NCBI RefSeq assembly: GCF_034372165.1
Contig: NZ_CP139698.1
Span: 1,364,001-1,428,000, forward strand
Origin: Christiangramia sp. OXR-203
GTDB lineage: Bacteria > Bacteroidota > Bacteroidia > Flavobacteriales > Flavobacteriaceae
Length of the DNA: 64,000 nt
Reading direction: 5' to 3'
Shown: one piece after another, positions 1 through 64,000 of the stretch
How the letters are laid out: each line of letters starts with the position of its first letter
Numbering within the stretch: position 1 is the first letter of the stretch
Made by a program: the position numbers and the translations under genes
Notes under the pieces: generated by a model
Told to the model about the DNA's origin: nothing
The model's input: only the letters and a program-made list of their open reading frames with translations
Database searches by the model: none

Positions 1-1125
1 GTTCGGGAATTTTGCAACAGATATCCCGAAAAGATTATATTCAAACACTTCGACAGGCTTGATGGATACAAGGCTGGCGCATTGAACCAATGCTTAAAGC
101 TAATGCATCCGGATACCAAATATATATTCACTGTAGATGCCGACTATATACTGAAACCAGATAGTCTTTCCAAAGCTGTAGCAACTATTGATGGTACTAA
201 TGCAGCAGTGGTTCAATTCCCTCAGCATTATACACTTCATCATGAACGCCATGGTTTATTCAACGAATTGGAACACTTTTTCAGTGGTTATGCTCAGGCG
301 GGAAATCGAAGTCTTTCCACTTTACCAACTGGCACCTTAAGTATGATAAGAGTAGCATCACTACTTTCTGTTTCAGGGTGGCCTACAGAATCCCTGACTG
401 AAGATGCACACCTCGGAATAAAATTCCTGTCTGAGAAGTTTACAACCTACTTCTCAAATCAAATTTTAGGGCAGGGAGTTATGCCAGGAAGTATTGCAGA
501 TCTACGCAAGCAAAGACATCGATGGGTATATGGAAATACACAGTGCTTTTTGAAATTTTGTAGCCTTCGTGTAAAGGATCAATGTAAACTATCTGTATTT
601 ATGCAATTATCTGCGTGGGTGAATTTACTGTCATTTCCTATCGCGTTCAGTTTGCTTTATATACTGGCAGAAATATTTACGAACTGGCAAATTTCAGACT
701 GGATTCCCATGCTTATCTTAGGTCAGTTTAGCATTTACATCTTTGGCAAATTGTTTTTATTCCTATCTAATCGAAAAAACACTTTTCAGTATAATTTTAA
801 AGCATTTTTGATTCACATTGCCCTAAGTTTTGAGATGGCTTTTTCTCCCATTATGGCTGTAGTAGGAATGCCGGCAAGTTTTGTAACAACCAGCAAATTC
901 GCTTCTGTTTCAAGTCTCAAACATATTCCGCTCAGGATTCCGGCACTATTACTCATCATGACGATATTGTTATTTGCCGTCGGAAAAACCGGGATTGCAA
1001 TGTATAGTCTTCAGGTAAGCCTACTCTTTCTACTATCAGGAATTTATCTCTATTCTGAATTTACGCCTAAAACCATTAATCAACTAAAAATAATCCCAGA
1101 TGAAAATAGCCATTCTCGCGCATAA
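1..1125 (+). CDS. Family 2 membrane glycosyltransferase, 5'-truncated by the window
   Basis: The reading frame is open from base 1, so the gene begins before the window; a TTG at 82 is internal, not the start. The visible part carries the late half of a GT-A fold: a DAD-type metal-binding motif (VDADY), the TEDAHLG motif that supplies the catalytic base, and QRHRW, the QxxRW motif of processive cellulose-synthase-like enzymes. Several hydrophobic segments follow in the last 170 residues, so the enzyme is probably an inner-membrane polysaccharide synthase. The end overlaps the next glycosyltransferase by 26 bases, which marks an operon. The sugar substrate cannot be read from sequence. Confidence 0.85.
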   Translation, partial: VREFCNRYPEKIIFKHFDRLDGYKAGALNQCLKLMHPDTKYIFTVDADYILKPDSLSKAVATIDGTNAAVVQFPQHYTLHHERHGLFNELEHFFSGYAQAGNRSLSTLPTGTLSMIRVASLLSVSGWPTESLTEDAHLGIKFLSEKFTTYFSNQILGQGVMPGSIADLRKQRHRWVYGNTQCFLKFCSLRVKDQCKLSVFMQLSAWVNLLSFPIAFSLLYILAEIFTNWQISDWIPMLILGQFSIYIFGKLFLFLSNRKNTFQYNFKAFLIHIALSFEMAFSPIMAVVGMPASFVTTSKFASVSSLKHIPLRIPALLLIMTILLFAVGKTGIAMYSLQVSLLFLLSGIYLYSEFTPKTINQLKIIPDENSHSRA

Positions 1126-2161
1126 TAAATTTCCCATTGCCGAGCCATATTCCGGTGGTTTGGAAATGATCACTCACCAGCTGGTACAAACGCTTATGGA
1201 ACGAGGCCATGAAGTTCATTTATACGCGCTATCCGGCTCAGATCCTCAATTTGATGTGACTTCTCTGGACCTGGTTCAAGTTGCGAATAAAGAATTGACA
1301 GAATCTAAAATGGATGAACTTATGTATAGAAATGTACTGGAGATCATCGAATCTATTGATTATGATGTAGTGCATAATCATAGCATGCACGAATTACCAA
1401 TAATTTGGGGAGCCAGTAGCAGGCATCAATTTCTAACTTCTTTTCATACACCGGTTTTTGATAGCATTCACGCGGGCCTTCATAGTCTCTTCGGAAGAGA
1501 TCATAGTGAAAAATTTAGCGTAGTAAGTAAAAAACTTGGTAAGACTTATGCTCACTTACTTCCGGAAACAGAAGTAGTCTATAACGGAATCGACACTGCT
1601 GCGTGGACCTTTTCCAAATCTGCTGAAAAAGATAAACTTTGCTGGATTGGTCGAATTTGCAAGGAAAAAGCACCACACCTGGCTATAGATTATGCCTTGA
1701 AAGCAAATAAGAATATTGTCCTGGCCGGACCACTTAGCAATTCTCAATATTTCAAAGAATATGTAGAGCCGAGATTAGAGCTGGAAGGAGTGGAATATAT
1801 TGGACACCTTAAGCATAAAGGGTTAAATAAATTGATTGGTTCTTCTGAAGTGACCTTATTTACCAGTGTATGGGACGAACCTTACGGACTCGTAATTGCT
1901 GAATCACTCGCTTGTGGAACTCCTGTTGTATCTTTTAATGTAGGAGCTGCTCCTGAAATTTTAACTAAGGAAACCGGCGTTCTGGTTGACCTTGAAGATG
2001 AAGCAGGATTTATAAATGCAATCCATTCGAGTTCAAAGCTGAATAGAAATCATTGTCGTCAAAGAGCTATCGAATTTTGCGATAAAGCACAAATGGTAGA
2101 TGCTTATGAAAATCTTTACCGAAAAATGATCTCGGAAAATCTGAAAAAAATTGCGGTATGA
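1100..2161 (+). CDS. Family 4 glycosyltransferase
   Basis: A 353-residue GT-B enzyme. The N-terminal HNKFPIAEPYSGGLE stretch is the glycine-rich acceptor loop of GT4 enzymes. The C-terminal half has the EPYGLVIAESLACGTPVV signature (the EX7E donor-sugar motif) and the IGRICKEKAPHLAI segment that opens the nucleotide-sugar domain. No signal peptide or membrane span is seen, so it is likely cytoplasmic or peripheral. The start lies inside the previous gene and the stop overlaps the next ATG by four bases (ATGA), so all are translated together. It probably adds a sugar to an extracellular polysaccharide or glycolipid; the exact substrate is unknown. Confidence 0.88.
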   Translation: MKIAILAHNKFPIAEPYSGGLEMITHQLVQTLMERGHEVHLYALSGSDPQFDVTSLDLVQVANKELTESKMDELMYRNVLEIIESIDYDVVHNHSMHELPIIWGASSRHQFLTSFHTPVFDSIHAGLHSLFGRDHSEKFSVVSKKLGKTYAHLLPETEVVYNGIDTAAWTFSKSAEKDKLCWIGRICKEKAPHLAIDYALKANKNIVLAGPLSNSQYFKEYVEPRLELEGVEYIGHLKHKGLNKLIGSSEVTLFTSVWDEPYGLVIAESLACGTPVVSFNVGAAPEILTKETGVLVDLEDEAGFINAIHSSSKLNRNHCRQRAIEFCDKAQMVDAYENLYRKMISENLKKIAV

Positions 2162-3216
2162 TAGGGTATTACGCACATCAGCATGGTAGTGGTCATCTTA
2201 ATTTTGCCCGCTTGTTTGCAAAGGTTTTTGAGAATGAAATTTGCACTTTTAGTAGTTTGAAAAAACCGGAGGCCTTGAAAGGCCAATTCGTGCGGCTGGC
2301 AGATGAAAATCCAGATGGTACGGTAAGTTTCAAAAACCAGATTGCAGAACCAGATTATTTGCATTACAGTCCGGTGGGACAAAGATCTATACAATTGCGA
2401 AGCGCGCAGATCTTGCAGGAAGTTGTGAAAAGGAACATCCAATTTATGGTTGTTGATGTAAGCGTAGAAATTGCAGCTTTGATGCGAGTTTCTTCAATTC
2501 CTTATGCGTACGTCAAACTTCCAGGTCACAGGGATGATGCGGCACATATACAGGCTTTCCAGGGAGCTGTATTTGTTCTTGCATATTACCCTGAAGAATT
2601 TGAAAGCGAGCAAACACCTGAGTGGCTTCGGAAGAAAACGATCTACCTGGGCTTTATTACAGATCGAAAGATTGGGCAGCAAATAACGGCTCCTTCAGAA
2701 GGAGTGAATAACATCCTCGTAATTAGTGGAGGAGGAGGAAATGAAAGACTTCTACAGGCGATTGATCTACTTCCGGAACGTTTTACTTCCGCAGAGATCA
2801 AAGTTATCGGGATGCCAGAAGAGATCTTCACCATTTCCAGGATCAGGAACTGTGGTTATGTTCAAAATTTCCAGAATTTATTAGAGCAAGCTGATCTTGT
2901 CGTGGCGAATTGCGGACTCAACTCCGTAACCGAAATCTTGCAAGCTAAGAAAGCTTTTGTGGCGATCCCGGAGGATAGGCCCTATAATGAGCAGGAAACT
3001 ACTGCGACCCATCTATACCAGCATGATCTGGCGATAGATCCAAATTCTATATTTGAACTGGATGATTCAGAAATATTAAAGCATAGATCGTGGGATGTCG
3101 ATGATGATCTTCGTGCGATTAATAAACTAAAAATACATTTAGATGGGAATTATGATCGGTTACCATTAATTCCAGAACTATTTGCAAACCAACAACAGGA
3201 AGAACATGCAGAATAA
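2158..3216 (+). CDS. GT-B glycosyltransferase, MurG/UGT-like
   Basis: A 352-residue protein that starts MIGYYAHQHGSGHLNFA, the HGxGH-type N-terminal loop found in GT28/GT1-like enzymes and in UDP-N-acetylglucosamine 2-epimerase-related folds. The C-terminal domain has ISGGGGNERL and, near residues 240-285, ADLVVANCGLNSVTEIL followed by IPEDRPYNEQE, which match the donor-binding part of MurG-like transferases. It overlaps the genes on both sides and so belongs to the same operon. Function beyond glycosyl transfer is inferred only from fold and context. Confidence 0.75.
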   Translation: MIGYYAHQHGSGHLNFARLFAKVFENEICTFSSLKKPEALKGQFVRLADENPDGTVSFKNQIAEPDYLHYSPVGQRSIQLRSAQILQEVVKRNIQFMVVDVSVEIAALMRVSSIPYAYVKLPGHRDDAAHIQAFQGAVFVLAYYPEEFESEQTPEWLRKKTIYLGFITDRKIGQQITAPSEGVNNILVISGGGGNERLLQAIDLLPERFTSAEIKVIGMPEEIFTISRIRNCGYVQNFQNLLEQADLVVANCGLNSVTEILQAKKAFVAIPEDRPYNEQETTATHLYQHDLAIDPNSIFELDDSEILKHRSWDVDDDLRAINKLKIHLDGNYDRLPLIPELFANQQQEEHAE

Positions 3217-4075
3217 GATAAAATTTTCAGTGATCACGATCGTAAAGGGACGGGAAGCACATTTATATAATTTACTACAGGGCGTTAAAACAAGTAGACT
3301 GCAGCCCGATGAGATTAGGATCGTGGCTATTGATGAGGTGCCAGACTTAAACGTTTTTAAGGATTTACCAATAGAGATTTCGCAAATTAGTTCTAAGGGC
3401 GCTAACCTTCCTATTGCTGAAGCAAGGAATATTGGAGCTGAAAATGCCAAATTTGATCACTTAATATTTCTCGATGTTGATTGTATTCCACATCCAGATT
3501 TTTTTGATGATATGATCACACAAGGTCTGGCTCATAAAACTTTAATTATGGGAAATCCATATTATCTTGAGAGTAGCATTCCGCAGAATTTTGAATTGAG
3601 CGATCTGGAAGATCTAAGTGCTGCTCATCCAGCCCGACCCGAGATCAGTGAACTAGTCGAAGCCAGTGATTATATGCTATTCTGGAGCCTCGCTTTTTAT
3701 ATCCCGAAGCAGTTATTCAAAGTACTTGAAGGTTTTGATCCACAATTTACAGGCTATGGTGCAGAAGATACAGATGTGGCTATGAAGATGCGTCAACTTA
3801 AATGTATCTATCCTTTACTATTATCACCAGCTAAAGTCTACCACCAGCAACATCCGGTGCATTCACCACCTGTTCACCAGGTAGAAGCTATCGTGATAAA
3901 TGCGCGAATATTTTACGAGAAATGGGAAAGATGGGTCATGGAGAACTGGCTCGAGGAATTTAGAAAGCTAGGTTTGATACGATGGGAGGCAGATGGAAGT
4001 ACTATTGAAATACTGAAGCAACCAGATAAGGGTTTAATCGAGCAGTCCTACCAGCCAGAGGCTGCATATATGTAG
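3206..4075 (+). CDS. Family 2 glycosyltransferase
   Basis: A soluble GT-A glycosyltransferase. It begins KFSVITIVKGREAHLYNLLQGV, has the DVDCIPH metal-binding motif near residue 95, and a C-terminal half with GFDPQFTGYGAEDTDVAMKM (the ED motif that holds the catalytic base) and a histidine-rich HQQHPVHSPP segment, typical of GT2 enzymes of the galactosyltransferase type. I chose the ATG at 3206 because AGGAAG lies just upstream; an in-frame ATG at 3182 would lie deeper in the preceding gene. This is the last clear glycosyltransferase of the operon. Confidence 0.85.
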   Translation: MQNKIKFSVITIVKGREAHLYNLLQGVKTSRLQPDEIRIVAIDEVPDLNVFKDLPIEISQISSKGANLPIAEARNIGAENAKFDHLIFLDVDCIPHPDFFDDMITQGLAHKTLIMGNPYYLESSIPQNFELSDLEDLSAAHPARPEISELVEASDYMLFWSLAFYIPKQLFKVLEGFDPQFTGYGAEDTDVAMKMRQLKCIYPLLLSPAKVYHQQHPVHSPPVHQVEAIVINARIFYEKWERWVMENWLEEFRKLGLIRWEADGSTIEILKQPDKGLIEQSYQPEAAYM

Positions 4076-4090
4076 AACTAAAACTGAACG

Positions 4091-4729
4091 ATGATGAAAA
4101 CGAAAGAGAAATTTGAACACTGGATCCTTGAGGAGGATCATCCTTGTATCATGGCGCAAACTGTATTTAGCCAGGAACATGTAAAAACCAAACAATACGG
4201 CAAATTGGGAGATCCCCAGCATACAAAAACTTTGCTTAAGGATCTTGAAAAGTATATCGCCGAGTATGATTTTGAAACAAACGATTTTAAATCCTTGATC
4301 GCAGTTTTTCCGGATTCTGATATTGCTACGGAAGATCAATTTGAGCAATTGTTATGGAAACAGCTGGAAGAAATCGAAAAGATTGATACTGAAGACTGGG
4401 ACCCATCAGTAAGCAGTGATCCAGAAGATGATAATTTTAGCTTCAGTATTGCCGGAAGATCTTTTTATATTGTAGGGATGCATCCCAACAGTTCGAGAAA
4501 GGCTCGCAGAAGTCCGTATCCTTCCATAGCCTTTAATCTGCATGCGCAGTTTGAGAAATTAAGGGAAATGGGAGCTTACGAAAAAGTTCGTGATAAGATT
4601 AGAGATCGGGATAAAGAATTACAGGGAAGTATGAATCCTATGCTAGAAGACTTTGGATCATCCAGTGAGGCAAAACAATACAGTGGTAAGGCAACCGGAT
4701 CAAACTGGGTTTGTCCATTCCACCAATAA
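4091..4729 (+). CDS. YqcI/YcgG (GntA-like) heme N-oxygenase family protein
   Basis: The 212-residue protein looks like the YqcI/YcgG family, whose characterised member GntA N-hydroxylates an arginine-derived precursor in guanitoxin synthesis with heme. Visible family marks are SIAGRSFYIVGMHPNSSR near residues 120-137, the basic KARRSPYPSIAFNLHAQF run after it, and the C-terminal WVCPFHQ. It starts 15 bases after the glycosyltransferase stop on the same strand and so is probably in the same transcript. What it hydroxylates here is unknown, and no other guanitoxin-type genes are in view. Confidence 0.7.
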   Translation: MMKTKEKFEHWILEEDHPCIMAQTVFSQEHVKTKQYGKLGDPQHTKTLLKDLEKYIAEYDFETNDFKSLIAVFPDSDIATEDQFEQLLWKQLEEIEKIDTEDWDPSVSSDPEDDNFSFSIAGRSFYIVGMHPNSSRKARRSPYPSIAFNLHAQFEKLREMGAYEKVRDKIRDRDKELQGSMNPMLEDFGSSSEAKQYSGKATGSNWVCPFHQ

Positions 4730-4739
4730 GAACAGAATT

Positions 4740-5333
4740 ATGAGAAATTTTTTTAGCGACAATAGAAAGGCAATTTACGGCGGAATAGTAGCTACCGTAT
4801 TTACTGGGATAGGTATATTTCTTCTGGGTCAGCTTTCCGGTTACGAAGCTAAAAAACTTATTGAATCCTCTCACAGTGGTCTAAATATGCTTTGTAATAC
4901 GATCACTCTTGCTTCTGCCACCATACTTACTTTGCTACTAACACTTTTGGGAATAAGTACTGGAACTGAATCCAAACTTAAAAATGAGCATTATTATCAG
5001 GTTCTGGATATTGCAAAACTTGATACGGTGCTTATCATAAGTGCTCTTGTGATGTTTCAACTATTCAATATTCAAATCACAGAAGCCGATAACGTACCCA
5101 TGACCTGGTATTCTACGATATACTGGGCGAGCCTTTGTTGTACCTCTATTTTAAGCGGAATGATGATCACAGTAGTTCTAATGCTTTATACTACCATCAA
5201 TACGATCATTCACATTGTTGGATTGAAAAATGATCATAGGTTGATTACTACTGAAGAGGAGGAAGAGAAAAACGAAGAAGAGAAAAACGAGAAAATAAAA
5301 AAAGAAAAAGAGAAGATGTCGAACGAAAATTAA
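4740..5333 (+). CDS. Small multi-span membrane protein with acidic/basic tail
   Basis: An open frame reaches back to 4653, but that overlaps the previous gene; the ATG at 4740, ten bases after that stop, is the likelier start and gives 197 residues. Four hydrophobic segments are visible (roughly residues 12-32, 48-72, 93-113 and 130-155), followed by a very charged tail of repeated glutamate and lysine codons (residues 170-195). It resembles the DUF2254/uncharacterised flavobacterial membrane proteins only loosely. Function unknown. Confidence 0.65.
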   Translation: MRNFFSDNRKAIYGGIVATVFTGIGIFLLGQLSGYEAKKLIESSHSGLNMLCNTITLASATILTLLLTLLGISTGTESKLKNEHYYQVLDIAKLDTVLIISALVMFQLFNIQITEADNVPMTWYSTIYWASLCCTSILSGMMITVVLMLYTTINTIIHIVGLKNDHRLITTEEEEEKNEEEKNEKIKKEKEKMSNEN

Positions 5334-5334
5334 T

Positions 5335-5595
5335 ATGATGAATACTACAGCTAAACACTTGCAAACAATCAATTCGATTCTGTCCAAAAAACAACTAAGT
5401 AAGAAGGAATTTCAATTTCTAAATGGAATTGATGCAGATCATGTGAGAAGTATATCTATCACCACAGATGGTGGCTTTGATCCTAAAACGGGAGAATTTC
5501 ATAAAGAAGATCGCCCATTGAATTACAAAATCCGACTCAAATATACGGATGCGGGAAATCTTCGGTTTAAATGTTTACATGCAGAGAAAGCATAA
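5335..5595 (+). CDS. Hypothetical 86-residue protein
   Basis: A short soluble protein that starts one base after the preceding stop (double ATG at 5335) and ends just before a strong bidirectional terminator, which supports it as the last gene of the operon. It is rich in lysine and threonine with an ITTDGGFDPKTGEFH segment in the middle. I recognise no domain. Coupling to the upstream membrane protein gene is the only clue to its role. Confidence 0.55.
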   Translation: MMNTTAKHLQTINSILSKKQLSKKEFQFLNGIDADHVRSISITTDGGFDPKTGEFHKEDRPLNYKIRLKYTDAGNLRFKCLHAEKA

Positions 5596-5630
5596 AAAAA
5601 GCAGATCAATATTTGATCTGCTTTTTTATT
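5594..5630. terminator. Bidirectional intrinsic terminator
   Basis: A perfect nine-base stem (GCAGATCAA / TTGATCTGC, 5601-5621) with a three-base loop, with an A-run on the left and a T-run on the right. It can end both the rightward glycosyltransferase operon and the leftward gene that stops at 5645. Confidence 0.85.
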
Positions 5631-5644
5631 AGGATTCCCTAAGT

Positions 5645-6688
5645 CTATAGCTTAATTCTATAAATGCTGAAATCCATATTAGAAATATCACCTTTCACCT
5701 CATTGATCCTCGAATTTGTAAAATATAGATATCCATTATAAATACTAAAAGTATCTGCCCAACGTATTTTCTCACCCTGTGCAAGGACTTCCTGCTCTCC
5801 CGAATTGGTGTTATATCGCATGATCGCATTATTTTCGAGATCTGCCAGGTAAAGCATTCCATCGGAATTTAGAATCATTCCGTCTGGTGCAGTAGTTTTT
5901 GCAACTTCCTTTACGGCTTTCTGAATCTCTTCCTTAGATCCATCGCGAAGAATTTTCGTAGGTACAGTATAAAGAGTGTAGCCCGTTAAGGAATGGTAGT
6001 AAAGTAGACCTTCAGCTTCATCCAGTGCAATTCCATCCGAATGTATCGTGTTCCTATACTGTTTTCCATTGATCGTCAATTCATCGGTTTCGGCAAGGGT
6101 AGAGTAGTGGTCGCTTAAAACACGTTGACTTTCACCAGTTTCCAAATCAATAACTACTAAACCCGCATGATTTGAATCAGTAAGATAAATGTGATTATTC
6201 ATTCTATCAACACGCAGATCATTGATATAAGAATCCCTGTAGAAACTATCATCTCCTAATTCATAAATATGTTTCAATTTGTTAGATTCGAGGTCAAAGA
6301 CAAATATTCGTGGATTACTCACCACTCCTTTAAATAGCGGATTTCTCGTATCCAGGACGAACAACTCTTCTTCAGAAGAAATGACAGATTGCACCGCCAC
6401 AAATATGGAGTCCTGATCTTTATCTCCAACTTTCCAGGAATTCCATTGAGCGTTGGGATAGGGTGCAGCCTCTCTGTTTTCACCGATCTCCACTACAGAA
6501 TACTCGACATTCCTACGCCATCTTGGAAAATTCGCGAAGATCCTTCCTGTATCGCTAAGGCTAATTCCTGTAACCTGCTGCCCCTTAAAATCCGCTACTT
6601 TTTCCAATGCAGATTGGGGAACTATCGCCTCCTGGCCAGTTACATTCTGGGAAAGAACTATCAGGGCTAAGAGTAATATTTTTTTCAT
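5645..6688 (-). CDS. Secreted major royal jelly protein/yellow-family beta-propeller
   Basis: A 347-residue exported protein with a clear signal peptide (MKKILLLALIVLSQNVTG, likely cleaved before Gln-Glu-Ala). The rest fits the MRJP/yellow family: GRIFANFPRW early, YINDLRVDRMNNHIYLTDSN and APDGMILNSDGMLYLADLENN later, the repeated blade motifs of a six-bladed propeller. Bacterial members are often labelled L-dopachrome tautomerase-related, but no activity can be assigned. It is monocistronic, between two terminators. It is probably periplasmic or secreted. Confidence 0.8.
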   Translation of the reverse strand: MKKILLLALIVLSQNVTGQEAIVPQSALEKVADFKGQQVTGISLSDTGRIFANFPRWRRNVEYSVVEIGENREAAPYPNAQWNSWKVGDKDQDSIFVAVQSVISSEEELFVLDTRNPLFKGVVSNPRIFVFDLESNKLKHIYELGDDSFYRDSYINDLRVDRMNNHIYLTDSNHAGLVVIDLETGESQRVLSDHYSTLAETDELTINGKQYRNTIHSDGIALDEAEGLLYYHSLTGYTLYTVPTKILRDGSKEEIQKAVKEVAKTTAPDGMILNSDGMLYLADLENNAIMRYNTNSGEQEVLAQGEKIRWADTFSIYNGYLYFTNSRINEVKGDISNMDFSIYRIKL

Positions 6689-6700
6689 AGTGAATTAGTT

Positions 6701-6737
6701 AAAAAAGAAAAGAACTGAAGTTCATTCAGTTCTTTTC
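6701..6737 (-). terminator. Intrinsic terminator of the redox operon
   Basis: A thirteen-base stem (GAAAAGAACTGAA at 6707-6719 and its complement at 6725-6737) with a five-base loop, followed on the minus strand by a T-run. It sits just downstream of the SDR gene that stops at 6753. Confidence 0.8.
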
Positions 6738-6752
6738 GAATATGTTGGTTGA

Positions 6753-7385
6753 TTATCCTTTTACTGCATTGTTAATCTCTGTATCACCAGATAGAATTTC
6801 AAAAGTTTGATTACTTCTTACATCATCATCGAGAACGGCTACCAATGTACGGGCAACGTCTGCTCTGGAGATTTCACCCATTTCTGAAAACTTTTCTTCT
6901 AGTTTGATCTTGCCAGAAGCCTCCTTGTTGTTCAATGATCCTGGTCTTACAATCGTGTAATTTATACCACTGGATCTTAAATGTTCATCGGCATTCTGTT
7001 TTGCTTTAAGGTATTCGTGCAGATCTTCGCTTACTGAAGGATCATCTGCTCCCATAGAACTTAACATTACAAATTTCGAAGCTCCTGAACTTTTAGCTGC
7101 ATCAGTAAGTTTTTTAGCTCCTTCCTGGTCTACACCTATAACGTTCTTACCACCAGATCCAGCAGCAAAGATCACCTTGTGTGCATTTTGAGTGGTATGG
7201 CTCAGGTCTTTCTCCAAATCGCCCAGAATAGTCTTTACATTTTGAGATTCGAACTCTTTTTGCTGTTCTTCTTTTCGTACCATCGCTATTGGTTCATATT
7301 CTGAAGAGTTTTTAAGTAGATCAATAATAATTTTTCCTGTAGTTCCGGTTGCTCCGGCAACTAATACATTTTTTCCTTTACTCAT
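6753..7385 (-). CDS. Atypical short-chain dehydrogenase, NAD(P)H-binding protein
   Basis: A 210-residue Rossmann protein: VLVAGATGTTGKIIIDLL holds the GxxGxxG dinucleotide-binding motif at the N-terminus, then VIFAAGSGG and FVMLSSMGADDP, as in the YwnB/HSCARG-like atypical SDR group. The usual YxxxK catalytic pair is not obvious, as is common in that group, so it may be an NADPH sensor or a reductase. It is the last gene of the operon DoxX - OhrR/MarR - quinone oxidoreductase - SDR and is probably induced with it under electrophile or oxidative stress. Confidence 0.82.
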   Translation of the reverse strand: MSKGKNVLVAGATGTTGKIIIDLLKNSSEYEPIAMVRKEEQQKEFESQNVKTILGDLEKDLSHTTQNAHKVIFAAGSGGKNVIGVDQEGAKKLTDAAKSSGASKFVMLSSMGADDPSVSEDLHEYLKAKQNADEHLRSSGINYTIVRPGSLNNKEASGKIKLEEKFSEMGEISRADVARTLVAVLDDDVRSNQTFEILSGDTEINNAVKG

Positions 7386-7419
7386 AACTATTACTTTTAA
7401 TTAACAATTTCTAAATTAT

Positions 7420-8421
7420 TTACTTGTTTTCGAAGGTTTCGGCAAGACTCACGATAACTTTACCCTGGGCTCTGCCCGTAGCAAGATATTCGAAAGCTTC
7501 AACTGCTTTGTCGAAAGAATAGACCAGGTCAATAACCGGTCTAATTGTTCGGTCTTCCACCATCGTTTTGATTTCCTTAAGCTGAGGTGCATTTGGCTGC
7601 ATCCAGGTTAAAGTATAATGTGCAGATTTTTCCTCAATAAGTTTGCTCAGCTTTTCTGGCATTTGATAGTCGGTCATTCCCATTTGCTTAGCCGTTTTAT
7701 CATCTGGCGGTCCAACGATACTTGTCACTTTTCCACCATCTTTAATGATCTCAAAAGCATCGAATGTATATTGATCACCAAGAGTATCGAATACGATATC
7801 CAGGTTGTTCGCAACTTCCTTGTAATCTTCATTCTTATAATCGATCACTCTATCTGCACCGAGTGCTTTAACCCATTCCACATTCGTATCACTTGTGGTA
7901 GTATAAACTATAGCACCTATAGATTTTGCATACTGAATCGCAAAGCTACCTACGCCACCAGAACCTGCATGGATGAGTATACGATCGTCTTTTTTGATAT
8001 CAGCTTTCTGAAGCGCCTGCATTGCGGTAAGGCCGGCAAGTGGCAAAGAGGAAGCCTTTTCGAAAGTCACGTTTTCAGGTTTATGTGCGATCACATTAGC
8101 ATCTACAGCTACAAATTCAGCTACAGTACCCATGTATTCCTGTGGTACACGCCCATATACTTCATCTCCAACTTTAAAGTTTTTAACTTTACTCCCAATT
8201 TCTACGATTTCTCCGCTCATATCATAGCCAATCCCTGTTGGAAGATCCAGTTTCAGCATATCTTTTAGATGACCCTGAACTAATTTGTAATCTATTGGAT
8301 TTAGGGCAGCAGCTTTTACAGCAACTAAAACATCATTATCGGCAATTTCGGGTTTACTGGTTTCAGCAAATTCAAGACCGGTCTTAATTTCTCCGTATTT
8401 CTTTATTTGTAGTGCTTTCAT
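7420..8421 (-). CDS. NADP-dependent MDR-family oxidoreductase (quinone reductase-like)
   Basis: A 333-residue zinc-independent medium-chain dehydrogenase/reductase. The N-terminal GroES-like domain has ALNPIDYKLVQGHLK and GYDMSGEIVEIG; the Rossmann part has ILIHAGSGGVGSFAIQYAKSIGA (AxxGxxG loop) and ALGADRVIDYKNEDY. No zinc-ligand cysteines are present. This subfamily reduces quinones or enones with NADPH. It starts six bases before the MarR gene's stop on the same strand and so is co-transcribed with an OhrR-like regulator, which fits a detoxification role. Confidence 0.87.
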   Translation of the reverse strand: MKALQIKKYGEIKTGLEFAETSKPEIADNDVLVAVKAAALNPIDYKLVQGHLKDMLKLDLPTGIGYDMSGEIVEIGSKVKNFKVGDEVYGRVPQEYMGTVAEFVAVDANVIAHKPENVTFEKASSLPLAGLTAMQALQKADIKKDDRILIHAGSGGVGSFAIQYAKSIGAIVYTTTSDTNVEWVKALGADRVIDYKNEDYKEVANNLDIVFDTLGDQYTFDAFEIIKDGGKVTSIVGPPDDKTAKQMGMTDYQMPEKLSKLIEEKSAHYTLTWMQPNAPQLKEIKTMVEDRTIRPVIDLVYSFDKAVEAFEYLATGRAQGKVIVSLAETFENK

Positions 8422-8426
8422 ATTTT

Positions 8427-8900
8427 TTATTTTTCTGAATTTATATTCATTTCCTTTTCATTGTTCAATATATCTATCCAGGAATCAAGTGTTTTCTTTA
8501 ATAACATAACATCTGTGACCTGCACGTCTTCATTGAGTAGTTTCCCAAGTAGATCTTTAGGAATATTCCTAGCTTGTTCTTTATAACCAAGTCCCTTCCT
8601 GGTTAAATTGACTTTTACCGTTCTTTCATCTTCGGAAGAACGGGTACGTAACAGTAAACCATTTTTTTGCATTCGCTGAATGAGAGGTGACAAGGTATTA
8701 GTGTTGAGTAATAGTTTCTTTCCAATCTGATTGACAGATTGTTCATCTTTCTCCCAGAGTACAAGCAATACAAGGTATTGAGGGTAGGTTAGACCCATGG
8801 TGTCCAGGTAAGGTTTGTACGCCCTTGTGATCAATCTAGATACAGAATACAAGGGAAAACAAATTTGATTTTCTAATTTTAGATTCTCATGTTCTTCCAT
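8427..8900 (-). CDS. OhrR/MarR-family redox-sensing regulator
   Basis: A winged-helix MarR regulator. The segment NQICFPLYSVSRLITRAYKP followed by LTYPQYLVLLVLWE is the N-terminal signature of OhrR proteins, with the conserved peroxide-sensing cysteine in ICFPLY. The winged helix lies near LLLNTNTLSPLIQRMQKNGLLLRTRSSEDERTV. An upstream extension to 8951 exists but would overlap the DoxX gene; the MEEHENLK start at 8900 leaves an 11-base gap and matches family length. It probably represses its own operon until oxidised by organic peroxides or hypochlorite; a palindrome upstream of DoxX is a candidate operator. Confidence 0.85.
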   Translation of the reverse strand: MEEHENLKLENQICFPLYSVSRLITRAYKPYLDTMGLTYPQYLVLLVLWEKDEQSVNQIGKKLLLNTNTLSPLIQRMQKNGLLLRTRSSEDERTVKVNLTRKGLGYKEQARNIPKDLLGKLLNEDVQVTDVMLLKKTLDSWIDILNNEKEMNINSEK

Positions 8901-8911
8901 CATTATCATTT

Positions 8912-9331
8912 CTAAGAATTTCTCCAGGCAGTCCATGCGCCAGTAGACCATAAAACCCAGGCTATAAGTACGGGCTGAAAAAACAATCTTATAAGTCTTG
9001 CTCTATCTGAATCCAGAACTCCAAAAGCATCTTTACCATCTACATATTGCGCGATATTTCCCGGAAAGATCAATACAAAGAAAATTGCCAAAAACCAGCC
9101 AACCTTAACACGCTGATTTTTCCAGAAGAGTAGGGCAAGACCCAGAATCATTTCAACGATCCCCGAAAGTATAACCACTAGATCTTTGCTCATTGGCACC
9201 CAGTCTGGAACTTGCGCCTGGAAATCCACGCGGTTAAAACTTAAATGACTAAATCCTGCGTAGATCATGAAAACTGAAAGTAGTATTCGGAAGATATTCT
9301 GTAGGGTAGTAGTTTCAATATAATTCTTCAT
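8912..9331 (-). CDS. DoxX-family membrane protein
   Basis: The 139-residue form starting MKNYIETTT (9331) is preferred over a GTG/ATG start at 9364, because the longer form would run into the palindromic operator region. Four hydrophobic helices are visible; the segments IFRILLSVFMIYAGFSHL and GIVEMILGLALLFW are typical of the DoxX/DoxD-like family. Such proteins are small integral membrane proteins linked to thiol or quinone redox balance. It is the first gene of the OhrR/MarR operon. Confidence 0.8.
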   Translation of the reverse strand: MKNYIETTTLQNIFRILLSVFMIYAGFSHLSFNRVDFQAQVPDWVPMSKDLVVILSGIVEMILGLALLFWKNQRVKVGWFLAIFFVLIFPGNIAQYVDGKDAFGVLDSDRARLIRLFFQPVLIAWVLWSTGAWTAWRNS

Positions 9332-9346
9332 AACATTTGTTCTACA

Positions 9347-9366
9347 CACGATTATGTCGTGCACGA
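9347..9366. promoter_or_regulatory. Overlapping palindromes, candidate OhrR/MarR operator
   Basis: Two overlapping dyads lie 16-35 bases upstream of the DoxX start: CACGA-TTATG-TCGTG (9347-9361) and the perfect ten-base palindrome TCGTGCACGA (9357-9366). Position and symmetry fit autoregulation by the MarR-type repressor in the operon. Assignment is by position only. Confidence 0.4.
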
Positions 9367-9462
9367 TGCTAATGTAGGTTGAATGAATCGTTCTGGCTAC
9401 AGACTTACCAAAAGTTTAACTTTAGTCTGCATTCTATGTTGTCTACAGAAGACTAGTTATTC

Positions 9463-9984
9463 TTATTTTCTCTGTACATCCTTTAACAGCCAGTCATTTA
9501 CAGGTCTGTTATCATGGGAGTGGATCACCACAATATTTCCAGTTGTTTCAAAGACTACTGCTTTTACATCTTCCAGTTCTACGATATTTGCTTCTCTTAA
9601 TTTAGAACGAAGGTCGGTTACCGTAACTCTTGCTTTGGTAAGATTATCGTGTAAGATATCCTTTCCATCCATTAAAAGCAATGGAGAGTTATCTATAGCT
9701 TCTCTGAAAAAATCCCATCTACGTAAATAAGCTGCGACTAATTGAAAAAGGTATATAAAGAAGAGTCCAATCATGCCTTCCGGAAGGGTCACAGAATCAG
9801 ATAGTACCGTGGTGGCCAGCATCGATCCCACAGCAACGGTCATCGCAAAGTCAAAACTTGACATTTTTGAAAAGCTTCTTTTCCCGAAGATCCTGGTATA
9901 TATGATTATCGATACATAAATTCCCAGACAGGAAATTATAATTGCTAAAGCAGAATTCAATGTTAAATCAAACCATTTTTCCAT
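9463..9984 (-). CDS. DUF421 (YetF-family) membrane protein
   Basis: A 173-residue protein with three N-terminal membrane helices (LALAIIISCLGIYVSIIIYT-like segment, then GSMLATTVLSDSVTLP and LFFIYLFQLVAAYL) and a soluble C-terminal domain. The marks TRIFGKRSFSKMSSFDFAMTVAVGS and NSPLLLMDGKDI are those of DUF421/YetF proteins. Known members in Bacillus act in spore germination or stress, but here the role is unknown. It stands alone on the minus strand, after the catalase terminator. Confidence 0.83.
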   Translation of the reverse strand: MEKWFDLTLNSALAIIISCLGIYVSIIIYTRIFGKRSFSKMSSFDFAMTVAVGSMLATTVLSDSVTLPEGMIGLFFIYLFQLVAAYLRRWDFFREAIDNSPLLLMDGKDILHDNLTKARVTVTDLRSKLREANIVELEDVKAVVFETTGNIVVIHSHDNRPVNDWLLKDVQRK

Positions 9985-10029
9985 AACTAGATACTTTTAA
10001 AAATTATTTAGTTCGTTACATGTTCAAAT

Positions 10030-10062
10030 AAAAAAACCGCTGGTTTTCACCAGCGGTTTTTC
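10030..10062 (-). terminator. Intrinsic terminator after catalase
   Basis: An eight-base GC-rich stem (CCGCTGGT / ACCAGCGG, 10037-10056) with a four-base loop and, on the minus strand, a run of Ts. It lies 14 bases beyond the catalase stop. Confidence 0.88.
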
Positions 10063-10075
10063 TTCCTATATACAT

Positions 10076-12202
10076 TTAAACAGGTATAGACATTGCTTCT
10101 TTTTGCCTAGACCAGTTTCTGTGAGCAGCGATCTGTTCAATGAACTTTTCTGGAGTTTCATCAATTAAAACTGCTGCATCTTCCTTGAACTTATCCAGAT
10201 ATGTATTCTCTATCTTATCCATCACCTCTTTGTCTATTGCAATTGCTTTGCAATGTTTCAGAGTTTCATTGACGAATTTTGCCGTTTTAGGAGCTTTGTT
10301 TAAAGCTTCCAGGCTTTTGCTACCACCAGGAATATATATTGCATCAAATAGAACACTTTCCGTAGTTAACAAAGCTGCATCCACTTTATGACTTTTGCCC
10401 TCATCACATTTTATAGTACCACCATGAGGGGCTAGTAATTGAACCATTGCTCCTTTATCTTCTAAAGCTTTTTTCATTTTACCCATAGACTCACCATCAA
10501 AACCATCTCCTAAAAGAAAACCGATTTGGCGTGTAGCGATACTGTCAGATTTTAAATGCGTAAGGCTAAGTGCTTCAGATTTATCAAGATAATTCTTTTT
10601 CTTAGGTGGCTGATGCTTATCTACATCGGCATCTGCGCCTATAGCTTTATTTACCGGACCATCAATTTTATTTGGAATCTCCATACCCAATCCTTCAGCA
10701 ACCTTAGCTGCAAGACCCTCATCGATCTGGTTAATGATATAAAGCATACGTTCTTTGATATGATCATAGGTACATTTTCCAATTTCGAAAGTATATGCGT
10801 CTGCAACGTGATCCTTTTCCCAGTCGGTTAAACTTCTATAGAACATCGCTGGTTGAGAATAATGATCATTGAAACTCTCGCTTCTAGCTCTGGTCTTTCT
10901 ACCGTCAATTCTTTCTTCATAAGGAGTGAATCCACCTTCAGCCATTTTTGCAAGATGCGGGCAACCTCCACCAATTGAATTAGGGAAATAAGCCGTCTTA
11001 CCTTTGTTGATTGTCATTCTCATATGAGCGTCACGCTGATTGTTATGAGTCTCGTTCACCGGGCGGTTAATTGGTAATTCGTGGAAGTTAGGACTTCCCA
11101 GCCTTGATAACTGTGTATCTGTATATGAGAACAATCTACCCTGTAATAATGGATCGTTAGAAAAGTCTATTCCGGGTACGATATGACCTGGGTGGAATGC
11201 AACTTGCTCAGTTTCTGCAAAGAAATTGTCTGGGTTACGGTTTAAGGTCATTTTACCAATACGTTGTACTGGTACCATTTCTTCGGGAATCAGTTTTGTT
11301 GGATCCAGAATATCAAATTCGAACTTATGTTCATCTTCTTCAGGAATGATCTGTAGTCCAAGTTCCCATTCAGGAAAGTGTCCCGCATCAATGGCATCCC
11401 AAAGATCTCTTCTATGGAAGTCGGTATCAGCGCCATGAATTTTCACTGCTTCATCCCAGGTTACGGAATGTGTACCTAATAATGGCTTCCAGTGGAATTT
11501 CACGAAATGTGACTTGCCTTCAGCATTTACCAATCTAAAGGTATGAATACCAAAACCTTCCATCATTCTAAAACTTCTTGGAATCGCACGATCACTCATA
11601 ACCCATATATGGTTGTGCAGTGTTTCGGTAGTTTGGGATACGAAATCGTAGAACGTATCATGAGCAGACGCTGCCTGAGGAATATCTCTATCCGGCTCTG
11701 GCTTTACGGCATGAATTAGGTCTGGAAACTTCATGGAATCCTGAATAAAAAACACAGGCATGTTATTTCCTACAAGGTCAAAGATTCCTTCCTCTGTATA
11801 AAATTTCACGGCGAATCCACGAACATCTCTCGCCAGGTCTGCAGAACCTTTATTTCCCGCTACAGTTGAGAATCTTACGAAAACAGGTGTTTTCCTGTTG
11901 GTATCTGTGAAAATTGGCGCCTTGGTATATTTATCCATACTTTCATATAGTTCAAAATATCCATGAGCTCCACTTCCTCTCGCATGAACGATCCTTTCCG
12001 GAATTCTTTCATGATCGAAATGTGTGATTTTCTCTCTTAATATAAAATCTTCCAGGAGTGTGGCCCCCCTTTCACCGGCTTTCAGGGAATTATTAGTGTC
12101 GTTCACCTTAACACCCTGATTAGTGGTCATCGTTTTACCTTCAGCATTTTTTGTATCCCGGGACAGATCCTGGGATTTTTTGTCCTTTTCTTTCTCACTC
12201 AT
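10076..12202 (-). CDS. katE: Large-subunit catalase HPII with DJ-1/PfpI-like tail
   Basis: The 708-residue protein is a clade-2 monofunctional heme catalase that dismutates hydrogen peroxide. The distal histidine lies in VHARGSGAHGYFE (His73), the distal asparagine in VGNNMPVFF (about Asn147) and the proximal heme-ligand tyrosine in the FSYTDTQLSRLG motif. The last 150 residues, from QIGFLLGDGFDGESMG through AIYIPGGSKSLEAL, form the class I glutamine-amidotransferase/DJ-1-like domain that separates HPII-type enzymes from small catalases. The start follows a long polar N-terminal arm typical of HPII. It is monocistronic with its own terminator and is usually stationary-phase or stress induced in relatives. 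Confidence 0.97.
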   Translation of the reverse strand: MSEKEKDKKSQDLSRDTKNAEGKTMTTNQGVKVNDTNNSLKAGERGATLLEDFILREKITHFDHERIPERIVHARGSGAHGYFELYESMDKYTKAPIFTDTNRKTPVFVRFSTVAGNKGSADLARDVRGFAVKFYTEEGIFDLVGNNMPVFFIQDSMKFPDLIHAVKPEPDRDIPQAASAHDTFYDFVSQTTETLHNHIWVMSDRAIPRSFRMMEGFGIHTFRLVNAEGKSHFVKFHWKPLLGTHSVTWDEAVKIHGADTDFHRRDLWDAIDAGHFPEWELGLQIIPEEDEHKFEFDILDPTKLIPEEMVPVQRIGKMTLNRNPDNFFAETEQVAFHPGHIVPGIDFSNDPLLQGRLFSYTDTQLSRLGSPNFHELPINRPVNETHNNQRDAHMRMTINKGKTAYFPNSIGGGCPHLAKMAEGGFTPYEERIDGRKTRARSESFNDHYSQPAMFYRSLTDWEKDHVADAYTFEIGKCTYDHIKERMLYIINQIDEGLAAKVAEGLGMEIPNKIDGPVNKAIGADADVDKHQPPKKKNYLDKSEALSLTHLKSDSIATRQIGFLLGDGFDGESMGKMKKALEDKGAMVQLLAPHGGTIKCDEGKSHKVDAALLTTESVLFDAIYIPGGSKSLEALNKAPKTAKFVNETLKHCKAIAIDKEVMDKIENTYLDKFKEDAAVLIDETPEKFIEQIAAHRNWSRQKEAMSIPV

Positions 12203-12351
12203 CTTTGAATTGATTTATCATTATGGTTGTACTAAAATTACCAAGTAATATTGAAACTGATGTGCGGTATTGAATCGCTTCTTGGCCGTTGAAACGATTT
12301 TAGCAGAATTATAACAAAATGGTGCTTGTCTTTGGAATCTCTTAACAGATC

Positions 12352-12401
12352 CAGCAAATTACTTTTAGCAATGCCAAAGCTTAAAGAATTTGCTGTGGCA
12401 T
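12352..12401. repeat. Two interleaved inverted repeats (potential pseudoknot)
   Basis: A nine-base arm CAGCAAATT (12352-12360) pairs with AATTTGCTG (12387-12395), while ATGCCA (12371-12376) pairs with TGGCAT (12396-12401). The order A-B-A'-B' makes the two stems cross, so an RNA from either strand could form an H-type pseudoknot. It lies between the histidine kinase stop (12419) and the catalase start (12202), in the kinase 3' region or the catalase leader. Confidence 0.45.
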
Positions 12402-12418
12402 TAACTTTCTATTGTATT

Positions 12419-13636
12419 TTAATTCCAGGTAGGTTTTTCCAGAGAAAAATTAAAGGTAGTTCCTTTGTTCAAAGTGCTCTGCACTGAAATTTGGCCATTC
12501 ATGGTATCCACCAGTTTTTGAACTGTGCTCAGTCCAATTCCATGACCTCGCTCATCTGGGGTTCCTTTTACGTTAATTACAGTAAACAGCTCAAATATTT
12601 GTTCCAGGTTTTCTTCAGGAATACCAATCCCATTATCTGAAACAGAAAAATGGTAGAACGCGCCATTTTCATAGCATTCTATATTAATTACAATCTCTTC
12701 AGCATCATTATATTTCAAACTATTGCTAATCAGGTTCATCATGATCTGTCCCAGTCCTGCTCGATTAACGCGAATCTTTAAATTTTCTTCCGGAAGGCGA
12801 ATATCACAATTGGAATCTATATGTAATAGATCGATAGTATCCTCAAGTAGATCATTCAGAAAGAATTCTTTTACTTCCGAAGGTTTTGAACCATCTTCAG
12901 AATAATATTCGAGTAAACCAGTGATATATTCACTTAATTTTAATCCGGAGTTTTTAATGTAATCGAGATATTCTTTCCCCTTTTCATCGAGTACGCTGGC
13001 GTATTTAGCTTTTACGATATCTGAGGTAATGATCATGTTCGCCAGGGGCATTTTAAGATCATGGCTTACATTACCAGCAAATTCACGAAGGATCTTATTA
13101 TTTTCAAGCTGATTGCTCTGCGCCTTTTTTAATTCAGTGTTCTGTAGATGATATTCATATAAGATCTCTACCTGTTTACCCAAAGCAATCAATGATTTTT
13201 TTTGATGTATGCTTAATTTCTTAGGTGTTTTGTTGATCACACACAGCGTTCCCAGCGGTAAACCTTGCTTATTCAAAATTGGAACTCCGGCATAAGATCT
13301 AAAATGGGTTTCCTCGTCCAGCACAAGGGGATTATCTTCAAAGCGAGAATCTTCCAGAGCATTGTCCACCTCGAAAACCTTGTTAGGTTCCAGGATTGCA
13401 TGTCCACAAAATGAAACATCACGGCCGGTTTGATCTGCTCCCAGACCTTTTTTAGACTTGAACCATTGAATGTCCTTATCCAGAATGGTAAGCAGCGCTA
13501 CAGGAGTACGACAAATTTCACTGGCCAGGGTCGTAATGTTATCGTAGGATTCTTGAGGGAGTGAATCTAGCAGGCCAAGTTGTCGTACACTTCGTAATCT
13601 TAGATCTTCGTTTTCCGGTATATCGGGTTTCTTCAT
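12419..13636 (-). CDS. GAF-domain sensor histidine kinase
   Basis: A 405-residue soluble kinase. The N-terminal GAF domain is recognised by SEICRTPVALLTILDKDIQWF, VSFCGHAIL and YAGVPILNKQGLPLGTLCVI. A short coiled linker leads to the HisKA box with the phospho-accepting histidine (VSHDLKMPL, about residue 197). The HATPase part has the N box MMNLISNSLKYN, G1 box SDNGIGIP and G2 box GHGIGLSTV. No transmembrane span, so it senses a cytoplasmic small molecule or redox state. No partner response regulator is adjacent. Confidence 0.9.
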   Translation of the reverse strand: MKKPDIPENEDLRLRSVRQLGLLDSLPQESYDNITTLASEICRTPVALLTILDKDIQWFKSKKGLGADQTGRDVSFCGHAILEPNKVFEVDNALEDSRFEDNPLVLDEETHFRSYAGVPILNKQGLPLGTLCVINKTPKKLSIHQKKSLIALGKQVEILYEYHLQNTELKKAQSNQLENNKILREFAGNVSHDLKMPLANMIITSDIVKAKYASVLDEKGKEYLDYIKNSGLKLSEYITGLLEYYSEDGSKPSEVKEFFLNDLLEDTIDLLHIDSNCDIRLPEENLKIRVNRAGLGQIMMNLISNSLKYNDAEEIVINIECYENGAFYHFSVSDNGIGIPEENLEQIFELFTVINVKGTPDERGHGIGLSTVQKLVDTMNGQISVQSTLNKGTTFNFSLEKPTWN

Positions 13637-13822
13637 ATAAGTAGCATATCGAAGGTTTAAGGTGATGCTGTATTTGGTCGGATTTCAAAAGTACGTTTCC
13701 TAACGCCGTTCCGCAAATTGTCAAACTCAATTTCGGATGTACAATAAATGAAGTTTTCAAGGTTTAGAATGACAGATTTATGTTCAAAAATAGTCCTAAA
13801 GCAATAACTTCTGAATTGGTTG

Positions 13823-16800
13823 ATGAGCTCTGAGAATCTCTATATCTTTAATTTTTTGAAAAAGAAAGATAAATCTATGCGCATTGTTAATGCTTACCAG
13901 AATAACCTGAAGAATATAAGCCTCGAGATCCCTGAGAATAAATTAATAGTTCTTACCGGACTATCAGGTTCAGGAAAATCATCGCTCGCAATGGGAGTTA
14001 TCGGCAATGAAGGTTACAGGTTCTTCCTGGAAAGTTTGCCTACATATAATCAACAGAATGCGAATCTTATTCCTACTGCGGAAGTTGATGATATCGAGGA
14101 TCTTCCTCCGGTCATAAAAGTTGAGCAGTCCAAGAGGTTTCAATCCATTAATACCACCTTCGGAACCCTTTCTGAACTTGCTTCGGTTTTTAGGATACTT
14201 TTTGCACGTTATTCTGGGAGTAAGCCAATGAGTAAATCTTTATTCTCTTTTAATCACCCTAAAGGTGCCTGTGAAACCTGTCGAGGAATTGGTGAAGCTG
14301 AATATGTTGATATTAAAAAACTGGTTGGTGATGAAAACAAGACCTTAAGAGAAGGAGCAATTACTACCACTTTGCCCGGTGGTTATATCGTCTATTCTCA
14401 GATCACTGTTGAAGAACTTGACAAAGTATGTCACGCACATGGATTTAGCGTGGATATTCCCTGGAAGGACTTAACAGAAGAGCAAAAAGATGTCGTCATG
14501 AATGGAAGCGATCGCCTGAAGGTTTTTTACGGTAAACATACTCTCGAATCAAGATTACGCTGGGAAGGCTTTAAAGCGAAACCAAGAGAGGAAGGTTATT
14601 ATAAGGGAATGCTTCCAATTATGCAGGATATTCTTAGAAGAGACCGGAATAAGAACATTTTGAGGTTCGCTAGTTCCAGTATCTGTCCCGCATGCCATGG
14701 TGCCAGAATAAAGCCAGATCACCTGAAATTCAGATGGCAAAAGAGGAATTTTGCTGAATGGATGGATATTCCACTATCGGAATTACATAAACTTTTAGAT
14801 AGCCTGGAACTTAAGGGTGGAGAACAGGACCTAGTTTATAAGATCCAGGTACAACTCAACGATCTGGTACAATTAGGAATGGGTGAATACTGTTTAAGTA
14901 CGCCAAGTTCTAAGATCTCTTCTGGAGATGCGCAATGTGTGAAATTGATCAAACAGGTAAACAGCAACCTGCAAGGTATATTATATATTTTCGATGAACC
15001 TTCCATTGGCCTCGCAGAAAATTATCAAAGGCATTTACGTCATATTCTACAAAGATTGATCGCCAGGGGAAATACGGTAATGGTTGTGGAGCATGATCTT
15101 GGTTTTATTCGTTCCGCAGACTGGATCATAGAATTAGGTCCTGAAGCCGGAAACAATGGAGGAGAGATCATCTTCAACGGTCCAATAGATCAATTTTTAA
15201 AATCTGATTCCATATCCAGTCCTACTCTCGAAGAAATGAATGCTTCGGAAGAAGTTACTTCAAATGTTTCAAGTAGTTCAATAGCTACAATAAGGGCGGA
15301 AGCAGGACGACTGACCGTCATAAGTCGGAAGAATGAAACGATCGAAAAGAAGCTTCAGAAAATTTCCAAAGAAAGAGATTTGAAACTGGTTACAGTAAGT
15401 GATCAGCCCATAGGTAAAACTCCGCGTTCCAACCCTGCGACCTACACCGGCTTAGCCGATAAGATTCGTGATCTTCTGGCCAAATCAGGTGACGCAAAGA
15501 CTCGCAAATTAGGTAAAGGTTCGTTTTCATTTAACAATAAAGCTGGCAGATGTACAGAATGTGAAGGTGCCGGTGTGATTAGTCTTTCTATGAATGTGAT
15601 GGGGACGATCAATCAGGTTTGCCCTGTTTGCAAAGGTAAGCGCTTCAAAAAGGAAGTGCTGGAAGTGAAATGGAATGGGAAGAATATTGCAGACATTTAC
15701 AATCTAAGCATATTAGAAGCAATCGATTTTTTCGCAGTAGACAGGAAAATATTAAATATTCTCAAACTGATGAAAGACTTAGGATTGGAATATTTAAAAT
15801 TAGGGCAACCTTCCAATACCTTATCTGGAGGAGAAGCCCAGAGAATCAAATTGACCAAGCATTTTGCCAAACCTTCCAGGGACAATATTTTAATCCTTGA
15901 AGAGCCTAGCATTGGACTGCATCAGCGTAATGTGCGACAATTAATTACCGCTTTACATAAGCTAAAAGAACAAACAGATGGTATCGTATGTTTTGAAAAT
16001 CATGAACTTTTTAAATTGCAGGCTGATTCTTTCTTCGATAATTCTCAAGCTGTACTGGAGACTTCTAAACCAGAATTAGAGATCCAGCAGAGAGATGAGA
16101 TTAGAATTAGGGGAGCGCGTACACACTACTTAAAAGATCTTGATCTTAAATTGCTGAAGAATAGGTTGAGCGTGGTCACCGGCATCTCGGGATCTGGGAA
16201 ATCTTCTCTTCTTATAGATACGCTGCATGCGTATGGGATGCAGGAGATGACAAGGCAATTTTCAGCATATCAACAGTCCAGGGTTGGGGTAAACTTTCAA
16301 ATGGAAGTCGATCAAATCGACGGTTTAACACCTACAATCTGCGTGACCCGAAAAGTGCCAAATTTCACCAATAGGTCTGATCTTGCCAAGCAAACTGGGA
16401 TCGATAAGCTTTTAAGATTTGCTTTTTCCAGAAAAGCGGAGTTTGAGGGAGAAGAACTTTCAGCCAGTCATTTTTCCAACAATCATGAACTTGGCAGGTG
16501 TAAGATCTGTGACGGCCTGGGCGAGGAACTGCTACCAGATGTCAAGAAGCTTGCACCCAATACTAATTTAAGAATTTCAGATGGAGTTTTTGAACATAAT
16601 AAAGCGCTTTCCTACTATGGGCAGAGGGACAGCCAGTATATGGCAATACTCGAAAAAGTAGGGCAGGAACATGGTTTTGACCTGAATACTGCATTCAACC
16701 AATTTTCCGAAGAACAGCAGAAGATCATTTTTGAAGGAACCGGAGAGAAAGTCTGGGAAACTCAGTGGAAGTTCAGAACTAAAACGAGGGAAGGAATTCA

Positions 16801-18367
16801 GCAGGTCAGAATGAAATGGGAAGGCCTGGATAATTACCTCAAGCAGGAATATTATAAGACCCGAAAAAATAAATTAATTGCGAATTTAACTGCTCTATTC
16901 ACCCCGGCTATTTGCAGCAATTGCTTCGGAAGTGGACTAAATCCGGAGAGATTGAAATTTGAGATTGGTGGCCTATCTATTCGCAAGATCAAGAACCTTG
17001 ATTTTTCTGGACTTGAACAGTGGATTCAGAATGCAAACACTTATCTGGAAATCGATCAGGAATTGGTTGAAAAGATTAGGCCATTTATTGAAAATACGGT
17101 ACATAGGGCAACTCAGCTGCATATAGATCATCTTCAGTTAAACCGAAAATCTCAAAGTTTATCTGGTGGTGAAAACCAGCGGGTGGCTTTGATCACCCAG
17201 TTAAATAGTCCGTTGAAAGGCGTTACTTATCTTCTGGATGAACCTTCCGCAGGACTTTCGGGACATAATATTCCAGATCTTATAGCGATTCTTAAGGAAT
17301 TGGTAGCCAAAGGAAATACAGTACTTGTAATCGAACACAATAAAGAGATCATCCAGGCGGCGACCGAGCTAATTGAAATTGGTCCTAAGGCTGGGAAAAA
17401 TGGCGGACAAATTACTTTCCAGGGAACACCAGAAGACTTTGTAAAGAAAGAAAGTACCCATGCCTATTTCAAAAGACAAGATGCCGGATTCGAGTTTACT
17501 TCTGAAAGTGAGCGAAAAATTGAAATAAAGGGAGTTTCGCGTTATAATTTGCAACGCAACTGTTTAGAAATTCCAGTTGGAGGGATCACTGCACTTAGCG
17601 GAAAAAGTGGAATTGGTAAGACAACACTGGTCAAGGATATCATTATTCCTTCTATTAGAGATCAGAAACCGGTTTATTGTGAGCAGATAGTTTATCCTGA
17701 AAATTATAAAAATGCCTATTATTTTGAGGCAAAGAAATTAAGATCACATTCCGCCACATTACTGGTTTCTTACCTGGATTTCCTAAAGGATATTGGAAAG
17801 ATCTTTGCTGAAAATTCGAAATTAAAACCCAAGGATTTTACTTATAAAACAAAGACGAGTCAGTGTCCCGATTGTAAAGGTAAGGGTTACGTGGAAACGA
17901 GTCTTGATGTTACTGCCAATGCTGTGGAAACCTGTGAAACCTGCCAGGGACAGCGGTACAAACCAGAAATTCTCGAACATACGATTTATAGTAAGAATAT
18001 CGCTGAGGTTCTTAATGTGGATCTTCATGGCTTTAAGGCCTGGTTGAAGGAACATGGTCAACTTGAGAAATTATGGGAGGTTCTGGAAAAACTTCAGGAA
18101 ATAGGTCTTGGTCATTTAAATTTGGATCAGCCTATTCAAAGCCTGTCTTCAGGAGAGAAGCAGCGTCTATTATTGCTGAACTGGTTGTTGCAAGGTAGCA
18201 AAGATGTACTATATATACTTGATGAACCTAGCACTGGCTTACATTATGAAGATATAGATTTGCTCCTAAAGATTTTGAAAGATTTAAGTATTGAAAATGA
18301 TATTCTGGTGATCGACCATAACCCTTATTTACTGGAGAAAATTGGAATCGGTTTAGAGCTGAAGTAG
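13823..18367 (+). CDS. Giant four-cassette UvrA-like ATPase (tandem UvrA fusion)
   Basis: About 1515 residues hold two UvrA-like modules in tandem, hence four ABC cassettes, where normal UvrA has two in about 940 residues. Walker A loops are at about residues 46 (GLSGSGKSS), 787 (GISGSGKSS) and 1259 (GKSGIGKTT); signatures are SSGDAQ (367), LSGGEAQ (667), LSGGENQ (1113) and LSSGEKQ (1442). Cassette 2 keeps SPIG-like PIGKTPRSNPATYTGL, its signature and Walker B, but its Walker A place reads LTVISRKNETIEKK, so it has probably lost nucleotide binding. CxxC zinc pairs recur in each module. The UvrB-binding region of true UvrA is not evident, so it resembles class II/III UvrA paralogues linked to DNA-adduct or drug tolerance. 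The start may be ATG 13877, where family similarity begins. Confidence 0.85.
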   Translation: MSSENLYIFNFLKKKDKSMRIVNAYQNNLKNISLEIPENKLIVLTGLSGSGKSSLAMGVIGNEGYRFFLESLPTYNQQNANLIPTAEVDDIEDLPPVIKVEQSKRFQSINTTFGTLSELASVFRILFARYSGSKPMSKSLFSFNHPKGACETCRGIGEAEYVDIKKLVGDENKTLREGAITTTLPGGYIVYSQITVEELDKVCHAHGFSVDIPWKDLTEEQKDVVMNGSDRLKVFYGKHTLESRLRWEGFKAKPREEGYYKGMLPIMQDILRRDRNKNILRFASSSICPACHGARIKPDHLKFRWQKRNFAEWMDIPLSELHKLLDSLELKGGEQDLVYKIQVQLNDLVQLGMGEYCLSTPSSKISSGDAQCVKLIKQVNSNLQGILYIFDEPSIGLAENYQRHLRHILQRLIARGNTVMVVEHDLGFIRSADWIIELGPEAGNNGGEIIFNGPIDQFLKSDSISSPTLEEMNASEEVTSNVSSSSIATIRAEAGRLTVISRKNETIEKKLQKISKERDLKLVTVSDQPIGKTPRSNPATYTGLADKIRDLLAKSGDAKTRKLGKGSFSFNNKAGRCTECEGAGVISLSMNVMGTINQVCPVCKGKRFKKEVLEVKWNGKNIADIYNLSILEAIDFFAVDRKILNILKLMKDLGLEYLKLGQPSNTLSGGEAQRIKLTKHFAKPSRDNILILEEPSIGLHQRNVRQLITALHKLKEQTDGIVCFENHELFKLQADSFFDNSQAVLETSKPELEIQQRDEIRIRGARTHYLKDLDLKLLKNRLSVVTGISGSGKSSLLIDTLHAYGMQEMTRQFSAYQQSRVGVNFQMEVDQIDGLTPTICVTRKVPNFTNRSDLAKQTGIDKLLRFAFSRKAEFEGEELSASHFSNNHELGRCKICDGLGEELLPDVKKLAPNTNLRISDGVFEHNKALSYYGQRDSQYMAILEKVGQEHGFDLNTAFNQFSEEQQKIIFEGTGEKVWETQWKFRTKTREGIQQVRMKWEGLDNYLKQEYYKTRKNKLIANLTALFTPAICSNCFGSGLNPERLKFEIGGLSIRKIKNLDFSGLEQWIQNANTYLEIDQELVEKIRPFIENTVHRATQLHIDHLQLNRKSQSLSGGENQRVALITQLNSPLKGVTYLLDEPSAGLSGHNIPDLIAILKELVAKGNTVLVIEHNKEIIQAATELIEIGPKAGKNGGQITFQGTPEDFVKKESTHAYFKRQDAGFEFTSESERKIEIKGVSRYNLQRNCLEIPVGGITALSGKSGIGKTTLVKDIIIPSIRDQKPVYCEQIVYPENYKNAYYFEAKKLRSHSATLLVSYLDFLKDIGKIFAENSKLKPKDFTYKTKTSQCPDCKGKGYVETSLDVTANAVETCETCQGQRYKPEILEHTIYSKNIAEVLNVDLHGFKAWLKEHGQLEKLWEVLEKLQEIGLGHLNLDQPIQSLSSGEKQRLLLLNWLLQGSKDVLYILDEPSTGLHYEDIDLLLKILKDLSIENDILVIDHNPYLLEKIGIGLELK

Positions 18368-18378
18368 CATTACTATAA

Positions 18379-18422
18379 AAAAAGATCCGGTATGAAGATT
18401 TAATTTCTTACCGGATCTTTAA
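18379..18422. terminator. Bidirectional intrinsic terminator
   Basis: A twelve-base perfect stem (AAAGATCCGGTA at 18381-18392 and its complement at 18409-18420) between convergent genes, with an A-run to the left and Ts inside the right arm. It can end both the UvrA-like gene and the leftward PLP-enzyme gene. Confidence 0.8.
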
Positions 18423-18439
18423 CTAAATAAGCTATAGCT

Positions 18440-20284
18440 TTATTTGATATCTTCTACGAACTGAGAAAATACTTTTTTATGCATCTCAAGATCAAGATCT
18501 GGTGAAACTGAAACTCTCGCAATGTAATCCTTGTCATCTTCCTTTGTTGTACCCTGCGTTGAGGTAGCTGGTATCGTCCAGTAACAACCTTTTAACTGAC
18601 CGTAACTTACACAATACTTGCTTTCTTCAGGAATCCTGGTGATCATCATAGTGATCAGTTTTTGATTCAGGGATCTTTTGTAAGATTCACGATCTGCAGC
18701 GGTTTCTCCTTTTGTAGGAAGGTCAAGAGAAAATACGGAAGGTGTGAAACCTGCAGCAGCTAATTCTTCAGAAACAAAATTGATCTTTGCTTCGGGAAGT
18801 TCAGATTTAATGAAATTCACAAATTCACGGGTATTCTTATAGGCATCTGCAATTCTTTGATTCATGGACGGTAATTGTTCCGCTAGAATTTCGACCTGCA
18901 GAGAGGTTGCTTCATTATCGCATACTTTCAAATGCGTATCGATCTTATCCATCAATTCGGCAGCTTTTTGATTCGCCACGGCATAACCGGCCGTACATTT
19001 CCCACCACTCGGGAATTTGGATCCACTCACGTAGGAAATTACCCTGATTCCGGCAAGAATACCATCCTCATTGCAGAACTGTACATTCGGACAAAAGGTT
19101 TGATCCAGAATAAAAACAGGATCTACAGCAGCTTCACCATCTGCAGTCTTACGGGTTTTCGCCAGAACTTCCTGTAGTTTTTCAAGTTCGGGAACTTCAA
19201 CACGTGGATTGGTAGGAATTTCAGCAATGATCAGCGGCACTGCATTTTCATTTGCAGCCTGATTCAGCACTTTGTCGGTGCTCTGGACCATATCATTATC
19301 ACCATCTACCGGTAGATCCATGATCTCAACATTATCCAGACAGGCGGCAACGCGACGAGCCTGATCATTAGTTCCCCCATAACAGTTTGGTGGCACAATA
19401 ATTCGAATGCCTTTACCTGGATGTTTGGCTAAGGCATCATCGATAAGCCCCATCATGATCGCGTACTGCATGGAAAGACCACAAGAGCCTACAAGAACTT
19501 TTGAAGTTGTCGCAGTGATCTTCTGAACTTCTTCGATCACTTTTTTAAGATTGACATCATCTTTCTTCGAATTCTCTTCGGAAGAAAGGTTTACCAGTCT
19601 GTGTAGTAATTTATGAGTATCGGCCGGAGTCATCGAAATCGTTTCCCTTCTACGTACATGCTGAATTTCAGAAATATAAGAAGCATTCTTTTCGCCATTT
19701 ACAATAATTACACTACCCAGTTCCTGCTGAAGGCTTAGCAGAAAATCAATATTTTTATCAATATTCAGATCTTTTAGATCTGCTTTTGAAGTGATATAAA
19801 TGCTACTACCATCAAAATCTGGAATTGATTCACCTTCTTTGATCTGTAAGGTCTCAAATTCATATCCATATACACTTCGGAAAAGCTCAAAATTGAAATG
19901 TTCCGGAAGGTTTTCAGAATAAATTATTTGCGTGTTCTTCTTCTCAAATAAATTCTTCCGAAGTACAGCCAGCAGAGGAGTAGTTTGAGATGAAAAACCA
20001 ACAATATGATCAGATTTCAAAGCATTCAATTTACCCACGTACCATTCTAGAATAGAGGAAAGAGGATGTCCTAATCTTATGTAGTCATAGGCGGTTGGAA
20101 GCTCAGCTAGTTTTTCAGCACTATGATCATTATTAGTGTATAATGCCTCAAACTTCTCCAGAAACTCGGTTTTAGCCAGATCTTCATTATAAATATCCAG
20201 TCTGTGAGTAGTTAATTTCACCCAGTCTTCGGGAATGTTCGGGAGTATGTTTTCAATATAATTGGTCACTTTAGACTTTTCCAT
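18440..20284 (-). CDS. PLP-dependent Cys/Met-metabolism-type enzyme with long N-terminal domain
   Basis: The C-terminal two thirds look like a fold-type I PLP enzyme of the cystathionine gamma-synthase group: VGSCGLSMQYAIMMGL, PPNCYGGTNDQARR, IAEIPTNPRVEVP, DQTFCPN, and SGSKFPSGGKCTAGY with the likely Schiff-base lysine. It is much longer (about 614 residues) than the usual 380-400, owing to an N-terminal part of about 230 residues that starts like a second, degenerate aminotransferase domain. ATG 20284 (MEKSKVTN) is preferred; an in-frame ATG at 20320 also exists. It is monocistronic. Whether it makes or breaks a sulfur amino acid cannot be read; no met or cys genes are adjacent. Confidence 0.72.
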   Translation of the reverse strand: MEKSKVTNYIENILPNIPEDWVKLTTHRLDIYNEDLAKTEFLEKFEALYTNNDHSAEKLAELPTAYDYIRLGHPLSSILEWYVGKLNALKSDHIVGFSSQTTPLLAVLRKNLFEKKNTQIIYSENLPEHFNFELFRSVYGYEFETLQIKEGESIPDFDGSSIYITSKADLKDLNIDKNIDFLLSLQQELGSVIIVNGEKNASYISEIQHVRRRETISMTPADTHKLLHRLVNLSSEENSKKDDVNLKKVIEEVQKITATTSKVLVGSCGLSMQYAIMMGLIDDALAKHPGKGIRIIVPPNCYGGTNDQARRVAACLDNVEIMDLPVDGDNDMVQSTDKVLNQAANENAVPLIIAEIPTNPRVEVPELEKLQEVLAKTRKTADGEAAVDPVFILDQTFCPNVQFCNEDGILAGIRVISYVSGSKFPSGGKCTAGYAVANQKAAELMDKIDTHLKVCDNEATSLQVEILAEQLPSMNQRIADAYKNTREFVNFIKSELPEAKINFVSEELAAAGFTPSVFSLDLPTKGETAADRESYKRSLNQKLITMMITRIPEESKYCVSYGQLKGCYWTIPATSTQGTTKEDDKDYIARVSVSPDLDLEMHKKVFSQFVEDIK

Positions 20285-20320
20285 TACCTGTAATTTTAGA
20301 TAGGCGGGAATATAGTTCAA

Positions 20321-20632
20321 ATCACTTATTTTAAGAAAAATTACGATCGCAATTCTCTATGTGGATATTAGGAAAACAAAAAATTTTTGGATGAAAATGA
20401 AAACTGTAGAAATATTATCTGAGATGGTTAATAGGATGCACGTTGTAAACCCTGGAAGTGAAAAAGTTAGAAAAGCGGCAACTGTAATTCAATTATAGTT
20501 TATGACCCTACTCATAAAATACAATTAGATGTTACATCTTATATAGCAGCTACCGCCATCTAATTTTTGGTGAATTTATAACTTATGTTCACTATAAAAT
20601 TACCGAATTAGTAAACGTAGGGATTTCTTAAG
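20321..20632. other. Intergenic gap, one doubtful 35-codon ORF
   Basis: The stretch between two leftward genes holds a 35-codon rightward reading frame (20391-20498, starting MKMKTVEILSEM) that has no recognised relatives and may be a remnant. No terminator hairpin or RNA gene is apparent. Confidence 0.3.
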
Positions 20633-23614
20633 CTATCGTTGTAAACGCAATTTCAGGCTCACTACAGTACCTTTTTCAGGCTCAGATTCAATTTTCAGCG
20701 CATCTTCAATATCATAGTCTAAAAGGGCGAGTCTTTCTTTTACTAAGTTTAAACCTTTGGAGTTATGCAGCGGATTCTTTCCAGCCGTCGAAAAACCAGA
20801 ACCATTGTCGATGATTTTGCAGCACAGAGCATGCTCATCCAGCTTTTTAAAAACTATATCCAGTTTTGGATCTATGCTTTCAACGGTAAATGCATGAACA
20901 AATACATTTTCGACAAATGTTTGAAGAATCATGGTAGGAACCTCTACATCGTAAGTGTCGATCGTAGGATCCAGCTCGAAATGAACCTCTACAGTATTGT
21001 TCATCCGTGTGTTTTCCACCCGTATGTAAGATTGTAAGTATTCGATTTCTTCAACCAGTAAAATTGTTGGTTTGGTACAGTGGTCAAGATTGAGGCGAAT
21101 GAGTTTGGCAAAATCACCCAGGAATATCGTGGCGTTATCGATATCGCTATCCATGATATAATTCTGAATGGAATTCATGGCATTGAAGATAAAATGCGGA
21201 TTCATTTGGGCGAGTAAAGCTTCCATTTTAGTTTCTTCAAATCTTCTTTGAATAGCTCGTTTTTGCCGTTCGAATCGTTTGTTCTTAGCAAGTTCATATT
21301 TATAGATCGCGTATACTATCGCCATTATTGCCAGAAAAATGTAAGTAAAGAACCACCAGGTTTTCCAGAATGGCGGTTTAATATTGAAGTTAAGAACGTT
21401 CTGAGAGTACGTTAATCCTGTGCTGGAATCCAGAACACGAACCTGCACTTCATATTTATTAGCTGGAAGGTATGGCAATAAAATTTCAGAATTGGAGGTT
21501 GGAGTACTCCATTCTTCATCCTGATTTAGCCTGTATTGATATTGTAATTTCTTAGGATATGGATGTGTATTGGTCGAAAAATTGAGCAGCACAGTATTCT
21601 CATCGTAATCAAGATCGAGATCATTTAAAGTATTTTCAGGCAGATCGTATACGCTATTATTAATAGATAAATCTTTTAGTTGAATTTCGATTACACGATT
21701 TGATGATGCAAGAATTTCTTCGATGTTGACCCTTAAAATCCCGTTTTCACTTCCAATATGTAATTCATCATTCGCAATTTTACTACTGAAAAAAGGCTGT
21801 TCCAGGCCTTGTTCTTCATCCAGAAAGATGATTCTGTCTTCCTCCACCAGCGTAATTCCGCGCTCGGTACCTATTATAAGCGTTGTGTCATAAGAATTTA
21901 GAAACGAAATGGTGTTTCCCTGGATGCTGGCTCGAGGAATTTTGCGTACTATTTCAAAGGATTCAGGCCTATCCCGAATAATGTATACATCACCAAATTC
22001 ACTGGAAATAGCGAGATTGTCATTATAAGATATAATATGCCGAAGATTTTTTTCCTTCCAGATTTTAGAATTTAGTAAAGACTTGAAACGACCTTCCTCG
22101 TATCTATAAAGACCAGAAAATACTGATGTGAAATAGGTTTTATTTTCAGTTTGTAGACTGCTAACCACCATGGTTGGTGTATCCTTATGGTCTTGTGGAT
22201 AATAATGGTATGAGAAGGTTTCCAGGTCGTTGTACACCCTAACACCACCATACGGATTGGTTTCGATCAATCTCCCATCGTTCGTGAAATTGATCTCTTC
22301 TGAATGTAATGGCAAATATGTATCCAGTTTTCCATCTTGATTTACCGCAAATAAGCCAATATTAGCATTTATCCAGTACTGGTTATTTGAAGTTTTGATA
22401 TCATAGAAATTAATATCGCTGGCCGCAGTAGAATAATCCAGTTCGTAAAAATGATCTTCATGCTTTGGAAGTGGTAGTGAAGTGGTATCGATATAATTCT
22501 GTTGCCAATTCTTGAATTTTCTCAAAGGAATATCGATCGAATCACTAGAGGATATTATCTGAATACCTTCGTCATGAATATAAGCTGAAGTTCCATTGAT
22601 CTTTGCAAACCCCTTTATATAATGCCCCTTCAGTTCCTCGAATTTTATTAAAGGTTCTAACTGGATCTCGTAAAGTCCCGAGTTCAAAGTTCCTACGTAT
22701 AATCTTTGAAATAATGCATCATAAGCGAGGGAAAATATGTCTTTACCTGGTATCCCAAAGGAATTTGAGCGATTGCTGAAATCTTCATTCAGTTCGAAAA
22801 CACCCCCATTACTGTCATAAATTCCCCAGGCTGCGGCATAGATAGTAGCGTCCCTCGTTTTTACATAATCCCAGATTATTGAACTCCCAAGTTCTTCTGA
22901 AACAAGGTCTTCTGATTTTATATATTCTGAAATTTCAGATTTAGTATAATGCCCCTTATTACTGCTGAGGATACTGCTATTATCAACGAATGCAGAATAG
23001 ATATACTTTTGATCGTTAACCTGGTTCAGACTGAATGACCCTTCCGAAATGACTTTAAATACTCCGGTTCTGTAGGTTGTAACATAGAGTTCCTCTTCAA
23101 ATTCGAAAAATCCGGAAACTCTTAGTAGAGCCTCAGACCCCTCATTTTTCCAGGACTGTGTATCAAATGTTTTCAAATCAACTCTTGAAACACCATCACT
23201 AGTTCCAACATACATATAATCTTTGTATGGAAAAAGATGTACGATCTCATCATGAACGAGTCCGTCTTTTGTAGAAATGATCTGGAAATCATCACCATCA
23301 TAAACACTTATCCCGCCACCGTAACTTCCAAACCAGATTCTGTTCTGCTTATCCTCAGTGATCGCCCAGCAACTATTCAGGGCCAGACCATCTTCTTCAA
23401 AATAGCTTTGAAAAATATTGTTCTGTTTACTTACGATCCCGTTTTCTGTTCCTATCCATAACACATTTTTGCTATCAACGAACAGTGCGCGGACGGCATT
23501 ATTGGGCAGTTCATTCGCAGCAGAATAGTTCCTGGAGGGAAAGTTCTGAGCCCAGATGCACTGGACACAGAAAAGAAGGCATATAAAGCTTCTATTGATT
23601 TTGTAAGATAGCAT
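20633..23614 (-). CDS. Beta-propeller/Y_Y_Y sensor histidine kinase, LytS type
   Basis: The 993-residue protein has a signal peptide (ending CIWAQ), a large periplasmic part with repeated propeller blades (motifs such as NVLWIGTENGI, NRIWFGSYGGGIS and QRLYVGTLNSGLYEI), a Y_Y_Y domain near residues 670-735, one membrane span (WWFFTYIFLAIMAIVYAIY) and a cytoplasmic LytS-like kinase. The phospho-accepting histidine is in NPHFIFNAMNSIQ and the ATPase has DNGSGFS. It overlaps the upstream response regulator gene by 23 bases, so the two form a pair. Relatives regulate cell-surface or nutrient genes; the signal here is unknown. Confidence 0.9.
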   Translation of the reverse strand: MLSYKINRSFICLLFCVQCIWAQNFPSRNYSAANELPNNAVRALFVDSKNVLWIGTENGIVSKQNNIFQSYFEEDGLALNSCWAITEDKQNRIWFGSYGGGISVYDGDDFQIISTKDGLVHDEIVHLFPYKDYMYVGTSDGVSRVDLKTFDTQSWKNEGSEALLRVSGFFEFEEELYVTTYRTGVFKVISEGSFSLNQVNDQKYIYSAFVDNSSILSSNKGHYTKSEISEYIKSEDLVSEELGSSIIWDYVKTRDATIYAAAWGIYDSNGGVFELNEDFSNRSNSFGIPGKDIFSLAYDALFQRLYVGTLNSGLYEIQLEPLIKFEELKGHYIKGFAKINGTSAYIHDEGIQIISSSDSIDIPLRKFKNWQQNYIDTTSLPLPKHEDHFYELDYSTAASDINFYDIKTSNNQYWINANIGLFAVNQDGKLDTYLPLHSEEINFTNDGRLIETNPYGGVRVYNDLETFSYHYYPQDHKDTPTMVVSSLQTENKTYFTSVFSGLYRYEEGRFKSLLNSKIWKEKNLRHIISYNDNLAISSEFGDVYIIRDRPESFEIVRKIPRASIQGNTISFLNSYDTTLIIGTERGITLVEEDRIIFLDEEQGLEQPFFSSKIANDELHIGSENGILRVNIEEILASSNRVIEIQLKDLSINNSVYDLPENTLNDLDLDYDENTVLLNFSTNTHPYPKKLQYQYRLNQDEEWSTPTSNSEILLPYLPANKYEVQVRVLDSSTGLTYSQNVLNFNIKPPFWKTWWFFTYIFLAIMAIVYAIYKYELAKNKRFERQKRAIQRRFEETKMEALLAQMNPHFIFNAMNSIQNYIMDSDIDNATIFLGDFAKLIRLNLDHCTKPTILLVEEIEYLQSYIRVENTRMNNTVEVHFELDPTIDTYDVEVPTMILQTFVENVFVHAFTVESIDPKLDIVFKKLDEHALCCKIIDNGSGFSTAGKNPLHNSKGLNLVKERLALLDYDIEDALKIESEPEKGTVVSLKLRLQR

Positions 23615-24341
23615 TGATGAATTCCTCTTCTTTACGAAAGGAAACCGGAAGTTTCTCTCCGTTGGTTAACTCAACTTCCTTGTTCGCTTTATGGTAGCGC
23701 ACAACAAAGTTCAGGTTGATGACATAACTTTTATGTATTCTTAGAAATGCTGAAGGGAGGATTTCTTCTACAAACTTAAGTGTTTTTGTGGCAGTTTTGG
23801 TAGTTCCATCAATACCTTTGATCGAACAATAATTACTTTCGGCCTTACAATAGAGGATCTGGTTAGAATGAATTAGCTCAAAACCTTCCAGCGTAGGAAA
23901 GGCAAGTTTCGCTATATTTTGATCATTTACATTCAAATTTTCCAGCAGTAACGTCAATTTATCTTTTGTAGATAATTTTCTTTTTCGTTCCTCAAAACGC
24001 TTGATCGCATCACCCAGGTCAATATGATTGATAGGTTTCAGGATATAATCCAGAGCACTCTGCCTTATGGCCTGAACAGCGAAACGGTTATGAGCGGTGG
24101 TAAATATCACTTCAAAATTTATAAGATCGAATTGCTTGAATAATTCAAAACCACTCTTTTCAGGCATCTGAATATCAAGAAATACCAACTCAGGCGCATG
24201 GTTATTTATAGCAACAACGCCAGAGTCAACAGAATGGCACTTGGCTACAATATTGAATTTGTTCGGAAAATATCTTAGAAGCGTTTTTTCAAGTACATTT
24301 TGTGCACTTAGCTCGTCGTCGATTATAACTACTTTGATCAT
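23592..24341 (-). CDS. LytTR-family response regulator
   Basis: A 249-residue regulator. The receiver domain has the acidic pair IIDDE at the N-terminus, the phospho-acceptor aspartate in PELVFLDIQMPEKSGFE, a conserved threonine and lysine (FTTAHNR, LDYILKPI). The LytTR DNA-binding domain follows (ILYCKAESNYCSIKG, PSAFLRIHKSYVINL). It is the partner of the LytS-like kinase immediately downstream, with which it overlaps. It is the first gene of the two-gene operon. Confidence 0.92.
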   Translation of the reverse strand: MIKVVIIDDELSAQNVLEKTLLRYFPNKFNIVAKCHSVDSGVVAINNHAPELVFLDIQMPEKSGFELFKQFDLINFEVIFTTAHNRFAVQAIRQSALDYILKPINHIDLGDAIKRFEERKRKLSTKDKLTLLLENLNVNDQNIAKLAFPTLEGFELIHSNQILYCKAESNYCSIKGIDGTTKTATKTLKFVEEILPSAFLRIHKSYVINLNFVVRYHKANKEVELTNGEKLPVSFRKEEEFINAILQNQ

Positions 24342-24424
24342 GCCATAAACTTACATATTTGCAAAGATATGACCATAGGGTAAAAGCTGTAAAAAAGTCG
24401 CAAGACTTATTGAGCTTTTATAAT

Positions 24425-24452
24425 GCAAAAAGCCACTATTATAAATAGTGGC
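24425..24452 (-). terminator. Intrinsic terminator of the XusAB-like operon
   Basis: A nine-base perfect stem (GCCACTATT / AATAGTGGC, 24432-24452) with a three-base loop and a T-run on the minus strand, 45 bases beyond the DUF4374 stop. Confidence 0.82.
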
Positions 24453-24496
24453 CTTTCGCCTTCAGAAAACAGAATAATGTGGTTGAGTTATTACAC

Positions 24497-25858
24497 TTAG
24501 AACGCTCCTATAAAGTGACTACCCTGAGTGTTCACCAGTTCAGCACCTTTAGTAACTTCTGCAGTCTCGGTATCAACAATATAAATGTTTCCATTTTCGC
24601 CAACCGGAGCCTGCGTAAGATAAATTTCGGTACCATCTACTGCAAATCCCTGGTATTGGAAAAGGTAGAAATTAGGGTCGTAAGGAATAGCGTCGATCTT
24701 TTGTGCTGTCTTGGAATTCAGGTCTATTAAAGCAAAATATCCCTGTGCACCAGCAACACCTTCAGCCGATCCGGCATGTCGATAAGCAAGCACAGCCTTT
24801 CCATTCGATGTTGGTCTCCATGCAAGGATATAAGCATCATCTACGCCTAGAGCTTCGTCAAGATTGAATACATAAGAGTCATCATATTCATTATCTGAGT
24901 CGATCTTTAAAATATGTGAACCTTGTGGATCACCCTGATTTGCCTGGTATACACTTCCATTATATTCAAAGGCATTTATGCTACGATACCCGTTAGTATT
25001 ACCAAGTCCAACTTCAGAAACGATCACTTCAGGGTTTAGAAGAGATGGATAATCAAGAACAATAGATCTGGAGGCTAAAACTTCACCATTATTATCTCTC
25101 TCTCCAGTTTCTGGATCTACCTTACTAAGTCTCGCACCAATATAGATTTTATCACCCGCTGCATTTAGAGTTGGCATATCGATTCTTGAGATGTAATACC
25201 CTGCAGCTTCATCTTCAGCAGAAAGAGGTACACTATGTTCCTGAAATTCCTTGATTGCAGAATTTTGCAAATCCAGGGTTACAATTCCCATGGTAGCTTC
25301 AGTACGAACATAAAAATCATCTGATGAATCGTCTGGAGTATCATTATCACTAAATTCGTTTTCAGTATTTACATATACTGCAGCTCCGGTCTGGTCTCCA
25401 TCAAAAAGTTTGATCCATCTTGGTGCAGATCCTACATAGGGAGCAATACTGATCTCAGAACCTGTTTGTTCGAAATTTTGTCCACCTAGAACATTGTATT
25501 TTGTGTAGTTTCCACCAGTATCCCCGGCATAGCTAATATTGAAAATAGTGCTTCCATCTTCTGAAGCCTGTAAACGTGCAGTTCGATTCGACGGAACAAT
25601 AAATCCATTTTCAAATGGTTCTATAGAAAAGTCAGGATTTTTTGCATCTTCGCTTGAAACTGAATAGATTAAAGTTCCTCCATTTCCATCACCTGGCTCT
25701 TCGCCCATTTTTGCTGCAGCAACGGTAATCCAGCGGCTTTCGGTCTCTGGTTCACGAATAATATCATCTGTGCTATCGTCGCTACTACAGGAGGACATAA
25801 GTCCAACGACTGCTATCGCGCTAAAAATTGACTTAAAGTTGAAATAATTACGATTCAT
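24497..25858 (-). CDS. DUF4374 surface lipoprotein, XusB-like siderophore-binding protein
   Basis: The 453-residue protein begins with a lipoprotein signal (VVGLMSSCSSDDSTDD: lipobox cysteine followed by acidic residues, the flavobacterial surface-export style). The rest is a beta-propeller of DUF4374 type (RWIKLFDGDQTGAAVY, GDKIYIGARLSKVDPETGER, TNGYRSINAFEYNGSVYQAN). Family knowledge: the Bacteroides DUF4374 lipoprotein XusB captures ferric enterobactin for its TonB receptor XusA. Here it follows a TonB receptor gene by 18 bases, the same pairing, so iron-siderophore capture at the cell surface is the likely role. A PepSY XusC-type gene is not in the operon. Confidence 0.82.
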   Translation of the reverse strand: MNRNYFNFKSIFSAIAVVGLMSSCSSDDSTDDIIREPETESRWITVAAAKMGEEPGDGNGGTLIYSVSSEDAKNPDFSIEPFENGFIVPSNRTARLQASEDGSTIFNISYAGDTGGNYTKYNVLGGQNFEQTGSEISIAPYVGSAPRWIKLFDGDQTGAAVYVNTENEFSDNDTPDDSSDDFYVRTEATMGIVTLDLQNSAIKEFQEHSVPLSAEDEAAGYYISRIDMPTLNAAGDKIYIGARLSKVDPETGERDNNGEVLASRSIVLDYPSLLNPEVIVSEVGLGNTNGYRSINAFEYNGSVYQANQGDPQGSHILKIDSDNEYDDSYVFNLDEALGVDDAYILAWRPTSNGKAVLAYRHAGSAEGVAGAQGYFALIDLNSKTAQKIDAIPYDPNFYLFQYQGFAVDGTEIYLTQAPVGENGNIYIVDTETAEVTKGAELVNTQGSHFIGAF

Positions 25859-25875
25859 GTTATGAGTAATTTTGG

Positions 25876-28284
25876 TTAGAATTTATTTAATGAATAGTTT
25901 AATTTTAAGTAGAATGCTCTTCCAGGTTTTTGAACTGAAAGATTGTCAAAAACAGCCTCGTCTAAAATGTTCTTTACGTCGAAGCTTACTACAATATCCT
26001 TCCGAGGAAATGTAAAGCTCAAACCGAGATCATGAGTAAGCTGTTGTGGTACTTTAAAAAAGTCGTCTCCAACAGTATTAGGCCCTTGAGGCACCAAGTA
26101 TGAAAATTCATCTGTGAAGTACATATTGTAGAAAAGATCCAATCTCGATTTCTTCTGAAGTAGATTTTTAAGCGTATATCTGGCATTTCCACTCATAGTA
26201 AGAAATGGAGTATTTGGCACATCAATTTCAGATCCCCTGTTATCGATTTTAAGGTCAAAACGGGAAACATTGAAATTGAAATCCAGATTGTTATTGTAGG
26301 AGTAATTGAATTGTGCATCAAAACCCTTGGAAGTTCCGCTGCCCTGGTTCACGTATAAGATCAATTCATCATCTACATTCAGGGACGTTTCAATAGGCAA
26401 TCCAATTCTATCTTTAATGTTTCGTAGAAAAAGATTCGTGGTTATTCCTATCCTGTGTCTTTGGTAATTAAAAGTACCTAATCTTAATCCTACATTGAAA
26501 TTGTTACTTTGCTCTGGGTTGATACTAGAATTTGCTACCACATTATCTCCATCATTTCCAAAGATTTCAGTTTCTTCTGGTAGTCTAACGGCCTTTTCCG
26601 CAGAGGTGAGAAGCATTACTTCTGGAGTTATCGCGTAGGATAGTGCAAATCCATAACCTTCATATTCTTTATTGCTACTTACGGTCTCGTTAACTATTCT
26701 CCTGTCGCCAGTAATATCTATTACGAAGGCAGGATCTGTACTAATAGTTTTCTGCTGATAATATTTTCCAAAAATGCTACTCTTCAGTTTATTTTCGAAA
26801 GCATTTAATTCATACGTAAGCGAAATAATGTTTTTGCGCAGATCTCTTGTACCTACAAAGCTATTTTCGAATTCAGAATCCAGTGCATCACTGTCTTCGC
26901 GATCTATGGAACTATACAAATGATTGACTAGAAAAGTATGATTATCTGTAATGGAGTAGGAGAGTCCGGTTCTTATAGAAGCAACATTTCTGTCAATTTT
27001 AGCGAGGGTCGGGCCTCCTTCTTGTTGGGAGCCCCAGGTATATTGGTATTCATTTCCTCTAAAATCTATGGCTCGTTCTCCATTCCAGCTGTAAGCCCAG
27101 GCAAGAGTATCTGTTACCTGGCGGTCACGTTTTCCATAATAAGCATTTACTTTAGCGTCCAGACCATCTGTAAATAAATCTGATTTTTGATAACTCAGAT
27201 TTGCTAAAGCAGCCTGTGATACAAAAAAGCGGTCTTTATAGGGAGTAATGGTCATAAATGCTCCATGCTGAACTTCTTTGTAATCATCAGATCCAGTGAA
27301 GCCAACAAAAAGTTGATCTGCCCACGAAACATCGGTATATCCTAATTGTACAATCCCACCTGTAGAACGATATGCATCATTGAACCTTCTTGCAGTAATA
27401 GGAGTTTGAACTCCTCCAAGACCTGTAACTACAACACTTCTGCCGGAAACTTCGTAATCATTATCTGAATAATTGTGAAAACCTGATGCTTTTATGGTAA
27501 ATCCGCTATCATCAAAGCGATACAAACCATTCATCGAAGCCTGGAACGTATTAAATGATCCATATGAAACGGAGGCATTTAAACTGGTGTTCATAGATTG
27601 ATTTAATACAATATTGATGGCACCACCCAAAGCATCGTCAGACAGATGTCCGGGAACCACTCCCTTATACACTTCAATTTGCTGGATAAGTGATGGCGGA
27701 ATACTATTTAAATTGAAAGATGAACCAAAAGTAGAAATTGGAATTCCGTCAATAAATATGCGAACAGCACTCCCGGATAGTCCATTCAGACTAAATTGAA
27801 TATCTGATCCTAAACCACCATTTTGTCTGAGTTTGACTCCAACCGTATTATTAAGAAGTTCAGTAGTCTGAATATTTCTTTGGCTAGCTTCTTCAGTATT
27901 AATGACATTGATAGCAAAACCAGTTTTCTCAAGTTTCGTTTTTTTGGATTCTCCCTGAATTGCCACTTCATCAAGTTCATAATCACCTTCATTCTTTAGC
28001 TGAATATCATGTGTTACATAATTTGAGTCTAAAATTACCTGATGAAAACTTACGGATTTATTGGTGTTAACTTCCAGAAGATATGTACCTGTAGGTACAT
28101 TCTTAAATAAATAGATCCCATTCCCATTTGTACGGGTAGTTCGACTATAATTTGGTCGACTTAATTTTATCTCGGCATTCGCTACGATATATTTATTAGC
28201 ATCAGTAATCTCGCCTTTTAGTTGCGACTGACTAAATAAAATCGTTGGTAGTATAAGTATAAGTATTAAAATCGTTCGGGTCAT
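25876..28284 (-). CDS. TonB-dependent outer-membrane receptor, XusA-like
   Basis: The 802-residue receptor has a signal peptide (ILILILPTILFSQ), a carboxypeptidase-regulatory-like domain (residues 20-95), a TonB box-like ELDEVAIQG, a plug domain (NNTVGVKLRQNGGLGSDIQFS, RIFIDGIPI, GGAINIVLN) and a 22-strand barrel ending in an aromatic residue as outer-membrane beta-barrels do. It is co-transcribed with the DUF4374 lipoprotein. Together they resemble the XusAB xenosiderophore system. A good regulated promoter lies just upstream. Confidence 0.9.
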   Translation of the reverse strand: MTRTILILILILPTILFSQSQLKGEITDANKYIVANAEIKLSRPNYSRTTRTNGNGIYLFKNVPTGTYLLEVNTNKSVSFHQVILDSNYVTHDIQLKNEGDYELDEVAIQGESKKTKLEKTGFAINVINTEEASQRNIQTTELLNNTVGVKLRQNGGLGSDIQFSLNGLSGSAVRIFIDGIPISTFGSSFNLNSIPPSLIQQIEVYKGVVPGHLSDDALGGAINIVLNQSMNTSLNASVSYGSFNTFQASMNGLYRFDDSGFTIKASGFHNYSDNDYEVSGRSVVVTGLGGVQTPITARRFNDAYRSTGGIVQLGYTDVSWADQLFVGFTGSDDYKEVQHGAFMTITPYKDRFFVSQAALANLSYQKSDLFTDGLDAKVNAYYGKRDRQVTDTLAWAYSWNGERAIDFRGNEYQYTWGSQQEGGPTLAKIDRNVASIRTGLSYSITDNHTFLVNHLYSSIDREDSDALDSEFENSFVGTRDLRKNIISLTYELNAFENKLKSSIFGKYYQQKTISTDPAFVIDITGDRRIVNETVSSNKEYEGYGFALSYAITPEVMLLTSAEKAVRLPEETEIFGNDGDNVVANSSINPEQSNNFNVGLRLGTFNYQRHRIGITTNLFLRNIKDRIGLPIETSLNVDDELILYVNQGSGTSKGFDAQFNYSYNNNLDFNFNVSRFDLKIDNRGSEIDVPNTPFLTMSGNARYTLKNLLQKKSRLDLFYNMYFTDEFSYLVPQGPNTVGDDFFKVPQQLTHDLGLSFTFPRKDIVVSFDVKNILDEAVFDNLSVQKPGRAFYLKLNYSLNKF

Positions 28285-28302
28285 TGTAGTAGTAATTCAG
28301 GA

Positions 28303-28333
28303 CAAAATTATACCTATTTAGACTAAATCCAAA
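28303..28333 (-). promoter_or_regulatory. Bacteroidota promoter with a 6-1-6 dyad (Fur-like) in the spacer
   Basis: On the minus strand TTTG is followed after 19 bases by TAATTTTG, a full match to the Bacteroidota -33/-7 consensus. The spacer holds the perfect inverted repeat ATTTAG-A-CTAAAT (28316-28328), well placed to block polymerase. The downstream operon looks like iron acquisition, so a Fur-type repressor is the natural guess. The start codon is about 20 bases downstream of the -7 box. Confidence 0.65.
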
Positions 28334-28759
28334 TAAAAATAACAGCAAAAATCATTTATTTCGCATCAATTTGAAATACAGGTAGATATAATGTTAAAAT
28401 GTAGAAGGGGACTCGTGGTTGAATTTTATTAGACACTTTTGAGCAGATCGCACTGGATCAATTGAATTGAAGTGATTCTACAGTTAACTGTGATGCAGAT
28501 TTTATCAATTAAAAATACTGAGTAATTTAAAATTGATTATTCTCACTTTTCAAGGAGTTCCTATTGCAGCCAGGATTGGTGCCTTGCATGCAAAATAGTT
28601 TTCTTTTGAATGGTTAAAAGAAATGTCTTGTGGAAATGCTCAATGGAGAAAGTTAAACCTGTGTAATAATTCGAAGGAGATAATTATAAGATGAGAGCGA
28701 TATAAACAAACTATTTGCAGGTAGGAGGAACAGCTTGGAATCTTTCGCTATTACTTGTA
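28334..28759. other. Intergenic gap
   Basis: About 425 bases between the receptor promoter and the response regulator stop. Translation in six frames gives only short frames, and I see no hairpin with a T-run, tRNA or known riboswitch pattern. Confidence 0.5.
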
Positions 28760-29425
28760 TTATATCAATTGCAGATCCTTCATGATAGATATCAAATGCG
28801 GATTCGTATTCGCTTTAAATTCATCCCTCAATTCCTTCAGCCTTTTTTCGATCGCACTTTTACTACTTGGCTTGATATTCTTATCTTTTAATTCCTTTTG
28901 AATTTCGTCCTGGGTAAACCCATTTGCGAGATATTTTACAATATTGATTTCGAAATCATTTAATGTAAGCACGTTTTTCTGGTTTAGTATCTTTTCAATC
29001 GACGGAGAGTTATAGGCAGCCCCTTCATTCAAATTCAGGATTGCCTCTTTCAACTCTTTTAGTCCGCTTCGGTCTTTACAAATATAGGCATCTATATTAC
29101 CGCTTGCCCAGAGTTCCCTGACTGTTTGAGGATGGTCTTCTATAGAGTTCACGATAACTTTAAGTTGAGGATCTTCGAGTTTTAATGCTGCGATCAGTTC
29201 TTTTCCGGAAGTCAGTTTTTCTTCCCGGTAATCTGGTTTGAAGGAAAGATCACATATTAATAGGTCATAAGGTTTGCCTTCGTGAATGGCTTTTTTTGCC
29301 AAAAGCCAGGCTTTATCACAATATTGCGCGTGATCTACCTGAGCAATTTTCAAGTCTTTTAAAACAAAAGCGACAGCATGATTTATACTGTCCATATCTT
29401 CAGCAACCAGAACTTTTTTAAACAT
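28760..29425 (-). CDS. NarL-like response regulator
   Basis: A 221-residue regulator. The receiver begins VLVAEDMDS and has the phospho-acceptor aspartate in YDLLICDLSF, then VIVNSIEDHP and the AYICKDRSG lysine. The C-terminal HTH (LTLNDFEINIVKYLANGFTQ, then IQKELKDK) is a LuxR-like output domain that is somewhat divergent. It starts seven bases after the end of the TPR histidine kinase gene upstream and is its partner. Confidence 0.83.
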   Translation of the reverse strand: MFKKVLVAEDMDSINHAVAFVLKDLKIAQVDHAQYCDKAWLLAKKAIHEGKPYDLLICDLSFKPDYREEKLTSGKELIAALKLEDPQLKVIVNSIEDHPQTVRELWASGNIDAYICKDRSGLKELKEAILNLNEGAAYNSPSIEKILNQKNVLTLNDFEINIVKYLANGFTQDEIQKELKDKNIKPSSKSAIEKRLKELRDEFKANTNPHLISIMKDLQLI

Positions 29426-29432
29426 GTGAAAA

Positions 29433-31352
29433 TTATATGGGAATTTGAATTAAAACCTTCAATCCTTTTTCCTGTTCAGTTTCAAAATTAAGTTTTCCTT
29501 TGATAGAAAGAATACGGTTTTCCATATTTAGAAAACCATTACCAGATTGCAGACTTTGACGTGAAGTACCTATTCCATTATCAGAATACTGAATGTGCAA
29601 CGTTCTGTTTTCTTCGGAAAATACAATAGCTACCAAACTGGCTTTACTATGTTTGTTCATATTGATCATGATCTCCTGAAGGACACGGTAAAGAATGATC
29701 TTTTTCTCCGGGCTTAAGCTTTTCCAGTTGATACTATTTTCCCCGCGAAGAATTAGTCTTGCATCCGCTGGTAAACTGGAACTAAGCGTGGAAAGTAAAT
29801 GGGGTAAATAGTCTGCTCCTGTTGGTATACTACTGTTTTCCCTGGAAATATTACGTGTCCGGTTATAAATGTTTTCCAGCTTATCCATGAGTGTATTTGG
29901 AGCAATCGTATCCATGCCGCTCATGACATTGTAGACATCGTTTGCCAGTTCATCGTGGATCTTCTTGGAAATTCTGGATTCTGTACGATGCGCTTCGCGA
30001 ATTTTATCCCTGGTATGTCTTTGTCTTAAATAATAGAAGCCGAATCCACCACTAACTAAGACCAGCAAACTTCCTAATGATAATATGATAATCTGGTCCT
30101 GCAGTTGCTCTTTCTCTATAGCCTGTAGAGCCGTTTGATCTTGTAATTGATCGATCTCTAATTCTTTCTGTTCTTCGTCAAATGTAATTTTAGCGAACAT
30201 ATTTTTAGCCTGAATACTTTCCGTACGTATGCTATCACTCAGCTCAATATAGCGTGTTGATAGTTCTTTGACCGACTCCATAGGCGATAGCTGGATCAAC
30301 TTTTCCATGGCATTTAATTGAGCCGATTTACTATTGAGTTCCCTGGCAGTGAGAAACAGGCTATCTGCATAGAGTTTTGAAATATACTCATCACTATTCC
30401 GGTAATAATTAGCCAGATGATCATAACTGGCCAGAAGGCCATTTTTACCTTTGTTTAGTAGTCTTATATTCCTTGCTTCCAGCAATTCATCTTCCACATT
30501 AGTGGTAGAATCCTGCAACCACCTGGTGTAAGCCAGATTATCTAAGAACCTGGCCTTAGAGAGAATATTCGTTGATTCAGATCTACGAAGGATGTTTTCA
30601 AAAACAGCTATGGCTTCATTGTAATTCTTTTGATCCTGGAGAGAAAGTGCAATATTATTCAAATTACTTAAGCTATCTTTCACATTGGCAGCAAATCTTA
30701 GAGCATTTTGCCATTCGATGACAGCATCTTTGTAGAAACCCTGGTTACGGTATGCCGTTGCAATAATATTGTAAGCGGTACTAAAGTAAGTGGAGTCAAT
30801 GGGATCCAGTAATTTGAGAGCTTCAGCAGCAGTTTCTTGAGCTCCGGTATAATCTGTTAATCTGCTTTGTGCATTAGCCATTTCTATGGCTCTTTCGCCG
30901 GCATTAGCAGAATCCCCGTTAGCCAGGTGTAATTCTTTAGAGACAAATGCATTCCTAAAATGTTCTTTATAATTATTTAAAGAGCGATGAATAATAGCTT
31001 TCCGGTAATATCCCAATGCTTCAAAGTGTGTATTATTAGTGGACCTAGCCTTTTCAATCATCTGGTCTGAATAGACCATAGAACTGTCATATTTCTTTAA
31101 ACGATTATTAGAGTAAATTATCCCATCCAGTAACCATAGGCTTATAGTATCATTATTAAATTTTCCATTTGCCAGACCTTCCTTGAAAGTCTTTAGCATT
31201 ACAGGGGCATCTTTAGCCTTTAACCCTTGCTGAAAATAATATTCTCCGGTTCCTGGTTTGATTTCTTCTGAATTGTTTTCAGAAGCCTGGTCACAAGCGA
31301 TCAGGCTTAGACAAAGACAGAGGTAGCTCAGGAAATACTTTGAGATTTGCAT
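29433..31352 (-). CDS. TPR-domain sensor histidine kinase (NarX/DesK type)
   Basis: The 639-residue protein has a lipoprotein-like signal (LCLSLIACDQASE), a periplasmic half built of tetratricopeptide repeats (GYYRKAIIHRSLNNY, ATAYRNQGFYKDAVIEWQNAL, NNIALSLQDQKNYNEAI), one membrane span (IIILSLGSLLVLVSGGFGFYY) and a coiled coil into a HisKA_3 domain (RISKKIHDELANDVYNVM). The ATPase has SDNGIGTS and GNGFLNMENR. The lipobox cysteine before a periplasmic TPR sensor and a second membrane anchor is common in Bacteroidota kinases. It is followed by the NarL-like regulator. Confidence 0.87.
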   Translation of the reverse strand: MQISKYFLSYLCLCLSLIACDQASENNSEEIKPGTGEYYFQQGLKAKDAPVMLKTFKEGLANGKFNNDTISLWLLDGIIYSNNRLKKYDSSMVYSDQMIEKARSTNNTHFEALGYYRKAIIHRSLNNYKEHFRNAFVSKELHLANGDSANAGERAIEMANAQSRLTDYTGAQETAAEALKLLDPIDSTYFSTAYNIIATAYRNQGFYKDAVIEWQNALRFAANVKDSLSNLNNIALSLQDQKNYNEAIAVFENILRRSESTNILSKARFLDNLAYTRWLQDSTTNVEDELLEARNIRLLNKGKNGLLASYDHLANYYRNSDEYISKLYADSLFLTARELNSKSAQLNAMEKLIQLSPMESVKELSTRYIELSDSIRTESIQAKNMFAKITFDEEQKELEIDQLQDQTALQAIEKEQLQDQIIILSLGSLLVLVSGGFGFYYLRQRHTRDKIREAHRTESRISKKIHDELANDVYNVMSGMDTIAPNTLMDKLENIYNRTRNISRENSSIPTGADYLPHLLSTLSSSLPADARLILRGENSINWKSLSPEKKIILYRVLQEIMINMNKHSKASLVAIVFSEENRTLHIQYSDNGIGTSRQSLQSGNGFLNMENRILSIKGKLNFETEQEKGLKVLIQIPI

Positions 31353-31625
31353 TTAGCGAAAATATATAAAAACTGAGGAACCCAGAATACTTAATTGGAA
31401 AGTTTGAAAACTAGCAAAGAATGCAAGCCATTCCAGCCTTTGAAGACGAATTCCGAAGATCTTATAAAAATATTATGTCACGAAATGGAGCAAAATCTGA
31501 AGTTTATAAATCTCCATATAATTCTAACTATTTCTAATATAAATAATCACTTTTACTTCGGAATATCTAAATTTTAAAAATCAGTTCTTCTGAACATTAT
31601 CGGGCCAGCTTCAGAATAATTAATA

Positions 31626-32546
31626 TCAAATATCGATCTCATTATTCCGGAATAAGGTAGGGGAGAGCTCTCTTTGTTTGCTTCTCGTTAAATATTTCCG
31701 AAGAACGCCTCCAGAAACTCTGTTTACATCAAATTCTATAACAAAAGCATCCTTATCCACTTCGTGCAAAATTCTGTAAGCCTTTTTGGTGTCTATCCTG
31801 TTTACAACTGTATGGATGATCTTGAGATCCTGCTTTTCTCCCTGACTTCCGTAACCTTTACTACCGTTATAGATCGTTAAACCCTGACCTATGTTCTTAA
31901 GCAAAGCGATTTGCATTTCCTTAGATTTTTCAGTAACGATCATGAGTCCGACATAATCCTCGAAGCCTTCCAGAATAAGGTCTATAGTTTTTGCAGTAAT
32001 AATATAGGTTAACACAGAGTACATGGCGACCTCGATCGAGAATAGTAAACTAGCCAGTAAAAAAAGCACCACATTGAACCAGAAAATGATAAGACCAATG
32101 GAAATTCCTGTTTTTTCATTGAGGAAAATACCCAGGATCTCGCTCCCGTCCAGAACAGATCCGTTTTTTATGGCGAGGCCAATTCCTGCGCCCAGAAATA
32201 AACCCCCGAATATTGAAATAAGCAATTTATCATCTGTGATGGATTGAAAGTTCTCGAAATGAATAATTAGGGAAAGTACAAGTACTGAAATGATTGACCG
32301 TATCACAGTTTTTCGTGAGATGGTAAACCAGCCTATGACAAAGAATGGTATGCTAATGATTGGCAGAATAATTGAAATTTCTATCCCTGTGAGTTTGCTT
32401 AGAAGAATTGAAATTCCGGTTACTCCGCCATCAAGAAAGCCGTTGGGAAGCAAAAAAGCTTTTAGTCCAAGGCTGGCCAGAAAAACTGCGAGTGCCAGCT
32501 GACCAATTTCCCAAACCAAATTTGCTTGTAAAAATCTTTTTATCAT
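31626..32546 (-). CDS. YitT-family membrane protein
   Basis: A 306-residue protein with six hydrophobic segments (for example LALAVFLASLGLKAFLLP, GISIGLIIFWFNVVLFLL) and a soluble C-terminal DUF2179 domain (MIVTEKSKEMQIALLKNIGQ, GVLRKYL). The LPNGFLDGGVTGISIL segment is the signature of the YitT/YebE (DUF161) family. Transport of a small substrate has been suggested for relatives but is unproven. The adjacent 60-residue gene lies 29 bases upstream on the same strand. Confidence 0.88.
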   Translation of the reverse strand: MIKRFLQANLVWEIGQLALAVFLASLGLKAFLLPNGFLDGGVTGISILLSKLTGIEISIILPIISIPFFVIGWFTISRKTVIRSIISVLVLSLIIHFENFQSITDDKLLISIFGGLFLGAGIGLAIKNGSVLDGSEILGIFLNEKTGISIGLIIFWFNVVLFLLASLLFSIEVAMYSVLTYIITAKTIDLILEGFEDYVGLMIVTEKSKEMQIALLKNIGQGLTIYNGSKGYGSQGEKQDLKIIHTVVNRIDTKKAYRILHEVDKDAFVIEFDVNRVSGGVLRKYLTRSKQRELSPTLFRNNEIDI

Positions 32547-32575
32547 ACAGTACGGTTCTTATTGAAATGAACCTC

Positions 32576-32758
32576 TCAGTTACCTTTTTCTGCTGATTTT
32601 ATCTTATCTATTTCCTTCAAAATTTCATTGGCTGCATGCATTTTATCGTCACTCAATTTTCTATTACTGGTAGATAAGCGATGAGCTTCCTCAAGAAGTT
32701 GTTTGTATTTTAAATTTAATTTTTCAACTTCAGATTTCTTTTTAAATAAACCGAACAT
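32576..32758 (-). CDS. Lacal_2735-family mini-protein
   Basis: A 60-residue protein that begins MFGLFKKKSEVEKLNLKYKQ and continues as an amphipathic helix (EEAHRLSTSNRKLSDDKMHA). This matches the Lacal_2735 family, small coiled-coil proteins common in Flavobacteriia. Function unknown; the clade-wide conservation supports it as a real gene. It is upstream of YitT. Confidence 0.8.
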   Translation of the reverse strand: MFGLFKKKSEVEKLNLKYKQLLEEAHRLSTSNRKLSDDKMHAANEILKEIDKIKSAEKGN

Positions 32759-32872
32759 AACTTTTTCTTTAAATATAGGCTAAAGTCTTAATTATCCGGG
32801 TATTTCGAGGGGTTCTTTTATATCGTTAAACCAAATGTTGCGCTCTATTTCTGAAGGTTCATTGAAGGTTAT

Positions 32873-33994
32873 CTAATATTTCAGCTTTGTTAGCTGGCAT
32901 TGTATTTTTTCACCTCTGGCGGCTGGTTTGCCAGGTTCTTCAGCACATTCACACAACATTGTAGATCCGTAGTCATTGAGTTTTTCATGAGCGTCGGAGC
33001 GTGCCCAAATGGATACAAGCGCATTTTCTTCCGGATCTTCTTCACAGTCCCCGTCAATTTCAAATGCATGAATAGTATTTTCGTAAAAATAGACCAAAGG
33101 ATCCCGATCATACGATGAAGTGGTCCACATTCTGAATTCATCAGGCATTCCCGTATCAAACTGAACAACTCGTTCATTTTCATTTTCTGAAATGGTTTTC
33201 AACTTTTCGTTAGTATCCCTGATGGCAAAAGTTTTAAATTGATTTACACAGGATGGCTGGCGCATCGTATAATACAATTCAGAAGTAGCGTGGTTATGGT
33301 AAGGATATAAAGTGTTCACCGCCTGAACGGTCATTCCAACCTCGGCACCAACTTTTTGTCCGTTAACCTCTTCAATGCGTAACAATCCCCAATGTCCCAG
33401 GATTTCAGCATAAGCATATCCACCTCTTACATTTGCGAAATTTTTTTGATTCCTGTCACTTTCTTCAGCATACATTGGGAACCAGCCTACAGACGCCCAA
33501 AGATTTGGTAGTGATCTGGCACTTACATCATAAGGGAAATTTCTAGGTGACTTTACCTTTTCACCGGTCACCATTTTATAGAAATTCTCAGAGAAGGTAT
33601 AACCTTTAGCTTTCACTTCTGGATCGCTAACTTTAGTTTCAAAAAATTCTTGAAAAGTGGTCCTGTCAAGCCATTTTGCGACTTCAGATCTTGCCTCCAG
33701 TTCACCGCCGGGACTATAGAGCCAGTCAACATTTCCTCTTGCAGCGAAGCATGCTTTTGCAGCTTCAGGATTGTGCAGGATCTGGTAAATGTTCTTGACC
33801 ATTAATTGCATATCGCGACGCTCCATCACACATAACTGACTAATTCCATCCACAGTTTCATAAGTTGCCACGTCTGAATCAATACACGAACTTCCATCTG
33901 GAGAAGTTGTCAAAGCCACCGCATAGGCTTCAAGATATTGCAGGGATTCTTCCCATAAAATATCGATATACTTCTGTTCCTCTTCGGAATACAC
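32873..33994 (-). CDS. Cupin DMSP-lyase-like protein, N-terminus probably disrupted
   Basis: The central domain has LYPYHNHATSELYYTMRQ, the HxH...E...Y metal-ligand motif of cupin DMSP lyases (DddL/DddY/DddQ group), and a later conserved NTIHAFEI histidine and SIWAR segment. Such enzymes cleave dimethylsulfoniopropionate to acrylate and dimethyl sulfide. The first usable start is GTG 33994, but the frame stays open for 38 more codons, through a hydrophobic, signal-peptide-like stretch ending TSSYAQ, to a TGA at 34109-34111. An ATG at 34110-34112 overlaps that stop in another frame. This looks like a single-base frameshift in the signal peptide of a periplasmic DddY-like enzyme. Family assignment is moderate. 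Confidence 0.5.
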   Translation of the reverse strand: MYSEEEQKYIDILWEESLQYLEAYAVALTTSPDGSSCIDSDVATYETVDGISQLCVMERRDMQLMVKNIYQILHNPEAAKACFAARGNVDWLYSPGGELEARSEVAKWLDRTTFQEFFETKVSDPEVKAKGYTFSENFYKMVTGEKVKSPRNFPYDVSARSLPNLWASVGWFPMYAEESDRNQKNFANVRGGYAYAEILGHWGLLRIEEVNGQKVGAEVGMTVQAVNTLYPYHNHATSELYYTMRQPSCVNQFKTFAIRDTNEKLKTISENENERVVQFDTGMPDEFRMWTTSSYDRDPLVYFYENTIHAFEIDGDCEEDPEENALVSIWARSDAHEKLNDYGSTMLCECAEEPGKPAARGEKIQCQLTKLKY

Positions 33995-34309
33995 TTCAGA
34001 TTCTTCCAGGCATTTAAATTTTACATTTTTCAGATCTTCGGGATTGATAAAATCCGGAATTTTCTGTGCATAACTGGAGGTAATAGAACTAAGGAAAGAA
34101 GATAGTACTCATGATATAATTATAATTGTTGCTTCTCATTATGAATTTAGTTTTGTGACCAGAGAGATTTGTAAACTTTTAGTTGCCAGAAAAAATAGTA
34201 GGCATCTGGAAACAGTTGGTTCTATCTCTAAAATAGTTCAATTTTAATAAACTATTAAAGTTCTATCACTTCGGAAATATCTATCTGTATAATTTTACTT
34301 CCGAAGGAC

Positions 34310-34471
34310 ATGATTAAATTTTATCAACAGTCAGGCTTCAGGTTCGAGCTGAATTCTGAAGATTATGATTATTCCTGTTTTCAAGTAGCTTCCTTATTCC
34401 AGTTAGTTAGAGAAATCAATGTTAGCTCTTTTGAGAGTAATAAAAATTTCAATCAAATTAAGATCAACTAA
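34310..34471 (+). CDS. Doubtful 53-residue ORF
   Basis: An ATG-initiated frame of 53 codons (MIKFYQQSGFRFELNSEDYD...), with a CCGAAGGA stretch just before the start, in the gap between the cupin gene and the leftward FdhF gene, whose stop it overlaps by four bases. I recognise no family. It could be a remnant or a small gene. Confidence 0.25.
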   Translation: MIKFYQQSGFRFELNSEDYDYSCFQVASLFQLVREINVSSFESNKNFNQIKIN

Positions 34472-36768
34472 CTATCCTTTTCAATTTGAATCTTCACAGA
34501 TTTGCTAATGGGTGTATTACTGCGCTCTGCAAAATGGTTGTAAGGAACGAGCGGATTGGTTTCCGGGAAATATGCTGCGATATTACCAGCTGGGATTTTA
34601 TAAGGCAGTACTTTAAATTTGTAGGCGGTTCTTTTCTTGCCGTCATATGTGCTGGTTAAGTTCACAATTTCGAATTTCTTCAAATTGCGTTTTTCCATAT
34701 CCTGCTCATTTATAAATATCACTCGACGCTCATTATATACTCCGCGATACCTATCGTCTAAGCCGTAAATAGTGGTATTAAACTGGTCATGACTTCTAAT
34801 GGTCATCAACATTAATTCATCTTCCTGTAGCTGATGATCTGGAAGTTTATTTATAGTAATTTGTGCTCTGCCATTTGGCAGCATACTAAAATCTCTATGC
34901 CGTGCATTGTTTGGAAGGTAATATCCAAAACCTTTAGATCGCTCACTGGTCTTCTCAAATCCTTTTGCTACCAGATCTATTTTTTCCCGAATGAGTTCGT
35001 AATCTTCTCCCATTGCTTTCCAGGCCACAGAATGATTTCCTTTAAAAAAAGTATGACCTAGATTCCCCACAATTTCTGGTTCGCTCATAATATTGCTGGA
35101 AGCAGGTTTTAGAACACCCTTAGATTGCCGGATTCGTCCCATACTACTTTCCATTGTCAGGAAACGCGGATTTCCGTTTTTCTCATCTTTTTCAGATCTT
35201 CCAAACGTAGGCAGAATCAATGCTTTTTTACCTGTTACCAGGTGCGAGCGGTTTAATTTGGTACTAATTTGCACCGTTAGCTTACAATTTCTCAGTGCCT
35301 GTGCAGTATAATCTGTATCTGAAGCGGCCATTAAAAAGTTACCTCCAAGAGCGATAAAAACATTGGCTTTCCCTTCGTGCATCGCCTCCATAGATTCTAC
35401 GACATCGATTCCCTTTTCAGTTGGCGGATCAAATCCCATATATTTTTTAATACGCTCATTAAGATCTTCATCTACAAAGTGCATTATTCCCACACTTCTA
35501 TCGCCCTGCACATTACTATGACCACGCACGGGGCAGGTACCGGCATTTTCCTTACCAATAGCTCCTTTTAGAAGCAATAGGTTCACGTATTCCCGAATGG
35601 TCTCCACACCATTTTTATGTTGAGTAAGTCCCATGGCCCAACAGACAATAATTTTGGTCTTTTTGGCAAGTACATCTACTGCTTGATTTATTTTTTCATT
35701 AGAAACTCCCGTTAAAGCGAGTAATTCTTCTTCATCGAAGGATTTTAGATCGTCTATCAATTCTGAATATCCTTGAGTGTAGTCTTTTAAAAATTCATGG
35801 TCAAAAACCGTTTGATCTAAAGCATCTTTTTCAGCAAGACGTTTGAGAATTAATTTTACCAAAGGAATATCCTGGTTGATATTGACTGCTAAGTGTAAGT
35901 CGGCAATATCTTCACCGCTACCCAGTAAACCCTTTACGTTTTTGGGATTTTTAAAATTAACCAGTCCGGTTTCTTCTAACGGATTTATAGCAATAATATA
36001 GCCGCCGTTTTCCTTGCATTTTTCGAGTGCCGAGAGCATTCTTGGATGATTAGTTCCCGGATTTTGTCCTGCGATTATCACCACTTCAGCTTCATAGAAA
36101 TCTTCCAGTTTCGTACTTCCTTTTCCAATTCCAAGGGTTTCATCAAGGGCGACTCCGCTAGATTCATGGCACATATTGCTGCAATCTGGCATATTATTAG
36201 TTCCGAAAGCACGAACAAACATTCCGTATAAAAAGGCAGCTTCATTGCTGGAACGCCCGGAAGTATAGAAAATAGCTTCATTTGGAGAATCTAGACTGCG
36301 TAATTCTTCGGAAATTAATTCAAACGCGTCCTGCCAGGAAATACTTTCGTAATGAATGCTACCTTCACGTAAAACAAGCGGTTCTATAAGTCGGCCGAAT
36401 TTATTTAGCTGAAAATCACTTAATTCAGAAAGTTCTTCTACTGAATATTTCTGAAAGAAAACGGCATCAATATGACTATGCGTAGCTTCATCTGCCAGCG
36501 CTTTTGCTCCATTCTCACAATATTCCCCAATTTTAGAAGGATGTTCGGGATCTGGCCAGGCACAGCTAGGGCAGTCAAAACCATCTTGCTGATTGATCGT
36601 AAAGAGAGCTCGCATGGAATCCACAACTCCCATTTCTTTGAAGGTGTGCTTTACGGTTTCCCTAATTCCTAGTTTTCCTGCAGCATGGGTTACTGGATCT
36701 TTAAATTCGAGTTCCTGAAATTTAACGGGTCCTCTGTGATTTACGTTTCTATCGATTTTCTTTTCCAT
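34468..36768 (-). CDS. FdhF/YdeP-family molybdopterin oxidoreductase
   Basis: The 766-residue protein is a molybdopterin (bis-MGD) oxidoreductase of the YdeP type. It has an N-terminal CxxC (GFDCPSCAWPDPE, with a later EYCENG), the cofactor-binding segments SGRSSNEAAFLYGMF, PDCSNMCHESSGVAL, IIAGQNPGTNHPRML, WAMGLTQHKNGV and the C-terminal ALILPTFGRSEKDEK and QFNTTIYGLDDRYRG cap. Relatives are called putative formate dehydrogenases, but substrate is uncertain. It starts directly after the stop of DUF7009, and mobA, which makes the guanine dinucleotide cofactor, is divergent just beyond. No separate FeS or cytochrome subunit gene is present. Confidence 0.88.
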   Translation of the reverse strand: MEKKIDRNVNHRGPVKFQELEFKDPVTHAAGKLGIRETVKHTFKEMGVVDSMRALFTINQQDGFDCPSCAWPDPEHPSKIGEYCENGAKALADEATHSHIDAVFFQKYSVEELSELSDFQLNKFGRLIEPLVLREGSIHYESISWQDAFELISEELRSLDSPNEAIFYTSGRSSNEAAFLYGMFVRAFGTNNMPDCSNMCHESSGVALDETLGIGKGSTKLEDFYEAEVVIIAGQNPGTNHPRMLSALEKCKENGGYIIAINPLEETGLVNFKNPKNVKGLLGSGEDIADLHLAVNINQDIPLVKLILKRLAEKDALDQTVFDHEFLKDYTQGYSELIDDLKSFDEEELLALTGVSNEKINQAVDVLAKKTKIIVCWAMGLTQHKNGVETIREYVNLLLLKGAIGKENAGTCPVRGHSNVQGDRSVGIMHFVDEDLNERIKKYMGFDPPTEKGIDVVESMEAMHEGKANVFIALGGNFLMAASDTDYTAQALRNCKLTVQISTKLNRSHLVTGKKALILPTFGRSEKDEKNGNPRFLTMESSMGRIRQSKGVLKPASSNIMSEPEIVGNLGHTFFKGNHSVAWKAMGEDYELIREKIDLVAKGFEKTSERSKGFGYYLPNNARHRDFSMLPNGRAQITINKLPDHQLQEDELMLMTIRSHDQFNTTIYGLDDRYRGVYNERRVIFINEQDMEKRNLKKFEIVNLTSTYDGKKRTAYKFKVLPYKIPAGNIAAYFPETNPLVPYNHFAERSNTPISKSVKIQIEKDS

Positions 36769-37137
36769 CTAGAGCGCAAGAGATTTTGGGTTTGGATAAT
36801 TATTAGATTCGTCTTCGCCGCGATCTTCCAGACAGGTAAAATCTTTCTCGAGGAGGATGTCTATAGTTTTGCCATTAGAAGTGACTAAAGTATGAGAAAA
36901 TCCTACCCGGTTGTTAGTTTCCCAATTTTCAATGAGTGAATCTGAAATTTCTAAGGAGATCTTATTATTTGCAAAATGAATATTTAACTGCTCAGTTGTT
37001 GCAACTTTCACTTCATAAGCGAAATCCAGGTTTGGGAAATTTGTGATTTCTTCAATAGATCCTTTGGTGCATAATTGTTCCACTTCATTTTTCGTCAATC
37101 TATACCTAACCGAATTACCTCGAATCCTTATTTTCAT
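36769..37137 (-). CDS. DUF7009 protein
   Basis: A 122-residue soluble protein starting MKIRIRGNSVRYRLTKNEVE, the DUF7009 opening. It is placed directly upstream of the FdhF/YdeP gene with no gap. In Flavobacteriaceae this family is a regular neighbour of such oxidoreductases, so it may be a chaperone or assembly factor; that is inference. Confidence 0.7.
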   Translation of the reverse strand: MKIRIRGNSVRYRLTKNEVEQLCTKGSIEEITNFPNLDFAYEVKVATTEQLNIHFANNKISLEISDSLIENWETNNRVGFSHTLVTSNGKTIDILLEKDFTCLEDRGEDESNNYPNPKSLAL

Positions 37138-37425
37138 ATGAATGTGATTTTATTGGCTGCTGACTTTTTCAAACAACCATTTAAAGTTAAGCCTATTGGT
37201 TTTAATTATGGGTAAGAATATTACCGTAAATAAACCTTTTAAGGTGCTTTTAAGGTTTGTTGTAGTTTATGATTGATTCGGAATAAGAAACGATGTAAAC
37301 AGTCTGGGTTTCGAGCTGTAATTAATCAATTAAGTGTTTGCTCATTTACACTAGATCCAGATTTCCAAACCGAAGTTTGTCTTTTCCGAATTAGCTTATT
37401 TTTATATTCTGAAATTCAATTGAAA

Positions 37426-38016
37426 GTGATAGAAAAAGAAGCGATCGAGGTTTTTATACTTGCAGGAGGAAAAAGCAGAAGAATGGGAACAGACAAAGGT
37501 CTGCTCAATTTTAAAGGAACGCCCATGATAATGCATATCATAAAGCTTCTCGACAAATTAGACTTGAAAACTAGTATTATTAGTAGTAACCAGGAATATT
37601 TAAAATTCGGTAAACCTATGTATACCGATCTTATTCCGAAGAAAGGACCACTAGGGGGATTATATACTGCTATTGAATACTCTAATGCTCCAATGGTTCT
37701 ATTGCTAGCTTGCGATATGCCTTCAATTAATAGGAAAGGAATACAGAGTTTGATGACTGTAGCCGAACCCGGGAAAATAGCTATAGCAACTGATAGGACA
37801 CAAATCTCTCCGCTTTTTGCATGCTATCCGAGATCATTAAAAGACAAGGTGGTGAATGCACTTTTAGCCGATGAACTAAAAATGCAGGATTTTATTTCAA
37901 AGCAATCTCATGTCGTTTTAGATCTAAACTCACTTGGGAATAAAGAGATCTTACAGAATTTAAATACTATAGAAGAATTGAAAGCTGCTGAAAGCATGGG
38001 AAATGCTGATGATTAG
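37426..38016 (+). CDS. mobA: Molybdenum cofactor guanylyltransferase MobA
   Basis: The enzyme attaches GMP to molybdopterin to form the MGD cofactor used by FdhF-type enzymes. The signature LAGGKSRRMGTDKGLLNFKG, PKKGPLGGLYTAIEYS and VLLLACDMPSI (metal-binding aspartate) are clear. An open frame reaches back to 37273, but the added 51 residues show no family features; GTG 37426 is the better start and gives 196 residues, normal for MobA. It is divergent from the FdhF/DUF7009 pair, a typical supply gene for that enzyme. Confidence 0.85.
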   Translation: MIEKEAIEVFILAGGKSRRMGTDKGLLNFKGTPMIMHIIKLLDKLDLKTSIISSNQEYLKFGKPMYTDLIPKKGPLGGLYTAIEYSNAPMVLLLACDMPSINRKGIQSLMTVAEPGKIAIATDRTQISPLFACYPRSLKDKVVNALLADELKMQDFISKQSHVVLDLNSLGNKEILQNLNTIEELKAAESMGNADD

Positions 38017-38342
38017 TTGTTATGATTATTAGACATATTTTACCAATTCCCGCTACTAAGCTCTTAATACTGAAGCTAAAGGTTGAATTTTAGCGCTTAT
38101 AAAATTGGTGATATTCGTTTTTTTTCTATTTCCCAATACAGAAGTTATCAATTCCCGGTTTCATTGGGCTTAGCCGATAATGAGGTGTAATCCAGGTACA
38201 AACCCATTTTCAACATCTCAAGATAAATTGAAATTTGCTGAGAAATATTTAGTCTTTTCTTTCTTTACTGATTTTTATGTAATGAATATTTTACTTAATA
38301 AACGTAAATTGAGTTAATTTTATAGTTCGGGTTTGTTTTTTT
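38017..38342. other. Gap at the left edge of the defence island
   Basis: About 326 bases between mobA and jetD. The only notable sequence is the 31-bp element at 38167-38197 described separately. I see no terminator with a T-run or RNA gene. Confidence 0.5.
38167..38197. repeat. Left copy of a 31-bp diverged direct repeat
   Basis: Contains GGCTTAG, GATA, TGAGGTGTAAT and AGGT in that order. A second copy in the same orientation lies at 51119-51149 and matches at 26 of 31 bases. Its function is unknown; both copies are intergenic. Confidence 0.5.
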
Positions 38343-39203
38343 TTATTTTTCAGACTCTACAATTAATCTTTCCTGATCTAACCCTTTCTTATATTTATGA
38401 AGCAAACTAATAAGACTTAAGATTTCTACTTCATCAATCCTCGAAATATTAAAGTTAATTTTTTGAGTATTATATCTTGTTCGACTACCCGAATTCTTTA
38501 ATAGTTCCTCTAAACCTTCAGGAATAAAAAACCGGCTTTTATCAGGGAAATTTTTTTGGTATTCATTTAAATAAATGCCGATTCCGGCCATATCAAAATC
38601 ACCAAAATGGAGATAATTATTGGGTATGGATTTCATCCAGGTAATGAAATCTTTATTTTGGCTTTGGGGATAGCGGTTTATAAATAACGGACGGATATTT
38701 TTAAACAAATAAGCCTGTCCCTTTAATCTTCTAAAATTCTCAGAATTTTCTACCCCCACAATGGTGACATCGGGAGCAGGGATAAATTTTTCGAAGTCAT
38801 AGATGAAATTGAAAATTCCCTCTACAGGTTCGATTAAAATTTCTTCTGAATTTAATGTTGCAGGAATAGGAGTAAGGCTGTTCACTAAAAATCCTTTAAA
38901 GGTCCGAACGGACTTTAGTTTAGAATCCCCTGTGACATTCACAAGGAATGCACGTGAGCTATCGCCTTCCTCCAAAGCCGCAACGTAGGCTTGCAGATCT
39001 TTAATGGAAAATCTGGTGTGGAGGTACAAATCCAGCTTTTCTTGATTGGCTAAGCCCACTGTTTTCCTGATCTTCCCGGTTCGAAATAAAATATTTTCCT
39101 GAATGAGATCTTCAATTACAGCGTGTTTAGCGGCACTTCCGGGGAGTATCGTACCATTAGATAATTCTAAAAGAACTTTTGCTATGCGAAGAGGAAGTTT
39201 CAT
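38343..39203 (-). CDS. jetD: Wadjet nuclease subunit JetD
   Basis: The 286-residue protein is the Toprim-type DNA-cleaving subunit of the Wadjet plasmid-defence SMC complex. The HFGDFDMAGIGIYLNEY motif near residues 194-210 holds the DxD metal-binding pair of the Toprim domain; the N-terminal half is the winged-helix arm that recognises bent DNA. It follows jetC by three bases. In known Wadjet systems loop-extruding JetABC senses small circular DNA and JetD cuts it. It is somewhat shorter than the roughly 400-residue JetD of well-studied systems. Confidence 0.82.
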   Translation of the reverse strand: MKLPLRIAKVLLELSNGTILPGSAAKHAVIEDLIQENILFRTGKIRKTVGLANQEKLDLYLHTRFSIKDLQAYVAALEEGDSSRAFLVNVTGDSKLKSVRTFKGFLVNSLTPIPATLNSEEILIEPVEGIFNFIYDFEKFIPAPDVTIVGVENSENFRRLKGQAYLFKNIRPLFINRYPQSQNKDFITWMKSIPNNYLHFGDFDMAGIGIYLNEYQKNFPDKSRFFIPEGLEELLKNSGSRTRYNTQKINFNISRIDEVEILSLISLLHKYKKGLDQERLIVESEK

Positions 39204-39206
39204 ATA

Positions 39207-42200
39207 CTACAGGCTTTTCGCTGCCGGTACCTTTTGTACCAGTCGTTTTACCGTGGTGAAATTTTTGCTGTTTTTGGACAGGATGTAGGTGTAGCGGTAT
39301 TCCGTTGCGTTGTAACTGGTGGGAGAACCGTTGATCAACAGGATATTCCGGTCATTGGCAAATTTCAGAATACCTTTTACATTGTTGGGGTGAAGCCTGC
39401 CAATCTCATCCATCATGCAGTGAAGCTTGAAATCCTTAAACTTTTTTGAAGCATTGTCCTTAAACACATTCAGCAGCATAATATTGATCATTGCTTTCAC
39501 CAGCACATCGGTTCCTTCAGACCCTACGTTGGAAAGCTTTTCCACCCATTGGGAATCATTGTCATTTTCAACGATCCTGAATTCCAGCCCAAAAGAATCA
39601 GAAAGTTTCAGTTCATCCGCTTTAAAAAGGTTGATCTCTGTGAGTAATTGCTTAAGCAGCTTTACCGCCCGGGCATTACTGGAGTTCTGATCATCTGAAG
39701 AAAAAAGATTGGTTTCACCCAATTGCATTCCGTTTTCATCATTGAAGGCTTTTATTTCAAGCAGGATCTTCATGATCTTATTGGAACTTTCCACGGTTCT
39801 CATCGCCATACTTTTTATAGCCCCTACAAAGTTTCTGTTTTCAAAATCTGAATTGATCTTTTGGATTACCCGGTTAATCTCTCCTTCTTTAGAAAGCATT
39901 TCCCCGGTCTCTTTTCCAATTTGCCTTATAATGTGTGAAAAACGTTCATTCACCCGTACTTCATATTCTGCAATTTTATCTTCCTCTAAGAATTCCTTTA
40001 GGTCTTCGGCAAAATTCAGGTAATTATTGGTGCTGTTGAAGCGGGTTGGGAAATTGAATATGTTATCTTCGGCAAAATTTCCCGCAAACCTGGTAATTGC
40101 TTCCTGCAGGGTCCTTAGTTTTTCAATGCCGGAATAGTGTTTTTCTGTTATGTTTTCAATCATTTTGCTTCCGCTAAGGGCTGTTTTGTCCTTTTCATTA
40201 AACTGATTTAAAAGCCTCTCAACTTCGGGAAACCATTGCAGCTTCCTGAAATCCTCATACTTCTCCAGGTCCTGCAGGATCTGTCCCAATTGATTTTTCA
40301 GTTCTTTTACCTTTTCTGTCTTATTTTTAAGATCTTCGAGAAGGTGGTGTTCCTTACTCCTGTATTCTGCTTCTGTTCCTTCCAGTTCTTTATTTAATAA
40401 TGATCGGCGGTTCCTGAGGTCGGGTTCTTTATCAAATAATTCCCGCTTGTCCTTGTGATATTCAATAACCAGCGTATTATTGGATTCAATAAGATCCAAC
40501 TCCAGGTCTATTTCCTCCAGATTTTTGTCAATTTCTTCGATCCGCCCGGTATCTGCTCCTTGTTTATCGAGTTCAGATTTCTCCTGCGCTTTTATCTCTT
40601 TTGTTCGTGAGGCAATTTCCTTTTCTCTTTCTTTTACCTGTTCATTCAATTGCTGAAGAAGGTATTTTAAATTTGCTTTCTCCTGAAGCAGCAGGTCTTT
40701 CTTTTCTTTGATTTTAGCTGAAATTTCTCTCTTTAGCCTTGCTAGTAATTTGTCCAAAGCATCTTTCGCGTCCTGTTTTTCCGCGGCTAAATTTTTCCGG
40801 TCCTCCTGAAGTTTTTCCAGGGCCTTTGTTTTTTCTGCAGCTGCTTTTTGCTTCAGTTCATGAAGTGAATTTTCTTTTTTAGTAAGCTTCTGTGAAAATT
40901 GCTCCTTTTGATAGCTATTAGAGGAAATCTGTTCCTTCAGGCTATTGATCTTGGGACGGAATTTTCTTTTTAAATTTTCCTTTACTTTTTCCAGGTTTTC
41001 TACGGCTTCTTTTTTCCTTGACTGTAGTTTTTCCGCTTCTTCTGAAAGTTCCTGAATTTTCTCCTCATATTCTTCCAGAGTTTTTACCTGTTTGTCAATA
41101 GCGCTTAGATCAAGCTGCACCCCATAAAAGCTACCAGAATTTCCCTCGCTTAATTGGGGACTTAGATCTTTGCTGAAGAGTATGTTATCTTCATCCACCA
41201 CTTTTCCAATAGAGCTATGCCAGTTTGGAAGGTTCGTGTTGAGCCATTCATAAAAAGAGCCTTTGCTGTCATCTATTTTTCTTTGAACGGTCTCTATTTT
41301 TTTATTGGTTTCCTGAAGTGATCTTTCCAGATCATCTAATATAGCCTTAGAACCATTTTCTGCCTTTGCATTTTCCAGTTCCCATTCTTTTTTCAGGTGG
41401 TCTTTTTCCTTTCCGGAATTTTCTATGGTAGCTTTGGCAGTAATTATTTGTTGTTCCAGATCTTTTTTCTCCTCTTCCAGGGCTTTTGTTTCAGACTTAA
41501 AAAGAGGTGTATGTTTAATTTTTACTTCTTTAATTTTTAATTCCTGTAAGGAGTAGTCTTTATCCTGCATTTCATTTTCAGCAAGTTTGATTGCCTCGCG
41601 GTGCTGTTTTTCTATCTGTGCGATCAGGTTCTCATATTTTTCCTGCAGGTTTTCTTTATAAGTGCCAAAGCTCTCCTGGTGCTCTAGTCTTTCCCCGGTG
41701 ATCTTATTTTTAAATTTTTCAAGTTGCGTTTCAAGTTGATCCAGCATGGCCCGGTATTGTTGTTCAATGGCCTCGAATTTCCCGGTAAGCAGCTTTCGTT
41801 CCTCCTCTAAGTTTTGTTTGTTGAAAATTAGGCCCGACTTTCTTTCAGCCCTGGATAAAATGGTTCTAATATTTTTGGCTTCGTAAACCTTATTTTTCTC
41901 TTTCAGCTCTTTAAGTTGACTGGAGATAATTCCAATGTTTGTTTGCAGTTGTTTTTGGTTTTTTTCAAAGTTGGCTTTAAGAGCGTTCAGACGATCCCCG
42001 GCTTTTGTTTCCGCCACCGTGGCTTTTTCCAGTTCCTTTTCTATTTCAGGCCTGGTGGATTTGACACTATTAAGGAACCAGCCTAATTGTCTGGAAGAAC
42101 TTTTCTTTTCCTGTTCCACAAATAAATAGGAACGGTTGGCGGCGGCCACAGCTTCAGCCTGGGAACGCACGATAATCTTTCCGGCTTTGTTTTTTTGGGA

Positions 42201-42887
42201 CCAGATCTTTATATCATTCAGCTCTGTTTCAAAATTCCGTAAGTGGTTGTGGGCATAGGTGCTTAGATCGATCTTTATCTCTTCCTCGCTTAGGGATTTT
42301 ATAATGGTTTCTTTGATAAAAGCGGCATCCAGTTTAGAATTCAAAAATACATTCTGAATGGTTCGCGGAATATTCTGATACTGCCTGCTTTCCAGAAGAG
42401 CATATTTTCTGAATTCAGTTGCCAAACCTTTGTTGTTTCCGTAGAGAATATTGCGATAATCCTCGTAATTGCTGATAATCTTTGTATAATAGACTTCCCT
42501 TCCAAAAGCCGTTGTCTGTTCAAAAGTGGGAAAAGCTTTTCCGGTGTCATCTATAAAGTATTTCTTATCATACCTGGCATCAAAGAAACGAAACGCCACC
42601 CGTCCCTGAGATTTAAAGGCTATAACAGAATAGATGATATCCTCGCGTTTTACCTCAAAAATGATATACGAATTTTGATAGGGAAAATAATATTGATCAA
42701 AGTTCTTTTTTTCACGTGGAATACCCAGCTTTGTTTTATCGGCATTATAAAAGAACAGGATAGCTCTTAACAAAGTACTTTTTCCTACGCCCTGCGTACC
42801 TATTAGATGGACATTTCCATCTAGGCTAATTTCTGCATATTGTGCCGCAGCACTGTTTATAAAGATAATTTTATTCAGGGATCTCAT
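39207..42887 (-). CDS. jetC: Wadjet SMC-like ATPase JetC
   Basis: A 1226-residue SMC/MukB-like motor. The head begins NKIIFINSAAAQYAEI and has Walker A GTQGVGKST at residues 30-38; the C-terminal head half has HCMMDEIGRLHPNN (Walker B) and NILLINGSP. Long coiled coils, very rich in lysine and glutamate (for example residues 280-520 and 600-860), join them through a hinge. JetC is the loop-extruding engine. It overlaps jetB by 17 bases. Together with JetA, JetB and JetD it forms Wadjet, which eliminates plasmids by cleaving small circles. Confidence 0.92.
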   Translation of the reverse strand: MRSLNKIIFINSAAAQYAEISLDGNVHLIGTQGVGKSTLLRAILFFYNADKTKLGIPREKKNFDQYYFPYQNSYIIFEVKREDIIYSVIAFKSQGRVAFRFFDARYDKKYFIDDTGKAFPTFEQTTAFGREVYYTKIISNYEDYRNILYGNNKGLATEFRKYALLESRQYQNIPRTIQNVFLNSKLDAAFIKETIIKSLSEEEIKIDLSTYAHNHLRNFETELNDIKIWSQKNKAGKIIVRSQAEAVAAANRSYLFVEQEKKSSSRQLGWFLNSVKSTRPEIEKELEKATVAETKAGDRLNALKANFEKNQKQLQTNIGIISSQLKELKEKNKVYEAKNIRTILSRAERKSGLIFNKQNLEEERKLLTGKFEAIEQQYRAMLDQLETQLEKFKNKITGERLEHQESFGTYKENLQEKYENLIAQIEKQHREAIKLAENEMQDKDYSLQELKIKEVKIKHTPLFKSETKALEEEKKDLEQQIITAKATIENSGKEKDHLKKEWELENAKAENGSKAILDDLERSLQETNKKIETVQRKIDDSKGSFYEWLNTNLPNWHSSIGKVVDEDNILFSKDLSPQLSEGNSGSFYGVQLDLSAIDKQVKTLEEYEEKIQELSEEAEKLQSRKKEAVENLEKVKENLKRKFRPKINSLKEQISSNSYQKEQFSQKLTKKENSLHELKQKAAAEKTKALEKLQEDRKNLAAEKQDAKDALDKLLARLKREISAKIKEKKDLLLQEKANLKYLLQQLNEQVKEREKEIASRTKEIKAQEKSELDKQGADTGRIEEIDKNLEEIDLELDLIESNNTLVIEYHKDKRELFDKEPDLRNRRSLLNKELEGTEAEYRSKEHHLLEDLKNKTEKVKELKNQLGQILQDLEKYEDFRKLQWFPEVERLLNQFNEKDKTALSGSKMIENITEKHYSGIEKLRTLQEAITRFAGNFAEDNIFNFPTRFNSTNNYLNFAEDLKEFLEEDKIAEYEVRVNERFSHIIRQIGKETGEMLSKEGEINRVIQKINSDFENRNFVGAIKSMAMRTVESSNKIMKILLEIKAFNDENGMQLGETNLFSSDDQNSSNARAVKLLKQLLTEINLFKADELKLSDSFGLEFRIVENDNDSQWVEKLSNVGSEGTDVLVKAMINIMLLNVFKDNASKKFKDFKLHCMMDEIGRLHPNNVKGILKFANDRNILLINGSPTSYNATEYRYTYILSKNSKNFTTVKRLVQKVPAAKSL

Positions 42888-43446
42888 TGGCGATATCTTC
42901 AGGGATATGTAAGGACATAATTAATTCTTCCAGGTACTCAAAGGAGGATAGCACTTTAAAGGTGTTAGTAATCTCATCCTGCAATTCCAAAAAATTGTCT
43001 TTTAATAAGTAGTCAACGAGTTTGGAAACAGCTTCTGTGTGATTAGCTTTTTTTGTGATCCTTTTCAAGGAAGTCAGTTTCGATTTAAGGTCGACATCGG
43101 TATTCAGGCGCACGGTAATATCTGCAATGTTAAACCGAAATCCGGAGCCAAAAGAATGATCATAGGTTTTAAAAAAATCCAAAATATCTATCCATTTAAA
43201 AGCGATCTCGATTTTACGCTCCAAGTTCACTTTTGTTTCATTTCTACTGAAATAAAAGTATCCATTCCCTTTTTCCAGAATAAAATTGATATTCTCGAAA
43301 TAGGAGACGAGTAGCTCGAAATGATCTTCATCCTCCAAGACATTAAATAATTTGCGATCAAGATCTTTGGAGCTGTTAGAACAAATAAATTTTCCTTTGC
43401 TCAGCACTTCAAAGATCTCAGCCGTATGTTTAGGGAATTCCTGCAT
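42871..43446 (-). CDS. jetB: Wadjet KITE-like subunit JetB
   Basis: A 191-residue protein in the middle of the operon, with size and position of JetB, the MukE/KITE-like dimerising subunit that bridges JetA and JetC. A predicted winged-helix region lies in EVLSKGKFICSNSSKDLD and a helical C-terminus follows. Direct motif evidence is weak; assignment rests on the gapless jetA-jetB-jetC-jetD order. Confidence 0.78.
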   Translation of the reverse strand: MQEFPKHTAEIFEVLSKGKFICSNSSKDLDRKLFNVLEDEDHFELLVSYFENINFILEKGNGYFYFSRNETKVNLERKIEIAFKWIDILDFFKTYDHSFGSGFRFNIADITVRLNTDVDLKSKLTSLKRITKKANHTEAVSKLVDYLLKDNFLELQDEITNTFKVLSSFEYLEELIMSLHIPEDIANEIPE

Positions 43447-44646
43447 TTAATTCGATTTTGGGTAAACAAGTGTGTATTCAATATCCTGAAAAGTTTCATA
43501 GCTGGATGTGATCTCAAATAGTTCTTCATACTGTGATATCAACTGGCAATAAAGGGTCACCCGCTCTGCAAAAGAAACTTCTTTTAAAAAGTCGTAGTTC
43601 ATTAAAAAATTAAAGAGATTATTTCCGGTAGCCATAAAATTGTTTTTCACCTCTTCCAGGTTGATCAAAACTTCCTCCTGTATTTGGGTATCCAGTTGAT
43701 CGCGAGAAATGTTTTCAGCTACTGGAATCTTTATTTCTGCTTTTGTTTTGATTCGGCTGCTAATTCTTTTAATAGTCTCAAAAGCTTCATCTGTGGCCAG
43801 GAAATCGGGGGAAAGCTTTACAGGGTAGGTTGGTTGCTTTTCAAAGACCAATAAATTATGTTGACTTAATACTTTTATAATATCAGTACCAGCTTGAATA
43901 ATAAACTGATCTTTCAAATATTTTACTTTCCGCAGTTTTTCTAAAATTCCACTTTGGTATTTTATCTGGTTCAGGAATTCGATGATCTGTTTTTCCGTTT
44001 CAATTAGATTGTGGGAGCATTCAATAAGATCGTGTTTGACCTGGATAATTATACCAATAAGTTCTTCATCCAATGCGGCTTTAAAGAATGTTTTCTCTTC
44101 GCTTGAAATTAACTTTTCGGTTTGATGGATTAGGTCTAGAATATCCCTTCTTTTAAGATCCAGGTTTTCCAGTTTTGCTTTCTTGTTCTTGTAATTGGGC
44201 TCGTTTTTAAAAGTAGTATCAATATTTCTTCGCAGATCAACCACATTTTTCAGAGTGTTTAATGCGATCTTTTTGAAAGTATTCTTTATAAACCTGAGGT
44301 AATTGTATCTCCTTATCTCATTTTTCTCATTCAGGAAATAATCAATATTTTCACGAACACTTCTAATGTTTTCATTGATATAGGAAGTATTGATTTCCTC
44401 ATTTACTCCCAGTACATTTTCAAAAAACTCTAGGTACTGTGTATCAAGTTCAAGGTAATCTCCATTTTTATAAATAACCGAATGGTCTATAAGGAACTGA
44501 ATCTTTTCCTCCTTATAATCTACCATCTCCAGTGCATAATCAAAGCGGTATGCCAGGGATTTTCTCTTGACGAACATTTCTGACAAAAGCTTTTCCTCCA
44601 TTTGGAGGGCCCTGAGAAGTTCTCTTAAATTAGAAAAGGTGTTCAT
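43447..44646 (-). CDS. jetA: Wadjet kleisin-like subunit JetA
   Basis: A 399-residue helical protein at the head of the operon. The N-terminal half (residues 1-120) reads like paired winged helices (LRELLRALQMEEKLLSEMFV, KIQFLIDHSVIYKNGDYLEL), and the rest is coiled coil, as in the MukF/JetA kleisin that closes the motor ring. jetB starts one base after its stop. Assignment is by operon order and general architecture. Confidence 0.8.
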   Translation of the reverse strand: MNTFSNLRELLRALQMEEKLLSEMFVKRKSLAYRFDYALEMVDYKEEKIQFLIDHSVIYKNGDYLELDTQYLEFFENVLGVNEEINTSYINENIRSVRENIDYFLNEKNEIRRYNYLRFIKNTFKKIALNTLKNVVDLRRNIDTTFKNEPNYKNKKAKLENLDLKRRDILDLIHQTEKLISSEEKTFFKAALDEELIGIIIQVKHDLIECSHNLIETEKQIIEFLNQIKYQSGILEKLRKVKYLKDQFIIQAGTDIIKVLSQHNLLVFEKQPTYPVKLSPDFLATDEAFETIKRISSRIKTKAEIKIPVAENISRDQLDTQIQEEVLINLEEVKNNFMATGNNLFNFLMNYDFLKEVSFAERVTLYCQLISQYEELFEITSSYETFQDIEYTLVYPKSN

Positions 44647-45035
44647 ATAAAATAATAACCAGCAAAATCGGGAATTTTTATTTCATTACCATATTTTTTT
44701 CCAAGGTCTATCCAGAATCTGAATATTTACTGCCTTGTTTATCAGTAGGATTTTCTTTTTCCCTAAAAGTAGGAAAAGTTTGGAGGGACTAATAACCTAT
44801 TCCTTTATATTGGAAACCATTAGTTTCAGGAAAAAGTTCCCGATTGCAGCGCTCCCGCAAACCAGGAAGGAGTTGATATATAGGGGTCCTATATGAATTA
44901 GGTTAGGGCAGGATGCATGTTATTAACCGATTAGGAAACTATTTATGTAAAATAGTCCGCCCGTCAGAGTACTAATTTTTACTTTCTTCAATCTTTAGCA
45001 ACCTGTTCTTTTATTTCCAGAATTTAAACTATAGA
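44647..45035. other. Gap between Wadjet and the Hip module
   Basis: About 390 bases, probably the Wadjet promoter region plus the hipT 3' flank. One short dyad, ATATAGG-GGT-CCTATAT (44878-44894), is present. I see no clear terminator or RNA gene. Confidence 0.4.
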
Positions 45036-46019
45036 TTATAATTCCTCTTTAGTTAGTTTTTTTAATCGGGTTTGATAGGCCTGCAAATAGTTCCTTTTTG
45101 TTTTTTCGTCTAAAAAGGAAGCCATAGTTAGCGTATCTACCTGATCGGAACCGTTGAGCAAGGAAGCCATGATACTATTAAGCTGTTTCGAAGAGAGGCC
45201 TACATGTTCGGCCAGGACTTTAAATTGTCCGGCGACATGGGTTTGGACCAGGTGGGCTGGTAGTATACCGCCGTCTAATGCAAAATCACTATCCTCAATA
45301 TGAATACGAGTATTCAGCAGGTCATATGCCGGACTTAAGCGGTGATCTCCCATGGGGGTTTCCAGGATCGCAAAATTCTTCAGGTGTGCATCACCGTTGG
45401 AAAATAGATAGTTGAACAACATGAGTTTAAATAATTTGGGAGTTTCCACGCGATAAGCCGGTAAAAATTTTTTAATCAGCTGAAATAGCTCTAGGTAATT
45501 CCCCTCATACTTATAATGTTCACCCTGCGTCTGAGGTGTTTTTCCGGCAAGAGACGCAAAATCTTCTTTAGCTTTTTTGATACCATCGCTCTTTACATCA
45601 AAACGTTTGGTAATATAAGCTGGAGCACCATTCTTAAAAAAGATTAGTGCATTCTCAGCAGTTTCAATATCAAATACCTGGCGCGCAATTTGCATGGTCA
45701 GGTGCTCATTTGCGGGCATTTGCTCGCGTTTTTTTCCGGAATTTGGAATAGGTTTTAAAATATATTGACCGTGTTCCCCTTCTTGAATCAGGCGCAGCTT
45801 ATTTTTTTCTAAAAGCACTGAAAATTTTTCCTGTACCCCGGATATGGCTATACGCTTTTGATTGTCTTCAAATAGTTGATCTGTGGGTTGATTAGAGTTG
45901 GGCGCATCATAGGGAAGAACATGAGACACCTTACGACCTTCAAAAACACGTTTTAAACACGTTCTGCTATAGGTGTCAAAATTCGGGGCAAGGGTTCCAG
46001 GGCAATGGTCTATTTTCAT
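45036..46019 (-). CDS. hipT: HipT-like serine/threonine kinase toxin (HipA C-terminal part)
   Basis: The 327-residue kinase has the HipA core: the Ser/Gly loop AISGVQEKFSVLL (Ser60 in the place autophosphorylated in HipA/HipT), the catalytic loop FNYLFSNGDAHLKNFAIL (Asp210, Asn215) and the metal aspartate in LSPAYDLLNT (Asp233). It lacks the N-terminal subdomain 1, which is encoded separately by the gene upstream, as in the tripartite HipBST systems. Family knowledge: such toxins phosphorylate aminoacyl-tRNA synthetases and arrest growth. ATG overlaps the hipS stop by four bases. Confidence 0.88.
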   Translation of the reverse strand: MKIDHCPGTLAPNFDTYSRTCLKRVFEGRKVSHVLPYDAPNSNQPTDQLFEDNQKRIAISGVQEKFSVLLEKNKLRLIQEGEHGQYILKPIPNSGKKREQMPANEHLTMQIARQVFDIETAENALIFFKNGAPAYITKRFDVKSDGIKKAKEDFASLAGKTPQTQGEHYKYEGNYLELFQLIKKFLPAYRVETPKLFKLMLFNYLFSNGDAHLKNFAILETPMGDHRLSPAYDLLNTRIHIEDSDFALDGGILPAHLVQTHVAGQFKVLAEHVGLSSKQLNSIMASLLNGSDQVDTLTMASFLDEKTKRNYLQAYQTRLKKLTKEEL

Positions 46020-46348
46020 ACAGATTCTTTTATTTTTTCGACGGTGATGGCTCCCACGGTATCATAGCGAGCGGTAGTCATGAGAATACCAAAATAATCA
46101 TCGGTATCCAGACGCTTGGCCTTACATACTTTTTGCCGGTTAGTTCCTTCCGGAAGCATATTATAAAAAAAAGGAAACAGGTATTTAGAATGATACACCG
46201 GCTGAGACCTTGGCAGGGTAAGACTAATAGAAGGATTCTGGGGATCGGATAGCCACATTTCCAGATACCGGAAGGTAAAACTACCATCATCATGTTGTTT
46301 CAGGATACCCGCTTTCTCACCTTTATAATAAATGGCTGCTTGTCTCAT
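46016..46348 (-). CDS. hipS: HipS-like protein (HipA N-subdomain 1)
   Basis: A 110-residue protein matching the HipA N-terminal subdomain (Couple_hipA): RQAAIYYKGEKAGILKQHDDG, PSISLTLPRSQPVY, LFPFFYNMLPEGTNRQ. In E. coli HipBST the separate HipS acts as the antitoxin while HipB augments it. Here gene order hipB-hipS-hipT is the same and spacing is tight. Which partner neutralises the toxin in this organism is inferred, not seen. Confidence 0.85.
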   Translation of the reverse strand: MRQAAIYYKGEKAGILKQHDDGSFTFRYLEMWLSDPQNPSISLTLPRSQPVYHSKYLFPFFYNMLPEGTNRQKVCKAKRLDTDDYFGILMTTARYDTVGAITVEKIKESV

Positions 46349-46355
46349 TTAAGAT

Positions 46356-46565
46356 TTATATATTTTTTACCTGAAGAGTAATTTCCAAACCTAAAATATC
46401 GGTGATTTTTTGTAGTGATTTTAGGGTAGGGTTGGCCTGACCAGTTTCAATTTTATATATGGTATTAATTCCAAGATCCGCTATTTCTGCTAACTGGAAC
46501 TGGGTAATTTTCATATTATCACGTCGCTCCTGAATAAGTAATCCGATTTTTTCTACTGCTGACAT
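46356..46565 (-). CDS. hipB: HipB-like HTH regulator
   Basis: A 69-residue Xre-type helix-turn-helix protein (MKITQFQLAEIADLGINTIYKIETGQANPTL), the usual DNA-binding partner of HipA toxins. It is the first gene, seven bases ahead of hipS, and three palindromic operators stand upstream, so it probably represses the operon alone or in complex with the toxin. Confidence 0.88.
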   Translation of the reverse strand: MSAVEKIGLLIQERRDNMKITQFQLAEIADLGINTIYKIETGQANPTLKSLQKITDILGLEITLQVKNI

Positions 46566-46592
46566 TTCGTATGCTATTTTTATTCCCCTTAA

Positions 46593-46732
46593 TCCACACT
46601 GTAGTGTGGAATGAAAAGTCGAAAATTACAATGTAAACAAAAATACACTAAAAAACACACTTTAGTGTGAAATAGGATGTATTTTTCTGATAAATTGTAT
46701 AAATTACCCTCAAAATCACAGTATAATGTGAT
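46593..46732 (-). promoter_or_regulatory. Three HipB-like operators at exact 61-bp spacing
   Basis: Three dyads upstream of hipB share a fourteen-base core. Operator 1 is TCCACACT-GT-AGTGTGGA (46593-46610, perfect), operator 2 CACACT-TT-AGTGTG (46656-46669, perfect), operator 3 ATCACA-GTATAA-TGTGAT (46715-46732). Their centres are at 46601.5, 46662.5 and 46723.5, 61 bases apart each. Operator 1 sits 28 bases before the hipB ATG. A half site TACACTA is also seen at about 46644. Confidence 0.7.
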
Positions 46733-46799
46733 TCTCGGTGGTTTAAAATAAGAAAAAAGCGAGGAAATAAGTGCGATAAGATAAGGAGGCCTTTTCCCC

Positions 46800-46860
46800 C
46801 CTTACACTACTTAAAGAATATTTTAAAGATCGGGTTGTTTATTTTTTAAGTAGTGTAAGG
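46800..46860. repeat. Perfect 16-bp inverted repeat (61 bp in all)
   Basis: CCTTACACTACTTAAA (46800-46815) and its exact complement TTTAAGTAGTGTAAGG (46845-46860) enclose a 29-base AT-rich loop. Sixteen perfect pairs would form a stable hairpin. A run of pyrimidines (CCTTTTCCCCC) precedes it. It stands between the divergent hip and SIR2 genes, and could be a terminator-like hairpin, a regulatory site or the relic of a small mobile element. Confidence 0.6.
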
Positions 46861-47098
46861 CAAAGGTCGTCAATTTTTTATTAAAAGCAATCACCGGAAG
46901 GATATACCTCGCAAATAGAATAGGTCAGGTGGGATTTTGGTTAAAAATATTATTTCAGAAATAATCAACGGGCCTCTTACTGAATGCTTTCAAATGCAGA
47001 TTAACGTAAAATAAAAATTTCCAAAATGATAAATTAGTAAAAATTAATTTACATTATGAGTAAATCCGAATTAATCATAAAATAGTCTAATCCACTCC

Positions 47099-50000
47099 AT
47101 GCCTTCCAAAGAAATCACCCAATTAAAGCATTTAAAAGATAAGCTCCGAAATCAGAAAATGTCTGTGTTAGTGGGCGCTGGTTTTAGTAAGAATGTAAGT
47201 AATATTTTTCCTTCCTGGTGGGAGTTACTGTATGATATGACATATTTTTTATTCGAATCGGATATTGAGGAATCCTGGAAGGATTTTAAGGTCAAAACGA
47301 AAAAACCCGGCGAGAGAAAGAAATTCATTGACCAGAAAATATCCTACTATATTTCAAAGACGGGTTATTTAAATATTGTCTCAGAATATCTTAAAAGAAA
47401 AGGCATCCGAGAAGCTATCACCTCATATATCGAAGAAAAAACACCCAACATCATCAGAGAAGGAAAGCATTCCTTTTTGGTAAATTCTTTAGGTGGAAAA
47501 AACAATAAGATAGTACTGAAATCCACGATGTTGTCTCAACATAGGTTGTTGTTACAGCTTCCCTGGAACAATATTTATACAACGAATTATGATAAGTTAT
47601 TAGAGGAGGCTAATGATTCCTTAACTGCCAACAGTATCGATAATGAAATTTCTGAAATTCAACACGAGATTGATGTCCTTGAGAAGGAGGAAGCTACCCA
47701 TCGAAGTAACTTAAGCAGATTGAAAGCAGAAAGAGATTCGCTTTCAAATAAAATAACCAGGCTGGAAAAAGATCCTAAACTGATGATGCCGATAGAAGAG
47801 AATCTGGAAGAATTAAAAGGCGATTTAGACCATAAAGATTCGGAGATAAGGAAATCCGAAATCCGTTTAACAGGGGTTCTAAAGAATATTAAGGATAAGG
47901 AAGCAGAGTTGCTGCAATTAAAAAAGGCACAGGAACTTTGTATTTCTACCGTGACAAAAGCTTCCGAATTAAGCATTAAGCGAAATAAGAATATCATCAA
48001 ACTCCATGGAACTCTAAGAAAGAATGAAACCTACGGTTTCGATAATGATATCCAGAAGCAATATGTGATTGCTCAGGAGGATTACGACACCTATCCTGTA
48101 AAACATGAGGCATTTACTCAGTTAATGCGAATTTCTCTTTTGCAGGAATCTTATTGCCTCATCGGTTTCTCCGGGGATGATACCAATTTTCTGGAATGGA
48201 TAAAATGGGTCCGGGAGATACTTCGCAGCAAAGAAAGTACGGATGATGACTATCAAATCTATTTGATCGATGTACAGGCTTCCCCGATTCCGAAAGAAAA
48301 AAGCCTCTTTTATGAAAATCACAGTATTTTCCCCATCAGATTAATGGATGATAAGGTCATTGATTTTTTGGAATCTAAAACCGGACGTTCGGTAACGTCT
48401 CGCACGAAGATCAAGGATGTCATTGAATTATTCTTTCAATACTTGAGAGGCAAGCATCAGGTAAACGTGGCAAAAGCAACCTTTGAGCACCTACAGTACT
48501 CAAAATATAAAAGAGCCTGGGAAATGCTTCCTCTTTTCACCAAAGGTGATCCTATTAATTTCCAGACATATCAAAATAGTTTAAAAAGGATGGTATCAGT
48601 GGAGCCATTTTCCTTATTTCCTTCCTTACATTTTGTTTACTCACACGATAAGCAACGATTCCTGTTTCATGCCTTACCATTACTGGAGAAAGCATCAACA
48701 AAAAAGGATAAAGAAACAGTATTAAATCTGATACTAATTGCATTACAGGATTGTTATTTGGGCGCTACTGACTTTGTATGGGAGCAAAAAAGCGAAGAAA
48801 AGATTACCGAATTTTTTGAGCGAAGCTCAAGTGCTATCCGTAATAAGTTTTTAAAGTTAAAACTTCGAGAAGCAGTCTTAAAATGTGAGCCTTGTCCATT
48901 TGAGAAAATACTTCACCGGCTACCGAAACGAAAAGATGATAAGATCAAATATGAAACATTGCTTCTAAAAGCCTTTCAGTTTGATTTCAAACATTTAAAA
49001 AAAGCCTTAAAGGCTTGGAATCCGAAAGGTAATTATCTGCTTAAAAAAACCGGATTACTTACTCTTTTCGATACGCGTTGGGCCTTTGAGTATGTCAAGG
49101 AGGAATTGGAACATTCCGAGCTCACCAATCAAGAAGAGTTATTTGTTTTAGAAATGTACCGCTATCTTCATCGGAGTTTATACCACACCAGCGAGAAGGA
49201 ACTTATGGAAGCCATTCAGGGGTATAAAAATGCTGGCTTACGATCCATCTTTGATAATATTGATCACCTGACCGAAAGTATCAATAAGAATAAAATAAAT
49301 CTTAAACGATACGGTGAAGGGCGTTTTAATGTTTCCCAAAGCATGACGTTTTCCAATGACTTTACGCCGGCTCAAAAAGGAGCACAGTTTATACAGCTAT
49401 TATTAGAAAACGGGTTACCGGTATCAGTCGACCACATGAATCTAAAAAATCATGGTCAATGCTATCCACTATTTAGGGCAGTTTATAAGTATTTACCTTA
49501 CCCGGTCATCTTTTTTGCATTACAATTTTCTGAACAAAAAATTCTCAGAAGATTAGGGCAGGATTATGCATATACAGAAGGATCTGATTTGGATTTGGAT
49601 CAGATTCTCCAAAGGTTACTCTCCTCTTATCAAATGGAGGCGACTCCTCATCGATTCAAAGAAGGAATTTTATTTTTTACCTCGGAGTTGTTTATCGCTA
49701 CAGATCCAGAAACATGGGAATTGGATTTTGAAAAAATTTGGAAGCTTGACGATTTTCAAAAAAGGGTCTATAGAGATCGTTGGGAGGCCGAAAGGATATT
49801 TATGACTGCTGGGCTCCCATATATAAAGAACTCTGATATAATTACCAGAATTATCATTTCCATTATAAAAACTCCGACCTCAAATATATCAGTTGAATTT
49901 TTATATAATCTGGCAAATAACCCTTTGCTTGAAAACAGAGGATTTCACTTACAAACTGCGGAGCTAACAAGAGAATTAGATTCACTTATAGGCGTCATGG

Positions 50001-50956
50001 ACCAGGATGAGAATCATATATTCATGTTAGGTAATTTATCTTCCATTTTAAACGAAGCTCAAAAAAATCAAATTTTTCAAATGATAAAATCTGTTGAATT
50101 TGAAGCTATCAGGAATGAAAGGGTATGGTCAATTTTGATCTTTTTCTCCAAGGGAAACCAGTCGGTTCTTGGAAAGATTAAAAATGCTATTCTTCATAAT
50201 AATAAGTTATTCAATGCAGGTTTCAAAGATAAAAAGTCGCTTTCTTCCGGTATTAATTTTATTGAAATATCCCGCCTTTCAAATTTCTATAGATCGGTCC
50301 ATATCCAATGGTCTAAAAAGGAAGCCAGGGAAATTTTCAAGAAGATAAAATCCGAACTTACCAAGATCGAAGACTGGCTCAGTAAAAGAGACCATGACTT
50401 CAAGTTTATACTTAAAGAAATGCTATTATTTCTTGAGAAAGAAGAAAAGCATTTAAGTACTGAACCGGATTACCAGGAAGTACTTAAAAAGATACATGCT
50501 CTACATACCGAACACAGGGGGTATAATTCCTTGGTCGAGGGAATTTTAGCTACGGATCCTTCTGAGGTGATATGGGCCTTGAATGAATTATCCACGGAAC
50601 TTTATGAGAAAAAATCTATTCGAAGTGTTAGTTTTGAAGTCGGTACAACCTTAAATAAACTCTTAACTCAAGCACCCCCTTCTTTAGAGGAAGCTTTAAA
50701 ATACTTAGTCAATTGGATAACCCATAAAGATCTGGCTACAGAATTCAAAGCATATCACCATTTGATTAGCAGTGTTTTGGATAGATATACCAAGGATGAA
50801 TTGGAGGATTGTAATAAACCCTATGTCTATAAGCAACTGATAGACATTGCTCAGGTATTGGAGGAGTGGGGTGTGGATACAGAAAGTGTAGTACACTGGA
50901 AAGATTATGCCTTGCAAACTTCCTTCAATAATATCCGATTTGCTACTAACCCTTGA
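47099..50956 (+). CDS. Large SIR2-domain defence protein with coiled-coil insert
   Basis: A 1285-residue protein. The N-terminal SIR2 domain has SVLVGAGFSKNVSNIFPSW (GAGFS, residues 26-30), IYTTNYDKLLEEA (about 161), KLHGTLRK (about 302) and SYCLIGFSGDDTNFLEWI (about 355), the NAD-binding and catalytic motifs of defence sirtuins. Between TTNYD and LHG lies a coiled coil of about 100 residues (about 180-285), unusual inside this Rossmann-like fold. The rest (about 900 residues) is helical and unassigned, probably a sensor. In known systems (DSR, Thoeris and similar) such domains deplete NAD when a phage is sensed. It is monocistronic, within the island. Confidence 0.82.
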   Translation: MPSKEITQLKHLKDKLRNQKMSVLVGAGFSKNVSNIFPSWWELLYDMTYFLFESDIEESWKDFKVKTKKPGERKKFIDQKISYYISKTGYLNIVSEYLKRKGIREAITSYIEEKTPNIIREGKHSFLVNSLGGKNNKIVLKSTMLSQHRLLLQLPWNNIYTTNYDKLLEEANDSLTANSIDNEISEIQHEIDVLEKEEATHRSNLSRLKAERDSLSNKITRLEKDPKLMMPIEENLEELKGDLDHKDSEIRKSEIRLTGVLKNIKDKEAELLQLKKAQELCISTVTKASELSIKRNKNIIKLHGTLRKNETYGFDNDIQKQYVIAQEDYDTYPVKHEAFTQLMRISLLQESYCLIGFSGDDTNFLEWIKWVREILRSKESTDDDYQIYLIDVQASPIPKEKSLFYENHSIFPIRLMDDKVIDFLESKTGRSVTSRTKIKDVIELFFQYLRGKHQVNVAKATFEHLQYSKYKRAWEMLPLFTKGDPINFQTYQNSLKRMVSVEPFSLFPSLHFVYSHDKQRFLFHALPLLEKASTKKDKETVLNLILIALQDCYLGATDFVWEQKSEEKITEFFERSSSAIRNKFLKLKLREAVLKCEPCPFEKILHRLPKRKDDKIKYETLLLKAFQFDFKHLKKALKAWNPKGNYLLKKTGLLTLFDTRWAFEYVKEELEHSELTNQEELFVLEMYRYLHRSLYHTSEKELMEAIQGYKNAGLRSIFDNIDHLTESINKNKINLKRYGEGRFNVSQSMTFSNDFTPAQKGAQFIQLLLENGLPVSVDHMNLKNHGQCYPLFRAVYKYLPYPVIFFALQFSEQKILRRLGQDYAYTEGSDLDLDQILQRLLSSYQMEATPHRFKEGILFFTSELFIATDPETWELDFEKIWKLDDFQKRVYRDRWEAERIFMTAGLPYIKNSDIITRIIISIIKTPTSNISVEFLYNLANNPLLENRGFHLQTAELTRELDSLIGVMDQDENHIFMLGNLSSILNEAQKNQIFQMIKSVEFEAIRNERVWSILIFFSKGNQSVLGKIKNAILHNNKLFNAGFKDKKSLSSGINFIEISRLSNFYRSVHIQWSKKEAREIFKKIKSELTKIEDWLSKRDHDFKFILKEMLLFLEKEEKHLSTEPDYQEVLKKIHALHTEHRGYNSLVEGILATDPSEVIWALNELSTELYEKKSIRSVSFEVGTTLNKLLTQAPPSLEEALKYLVNWITHKDLATEFKAYHHLISSVLDRYTKDELEDCNKPYVYKQLIDIAQVLEEWGVDTESVVHWKDYALQTSFNNIRFATNP

Positions 50957-51118
50957 CTGATTAAGGGCAATAAATTCAATTTTATGACTCAGGAAACGGA
51001 CAATGCATTAAATAGCGTTTTGGATTTTTAATTTTAAAATTTCCTAGTTGATAGAAGAATATACGGAATGAGAATTTTCAAAATTGTAATACTATGTGTA
51101 ATATCCTTATGAAAACAA

Positions 51119-51149
51119 GGCTTAGTTGATATTGAGGTGTAATATAGGT
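51119..51149. repeat. Right copy of the 31-bp diverged direct repeat
   Basis: GGCTTAG, GATA, TGAGGTGTAAT and AGGT in the same order and spacing as at 38167-38197, with five substitutions and no indel. Confidence 0.5.
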
Positions 51150-51313
51150 GTACTTCTTTGATTTGTTATAACTGTTATTGGTTTACAAAATTATTTACCC
51201 ATACCAAAAAAAGAAGTTTTTTATAAAACATTTGGATATTTTTGTTCTGCAAAGATAATAGAGGTGAATGGAATTCAGAAAATACTAATTCCAATCGCAA
51301 TTTTTTATAAATC

Positions 51314-51343
51314 TTGTTACCCATTCATAAATTGATATCTTCG
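51314..51343 (+). promoter_or_regulatory. Bacteroidota-type promoter of the STAND gene
   Basis: TTG (51314-51316), 19-base spacer and TATCTTCG (51336-51343), one mismatch from TAnnTTTG. The likely start of transcription is about 25 bases before the ATG. Confidence 0.55.
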
Positions 51344-51373
51344 GAATTTAGAATTATATTCTGAATATCATCT

Positions 51374-54300
51374 ATGAATACCATCACAGCCGATCAAATC
51401 AACCAGTTGGATTCCTCTCAATTGCCGTATCTATTATTGAAATTATTATACAATGAGCATCTAAGATATCACTTCCCCAATGTCTATATAAGCGTTCCGG
51501 AGAATATCAACAGAGCAGACGGTGGTGAAGATGGTCGATTGCAAACAAGCGATTCAAAAAACTCTCAGTGGATTAAAAACACTGACACCTTATTTCAGAG
51601 TAAGGCTGCAAAAATGCAGGTTAGCAAATGTCATGATGAAGTTCTGACCAAAAAGAAAGTCCTTAAACCCCGGGTTCGCGAAATTTTAGATAAAAAAGGG
51701 ACTTATCTTCTCTTTACTAATGATTTACTAGTCCCAAATGACATCATCCCAAGAATAGCGGCTTTACGAAACGGGATCAAACAGGGGAAACTAAATGAAG
51801 GGTTATCGGAGGAGAATGCTGGTAATTATGCTGAGGAAGCAAAGCTGGAAATAATGGATGCCAATCTAATTCGAGACTGGACTAATCAATATATTACAGC
51901 GGTATCTTATGTCCAAAGATGTACACATCAAACTAAGCCTTTAGGTCTATTTACTTATGAAGAATTAAATTCATATCCTCATGAGGAGTTCAAATCCAAC
52001 GATGACATTAATAAAATTATTAAGGAAGTACGTAAAATAATATATGAAGGGCAGCATGTGCGTATTGAAGGAGTATCAGGAATCGGTAAAACCCGATTGA
52101 TCAATGAGGTATTCAATCCAGGTGAATTGAAAAATGAATCTTTTGACTTAATTCGAAAAGCCATTTCCGAACAAATGGTCTATTTTAATATTTCCGAAAA
52201 TGCCAATGAAGTTTTAAATTATGTGAGGAGTCATGCTCAAGATCTTCAGGCTATTCTAGTCCTTGATAATTGCCCTCCTGATTTGCATATTAAATTTCAG
52301 GCGGAATGTGATCGTTATAATAGTCAACTAAAGATAGTTTCTTTGGATTTCGATCAACTTGCTCCGCGATATTCTAATACGGTTGCCATTTTTGAATTAA
52401 AAGATGAATTTTATAAGTCAATCACCGAACAGATCTTAACAGAAAAATATCATGGCGTACTTACCGATGCGGCTATTCGGTATCTTATCGATTTCTCAGA
52501 GGGAAATACGAAAATGGCCATTGATTTTGCCAACGCTACAATCAAGGATCAGAATCTTCATGAAATGGTCGATAATGATTTGATCAAAAAACTACTTTTT
52601 GGTCGCAATGATATAGTTGAAGAGGAATTCAGGATTTTAAAAATTTTAGCCATTTTTAAAGTGTTTGAATACCCAGGAATTGAATTATATGAGATAGATC
52701 GATCTCGGTATGATCAGTTACTGGAAGGGGTTGAATTTATATCAACTTTCTTCAAAATATCCAGAGAACATATTGAAAAAACAATCAAAAAATTTTTATT
52801 ACGCGGGAATATTGAGCGTAGAGGAAATAAAATTATGGTCAGACCCAATGCATTAGCTTTGAAACTGGCGATTATTTTTTGGGAAGAAACTAGTCTTTCG
52901 GGAGGAGAAAATTTTATAAATTCTATCCCAAAATCCTATCAAGTTCCAATCGCAGAGCAGTTACAAAATTTGAAAGGAGCACAACATGCCAAAACTTTAG
53001 TAGGTCAATTATGGGGTTTTGATGGAAATTTTTCAACCGCGGAACTTTTAAATTCTAGAACGGGTTCACATCTTTTCCGCTCGGTTGTTATTGTGAACCC
53101 AGAAGCGACTACTGAGACCCTGGTTAAACATTATCTGAATAAGTCTAAGAATGACCTAAAGGGGGTGAAAGAAGGTCGTCAAAACCTGATTTGGGCCCTG
53201 GAGAGACTTTGTTTCAGAAAGGCTGTGTTTTATGATGCTACAAGAGTATTGATGTCTTTTGCGGTTTCAGAGAATGAATTCTTCTATAGCAACAATGCGA
53301 CGAGTTATTTCAAACAACTTTTCAGCTTTCAGTTGGCCGGAACGGAAGTAGCTTATGTCGATCGTATTCCAGTACTAAAATGGGCCTTAGATAAAAAAGA
53401 TTTTGACTTTGATAAATTAACACTAGAAACATGTGCTTCGGTACTCAATAAAACCATATACCATCGAATGATAGGAGCGGAGCATGAAGGGGGAGCAACG
53501 CCTTTAAAGGATTATGAACCAAAGACTATGGCGGAAGTGTATACCTATGTTGACGAGTTGTTGGAAATCTTAAAATGCTTTTTAGATTCTTCCAGTCAAG
53601 AATTACGACAAATCAGCCAGAAAGCTCTTGTCGGTTGTTTAAATGACTTGGATCGGTTAGGTTATGATGTTACCCAGTTAGGATCCTGCCTAAAAAAAAT
53701 TGTTAATAACCCTATTGAGAAAAAAGAGGTCTTAGGCTCTTTAAATATTAGTCTAAATTCTCCGCATTCTTCAGACAAGTTAAAAGCATTGGTTGTAGAA
53801 TTTATCGATTCGCTTGCCCCACAAAGTATTCCTGAAAAAATTGCGCAGATCGTTTCCGATCCTTATGTATACAATCGAGGAGAGGATCACGTGGAGCATA
53901 AAATAAAAACAATTAATTTAGCGAGGGAGATTCATGAAGATAGAATCTCGCTTGTTCCCTATGTGAAAAATTTAATGATAGGAACCCAATATCAGGGGTT
54001 AGAGTTTGGAGAATCCTATGGAGATATTCACGGATATGACCAGAAATTGCTAGACGCTATCCAGGATTTTCTGATGGATGTGGAAATTACGGCCTCTTGG
54101 AATACAGCCTTTTTAACGGGGTATTTGAATAACTTGCAAAAGTCTGAGGTACAAAAGGTTTTTAATCGATTTGTTGATCAGAAATCAGCTTTCGCTTTTG
54201 TGATTTTTCAAACGATGTCTCCGATACTTACCAACGCCAAAAAACTTTTAGATTTAATCGATGAAGGCGCAGATCCGGAGATGTATCGATTTGCCCGTCG

Positions 54301-55165
54301 TGAGCTTGCTAAATTGCCCCTCGATGAACTTGTCGAATACTTTCAAAACATGGAGGAACGTGATGAGTCCACAAAAGCACAAATTATTAAAATTGTTTAT
54401 TGGTATATCAAGGATCATCAGAGGGAGGAATTAATGCAGGAAACCGAACTGGTAGAATATTTAAAAGGTTTTGTCAGACGCTCCAACCTGCTTGAGTTAG
54501 TATTAAATTCGAAGTTTACAGAATTTTATGAGTGGGAAGAATTAATGATATATCTTTTAACGGTGGATAGAACTACAGCAACTTTTGTGGCTCTCAATAT
54601 CACCGAGACTTATAAAAATCGGGGAATAACCCAAAAGAGCGGTTATCATATCGCTAATGTAGCCAATAGTTCCTTAGTAGCTAACTGGGATGCTGCATGG
54701 CCTGTATATGGGGATCTGTTGATTAAAGAGGGGGAGGCTCTATTTTTTTCGGAGATTTTTGACATGAACTGGGTGACAGGAATTGAAAATTCCCATCCTT
54801 TTTTCAAGAATAAGAAACAGCGTAAAAAACTCGAAATATGGCTCCTTGACAATCCTCGAGCAGCAAAATGGATGATTCGCTATTTACCATTATATGGTGA
54901 CGCTAATGGCTGGTTTTCATTGACAAGAAACCTTATAGATACTTTTGGAGAGGATCCTGATTTTTTGAATACTCTATCTAATAATTTACATTCTATGATG
55001 ACCGCTGGTTCTCGCATACCCTATTTAAAATCGAGAATACGCATTCTTAAGGAACTAAAAGATCATGATTTTGAAAATATTCGATCTTGGGTTACAAGGG
55101 AAATTGAACATTTTGAAAAGGAAGTTAAAATGGAAAAAATTCGGGATGAAGAAACTGGACTATAA
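51374..55165 (+). CDS. STAND NTPase with N-terminal PD-(D/E)XK-like nuclease (Avs-like)
   Basis: A 1263-residue protein. Residues 48-80 hold ADGGEDGRL then LFQSKAAK, the D...QxK order of PD-(D/E)XK nucleases used as effectors in Avs and related systems. A P-loop domain follows with GVSGIGKTRLINEVF (Walker A, about 234) and ILVLDNCPP (Walker B, about 293), the STAND form of AAA+ switch. The remaining 850 residues are helical repeats, the usual sensor of phage proteins. Family knowledge: target binding oligomerises such proteins and activates the nuclease. It has its own promoter. The exact Avs class cannot be fixed by eye. Confidence 0.78.
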   Translation: MNTITADQINQLDSSQLPYLLLKLLYNEHLRYHFPNVYISVPENINRADGGEDGRLQTSDSKNSQWIKNTDTLFQSKAAKMQVSKCHDEVLTKKKVLKPRVREILDKKGTYLLFTNDLLVPNDIIPRIAALRNGIKQGKLNEGLSEENAGNYAEEAKLEIMDANLIRDWTNQYITAVSYVQRCTHQTKPLGLFTYEELNSYPHEEFKSNDDINKIIKEVRKIIYEGQHVRIEGVSGIGKTRLINEVFNPGELKNESFDLIRKAISEQMVYFNISENANEVLNYVRSHAQDLQAILVLDNCPPDLHIKFQAECDRYNSQLKIVSLDFDQLAPRYSNTVAIFELKDEFYKSITEQILTEKYHGVLTDAAIRYLIDFSEGNTKMAIDFANATIKDQNLHEMVDNDLIKKLLFGRNDIVEEEFRILKILAIFKVFEYPGIELYEIDRSRYDQLLEGVEFISTFFKISREHIEKTIKKFLLRGNIERRGNKIMVRPNALALKLAIIFWEETSLSGGENFINSIPKSYQVPIAEQLQNLKGAQHAKTLVGQLWGFDGNFSTAELLNSRTGSHLFRSVVIVNPEATTETLVKHYLNKSKNDLKGVKEGRQNLIWALERLCFRKAVFYDATRVLMSFAVSENEFFYSNNATSYFKQLFSFQLAGTEVAYVDRIPVLKWALDKKDFDFDKLTLETCASVLNKTIYHRMIGAEHEGGATPLKDYEPKTMAEVYTYVDELLEILKCFLDSSSQELRQISQKALVGCLNDLDRLGYDVTQLGSCLKKIVNNPIEKKEVLGSLNISLNSPHSSDKLKALVVEFIDSLAPQSIPEKIAQIVSDPYVYNRGEDHVEHKIKTINLAREIHEDRISLVPYVKNLMIGTQYQGLEFGESYGDIHGYDQKLLDAIQDFLMDVEITASWNTAFLTGYLNNLQKSEVQKVFNRFVDQKSAFAFVIFQTMSPILTNAKKLLDLIDEGADPEMYRFARRELAKLPLDELVEYFQNMEERDESTKAQIIKIVYWYIKDHQREELMQETELVEYLKGFVRRSNLLELVLNSKFTEFYEWEELMIYLLTVDRTTATFVALNITETYKNRGITQKSGYHIANVANSSLVANWDAAWPVYGDLLIKEGEALFFSEIFDMNWVTGIENSHPFFKNKKQRKKLEIWLLDNPRAAKWMIRYLPLYGDANGWFSLTRNLIDTFGEDPDFLNTLSNNLHSMMTAGSRIPYLKSRIRILKELKDHDFENIRSWVTREIEHFEKEVKMEKIRDEETGL

Positions 55166-55324
55166 TTTCTGACATACCTTTCAAGATCAAATCATTACCA
55201 GCTATATGGTGAAAATTATAAATGGATTTCCATAACAGTGCAATTCTAATTTATTTCCGGGAGCTAAAAAACCAGGTGATAGATTTTCATTATTAAAATC
55301 TTTACAATGTGTTCTTAACATCAA

Positions 55325-55912
55325 TCAATGAGTTTTAAATCTGTTGTAATAATGCAATTTTAACTGTACTGCGGTATATACTTCAAACAGGTAGAGTTCT
55401 GTTGAGCCTTTAATAGGTAGCAGCGAGACCTGACATTCTTCTCTTAATATTTTTTTGAAAGGTCCTGAAAACTTATCAAAGTCAAGTTCTTTTCTGGTGC
55501 CTGAGTGCTCAATACCTTCTATTTCATTGTGAAATTCTTTACCCATTGTATAACTTAAAGAAGATGAGAAATGATTTGATCCCTTTATATGTTGATGAAT
55601 ACGTTTTACAACACCACGTGAAATACCTGTGTAAAATGGCTCATCATTTAGCCAAAACAAATAAATCCCTTTGAAATCTTCATCTTGCTTTAATTGAGGA
55701 ATTAAGGTTTTTAAGAATTTTCGAGATGTCGCATTCCCAACTCCTTCTTTGCCGAAGTTTTCATAAATACTTATAACTCTTGACTTGTCAGTAAGCTTAG
55801 CCAGCATTGGAGAGAAATTTTCTGTTATTTCATCAAATCCCCGAGTTTCATCAGGTAAGAAATTTGATGGCCAGTGATCTTTTAGTTTTATTTTTGCACT
55901 TTTACTCTCCAT
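55325..55912 (-). CDS. GIY-YIG nuclease-like protein
   Basis: The 195-residue protein contains GIYLFWLNDEPFYTGISRGVV, the GIY...YxG core of GIY-YIG nucleases, with an arginine in the following helix (VKRIHQHI) and a later acidic residue as expected. Upstream and downstream parts are unassigned. Its ATG directly follows the stop of the DUF4365-TPR gene, so it is the last gene of the restriction-modification operon and may be a second cutting subunit. Function here is inferred. Confidence 0.75.
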   Translation of the reverse strand: MESKSAKIKLKDHWPSNFLPDETRGFDEITENFSPMLAKLTDKSRVISIYENFGKEGVGNATSRKFLKTLIPQLKQDEDFKGIYLFWLNDEPFYTGISRGVVKRIHQHIKGSNHFSSSLSYTMGKEFHNEIEGIEHSGTRKELDFDKFSGPFKKILREECQVSLLPIKGSTELYLFEVYTAVQLKLHYYNRFKTH

Positions 55913-57832
55913 CTATTTAGATAACTTGATTATTTTTGGTTTTTCTCCATCCCAGAATCTCATTTCAAATGGATATTCTTTAGGATCCCGAATAATATTT
56001 TCTACCATAGAGATAAATTCTTCTCCTTTAAAGTCTTTGTAATCTTCTAAATTAATAAGACGATCTAAAGCTTTCAAAAAGTCATTGCGACAGTAGAAAA
56101 ATCCTGTATTTACTATATCGTATAGGAGATTTTTTTCCATTTCTTCATACGTGCATAAAATACTAACAAATGCCCAAATTGTTGAATTGTTTTTAATAAG
56201 AATCGCTTGAAAAAGAATGCTTAAAAAATAGCCTTGTGGATTAACATTCTTTAAATAATATTCTGTCATCAAATACCAAGCTGTTGGATAAATAGCATCT
56301 AAAAATAATACTTCGAAGATTTTGTCGAACTGCCTTAGTTCACTTTCAATTAATCCTGTAAGCTTCTCATTTGCTGCAAATTCTTTTCGTTCTTGATGTT
56401 CAATACCGATAACATTTATTAAGAAGTGTAGTAACGTGAACTTAATATTAAATTCATATTTATCGTGTTTTTTGTCTTCAGCAAGACTATCATTTGCCGT
56501 GAGAAATTTGTCAAAATATTCAAAAGCTAATTTATAATCCCCAGAATACATCAACGCATCTCCGTAAGTGCCTAAAAGAAAAATATTTTCTTTTTCTAAT
56601 GGTATAGCTTCCTTGTATAACGATGCGCTACATTTATACCTCCTAATTTGAAATAATAAACCAGCTAATTCCCTTTTAAAATAAAAACGATCCAAATAAG
56701 AACTATCTGTTTTGATAGCTTTATTATAGTAATGGAGAGCTTTGTCCAAAATGTAATGGGATTTATAATAACTACCATAATTATAATATGCCGTACTTAA
56801 AAAGCTTTGATTATTATGCTTTATACAAAGTAAAATTAATCTGTTGTAAAATTCTTCAATCTTTGGTCTGTCTATAAAATTATTATTGCCTAAAAAGACA
56901 ATTGCTTGTAAAAAGCTTTGATTTATCAAATCATCTGACAAATAAATCGAATCAATTATTTTGGGTAGAAAAATATTGTCGGTATCACAAGCTATTAATT
57001 CGGGTAGGATATATGTTAGAATTGGACTGTGCATTAAAAAACTATCCAATAAATTGTATTCACTTATTAGTTGTTTTAAATCTTTCCGTTTTCCGGTATT
57101 AGCTAAAAAAAGAACTAAGGCTTTATGCAAAACATCTAAAAGAAAATCTTCATCAATATTTTCTAATTTTTCATCCCAGCCTATCGAACTACCAAAAGCT
57201 GATTTTAAATTTAAAACCAATTGTCCTTCTAACAGATTTATTTCAAGAGATGCTTTTGATTTGTCCCTTGATAAATTTATCAATAAATGCCTCTCTCCAA
57301 TCGCAGCGGATAGAATTCTTTTAAACTTGATAGGTCCAGAAAGGTGATTTATAAAACCTACTACAGGAAAGCTAAATGATTTACTGGTGTAATGAGATAA
57401 AGTTTCTAAATCATGATGAATTTTATCTGAACTATCAGTATTCCAGCACTGTGCATCATTAAATTTTAAAGTATAGGATTTATTCTTTGAGTTGGATGAT
57501 AAGAATGCATAACGTTTAATCCAGTCAAAGTAGTATTGGTTGTCATCAGCGTTATATCTGAATATAGCTACTGGTAAATCATAATTAGCCAGTTGCCTGA
57601 TCTTTTTGATAGGCATATTAATTGACTTTTTTGCTGATATTGATTTACTGTCTGTTGCTTTTAATTGTATCCAAAAAACTAATCCTGTAGGTTGTTCATT
57701 ATCATCAAATATCTCCACCTCAATATCAATACCGTAATCTTTTCCCTTCTCCCTTATTACCCATTGATCTGGAAAGATATTTCTTAATTGGTGAACACTT
57801 TTCTCTTCTAAAATATGGGTTTTGCTTCTCAT
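55913..57832 (-). CDS. DUF4365-TPR protein
   Basis: The N-terminal part carries REKGKDYGIDIEVEIFDDN and VFWIQLKATDS, the D...E...QLK pattern of DUF4365, a PD-(D/E)XK-related fold. The C-terminal 400 residues are tetratricopeptide repeats (for example SFLSTAYYNYGSYYKSHYIL, LALLGTY-like helices and YKLAFEYFDKFL). The gene starts right after the stop of the methylase gene and ends right at the next, all with no spacing. It could be an effector or sensor that works with the type IIG enzyme. No known homologue role is claimed. Confidence 0.72.
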   Translation of the reverse strand: MRSKTHILEEKSVHQLRNIFPDQWVIREKGKDYGIDIEVEIFDDNEQPTGLVFWIQLKATDSKSISAKKSINMPIKKIRQLANYDLPVAIFRYNADDNQYYFDWIKRYAFLSSNSKNKSYTLKFNDAQCWNTDSSDKIHHDLETLSHYTSKSFSFPVVGFINHLSGPIKFKRILSAAIGERHLLINLSRDKSKASLEINLLEGQLVLNLKSAFGSSIGWDEKLENIDEDFLLDVLHKALVLFLANTGKRKDLKQLISEYNLLDSFLMHSPILTYILPELIACDTDNIFLPKIIDSIYLSDDLINQSFLQAIVFLGNNNFIDRPKIEEFYNRLILLCIKHNNQSFLSTAYYNYGSYYKSHYILDKALHYYNKAIKTDSSYLDRFYFKRELAGLLFQIRRYKCSASLYKEAIPLEKENIFLLGTYGDALMYSGDYKLAFEYFDKFLTANDSLAEDKKHDKYEFNIKFTLLHFLINVIGIEHQERKEFAANEKLTGLIESELRQFDKIFEVLFLDAIYPTAWYLMTEYYLKNVNPQGYFLSILFQAILIKNNSTIWAFVSILCTYEEMEKNLLYDIVNTGFFYCRNDFLKALDRLINLEDYKDFKGEEFISMVENIIRDPKEYPFEMRFWDGEKPKIIKLSK

Positions 57833-60800
57833 TCAACTATTTTCAACAATTACAATTTCTTCATCTGAAAGCCCATATAGCTCATAAACTTTTGAGTCAA
57901 TCTCTTTTTCTATTTGAGCTATTTGTTTCTGAAGGTCTAAAGCTTTTCTCTTGTTTTCTTCAAAAAGTTCCATCCATTCAAATTCATCTTTTTTGTTAAG
58001 CGTAGCAATAGGTTCGAGATTGTCCTTTACTCTTAATTTATTGGTGGCTTTTATTGCTTTGTTAAGTTCTTCCATGAAAGTTGCAAAATCTAAATCATAC
58101 CAACTTTCTAGTTTGCGTTGAAGTCTGTGAAATTGTAGAGTACCTTTAATATAATTCTGAAATCTATGATCTAAATTTTGAAGATCATTCACGTCCTTTA
58201 TTATCTTACCTGTTGCATTATTAAAGTATTCTTCATTTTGAAATTCTGGTATAGGTATTTGCTCGAAATATTGTGGCTTTACCTCAATATATCCACCGCT
58301 TCTAACAACACAGATGGATTTAAGAAACTCCCAAACTATTTTAGAATTAAGCACACATAATAGGGTTCTATTGTCAGAAGGAAGAAATACCGCAGGTGCA
58401 TTAACGTAAGTTCCTTCGGTATCTAAACAAAATTTATTTGAATTTTGGAGGTTAGGAAAGATGATCTTGGGTTGCTCGAATAATTCATAATAAGCACAAT
58501 TCCTCAATTCCCACCAATAATCGCCTTGATCATAACGTTTTTTAGCACGTTCCATAAAAGGCATCAAATGTGAAAATATTTCGGCATTATCAGTTGATAC
58601 CCCTTTTAACCTTTCGTCTTCGGTTTCTAAGTTTGAATATTCTTCGTTAGTCGATTTACTTTCAAATAAAATTAGGTTTTGTGTAGCATCTTGAGTTTTC
58701 CATTTTTTTATCTCTTTTCCTTCAAAAATCGGTTTGATATGTTCTTCATTGTTGAAATCATCTTGTACAATAAACGCATCATTCAGTCCTGTAATTAAAC
58801 CCCGATATGATTTTCCAAATCTTTCTTTAATAGTATTTAGAGTAGATAATTTTTTGAATAATTTGGATTTTTCAACAGATAAAAAAGACCAAGAATTGGG
58901 TTCAAGGGTTTCTTGTAACACACTTATACTATCGTGTACTTCAATATTAATAACGTTGCTTTGTGATGATTTGGGGATTTTTATGTATTTGAATTTATTG
59001 TTATTTGGATCATATTTATCAAGGATTATTATTACCGGATAGGTGGTTGCTCCATCAAATATTTGTACTTCTGTAAAATCTATATATTCTTTAAACCGTG
59101 TTTCGTTATTCAAATAATCTCGCAATACTTTACCAGCAGTTGTCTTGTCAAATGTATTAGATATATAACCCATCAAACCTTTCTCATTAATAAGGTTTGA
59201 CCCCAACTCGTAGAAGTAGGCGAATAAATCGCTTGAGGGATGAAATACTTTATAGTTCTTTTCAAAATAGCTGATAAAATCCGTCAAAAGCTCTGCACGC
59301 ACGTAGGGTGGATTCCCAATCACCACATCAAAACCACCATCGGCAAAGACCTCGGGAAATTCATTTTCCCATTTAAATGCTTTATGACCAGCCATATTTT
59401 TACTATCAATAAGGCTATTGCCACATTTGATATTGCTGCTTAAATCATTTAATTTTCTTCGTGGTTGTGCGGTACGTAGCCAAAGCGAGAGTTTGGCGAT
59501 CTCTACACTTTCCTGATTAAGGTCAACGCCATAAATATTCTTTTCTAAGATGGTGTTTTCAATATCTGGAAACTGCAAACCACCACCTAGAATTTTGGTT
59601 TTCAACTCATCAATATAGTTATGTTCTTTAATTAGGAAATCAAGTGCCTGGTTTAAAAATGCTCCAGAACCGCAAGCGGGATCACAAATTGTCAACTGCA
59701 AAAGCCAATCACGATAGCTGTCCAGAGTTTCCAAAAGCTGTTTTTTGGTATTTTGATGTGTGCCTTTTTTGACTTCAAAATAATCTGCCTCTTTAAAACC
59801 TAGCTCTATCTTCTTTTCCTCACAAAGTTTGCCAACAGTATTTTCTACGATGTATTTGGTAATATACTTTGGTGTGTAAAAAACTCCATCTTTTTTGCGC
59901 TTACTGGTCTGTTTGTCAAATTCACCGCCTTCAATCTCTGCGTTTACACTTTCAATTTCGTTAAGGGAGTTCTCAAAAATATGTCCTAGGATATTTACAT
60001 CTACTTGGCTTTCAAAATCATAATTGGACAATTTGATGGTGTATTTGTACAATAAATCATTATCAATTTCAAGGGCATCTAGTATAGTATCGGGTTTAAA
60101 CAAGCCGCCATTATAAGCGTAAATTTCTGCGCGTTTTTGTGTTCCTATGCGCCCAATGTCCAGAAAATTAAAATATTGCTTAAAAAGGCCATATAAAGGG
60201 CGTTCATCGCCAAAATCCCAATCGTCCTTCCATTTGTTTAATATTTGAAGTGTAGAATTAGAGGGTAGTAGCATTCTGTCTTCTGCAAAAAAGATAAACA
60301 GGAAGCGGTCTATAAGTTTTTGGGACTTTTGAAAAAGAGTGAGCTTTACATTCTTTTCAAGACGCTGAATATCCTCTAGATCATCTGTACGCTCGGTTTC
60401 ACTTAATTTTGCCTTTACAGTTTTTGCATTATTCCGTACCAGGTCTCTATAGATTTCACGCTTAAATATGGAATAATCTTTGTAAAATGCCTTTGTAATT
60501 TCTTCTTCTTCTGCAATAGATGCTTCCTTAATTTTAAGTGGTACATTATTATGTACTTTATTAATATGTAAGCATAGATAGAGCAGGGCAAACCGGCTTT
60601 TCGAAAGCGTAAACAAATCGAATTCTTCAAATTCGGTTGCATCATTGATATAAAAACGTAGCTTTTCAAAGTTTGAGGTTATTACATACACACAACCTTT
60701 TTGATTGGCTTTATAATCAAAGGCTTGACGACGGATGCTCTCTAAATCCTTTGTGTTAGTGCCTTTTAATTCAATAACACCTATTGCCACATCATCCTTC

Positions 60801-61075
60801 AAAATAGCACCGTCCGCTTTTCGTGCGTTTCTTTCGTTTTTGAACTCGGTTGTTAAATTTGAGTTGGGATTTGGAAATAGGGTATAACCTAAAATATTAA
60901 CGAACAACTCATTTAGAAAAGTTGCTTGGTATTGTTCCTCTTTAGCACTTTTTATATTTTCTTGAATAGTTGTGTTCCAGAAGTATTTTTGATATTTCTT
61001 ATATGCTTTGTCAACTATTTTTTCATCAAGCAAAGCGAGATGTGATTTTAGAACTGATGCTTGGAATAATGCCAT
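57833..61075 (-). CDS. Type IIG (Eco57I-like) restriction-modification enzyme
   Basis: A 1080-residue fusion. The N-terminal nuclease is seen in TEFKNERNARKADGAIL and VAIGVIELKGTN (D...ExK). The methyltransferase has motif I, DPACGSGAFLNQALDFL (about 464), and motif IV, VVIGNPPYVRAE (about 588), the NPPY of N6-adenine methylases; a target-recognition domain and coiled-coil end follow (LQKQIAQIEKEIDSKVYELYG). One protein thus reads, methylates and cuts DNA. The downstream DUF4365-TPR and GIY-YIG genes are joined to it with no spacing. Confidence 0.9.
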   Translation of the reverse strand: MALFQASVLKSHLALLDEKIVDKAYKKYQKYFWNTTIQENIKSAKEEQYQATFLNELFVNILGYTLFPNPNSNLTTEFKNERNARKADGAILKDDVAIGVIELKGTNTKDLESIRRQAFDYKANQKGCVYVITSNFEKLRFYINDATEFEEFDLFTLSKSRFALLYLCLHINKVHNNVPLKIKEASIAEEEEITKAFYKDYSIFKREIYRDLVRNNAKTVKAKLSETERTDDLEDIQRLEKNVKLTLFQKSQKLIDRFLFIFFAEDRMLLPSNSTLQILNKWKDDWDFGDERPLYGLFKQYFNFLDIGRIGTQKRAEIYAYNGGLFKPDTILDALEIDNDLLYKYTIKLSNYDFESQVDVNILGHIFENSLNEIESVNAEIEGGEFDKQTSKRKKDGVFYTPKYITKYIVENTVGKLCEEKKIELGFKEADYFEVKKGTHQNTKKQLLETLDSYRDWLLQLTICDPACGSGAFLNQALDFLIKEHNYIDELKTKILGGGLQFPDIENTILEKNIYGVDLNQESVEIAKLSLWLRTAQPRRKLNDLSSNIKCGNSLIDSKNMAGHKAFKWENEFPEVFADGGFDVVIGNPPYVRAELLTDFISYFEKNYKVFHPSSDLFAYFYELGSNLINEKGLMGYISNTFDKTTAGKVLRDYLNNETRFKEYIDFTEVQIFDGATTYPVIIILDKYDPNNNKFKYIKIPKSSQSNVINIEVHDSISVLQETLEPNSWSFLSVEKSKLFKKLSTLNTIKERFGKSYRGLITGLNDAFIVQDDFNNEEHIKPIFEGKEIKKWKTQDATQNLILFESKSTNEEYSNLETEDERLKGVSTDNAEIFSHLMPFMERAKKRYDQGDYWWELRNCAYYELFEQPKIIFPNLQNSNKFCLDTEGTYVNAPAVFLPSDNRTLLCVLNSKIVWEFLKSICVVRSGGYIEVKPQYFEQIPIPEFQNEEYFNNATGKIIKDVNDLQNLDHRFQNYIKGTLQFHRLQRKLESWYDLDFATFMEELNKAIKATNKLRVKDNLEPIATLNKKDEFEWMELFEENKRKALDLQKQIAQIEKEIDSKVYELYGLSDEEIVIVENS

Positions 61076-61214
61076 TAAATGCTATAGGGGTTACTGATTT
61101 ATCAAAAATAAGAAAAGTAACTCGGCATTAACATTTTATTTATACACAGGACATCAACATCTTCATGGGGATACAAAAAAAATTATTGGGATTTCAATTT
61201 TTTAAGGTATAATC

Positions 61215-61625
61215 TTAGTTATTTGAAGTGCTCTCGAGTTCGGTAATACGTTTTTGAAGTATCGATTTTGTCTCTTTTAACGAGTCATTGGCGTCTTCTA
61301 AGGCGTTATTAGCTTTTTCCAATGCATCTAATTGATTTTGAAGATTCACTAATTTTTCGCGTAGGACTTCTGGATCAGTTTCTTTAATGATGGAAGCGGC
61401 GGAATCCTTTTGTAGCATTGGACCAGTACCAGTTAAAATCCATTCAGCACTATATCGGGGATAATTATCAACCAAAGCCAATAACCACTTTGCCTGAATA
61501 TCCGTGCCTTTATTTATAGCTCGAGATAGTACACCTTTACTAGCACCAATGGTCTTTTCCAAATTGGTAATACTAATCCCTTCATTTTGGGCAATATCTA
61601 TAAAAACTTGTAAAATATTCCTCAT
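61215..61625 (-). CDS. Repressor-like HTH protein with coiled-coil tail
   Basis: The ATG at 61625 (MRNILQVFIDIAQNEGI) is preferred to an in-frame ATG at 61646, because the longer form would begin within the operator palindrome. The 136-residue protein has an N-terminal Cro/CI-like HTH (NEGISITNLEKTIGASKGVL, then SRAINKGTDIQ) and a WILTGTGPML segment typical of phage-repressor-type Bacteroidota proteins, then a coiled coil of EKANNALEDANDSLKETKS. It is divergent from the small HTH, sigma and dead-Cas12f genes, with two palindromic operators between. It is probably their repressor, perhaps under stress control; no protease-type domain is seen. Confidence 0.78.
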   Translation of the reverse strand: MRNILQVFIDIAQNEGISITNLEKTIGASKGVLSRAINKGTDIQAKWLLALVDNYPRYSAEWILTGTGPMLQKDSAASIIKETDPEVLREKLVNLQNQLDALEKANNALEDANDSLKETKSILQKRITELESTSNN

Positions 61626-61628
61626 ACA

Positions 61629-61682
61629 GAAGATAATTATCTTCAAAAAGTTAGTTTAGTTGAAAATTATCAACTATATTTG
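61629..61682. promoter_or_regulatory. Operator pair and promoter of the sigma/dCas12f operon
   Basis: O1 is the perfect palindrome GAAGATAATTATCTTC (61629-61644). O2 is TAGTTGA-AAATTA-TCAACTA (61657-61676). They share the GA(T/A)AATTATC core and their centres are 30 bases apart, three helical turns. On the plus strand TATATTTG (61675-61682) is a perfect Bacteroidota -7 box that O2 overlaps; the -33 box is weak. O1 lies four bases before the repressor ATG, so one protein could shut both directions. Confidence 0.68.
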
Positions 61683-61735
61683 GTTTTGTTCCCAACAGCG
61701 GAACAATTCACTGAACAGGCAAACTTACGTAATTT

Positions 61736-61915
61736 ATGAAGAAAACTTATAACACGGGAGTAGTAAAAGCCCTTGCTTGTAAATATAAAGTGACTCCTCG
61801 TTACATAAGATATTGTCTTAGCGGTGATAGAACTCCGGTATATGCAGATGAATTAATTGCAGAATATCATAAAATGTTAGAACAAGTAGAAAAGGCATTG
61901 AAGTTCGGGAAATAG
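61736..61915 (+). CDS. Small 59-residue HTH protein
   Basis: ATG at 61736, stop TAG at 61913-61915. The product reads VVKALACKYKVTPRYIRYCL then SGDRTPVYADELIAEY, a compact helix-turn-helix that resembles regulators of phage or plasmid type. Its frame was checked codon by codon. It sits between the regulated promoter and the sigma gene, 81 bases before it, and is probably the first gene of the operon. It could tune the sigma-dCas12f module. Confidence 0.62.
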   Translation: MKKTYNTGVVKALACKYKVTPRYIRYCLSGDRTPVYADELIAEYHKMLEQVEKALKFGK

Positions 61916-61996
61916 GTTTCTAGAATTTTTAAAAAAAACAGAAATTCACTTCAGGTACACATTGTCTAAAATCATTAAATAAACAAGAAAGTTCTT

Positions 61997-62779
61997 ATGT
62001 CAATTGATTATCATGAATTACTATCAACAGGGTACCCTTGTGCTTTCGAAAAAATTCATGCCAGGTATAGCCATATGGTTTTCTGGCTTGGGAAAGGAAT
62101 TATCAGCGATGATTTCGTGGTAGAATCTTTAGTGCAGGATACCTTTTTAAAGTTATGGGCCAACCGGGCTAAGATTAAATCAGAAAAACATCTCTTTTTC
62201 TTTTTAAGAATGGTGATGAAACGGGAATGTTATACCTATTATACTAGTCCTAAGCATAAGTTTTTTAGAAAAATTAATGCTTTAGAAAGTTATGAAAACT
62301 ATCAGGATTACTTAGCCGGCTATGATCCAAAAGATGATGTTCAAGTCCGACAAGAACAAGAAGCTCAACAGGAAGCCTTTGAACAAATTACAAAAGTTTT
62401 ACCGCTACTAAAACCAGAAAGAAAACGCCTGATAGAACTTTGTTTAAAATACGGATTTAAGTATAAATCTATTGCCAGGGTCATGGGTACCAGCATAACC
62501 GATATCAGTAACGAGGTGAAGAGGGCTATTGAAGATATTAAAGTAATCATCAAACAGGGAAGTCAACTTGAAACAATATCTAAACCTACTAAAGCTATCA
62601 AAGGCCAGGAAATGTCCGAAGAGCAGGAAAAGGTTTTGGAATTACGCCTGATACAAAAGTTTTCCTTTTCTGCCATTGCTGATGAGCTTAAGCTTTCCCA
62701 GGAAGAAGTTCATAAGGAATTTATAGCCGCATATAAGTATATGCAGGTGAAACGTGAGGAACAATTAGAATCGGCTTAA
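61997..62779 (+). CDS. ECF-like sigma factor with a second C-terminal HTH, partner of dead Cas12f
   Basis: A 260-residue sigma-70-family protein. Sigma-2 spans about 15-82 (FEKIHARYSHMVFWLGKG, VVESLVQDTFLKLWANRA), the core-polymerase and -10 contact. Sigma-4 spans about 124-187 (LLKPERKRLIELCLKYGFKY, KSIARVMGTSITDISNEV). Unlike ordinary ECF factors a second helix-turn-helix (206-250, EEQEKVLELRLIQKFSFSAI, then ADELKLSQEEVHKEF) follows. The dCas12f start comes one base after the stop (TAAGATG), so the two are translationally coupled. No anti-sigma gene is adjacent. I infer recruitment by dCas12f rather than by a -35 motif. Confidence 0.85.
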   Translation: MSIDYHELLSTGYPCAFEKIHARYSHMVFWLGKGIISDDFVVESLVQDTFLKLWANRAKIKSEKHLFFFLRMVMKRECYTYYTSPKHKFFRKINALESYENYQDYLAGYDPKDDVQVRQEQEAQQEAFEQITKVLPLLKPERKRLIELCLKYGFKYKSIARVMGTSITDISNEVKRAIEDIKVIIKQGSQLETISKPTKAIKGQEMSEEQEKVLELRLIQKFSFSAIADELKLSQEEVHKEFIAAYKYMQVKREEQLESA

Positions 62780-62780
62780 G

Positions 62781-63878
62781 ATGGAAAAGACAACGATGAA
62801 ACTCACTCGAAAGATACAGCTACTCGTGGATCTACCGACGAAAGAGGAGAGGAGGGAAGCACTGGACAAACTATACCAGTGGCAGAACCGTAGTTTTAAA
62901 GCCGCTAATCTTATCGTGTCACATTTATATGTGCAGGAGATGATCCAAGAGTTCTTTTATTTATCCGATAGGGTGAAGTATAAACTGGCAGACGAGAAAA
63001 AAGATGAAGATGGCATTTTGAATCGTTCCCGGATGAATTCTACCTACCGTGTGATATCTGATCGGTACAAAGGAGAGATCCCTACCAATATATTAGGTAA
63101 CCTAAATAAAGCTTTAATTAGCACTTTCAATAAAAATAAGCAGAAGTACTGGAAAGGTGAAGCTTCATTGATGAATTTCAAAAGAGATCTGGCTTTTCCG
63201 TTTGATATGGAAGGCATTAGAGGATTAACCTATAACGAAGAGAAAAAAGCATTCTGTTTTCGTTTATTTTCAATCCCTATGAAAACCTACTTAGGAAAAG
63301 ATTACACAGATAAACGTAGACTGCTAGAGCGGTTAGTAGCAGGCGAAACTAAGCTCTGTGCCTCGCAGATTCAACTGAAAGATAATAAGACCTATTTACT
63401 GGCGGTCTTTGAAATTGAAAAGGAAAAGCATCCTCTAAAACCTGAAGTTATAGCCCAGGCTTCTTTATCCCTTGAACACCCTATTGTAGTTAAAACAGGT
63501 AAGGTAAAACTTAGCATTGGTAGTAGGGACGAATTTTTATATCGAAGGTTAGCAATTCAGGCGGCACGAAAAAGGGCAGAGGTAGGAGCTACTTTTTCCA
63601 GATCAGGACAAGGAAGTAAGAGAAAAACAAAAGCAGTACAAAGATTCCATGAAAAGGAAAAGAATTATGTAAGTAATCGCCTCCACGTATATAGCCGGAA
63701 ATTGATAGATTTCTGTGTGAAACACCAGGCAGGAACACTAATTTTAATAAACCAGGAAGATAAGATAGGCATTGCCAAAGAGGAGGAATTTGTCCTTAGA
63801 AATTGGAGTTATTATGAGCTGACCACTAAAATAAAATACAAGGCAGAAAAAGCCGGCATTGAACTTATTATAGATTAA
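62781..63878 (+). CDS. Nuclease-dead Cas12f homologue (dCas12f), TnpB superfamily
   Basis: The 365-residue protein resembles Cas12f from start to near the end: RKIQLLVDLPTKEE, AANLIVSHLYVQEMIQEFFY, STYRVISDRYKGEIPTNIL, KKAFCFRLFSIPMKTYLGKD and the closing RNWSYYELTTKIKYKAEKAG. Where RuvC-I should read GIDLG it has ASLSLEHPIVV (about 227-237), so the aspartate is lost. Where RuvC-II should read a hydrophobic run plus ED it has TLILINQEDKIGI (319-331), with isoleucine at the expected glutamate place. The protein ends at Asp365, before the zinc ribbon and RuvC-III aspartate. It therefore should bind guide RNA and DNA but not cut. No transposase is beside it. Confidence 0.9.
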   Translation: MEKTTMKLTRKIQLLVDLPTKEERREALDKLYQWQNRSFKAANLIVSHLYVQEMIQEFFYLSDRVKYKLADEKKDEDGILNRSRMNSTYRVISDRYKGEIPTNILGNLNKALISTFNKNKQKYWKGEASLMNFKRDLAFPFDMEGIRGLTYNEEKKAFCFRLFSIPMKTYLGKDYTDKRRLLERLVAGETKLCASQIQLKDNKTYLLAVFEIEKEKHPLKPEVIAQASLSLEHPIVVKTGKVKLSIGSRDEFLYRRLAIQAARKRAEVGATFSRSGQGSKRKTKAVQRFHEKEKNYVSNRLHVYSRKLIDFCVKHQAGTLILINQEDKIGIAKEEEFVLRNWSYYELTTKIKYKAEKAGIELIID

Positions 63879-63884
63879 GTTTTT

Positions 63885-63980
63885 GGTTTTGAGGGTGCTT
63901 GTACACCCGTAAGGTGAGGTTTGTTATAACACTCACTAAATGCGAATAGCATATACAACGGCGTGGGCTTTCTTATTTTT
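63885..63980 (+). ncRNA. Candidate guide RNA of dCas12f
   Basis: Just after the stop at 63878 lie three plausible hairpins: GGGTG-CTTGTA-CACCC (63893-63908), GTGAGGTT...AACACTCAC with one bulged A (63914-63936), and ATGC-GAATA-GCAT (63940-63952). Then comes ATACAAC (63953-63959), much like the CAAC 3' end of Cas12f repeats, followed by a unique stretch that starts GGCGTGGGCTTTCTTA (63960-63975) and a T-run. I take the part up to 63959 as scaffold and what follows as guide of unknown length. The 3' end may lie beyond the window. Confidence 0.6.
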
Positions 63981-64000
63981 TTTGGTCATAGTATATGGGA

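What the first reader, a model, noticed from the sequence alone, without database searches (positions are those of the whole stretch)
61997..64000. Sigma factor, nuclease-dead Cas12f and downstream guide RNA form an RNA-guided transcription system
Seen: a sigma-70-family gene whose stop is one base from the start of a Cas12f homologue without RuvC active-site residues, and a structured noncoding stretch right after it. Known: TnpB/Cas12f proteins bind a guide RNA and DNA; dead TnpB relatives (TldR) act as RNA-guided repressors; I recall 2025 work describing sigma-E plus dCas12f pairs in Bacteroidota that start transcription at a guide-chosen site without normal promoter motifs (not checked here). 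Inferred: this operon is such a system and activates a target operon, perhaps a SusC/SusD-type one, elsewhere.
Basis: partly seen in the sequence, partly recalled or inferred. Interest (0 to 1): 0.97.

Follow-up and report, generated by a model that had tools for sequence, protein, structure and literature searches.

The report
RNA-guided sigma factor bypasses an attenuator
This bacterium carries a sigma-factor gene, a nuclease-dead Cas12f gene and a guide-RNA gene whose guide closely matches only one other place in the genome, within a predicted folded RNA leader ahead of a nutrient-uptake operon, so the three likely work together to switch that operon on.

Summary
An ECF sigma gene (61997-62779) and a 365-aa RuvC-dead Cas12f (62781-63878) lie one base apart, followed by a three-hairpin guide RNA (scaffold 63891-63959, guide from 63960). 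The machine is known: the Cas12f is 74% identical to that of PDB 9n9c/9n9m/9n9o/9n9q, and the sigma factor matches 'RpoE' in 9n9q. New here: that site is the switching strand of a covarying, apparently bistable leader RNA without an Rfam 15 match (antiterminator versus terminator plus T-run, behind a TAnnTTTG box). In relatives, guides hit the same strand or sites downstream of the terminator; 27 of 51 dCas12f loci also carry this leader before their own sigma gene (not this window). It also occurs in genomes without dCas12f. Inferred: a transcript started downstream of the R-loop lacks the terminator's 5' arm, so RNA-guided initiation bypasses the attenuator. Transcription, termination and activation are untested.

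The parts
61997..62779 (+). ECF-type sigma factor, 260 aa, with a second region-4-like stretch at the C-terminus (about residues 205-250)
   Evidence: matches 9n9q_C 'RpoE' over residues 6-260 at 297.6 bits
62781..63878 (+). nuclease-dead, C-terminally short Cas12f (dCas12f), 365 aa
   Evidence: 74.0% identical (270/365) to the Allomuricauda taeanensis protein of L010, which is identical over 364 residues to PDB 9n9c_A
63891..63959 (+). guide-RNA scaffold, three hairpins, ending ...GCATATACAAC
   Evidence: alignment of 57 scaffolds, covariation, the only R2 hit in this genome, E 3.7e-19
63960..63979 (+). guide segment GGCGTGGGCTTTCTTATTTT (true 3' end unknown)
   Evidence: variable part right after the conserved scaffold; its one other match at up to 3 mismatches in the genome is G000:C1:1955496-1955515, outside the window

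Best explanation
The window encodes a sigma factor, a nuclease-dead Cas12f and a guide RNA homologous to a solved dCas12f-RpoE system; the guide matches one site 0.53 Mb away, ahead of a susC-susD-M16 peptidase operon, and the complex is predicted to bind there, inside a predicted bistable leader RNA, and would start transcription downstream of the R-loop so that the message lacks the leader's terminator. Shown: the genes, their homology, the guide scaffold, the single guide match (17 of 20) preceded by G and in sense with the operon, and a leader whose two alternative folds both covary. Inferred: that dCas12f, guide and sigma assemble and recruit RNA polymerase (from the homologous solved complex and recalled work), that the leader is transcribed from its TAnnTTTG box, that the strand-2:strand-3 hairpin with its T-run terminates transcription, and that a start beyond strand 2 escapes that terminator. 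In about half of the related loci the same leader also precedes the sigma-dCas12f operon, which would give auto- or cross-activation; no such copy was found in this genome.
For: Known machine. One dCas12f, one gRNA and one leader found in this genome, and the guide's only other match within 3 mismatches of 20 is in that leader (reversed-pattern control 0). In 35 relatives' genomes the guide-like pattern gives 78 sites in 34 of 35 genomes against 2 with the reversed pattern; of these 26 are guide genes, 22 lie before SusC, 17 before sigma-dCas12f operons, 13 elsewhere or at contig ends. Leader helices against swapped partners in 82 unique elements: P1 -11.3 against -4.1 kcal/mol, P2, strand1:strand2 and strand2:strand3 all 0/5000; in the 37 not found by the guide pattern 0, 0, 19 and 0 of 5000; the variable P3 helix 0/2000. 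TAnnTTTG box within 80 nt of the leader's start in 76 of 90. T-rich tail (at least 6 T in 8) in 79 of 82. Guides against same-genome SusC-type leaders: at least 14/17 matches for 28 of 92 guides in sense, 0 of 92 antisense. Allomuricauda guides match sites 259-289 bp downstream of strand 2 in 9 of 9 leaders checked, each preceded by G. The base before matched sites is G in 59 of 64. 9 of 9 dCas12f-positive genomes in a 199-genome family survey have the leader, against 28 of 190 others.
Against: No expression, binding or start-site data. The guide has 3 mismatches in 20 to its site (positions 11, 12, 19). Guide-to-leader fit within the element is not specific to the genome: permuted guide sets fitted as well in 364 of 2000, because guides share one consensus. 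In 10 of 33 genomes no leader matched a same-genome guide at 13/17 or better within the element, and 48 of 92 guides stay below 13/17 over the whole SusC-type leaders scanned. Leaders occur without dCas12f. The antiterminator-like fold is the more stable in 82 of 82, though segments of different length were compared, so the terminator may form only under some condition; a simple terminator scan misses it, its loop being longer than that scan allows. The helix swap tests do not correct for kinship. R1 was trained on sites found with the guide pattern, this genome's site included, so searches are not independent, and only the best first-look candidates were scored in each genome (for example 150 of 655, 16 per genome), so absences are not proven.
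Confidence: 0.66

Rival explanations
1. Plain RNA-guided activation as in the known system: dCas12f-sigma starts transcription upstream of susC, and the fact that the site lies in a leader RNA has no bearing on termination; the leader is simply the most conserved stretch upstream of susC and so a stable target.
For: The protein homologues are solved together. Allomuricauda guides hit a site outside the hairpins, 259-289 bp downstream of strand 2, and guides AAAGCCTTCCC match 84-85 bp before susC at 13/17, so the hairpin is not required.
Against: Most of the leaders that match a same-genome guide do so on the switching strand itself, and in the region scanned (from 60 nt before strand 2 to susC) no match of 13/17 or better starts upstream of the terminator's 5' arm.
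Confidence: 0.2
2. Roadblock or repressor: dCas12f bound on the leader blocks polymerase coming from the TAnnTTTG promoter (TldR-like), the sigma factor serving another purpose.
For: The guide site lies within the putative transcribed leader, downstream of the promoter box.
Against: A sigma gene stands in conserved order in the operon and its homologue is solved in one entry with the dCas12f homologue; sites downstream of the terminator and close to susC are placed as for initiation.
Confidence: 0.07
3. The guide RNA acts on RNA: its guide copies strand 2 and pairs in trans with strand 1 or 3 of the nascent leader, changing termination without DNA binding.
For: The guide nearly equals strand 2 of the leader, so it can pair with strand 3.
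Against: Guides of Allomuricauda and the AAAGCCTTCCC class match sites outside the switch; a G precedes 59 of 64 matched sites, which suits DNA recognition.
Confidence: 0.05
4. Ordinary transposon TnpB or a CRISPR-Cas12f nuclease with a chance sigma neighbour.
For: Homology to TnpB/Cas12f.
Against: RuvC residues and the C-terminal part are missing, one scaffold copy found in the genome and so no array, sigma-dCas12f order seen in relatives, homologues solved together.
Confidence: 0.01

Closest known systems
dCas12f-sigmaE RNA-guided transcription system (PDB 9n9c, 9n9m, 9n9o, 9n9q; the dCas12f chain is identical over 364 residues to the Allomuricauda taeanensis locus L010; the system's name and reported function are recalled)
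   Same: Gene order, protein length (365 aa), 74% identity, 'RpoE' partner, downstream guide RNA with the same scaffold, guide match upstream of a SusCD operon
   Different: This guide matches the switching strand of the leader hairpin; the A. taeanensis guide matches a site downstream of the terminator in the SusC leader found in that genome (L214). This locus lacks the leader in front of its own sigma gene, L010 has it.
TldR (TnpB-derived RNA-guided regulators; start of the abstract of PMC13418256 seen in a search listing)
   Same: TnpB-lineage protein using a guide RNA to control transcription
   Different: Here a sigma factor is part of the operon and activation is predicted; whether the locus is prophage-borne was not examined
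Transcription attenuators and riboswitches with mutually exclusive hairpins (general class, recalled)
   Same: Three strands with antiterminator and terminator pairings, T-run, promoter box upstream
   Different: No Rfam family matches; ligand or trigger unknown; overlapped by a predicted RNA-guided promoter

Membership tests
dCas12f-sigmaE RNA-guided transcription system | ECF sigma gene directly upstream of dCas12f | tested here: met
   same order in the 17 relatives' loci
dCas12f-sigmaE RNA-guided transcription system | Cas12f homologue lacking RuvC catalytic residues | tested here: met
   Asp column is Ser228, Glu column Ile323, C-terminal part absent, by alignment to 9nzo; which columns are catalytic is recalled
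dCas12f-sigmaE RNA-guided transcription system | Sequence homology of both proteins to the solved complex | tested here: met
   9n9c_A 620.5 bits; 9n9q_C 297.6 bits
dCas12f-sigmaE RNA-guided transcription system | Structured guide RNA downstream with a 3' guide | tested here: met
   RNA expression not tested
dCas12f-sigmaE RNA-guided transcription system | Guide matches a genomic site with a 5'-G TAM (recalled) upstream of and in sense with a gene | tested here: met
   imperfect match, 17 of 20
dCas12f-sigmaE RNA-guided transcription system | gRNA-dependent DNA binding, RNAP recruitment, start site set by distance from the R-loop (recalled) | not testable with these tools
   needs RIP-seq, ChIP-seq, 5'-end RNA-seq
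TldR repressor | Stand-alone dead TnpB acting as a repressor (recalled) | tested here: not met
   a sigma gene is part of the operon; repression itself was not tested
CRISPR-Cas12f | CRISPR array and active nuclease | tested here: not met
   one scaffold found in the genome; catalytic residues missing
Transcription attenuator (leader at the target) | Two mutually exclusive conserved pairings | tested here: met
   both beat swapped partners in 82 elements, 0/5000 each
Transcription attenuator (leader at the target) | Condition-dependent termination | not testable with these tools
   needs in vitro transcription or RNA-seq

The most novel reading that the evidence does not exclude
RNA-guided terminator bypass: Flavobacteriaceae carry an undescribed bistable leader RNA (no Rfam 15 match) ahead of susCD-peptidase operons, and dCas12f-sigma systems have evolved guides copying its switching strand, so that polymerase is started inside the attenuator, past the terminator's 5' arm. 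The same leader sits before 27 of 51 sigma-dCas12f loci, so one guide would fire both the nutrient operon and other dCas12f operons, an RNA-guided feed-forward cascade.
Probability: 0.4. Interest if true: 0.9.

Novelty: new variant of a known kind. Interest (0 to 1): 0.75.

Why it matters
The sigma-dCas12f machine is known; what this adds is a predicted native target for it in a one-contig genome and the logic of the target choice. If the bypass is right, it links two regulatory layers, RNA-guided initiation and leader-RNA attenuation, and explains where guides sit. The leader itself would be a new regulatory RNA class ahead of SusCD uptake operons, present also where dCas12f was not found, so its trigger is an open question with a clear test.

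Tried and rejected
Rfam at the gRNA and at the leader: nothing relevant. Literature: the recalled 2025 dCas12f-sigmaE papers were not found in the held library, so their start-site distance and their account of targets could not be checked; a search for a described SusC leader attenuator showed nothing to the point in the 20 of 57 papers listed. A permutation of guide sets between genomes was not significant (observed mean 13.45, permuted 13.20, 364 of 2000 as high) because guides share a consensus; I rely on sense against antisense instead, where 'SusC-type leader' means leader up to the first ORF of at least 600 aa (or a long ORF cut by the contig end), chosen by length. The promoter/terminator scanner does not call the leader terminator. 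L101 matches the pattern but lacks the leader; it was dropped as chance. One search's automatic labels were corrected by hand: L139 and L143 are targets, L129 is a degenerate guide. Rows dropped: duplicates L114 and L143 from alignment A1 (A1 keeps the half elements L117, L118); from the helix and promoter tests the half elements L117, L118, L235, L245, L246, L248 and the weak or odd hits L241-L244, L247; 90 elements became 82 after removing duplicates. L104 and L105 end at contig ends, so their downstream gene is not confirmed. The thought that the element is a protein-binding DNA palindrome is disfavoured by the covarying nested helices and the T-run.

Full report
OBSERVATION. The sigma ORF (61997-62779, 260 aa) and the Cas12f-like ORF (62781-63878, 365 aa) are as described, one base apart. 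The sigma protein hits ECF models and has region-4-like matches twice, the second in a C-terminal extension (about residues 205-250). The second protein is a Cas12f: 6.7e-186 to PDB 9n9c_A 'Nuclease-deactivated Cas12f', 1.8e-41 to Cas12f 9nzo. Aligned to 9nzo, the Asp of the first RuvC motif is Ser228, the Glu column is Ile323, and about 92 C-terminal residues of 9nzo have no counterpart; that these columns are the catalytic ones is recalled. The sigma protein matches 9n9q_C 'RpoE' over residues 6-260. The dCas12f of Allomuricauda taeanensis (L010) is identical over 364 residues to the PDB chain; the window's protein is 74.0% identical to it (270/365) and its sigma 52.5%.

GUIDE RNA. 52 related loci came from genome contigs; two (L053, L054) matched over short stretches only and were left aside. 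Scanning the other 50 and the window's locus, 51 in all, a regular expression built from their downstream sequences found 93 scaffolds in 50 of the 51, the miss being L040 at a contig end. Up to six stand in a row, each with its own guide (L043). In an alignment of 57 of the 92 unique scaffolds, 17 pairs in three helices have 97.9% of cells paired and 8 pairs with two-sided change, 0/500 shuffles as high, slid controls far lower. The window's scaffold is 63891-63959 and its guide starts at 63960; a covariance model R2 finds no other scaffold in this genome (140 of 653 first-look candidates scored), and no second dCas12f was found.

TARGET. The window is G000:C1:1364001-1428000 of a 3,395,452-base contig. 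With up to 3 mismatches in 20 nt, the guide has one match besides itself, G000:C1:1955496-1955515, with 3 mismatches (positions 11, 12, 19); the reversed pattern gives none. With the preceding G and a looser 16-nt pattern at up to 2 mismatches there are six places (reversed pattern: 1), the target being the only perfect one and the guide gene itself one of the others. The site lies in sense, about 0.55 kb upstream of a 993-aa SusC (TonB plug and barrel), a 467-aa SusD and a 938-aa M16 peptidase. That a 5'-G is the target-adjacent motif of this system is recalled.

THE SITE IS A LEADER RNA. In 35 relatives' genomes the guide-like pattern gives 78 places in 34 of 35, against 2 for the reversed pattern. 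All 78 were fetched. 26 are guide genes; of the 52 others 22 lie before SusC (usually about 0.5 kb), 17 before a sigma-dCas12f operon (usually about 0.2 kb, once 1.9 kb), 13 are other or cut by contig ends, one of these (L101) without the leader (labels partly set by hand). The flanks are conserved well beyond the guide. Fifty unique elements, this genome's and two half elements included, were aligned. Fold 1 nests P1, P2 (CTGGTA/TACCAG), P3 (variable) and strand1:strand2; fold 2 pairs strand 2 (GGCGTGGGCTnnCTTAT, the guide sequence) with strand 3 (ATAAGTTGAGTTCCACGCC) followed by a T-run. In 82 unique elements each helix is better with its own partner than with swapped partners, 0/5000: P1 -11.3 against -4.1 kcal/mol, P2 -8.2/-7.2, strand1:strand2 -15.5/-14.8, strand2:strand3 -23.6/-21.8. 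In the 45 found through the guide pattern the counts are 0, 0, 13 and 0 of 5000, in the 37 others 0, 0, 19 and 0. P3 in 39 unique pairs: mean helix score 6.78 against 4.32 (sd 0.19), 0/2000. These tests do not correct for kinship. 79 of 82 have at least 6 T in 8 after strand 3; fold 1 is the more stable in 82 of 82, on segments of different length. A TAnnTTTG box lies within 80 nt of the leader's start in 76 of 90, where mononucleotide shuffles give about one per 10-nt bin over all 90; this is the -7 box of the housekeeping sigma factor in Bacteroidota (passages read in PMC9723704 and PMC7366714). Rfam 15 has no matching family.

HOW WIDESPREAD. A covariance model R1 of the leader (trained on these 50, this genome's included) finds one copy in this genome, E 1e-26, at the guide site, and 100 in 32 of 35 dCas12f-locus genomes; only part of the first-look candidates were scored, so these are lower bounds. 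The 49 not seen before were fetched. In 199 genomes drawn from the family, 37 have the leader and 9 have dCas12f (E 1e-60 or better); all 9 have the leader, against 28 of 190 without dCas12f (Fisher 1.1e-7, not corrected for kinship or for training on some of them). Eight leaders of that survey became loci; of the 5 from genomes without dCas12f, 4 are followed by SusC within the stretch. So the leader looks like a regulatory element in its own right.

GUIDES AND LEADERS. For 97 leaders, the best same-genome guide matches at least 13 of 17 nt in 64, with G before the site in 59 of 64; mismatches concentrate at guide positions 10-13 and 15-17. Ten of 33 genomes have no such match in the element. 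Permuting guide sets among genomes does equally well in 364 of 2000, so matching within the element is not genome-specific. Against the leaders from 60 nt before strand 2 to the first long ORF (SusC in most), 92 of the 117 recovered guides could be tested: at least 14/17 in 28 in sense and 0 antisense, at least 13/17 in 44 and 5. Some divergent cases fit too: G001 guide GGCGTGTCATCCCAC with leader GGCGTGTCATCCGAC (16/17); others do not (for example G019, G030, G031). Allomuricauda guides (TTGTGGGATAYACGC), which miss the switching strand, match sites 259-289 bp downstream of strand 2 in 9 of 9 such leaders (4-7 mismatches in 20, each preceded by G); in 5 sigma leaders the best matches have 7-8 mismatches at other places. 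A further class, AAAGCCTTCCC, matches 84-85 bp before SusC at 13/17 in two leaders of G001. Within the region scanned no match of 13/17 or better starts upstream of the terminator's 5' arm.

MECHANISM. From the homologous solved complex and recalled reports, dCas12f-guide-sigma recruits polymerase and starts transcription downstream of the R-loop. Whatever the exact spacing, a transcript starting beyond strand 2 cannot form the strand2:strand3 hairpin, and one starting at the other two site classes begins past it. So RNA-guided initiation would bypass the attenuator. This is inference; no transcript data exist here.

NETWORK. 27 of 51 dCas12f loci have the leader upstream of their own sigma gene, typically 0.2-0.3 kb; the window's does not, and some loci are cut short by contig ends. 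In Salegentibacter sp. 24 (G001) the guide of L003 matches the leaders of other dCas12f operons at 16/17 (L142, L144), which suggests cross-activation.

NOVELTY. The machine is a new member of the known dCas12f-sigma kind; the coupling to a bistable leader was not found in the held library by the searches. The original papers are not held, so they may already list these targets.

Noticed in passing
L245, L246, L248 (left halves) and L117, L118, L235 (right halves), Flavivirga algicola: Leader hairpins are split at the apex loop by a repeated insertion about 1.3 kb from contig ends; its end reads by eye like an IS110-family transposase (recalled motif), so an insertion sequence seems to aim at this hairpin.
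   Followed up: partly
L046, L047, L048 (two Christiangramia genomes, Gillisia mitskevichiae): dCas12f remnants lacking the first 127 residues and with a frame change near residue 339, no sigma gene found in the loci, yet the guide RNA downstream looks intact and its first 20 guide bases equal the window's.
   Followed up: partly
L036, L042, L043, L044: Three to six guide RNAs in a row behind one dCas12f, each with a different guide, mostly beginning GCGTG or GGCGTG: an array-like arrangement without CRISPR.
   Followed up: partly
L154, L158 (Sinomicrobium): The leader precedes a distant sigma-like gene, then other ORFs and a SusC gene, i.e. a different operon layout.
   Followed up: no
window 51374-61075: Defence-type neighbours: a protein partly matching PD-Lambda-4_A (51374-55165), a DUF4365 protein (55913-57832) and a type IIG restriction-modification enzyme (57833-61075).
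   Followed up: partly
L057 2-4722: The target leader lies beside a divergent type I restriction-modification cluster (methylase, specificity subunit) and a large protein that by eye has a P-loop motif.
   Followed up: no
L028 and L133, Psychroflexus tropicus (G019): Its guides GCGTGGGTTTTTCTTAT match the one leader found there at no more than 11/17; where they aim is unexplained.
   Followed up: no
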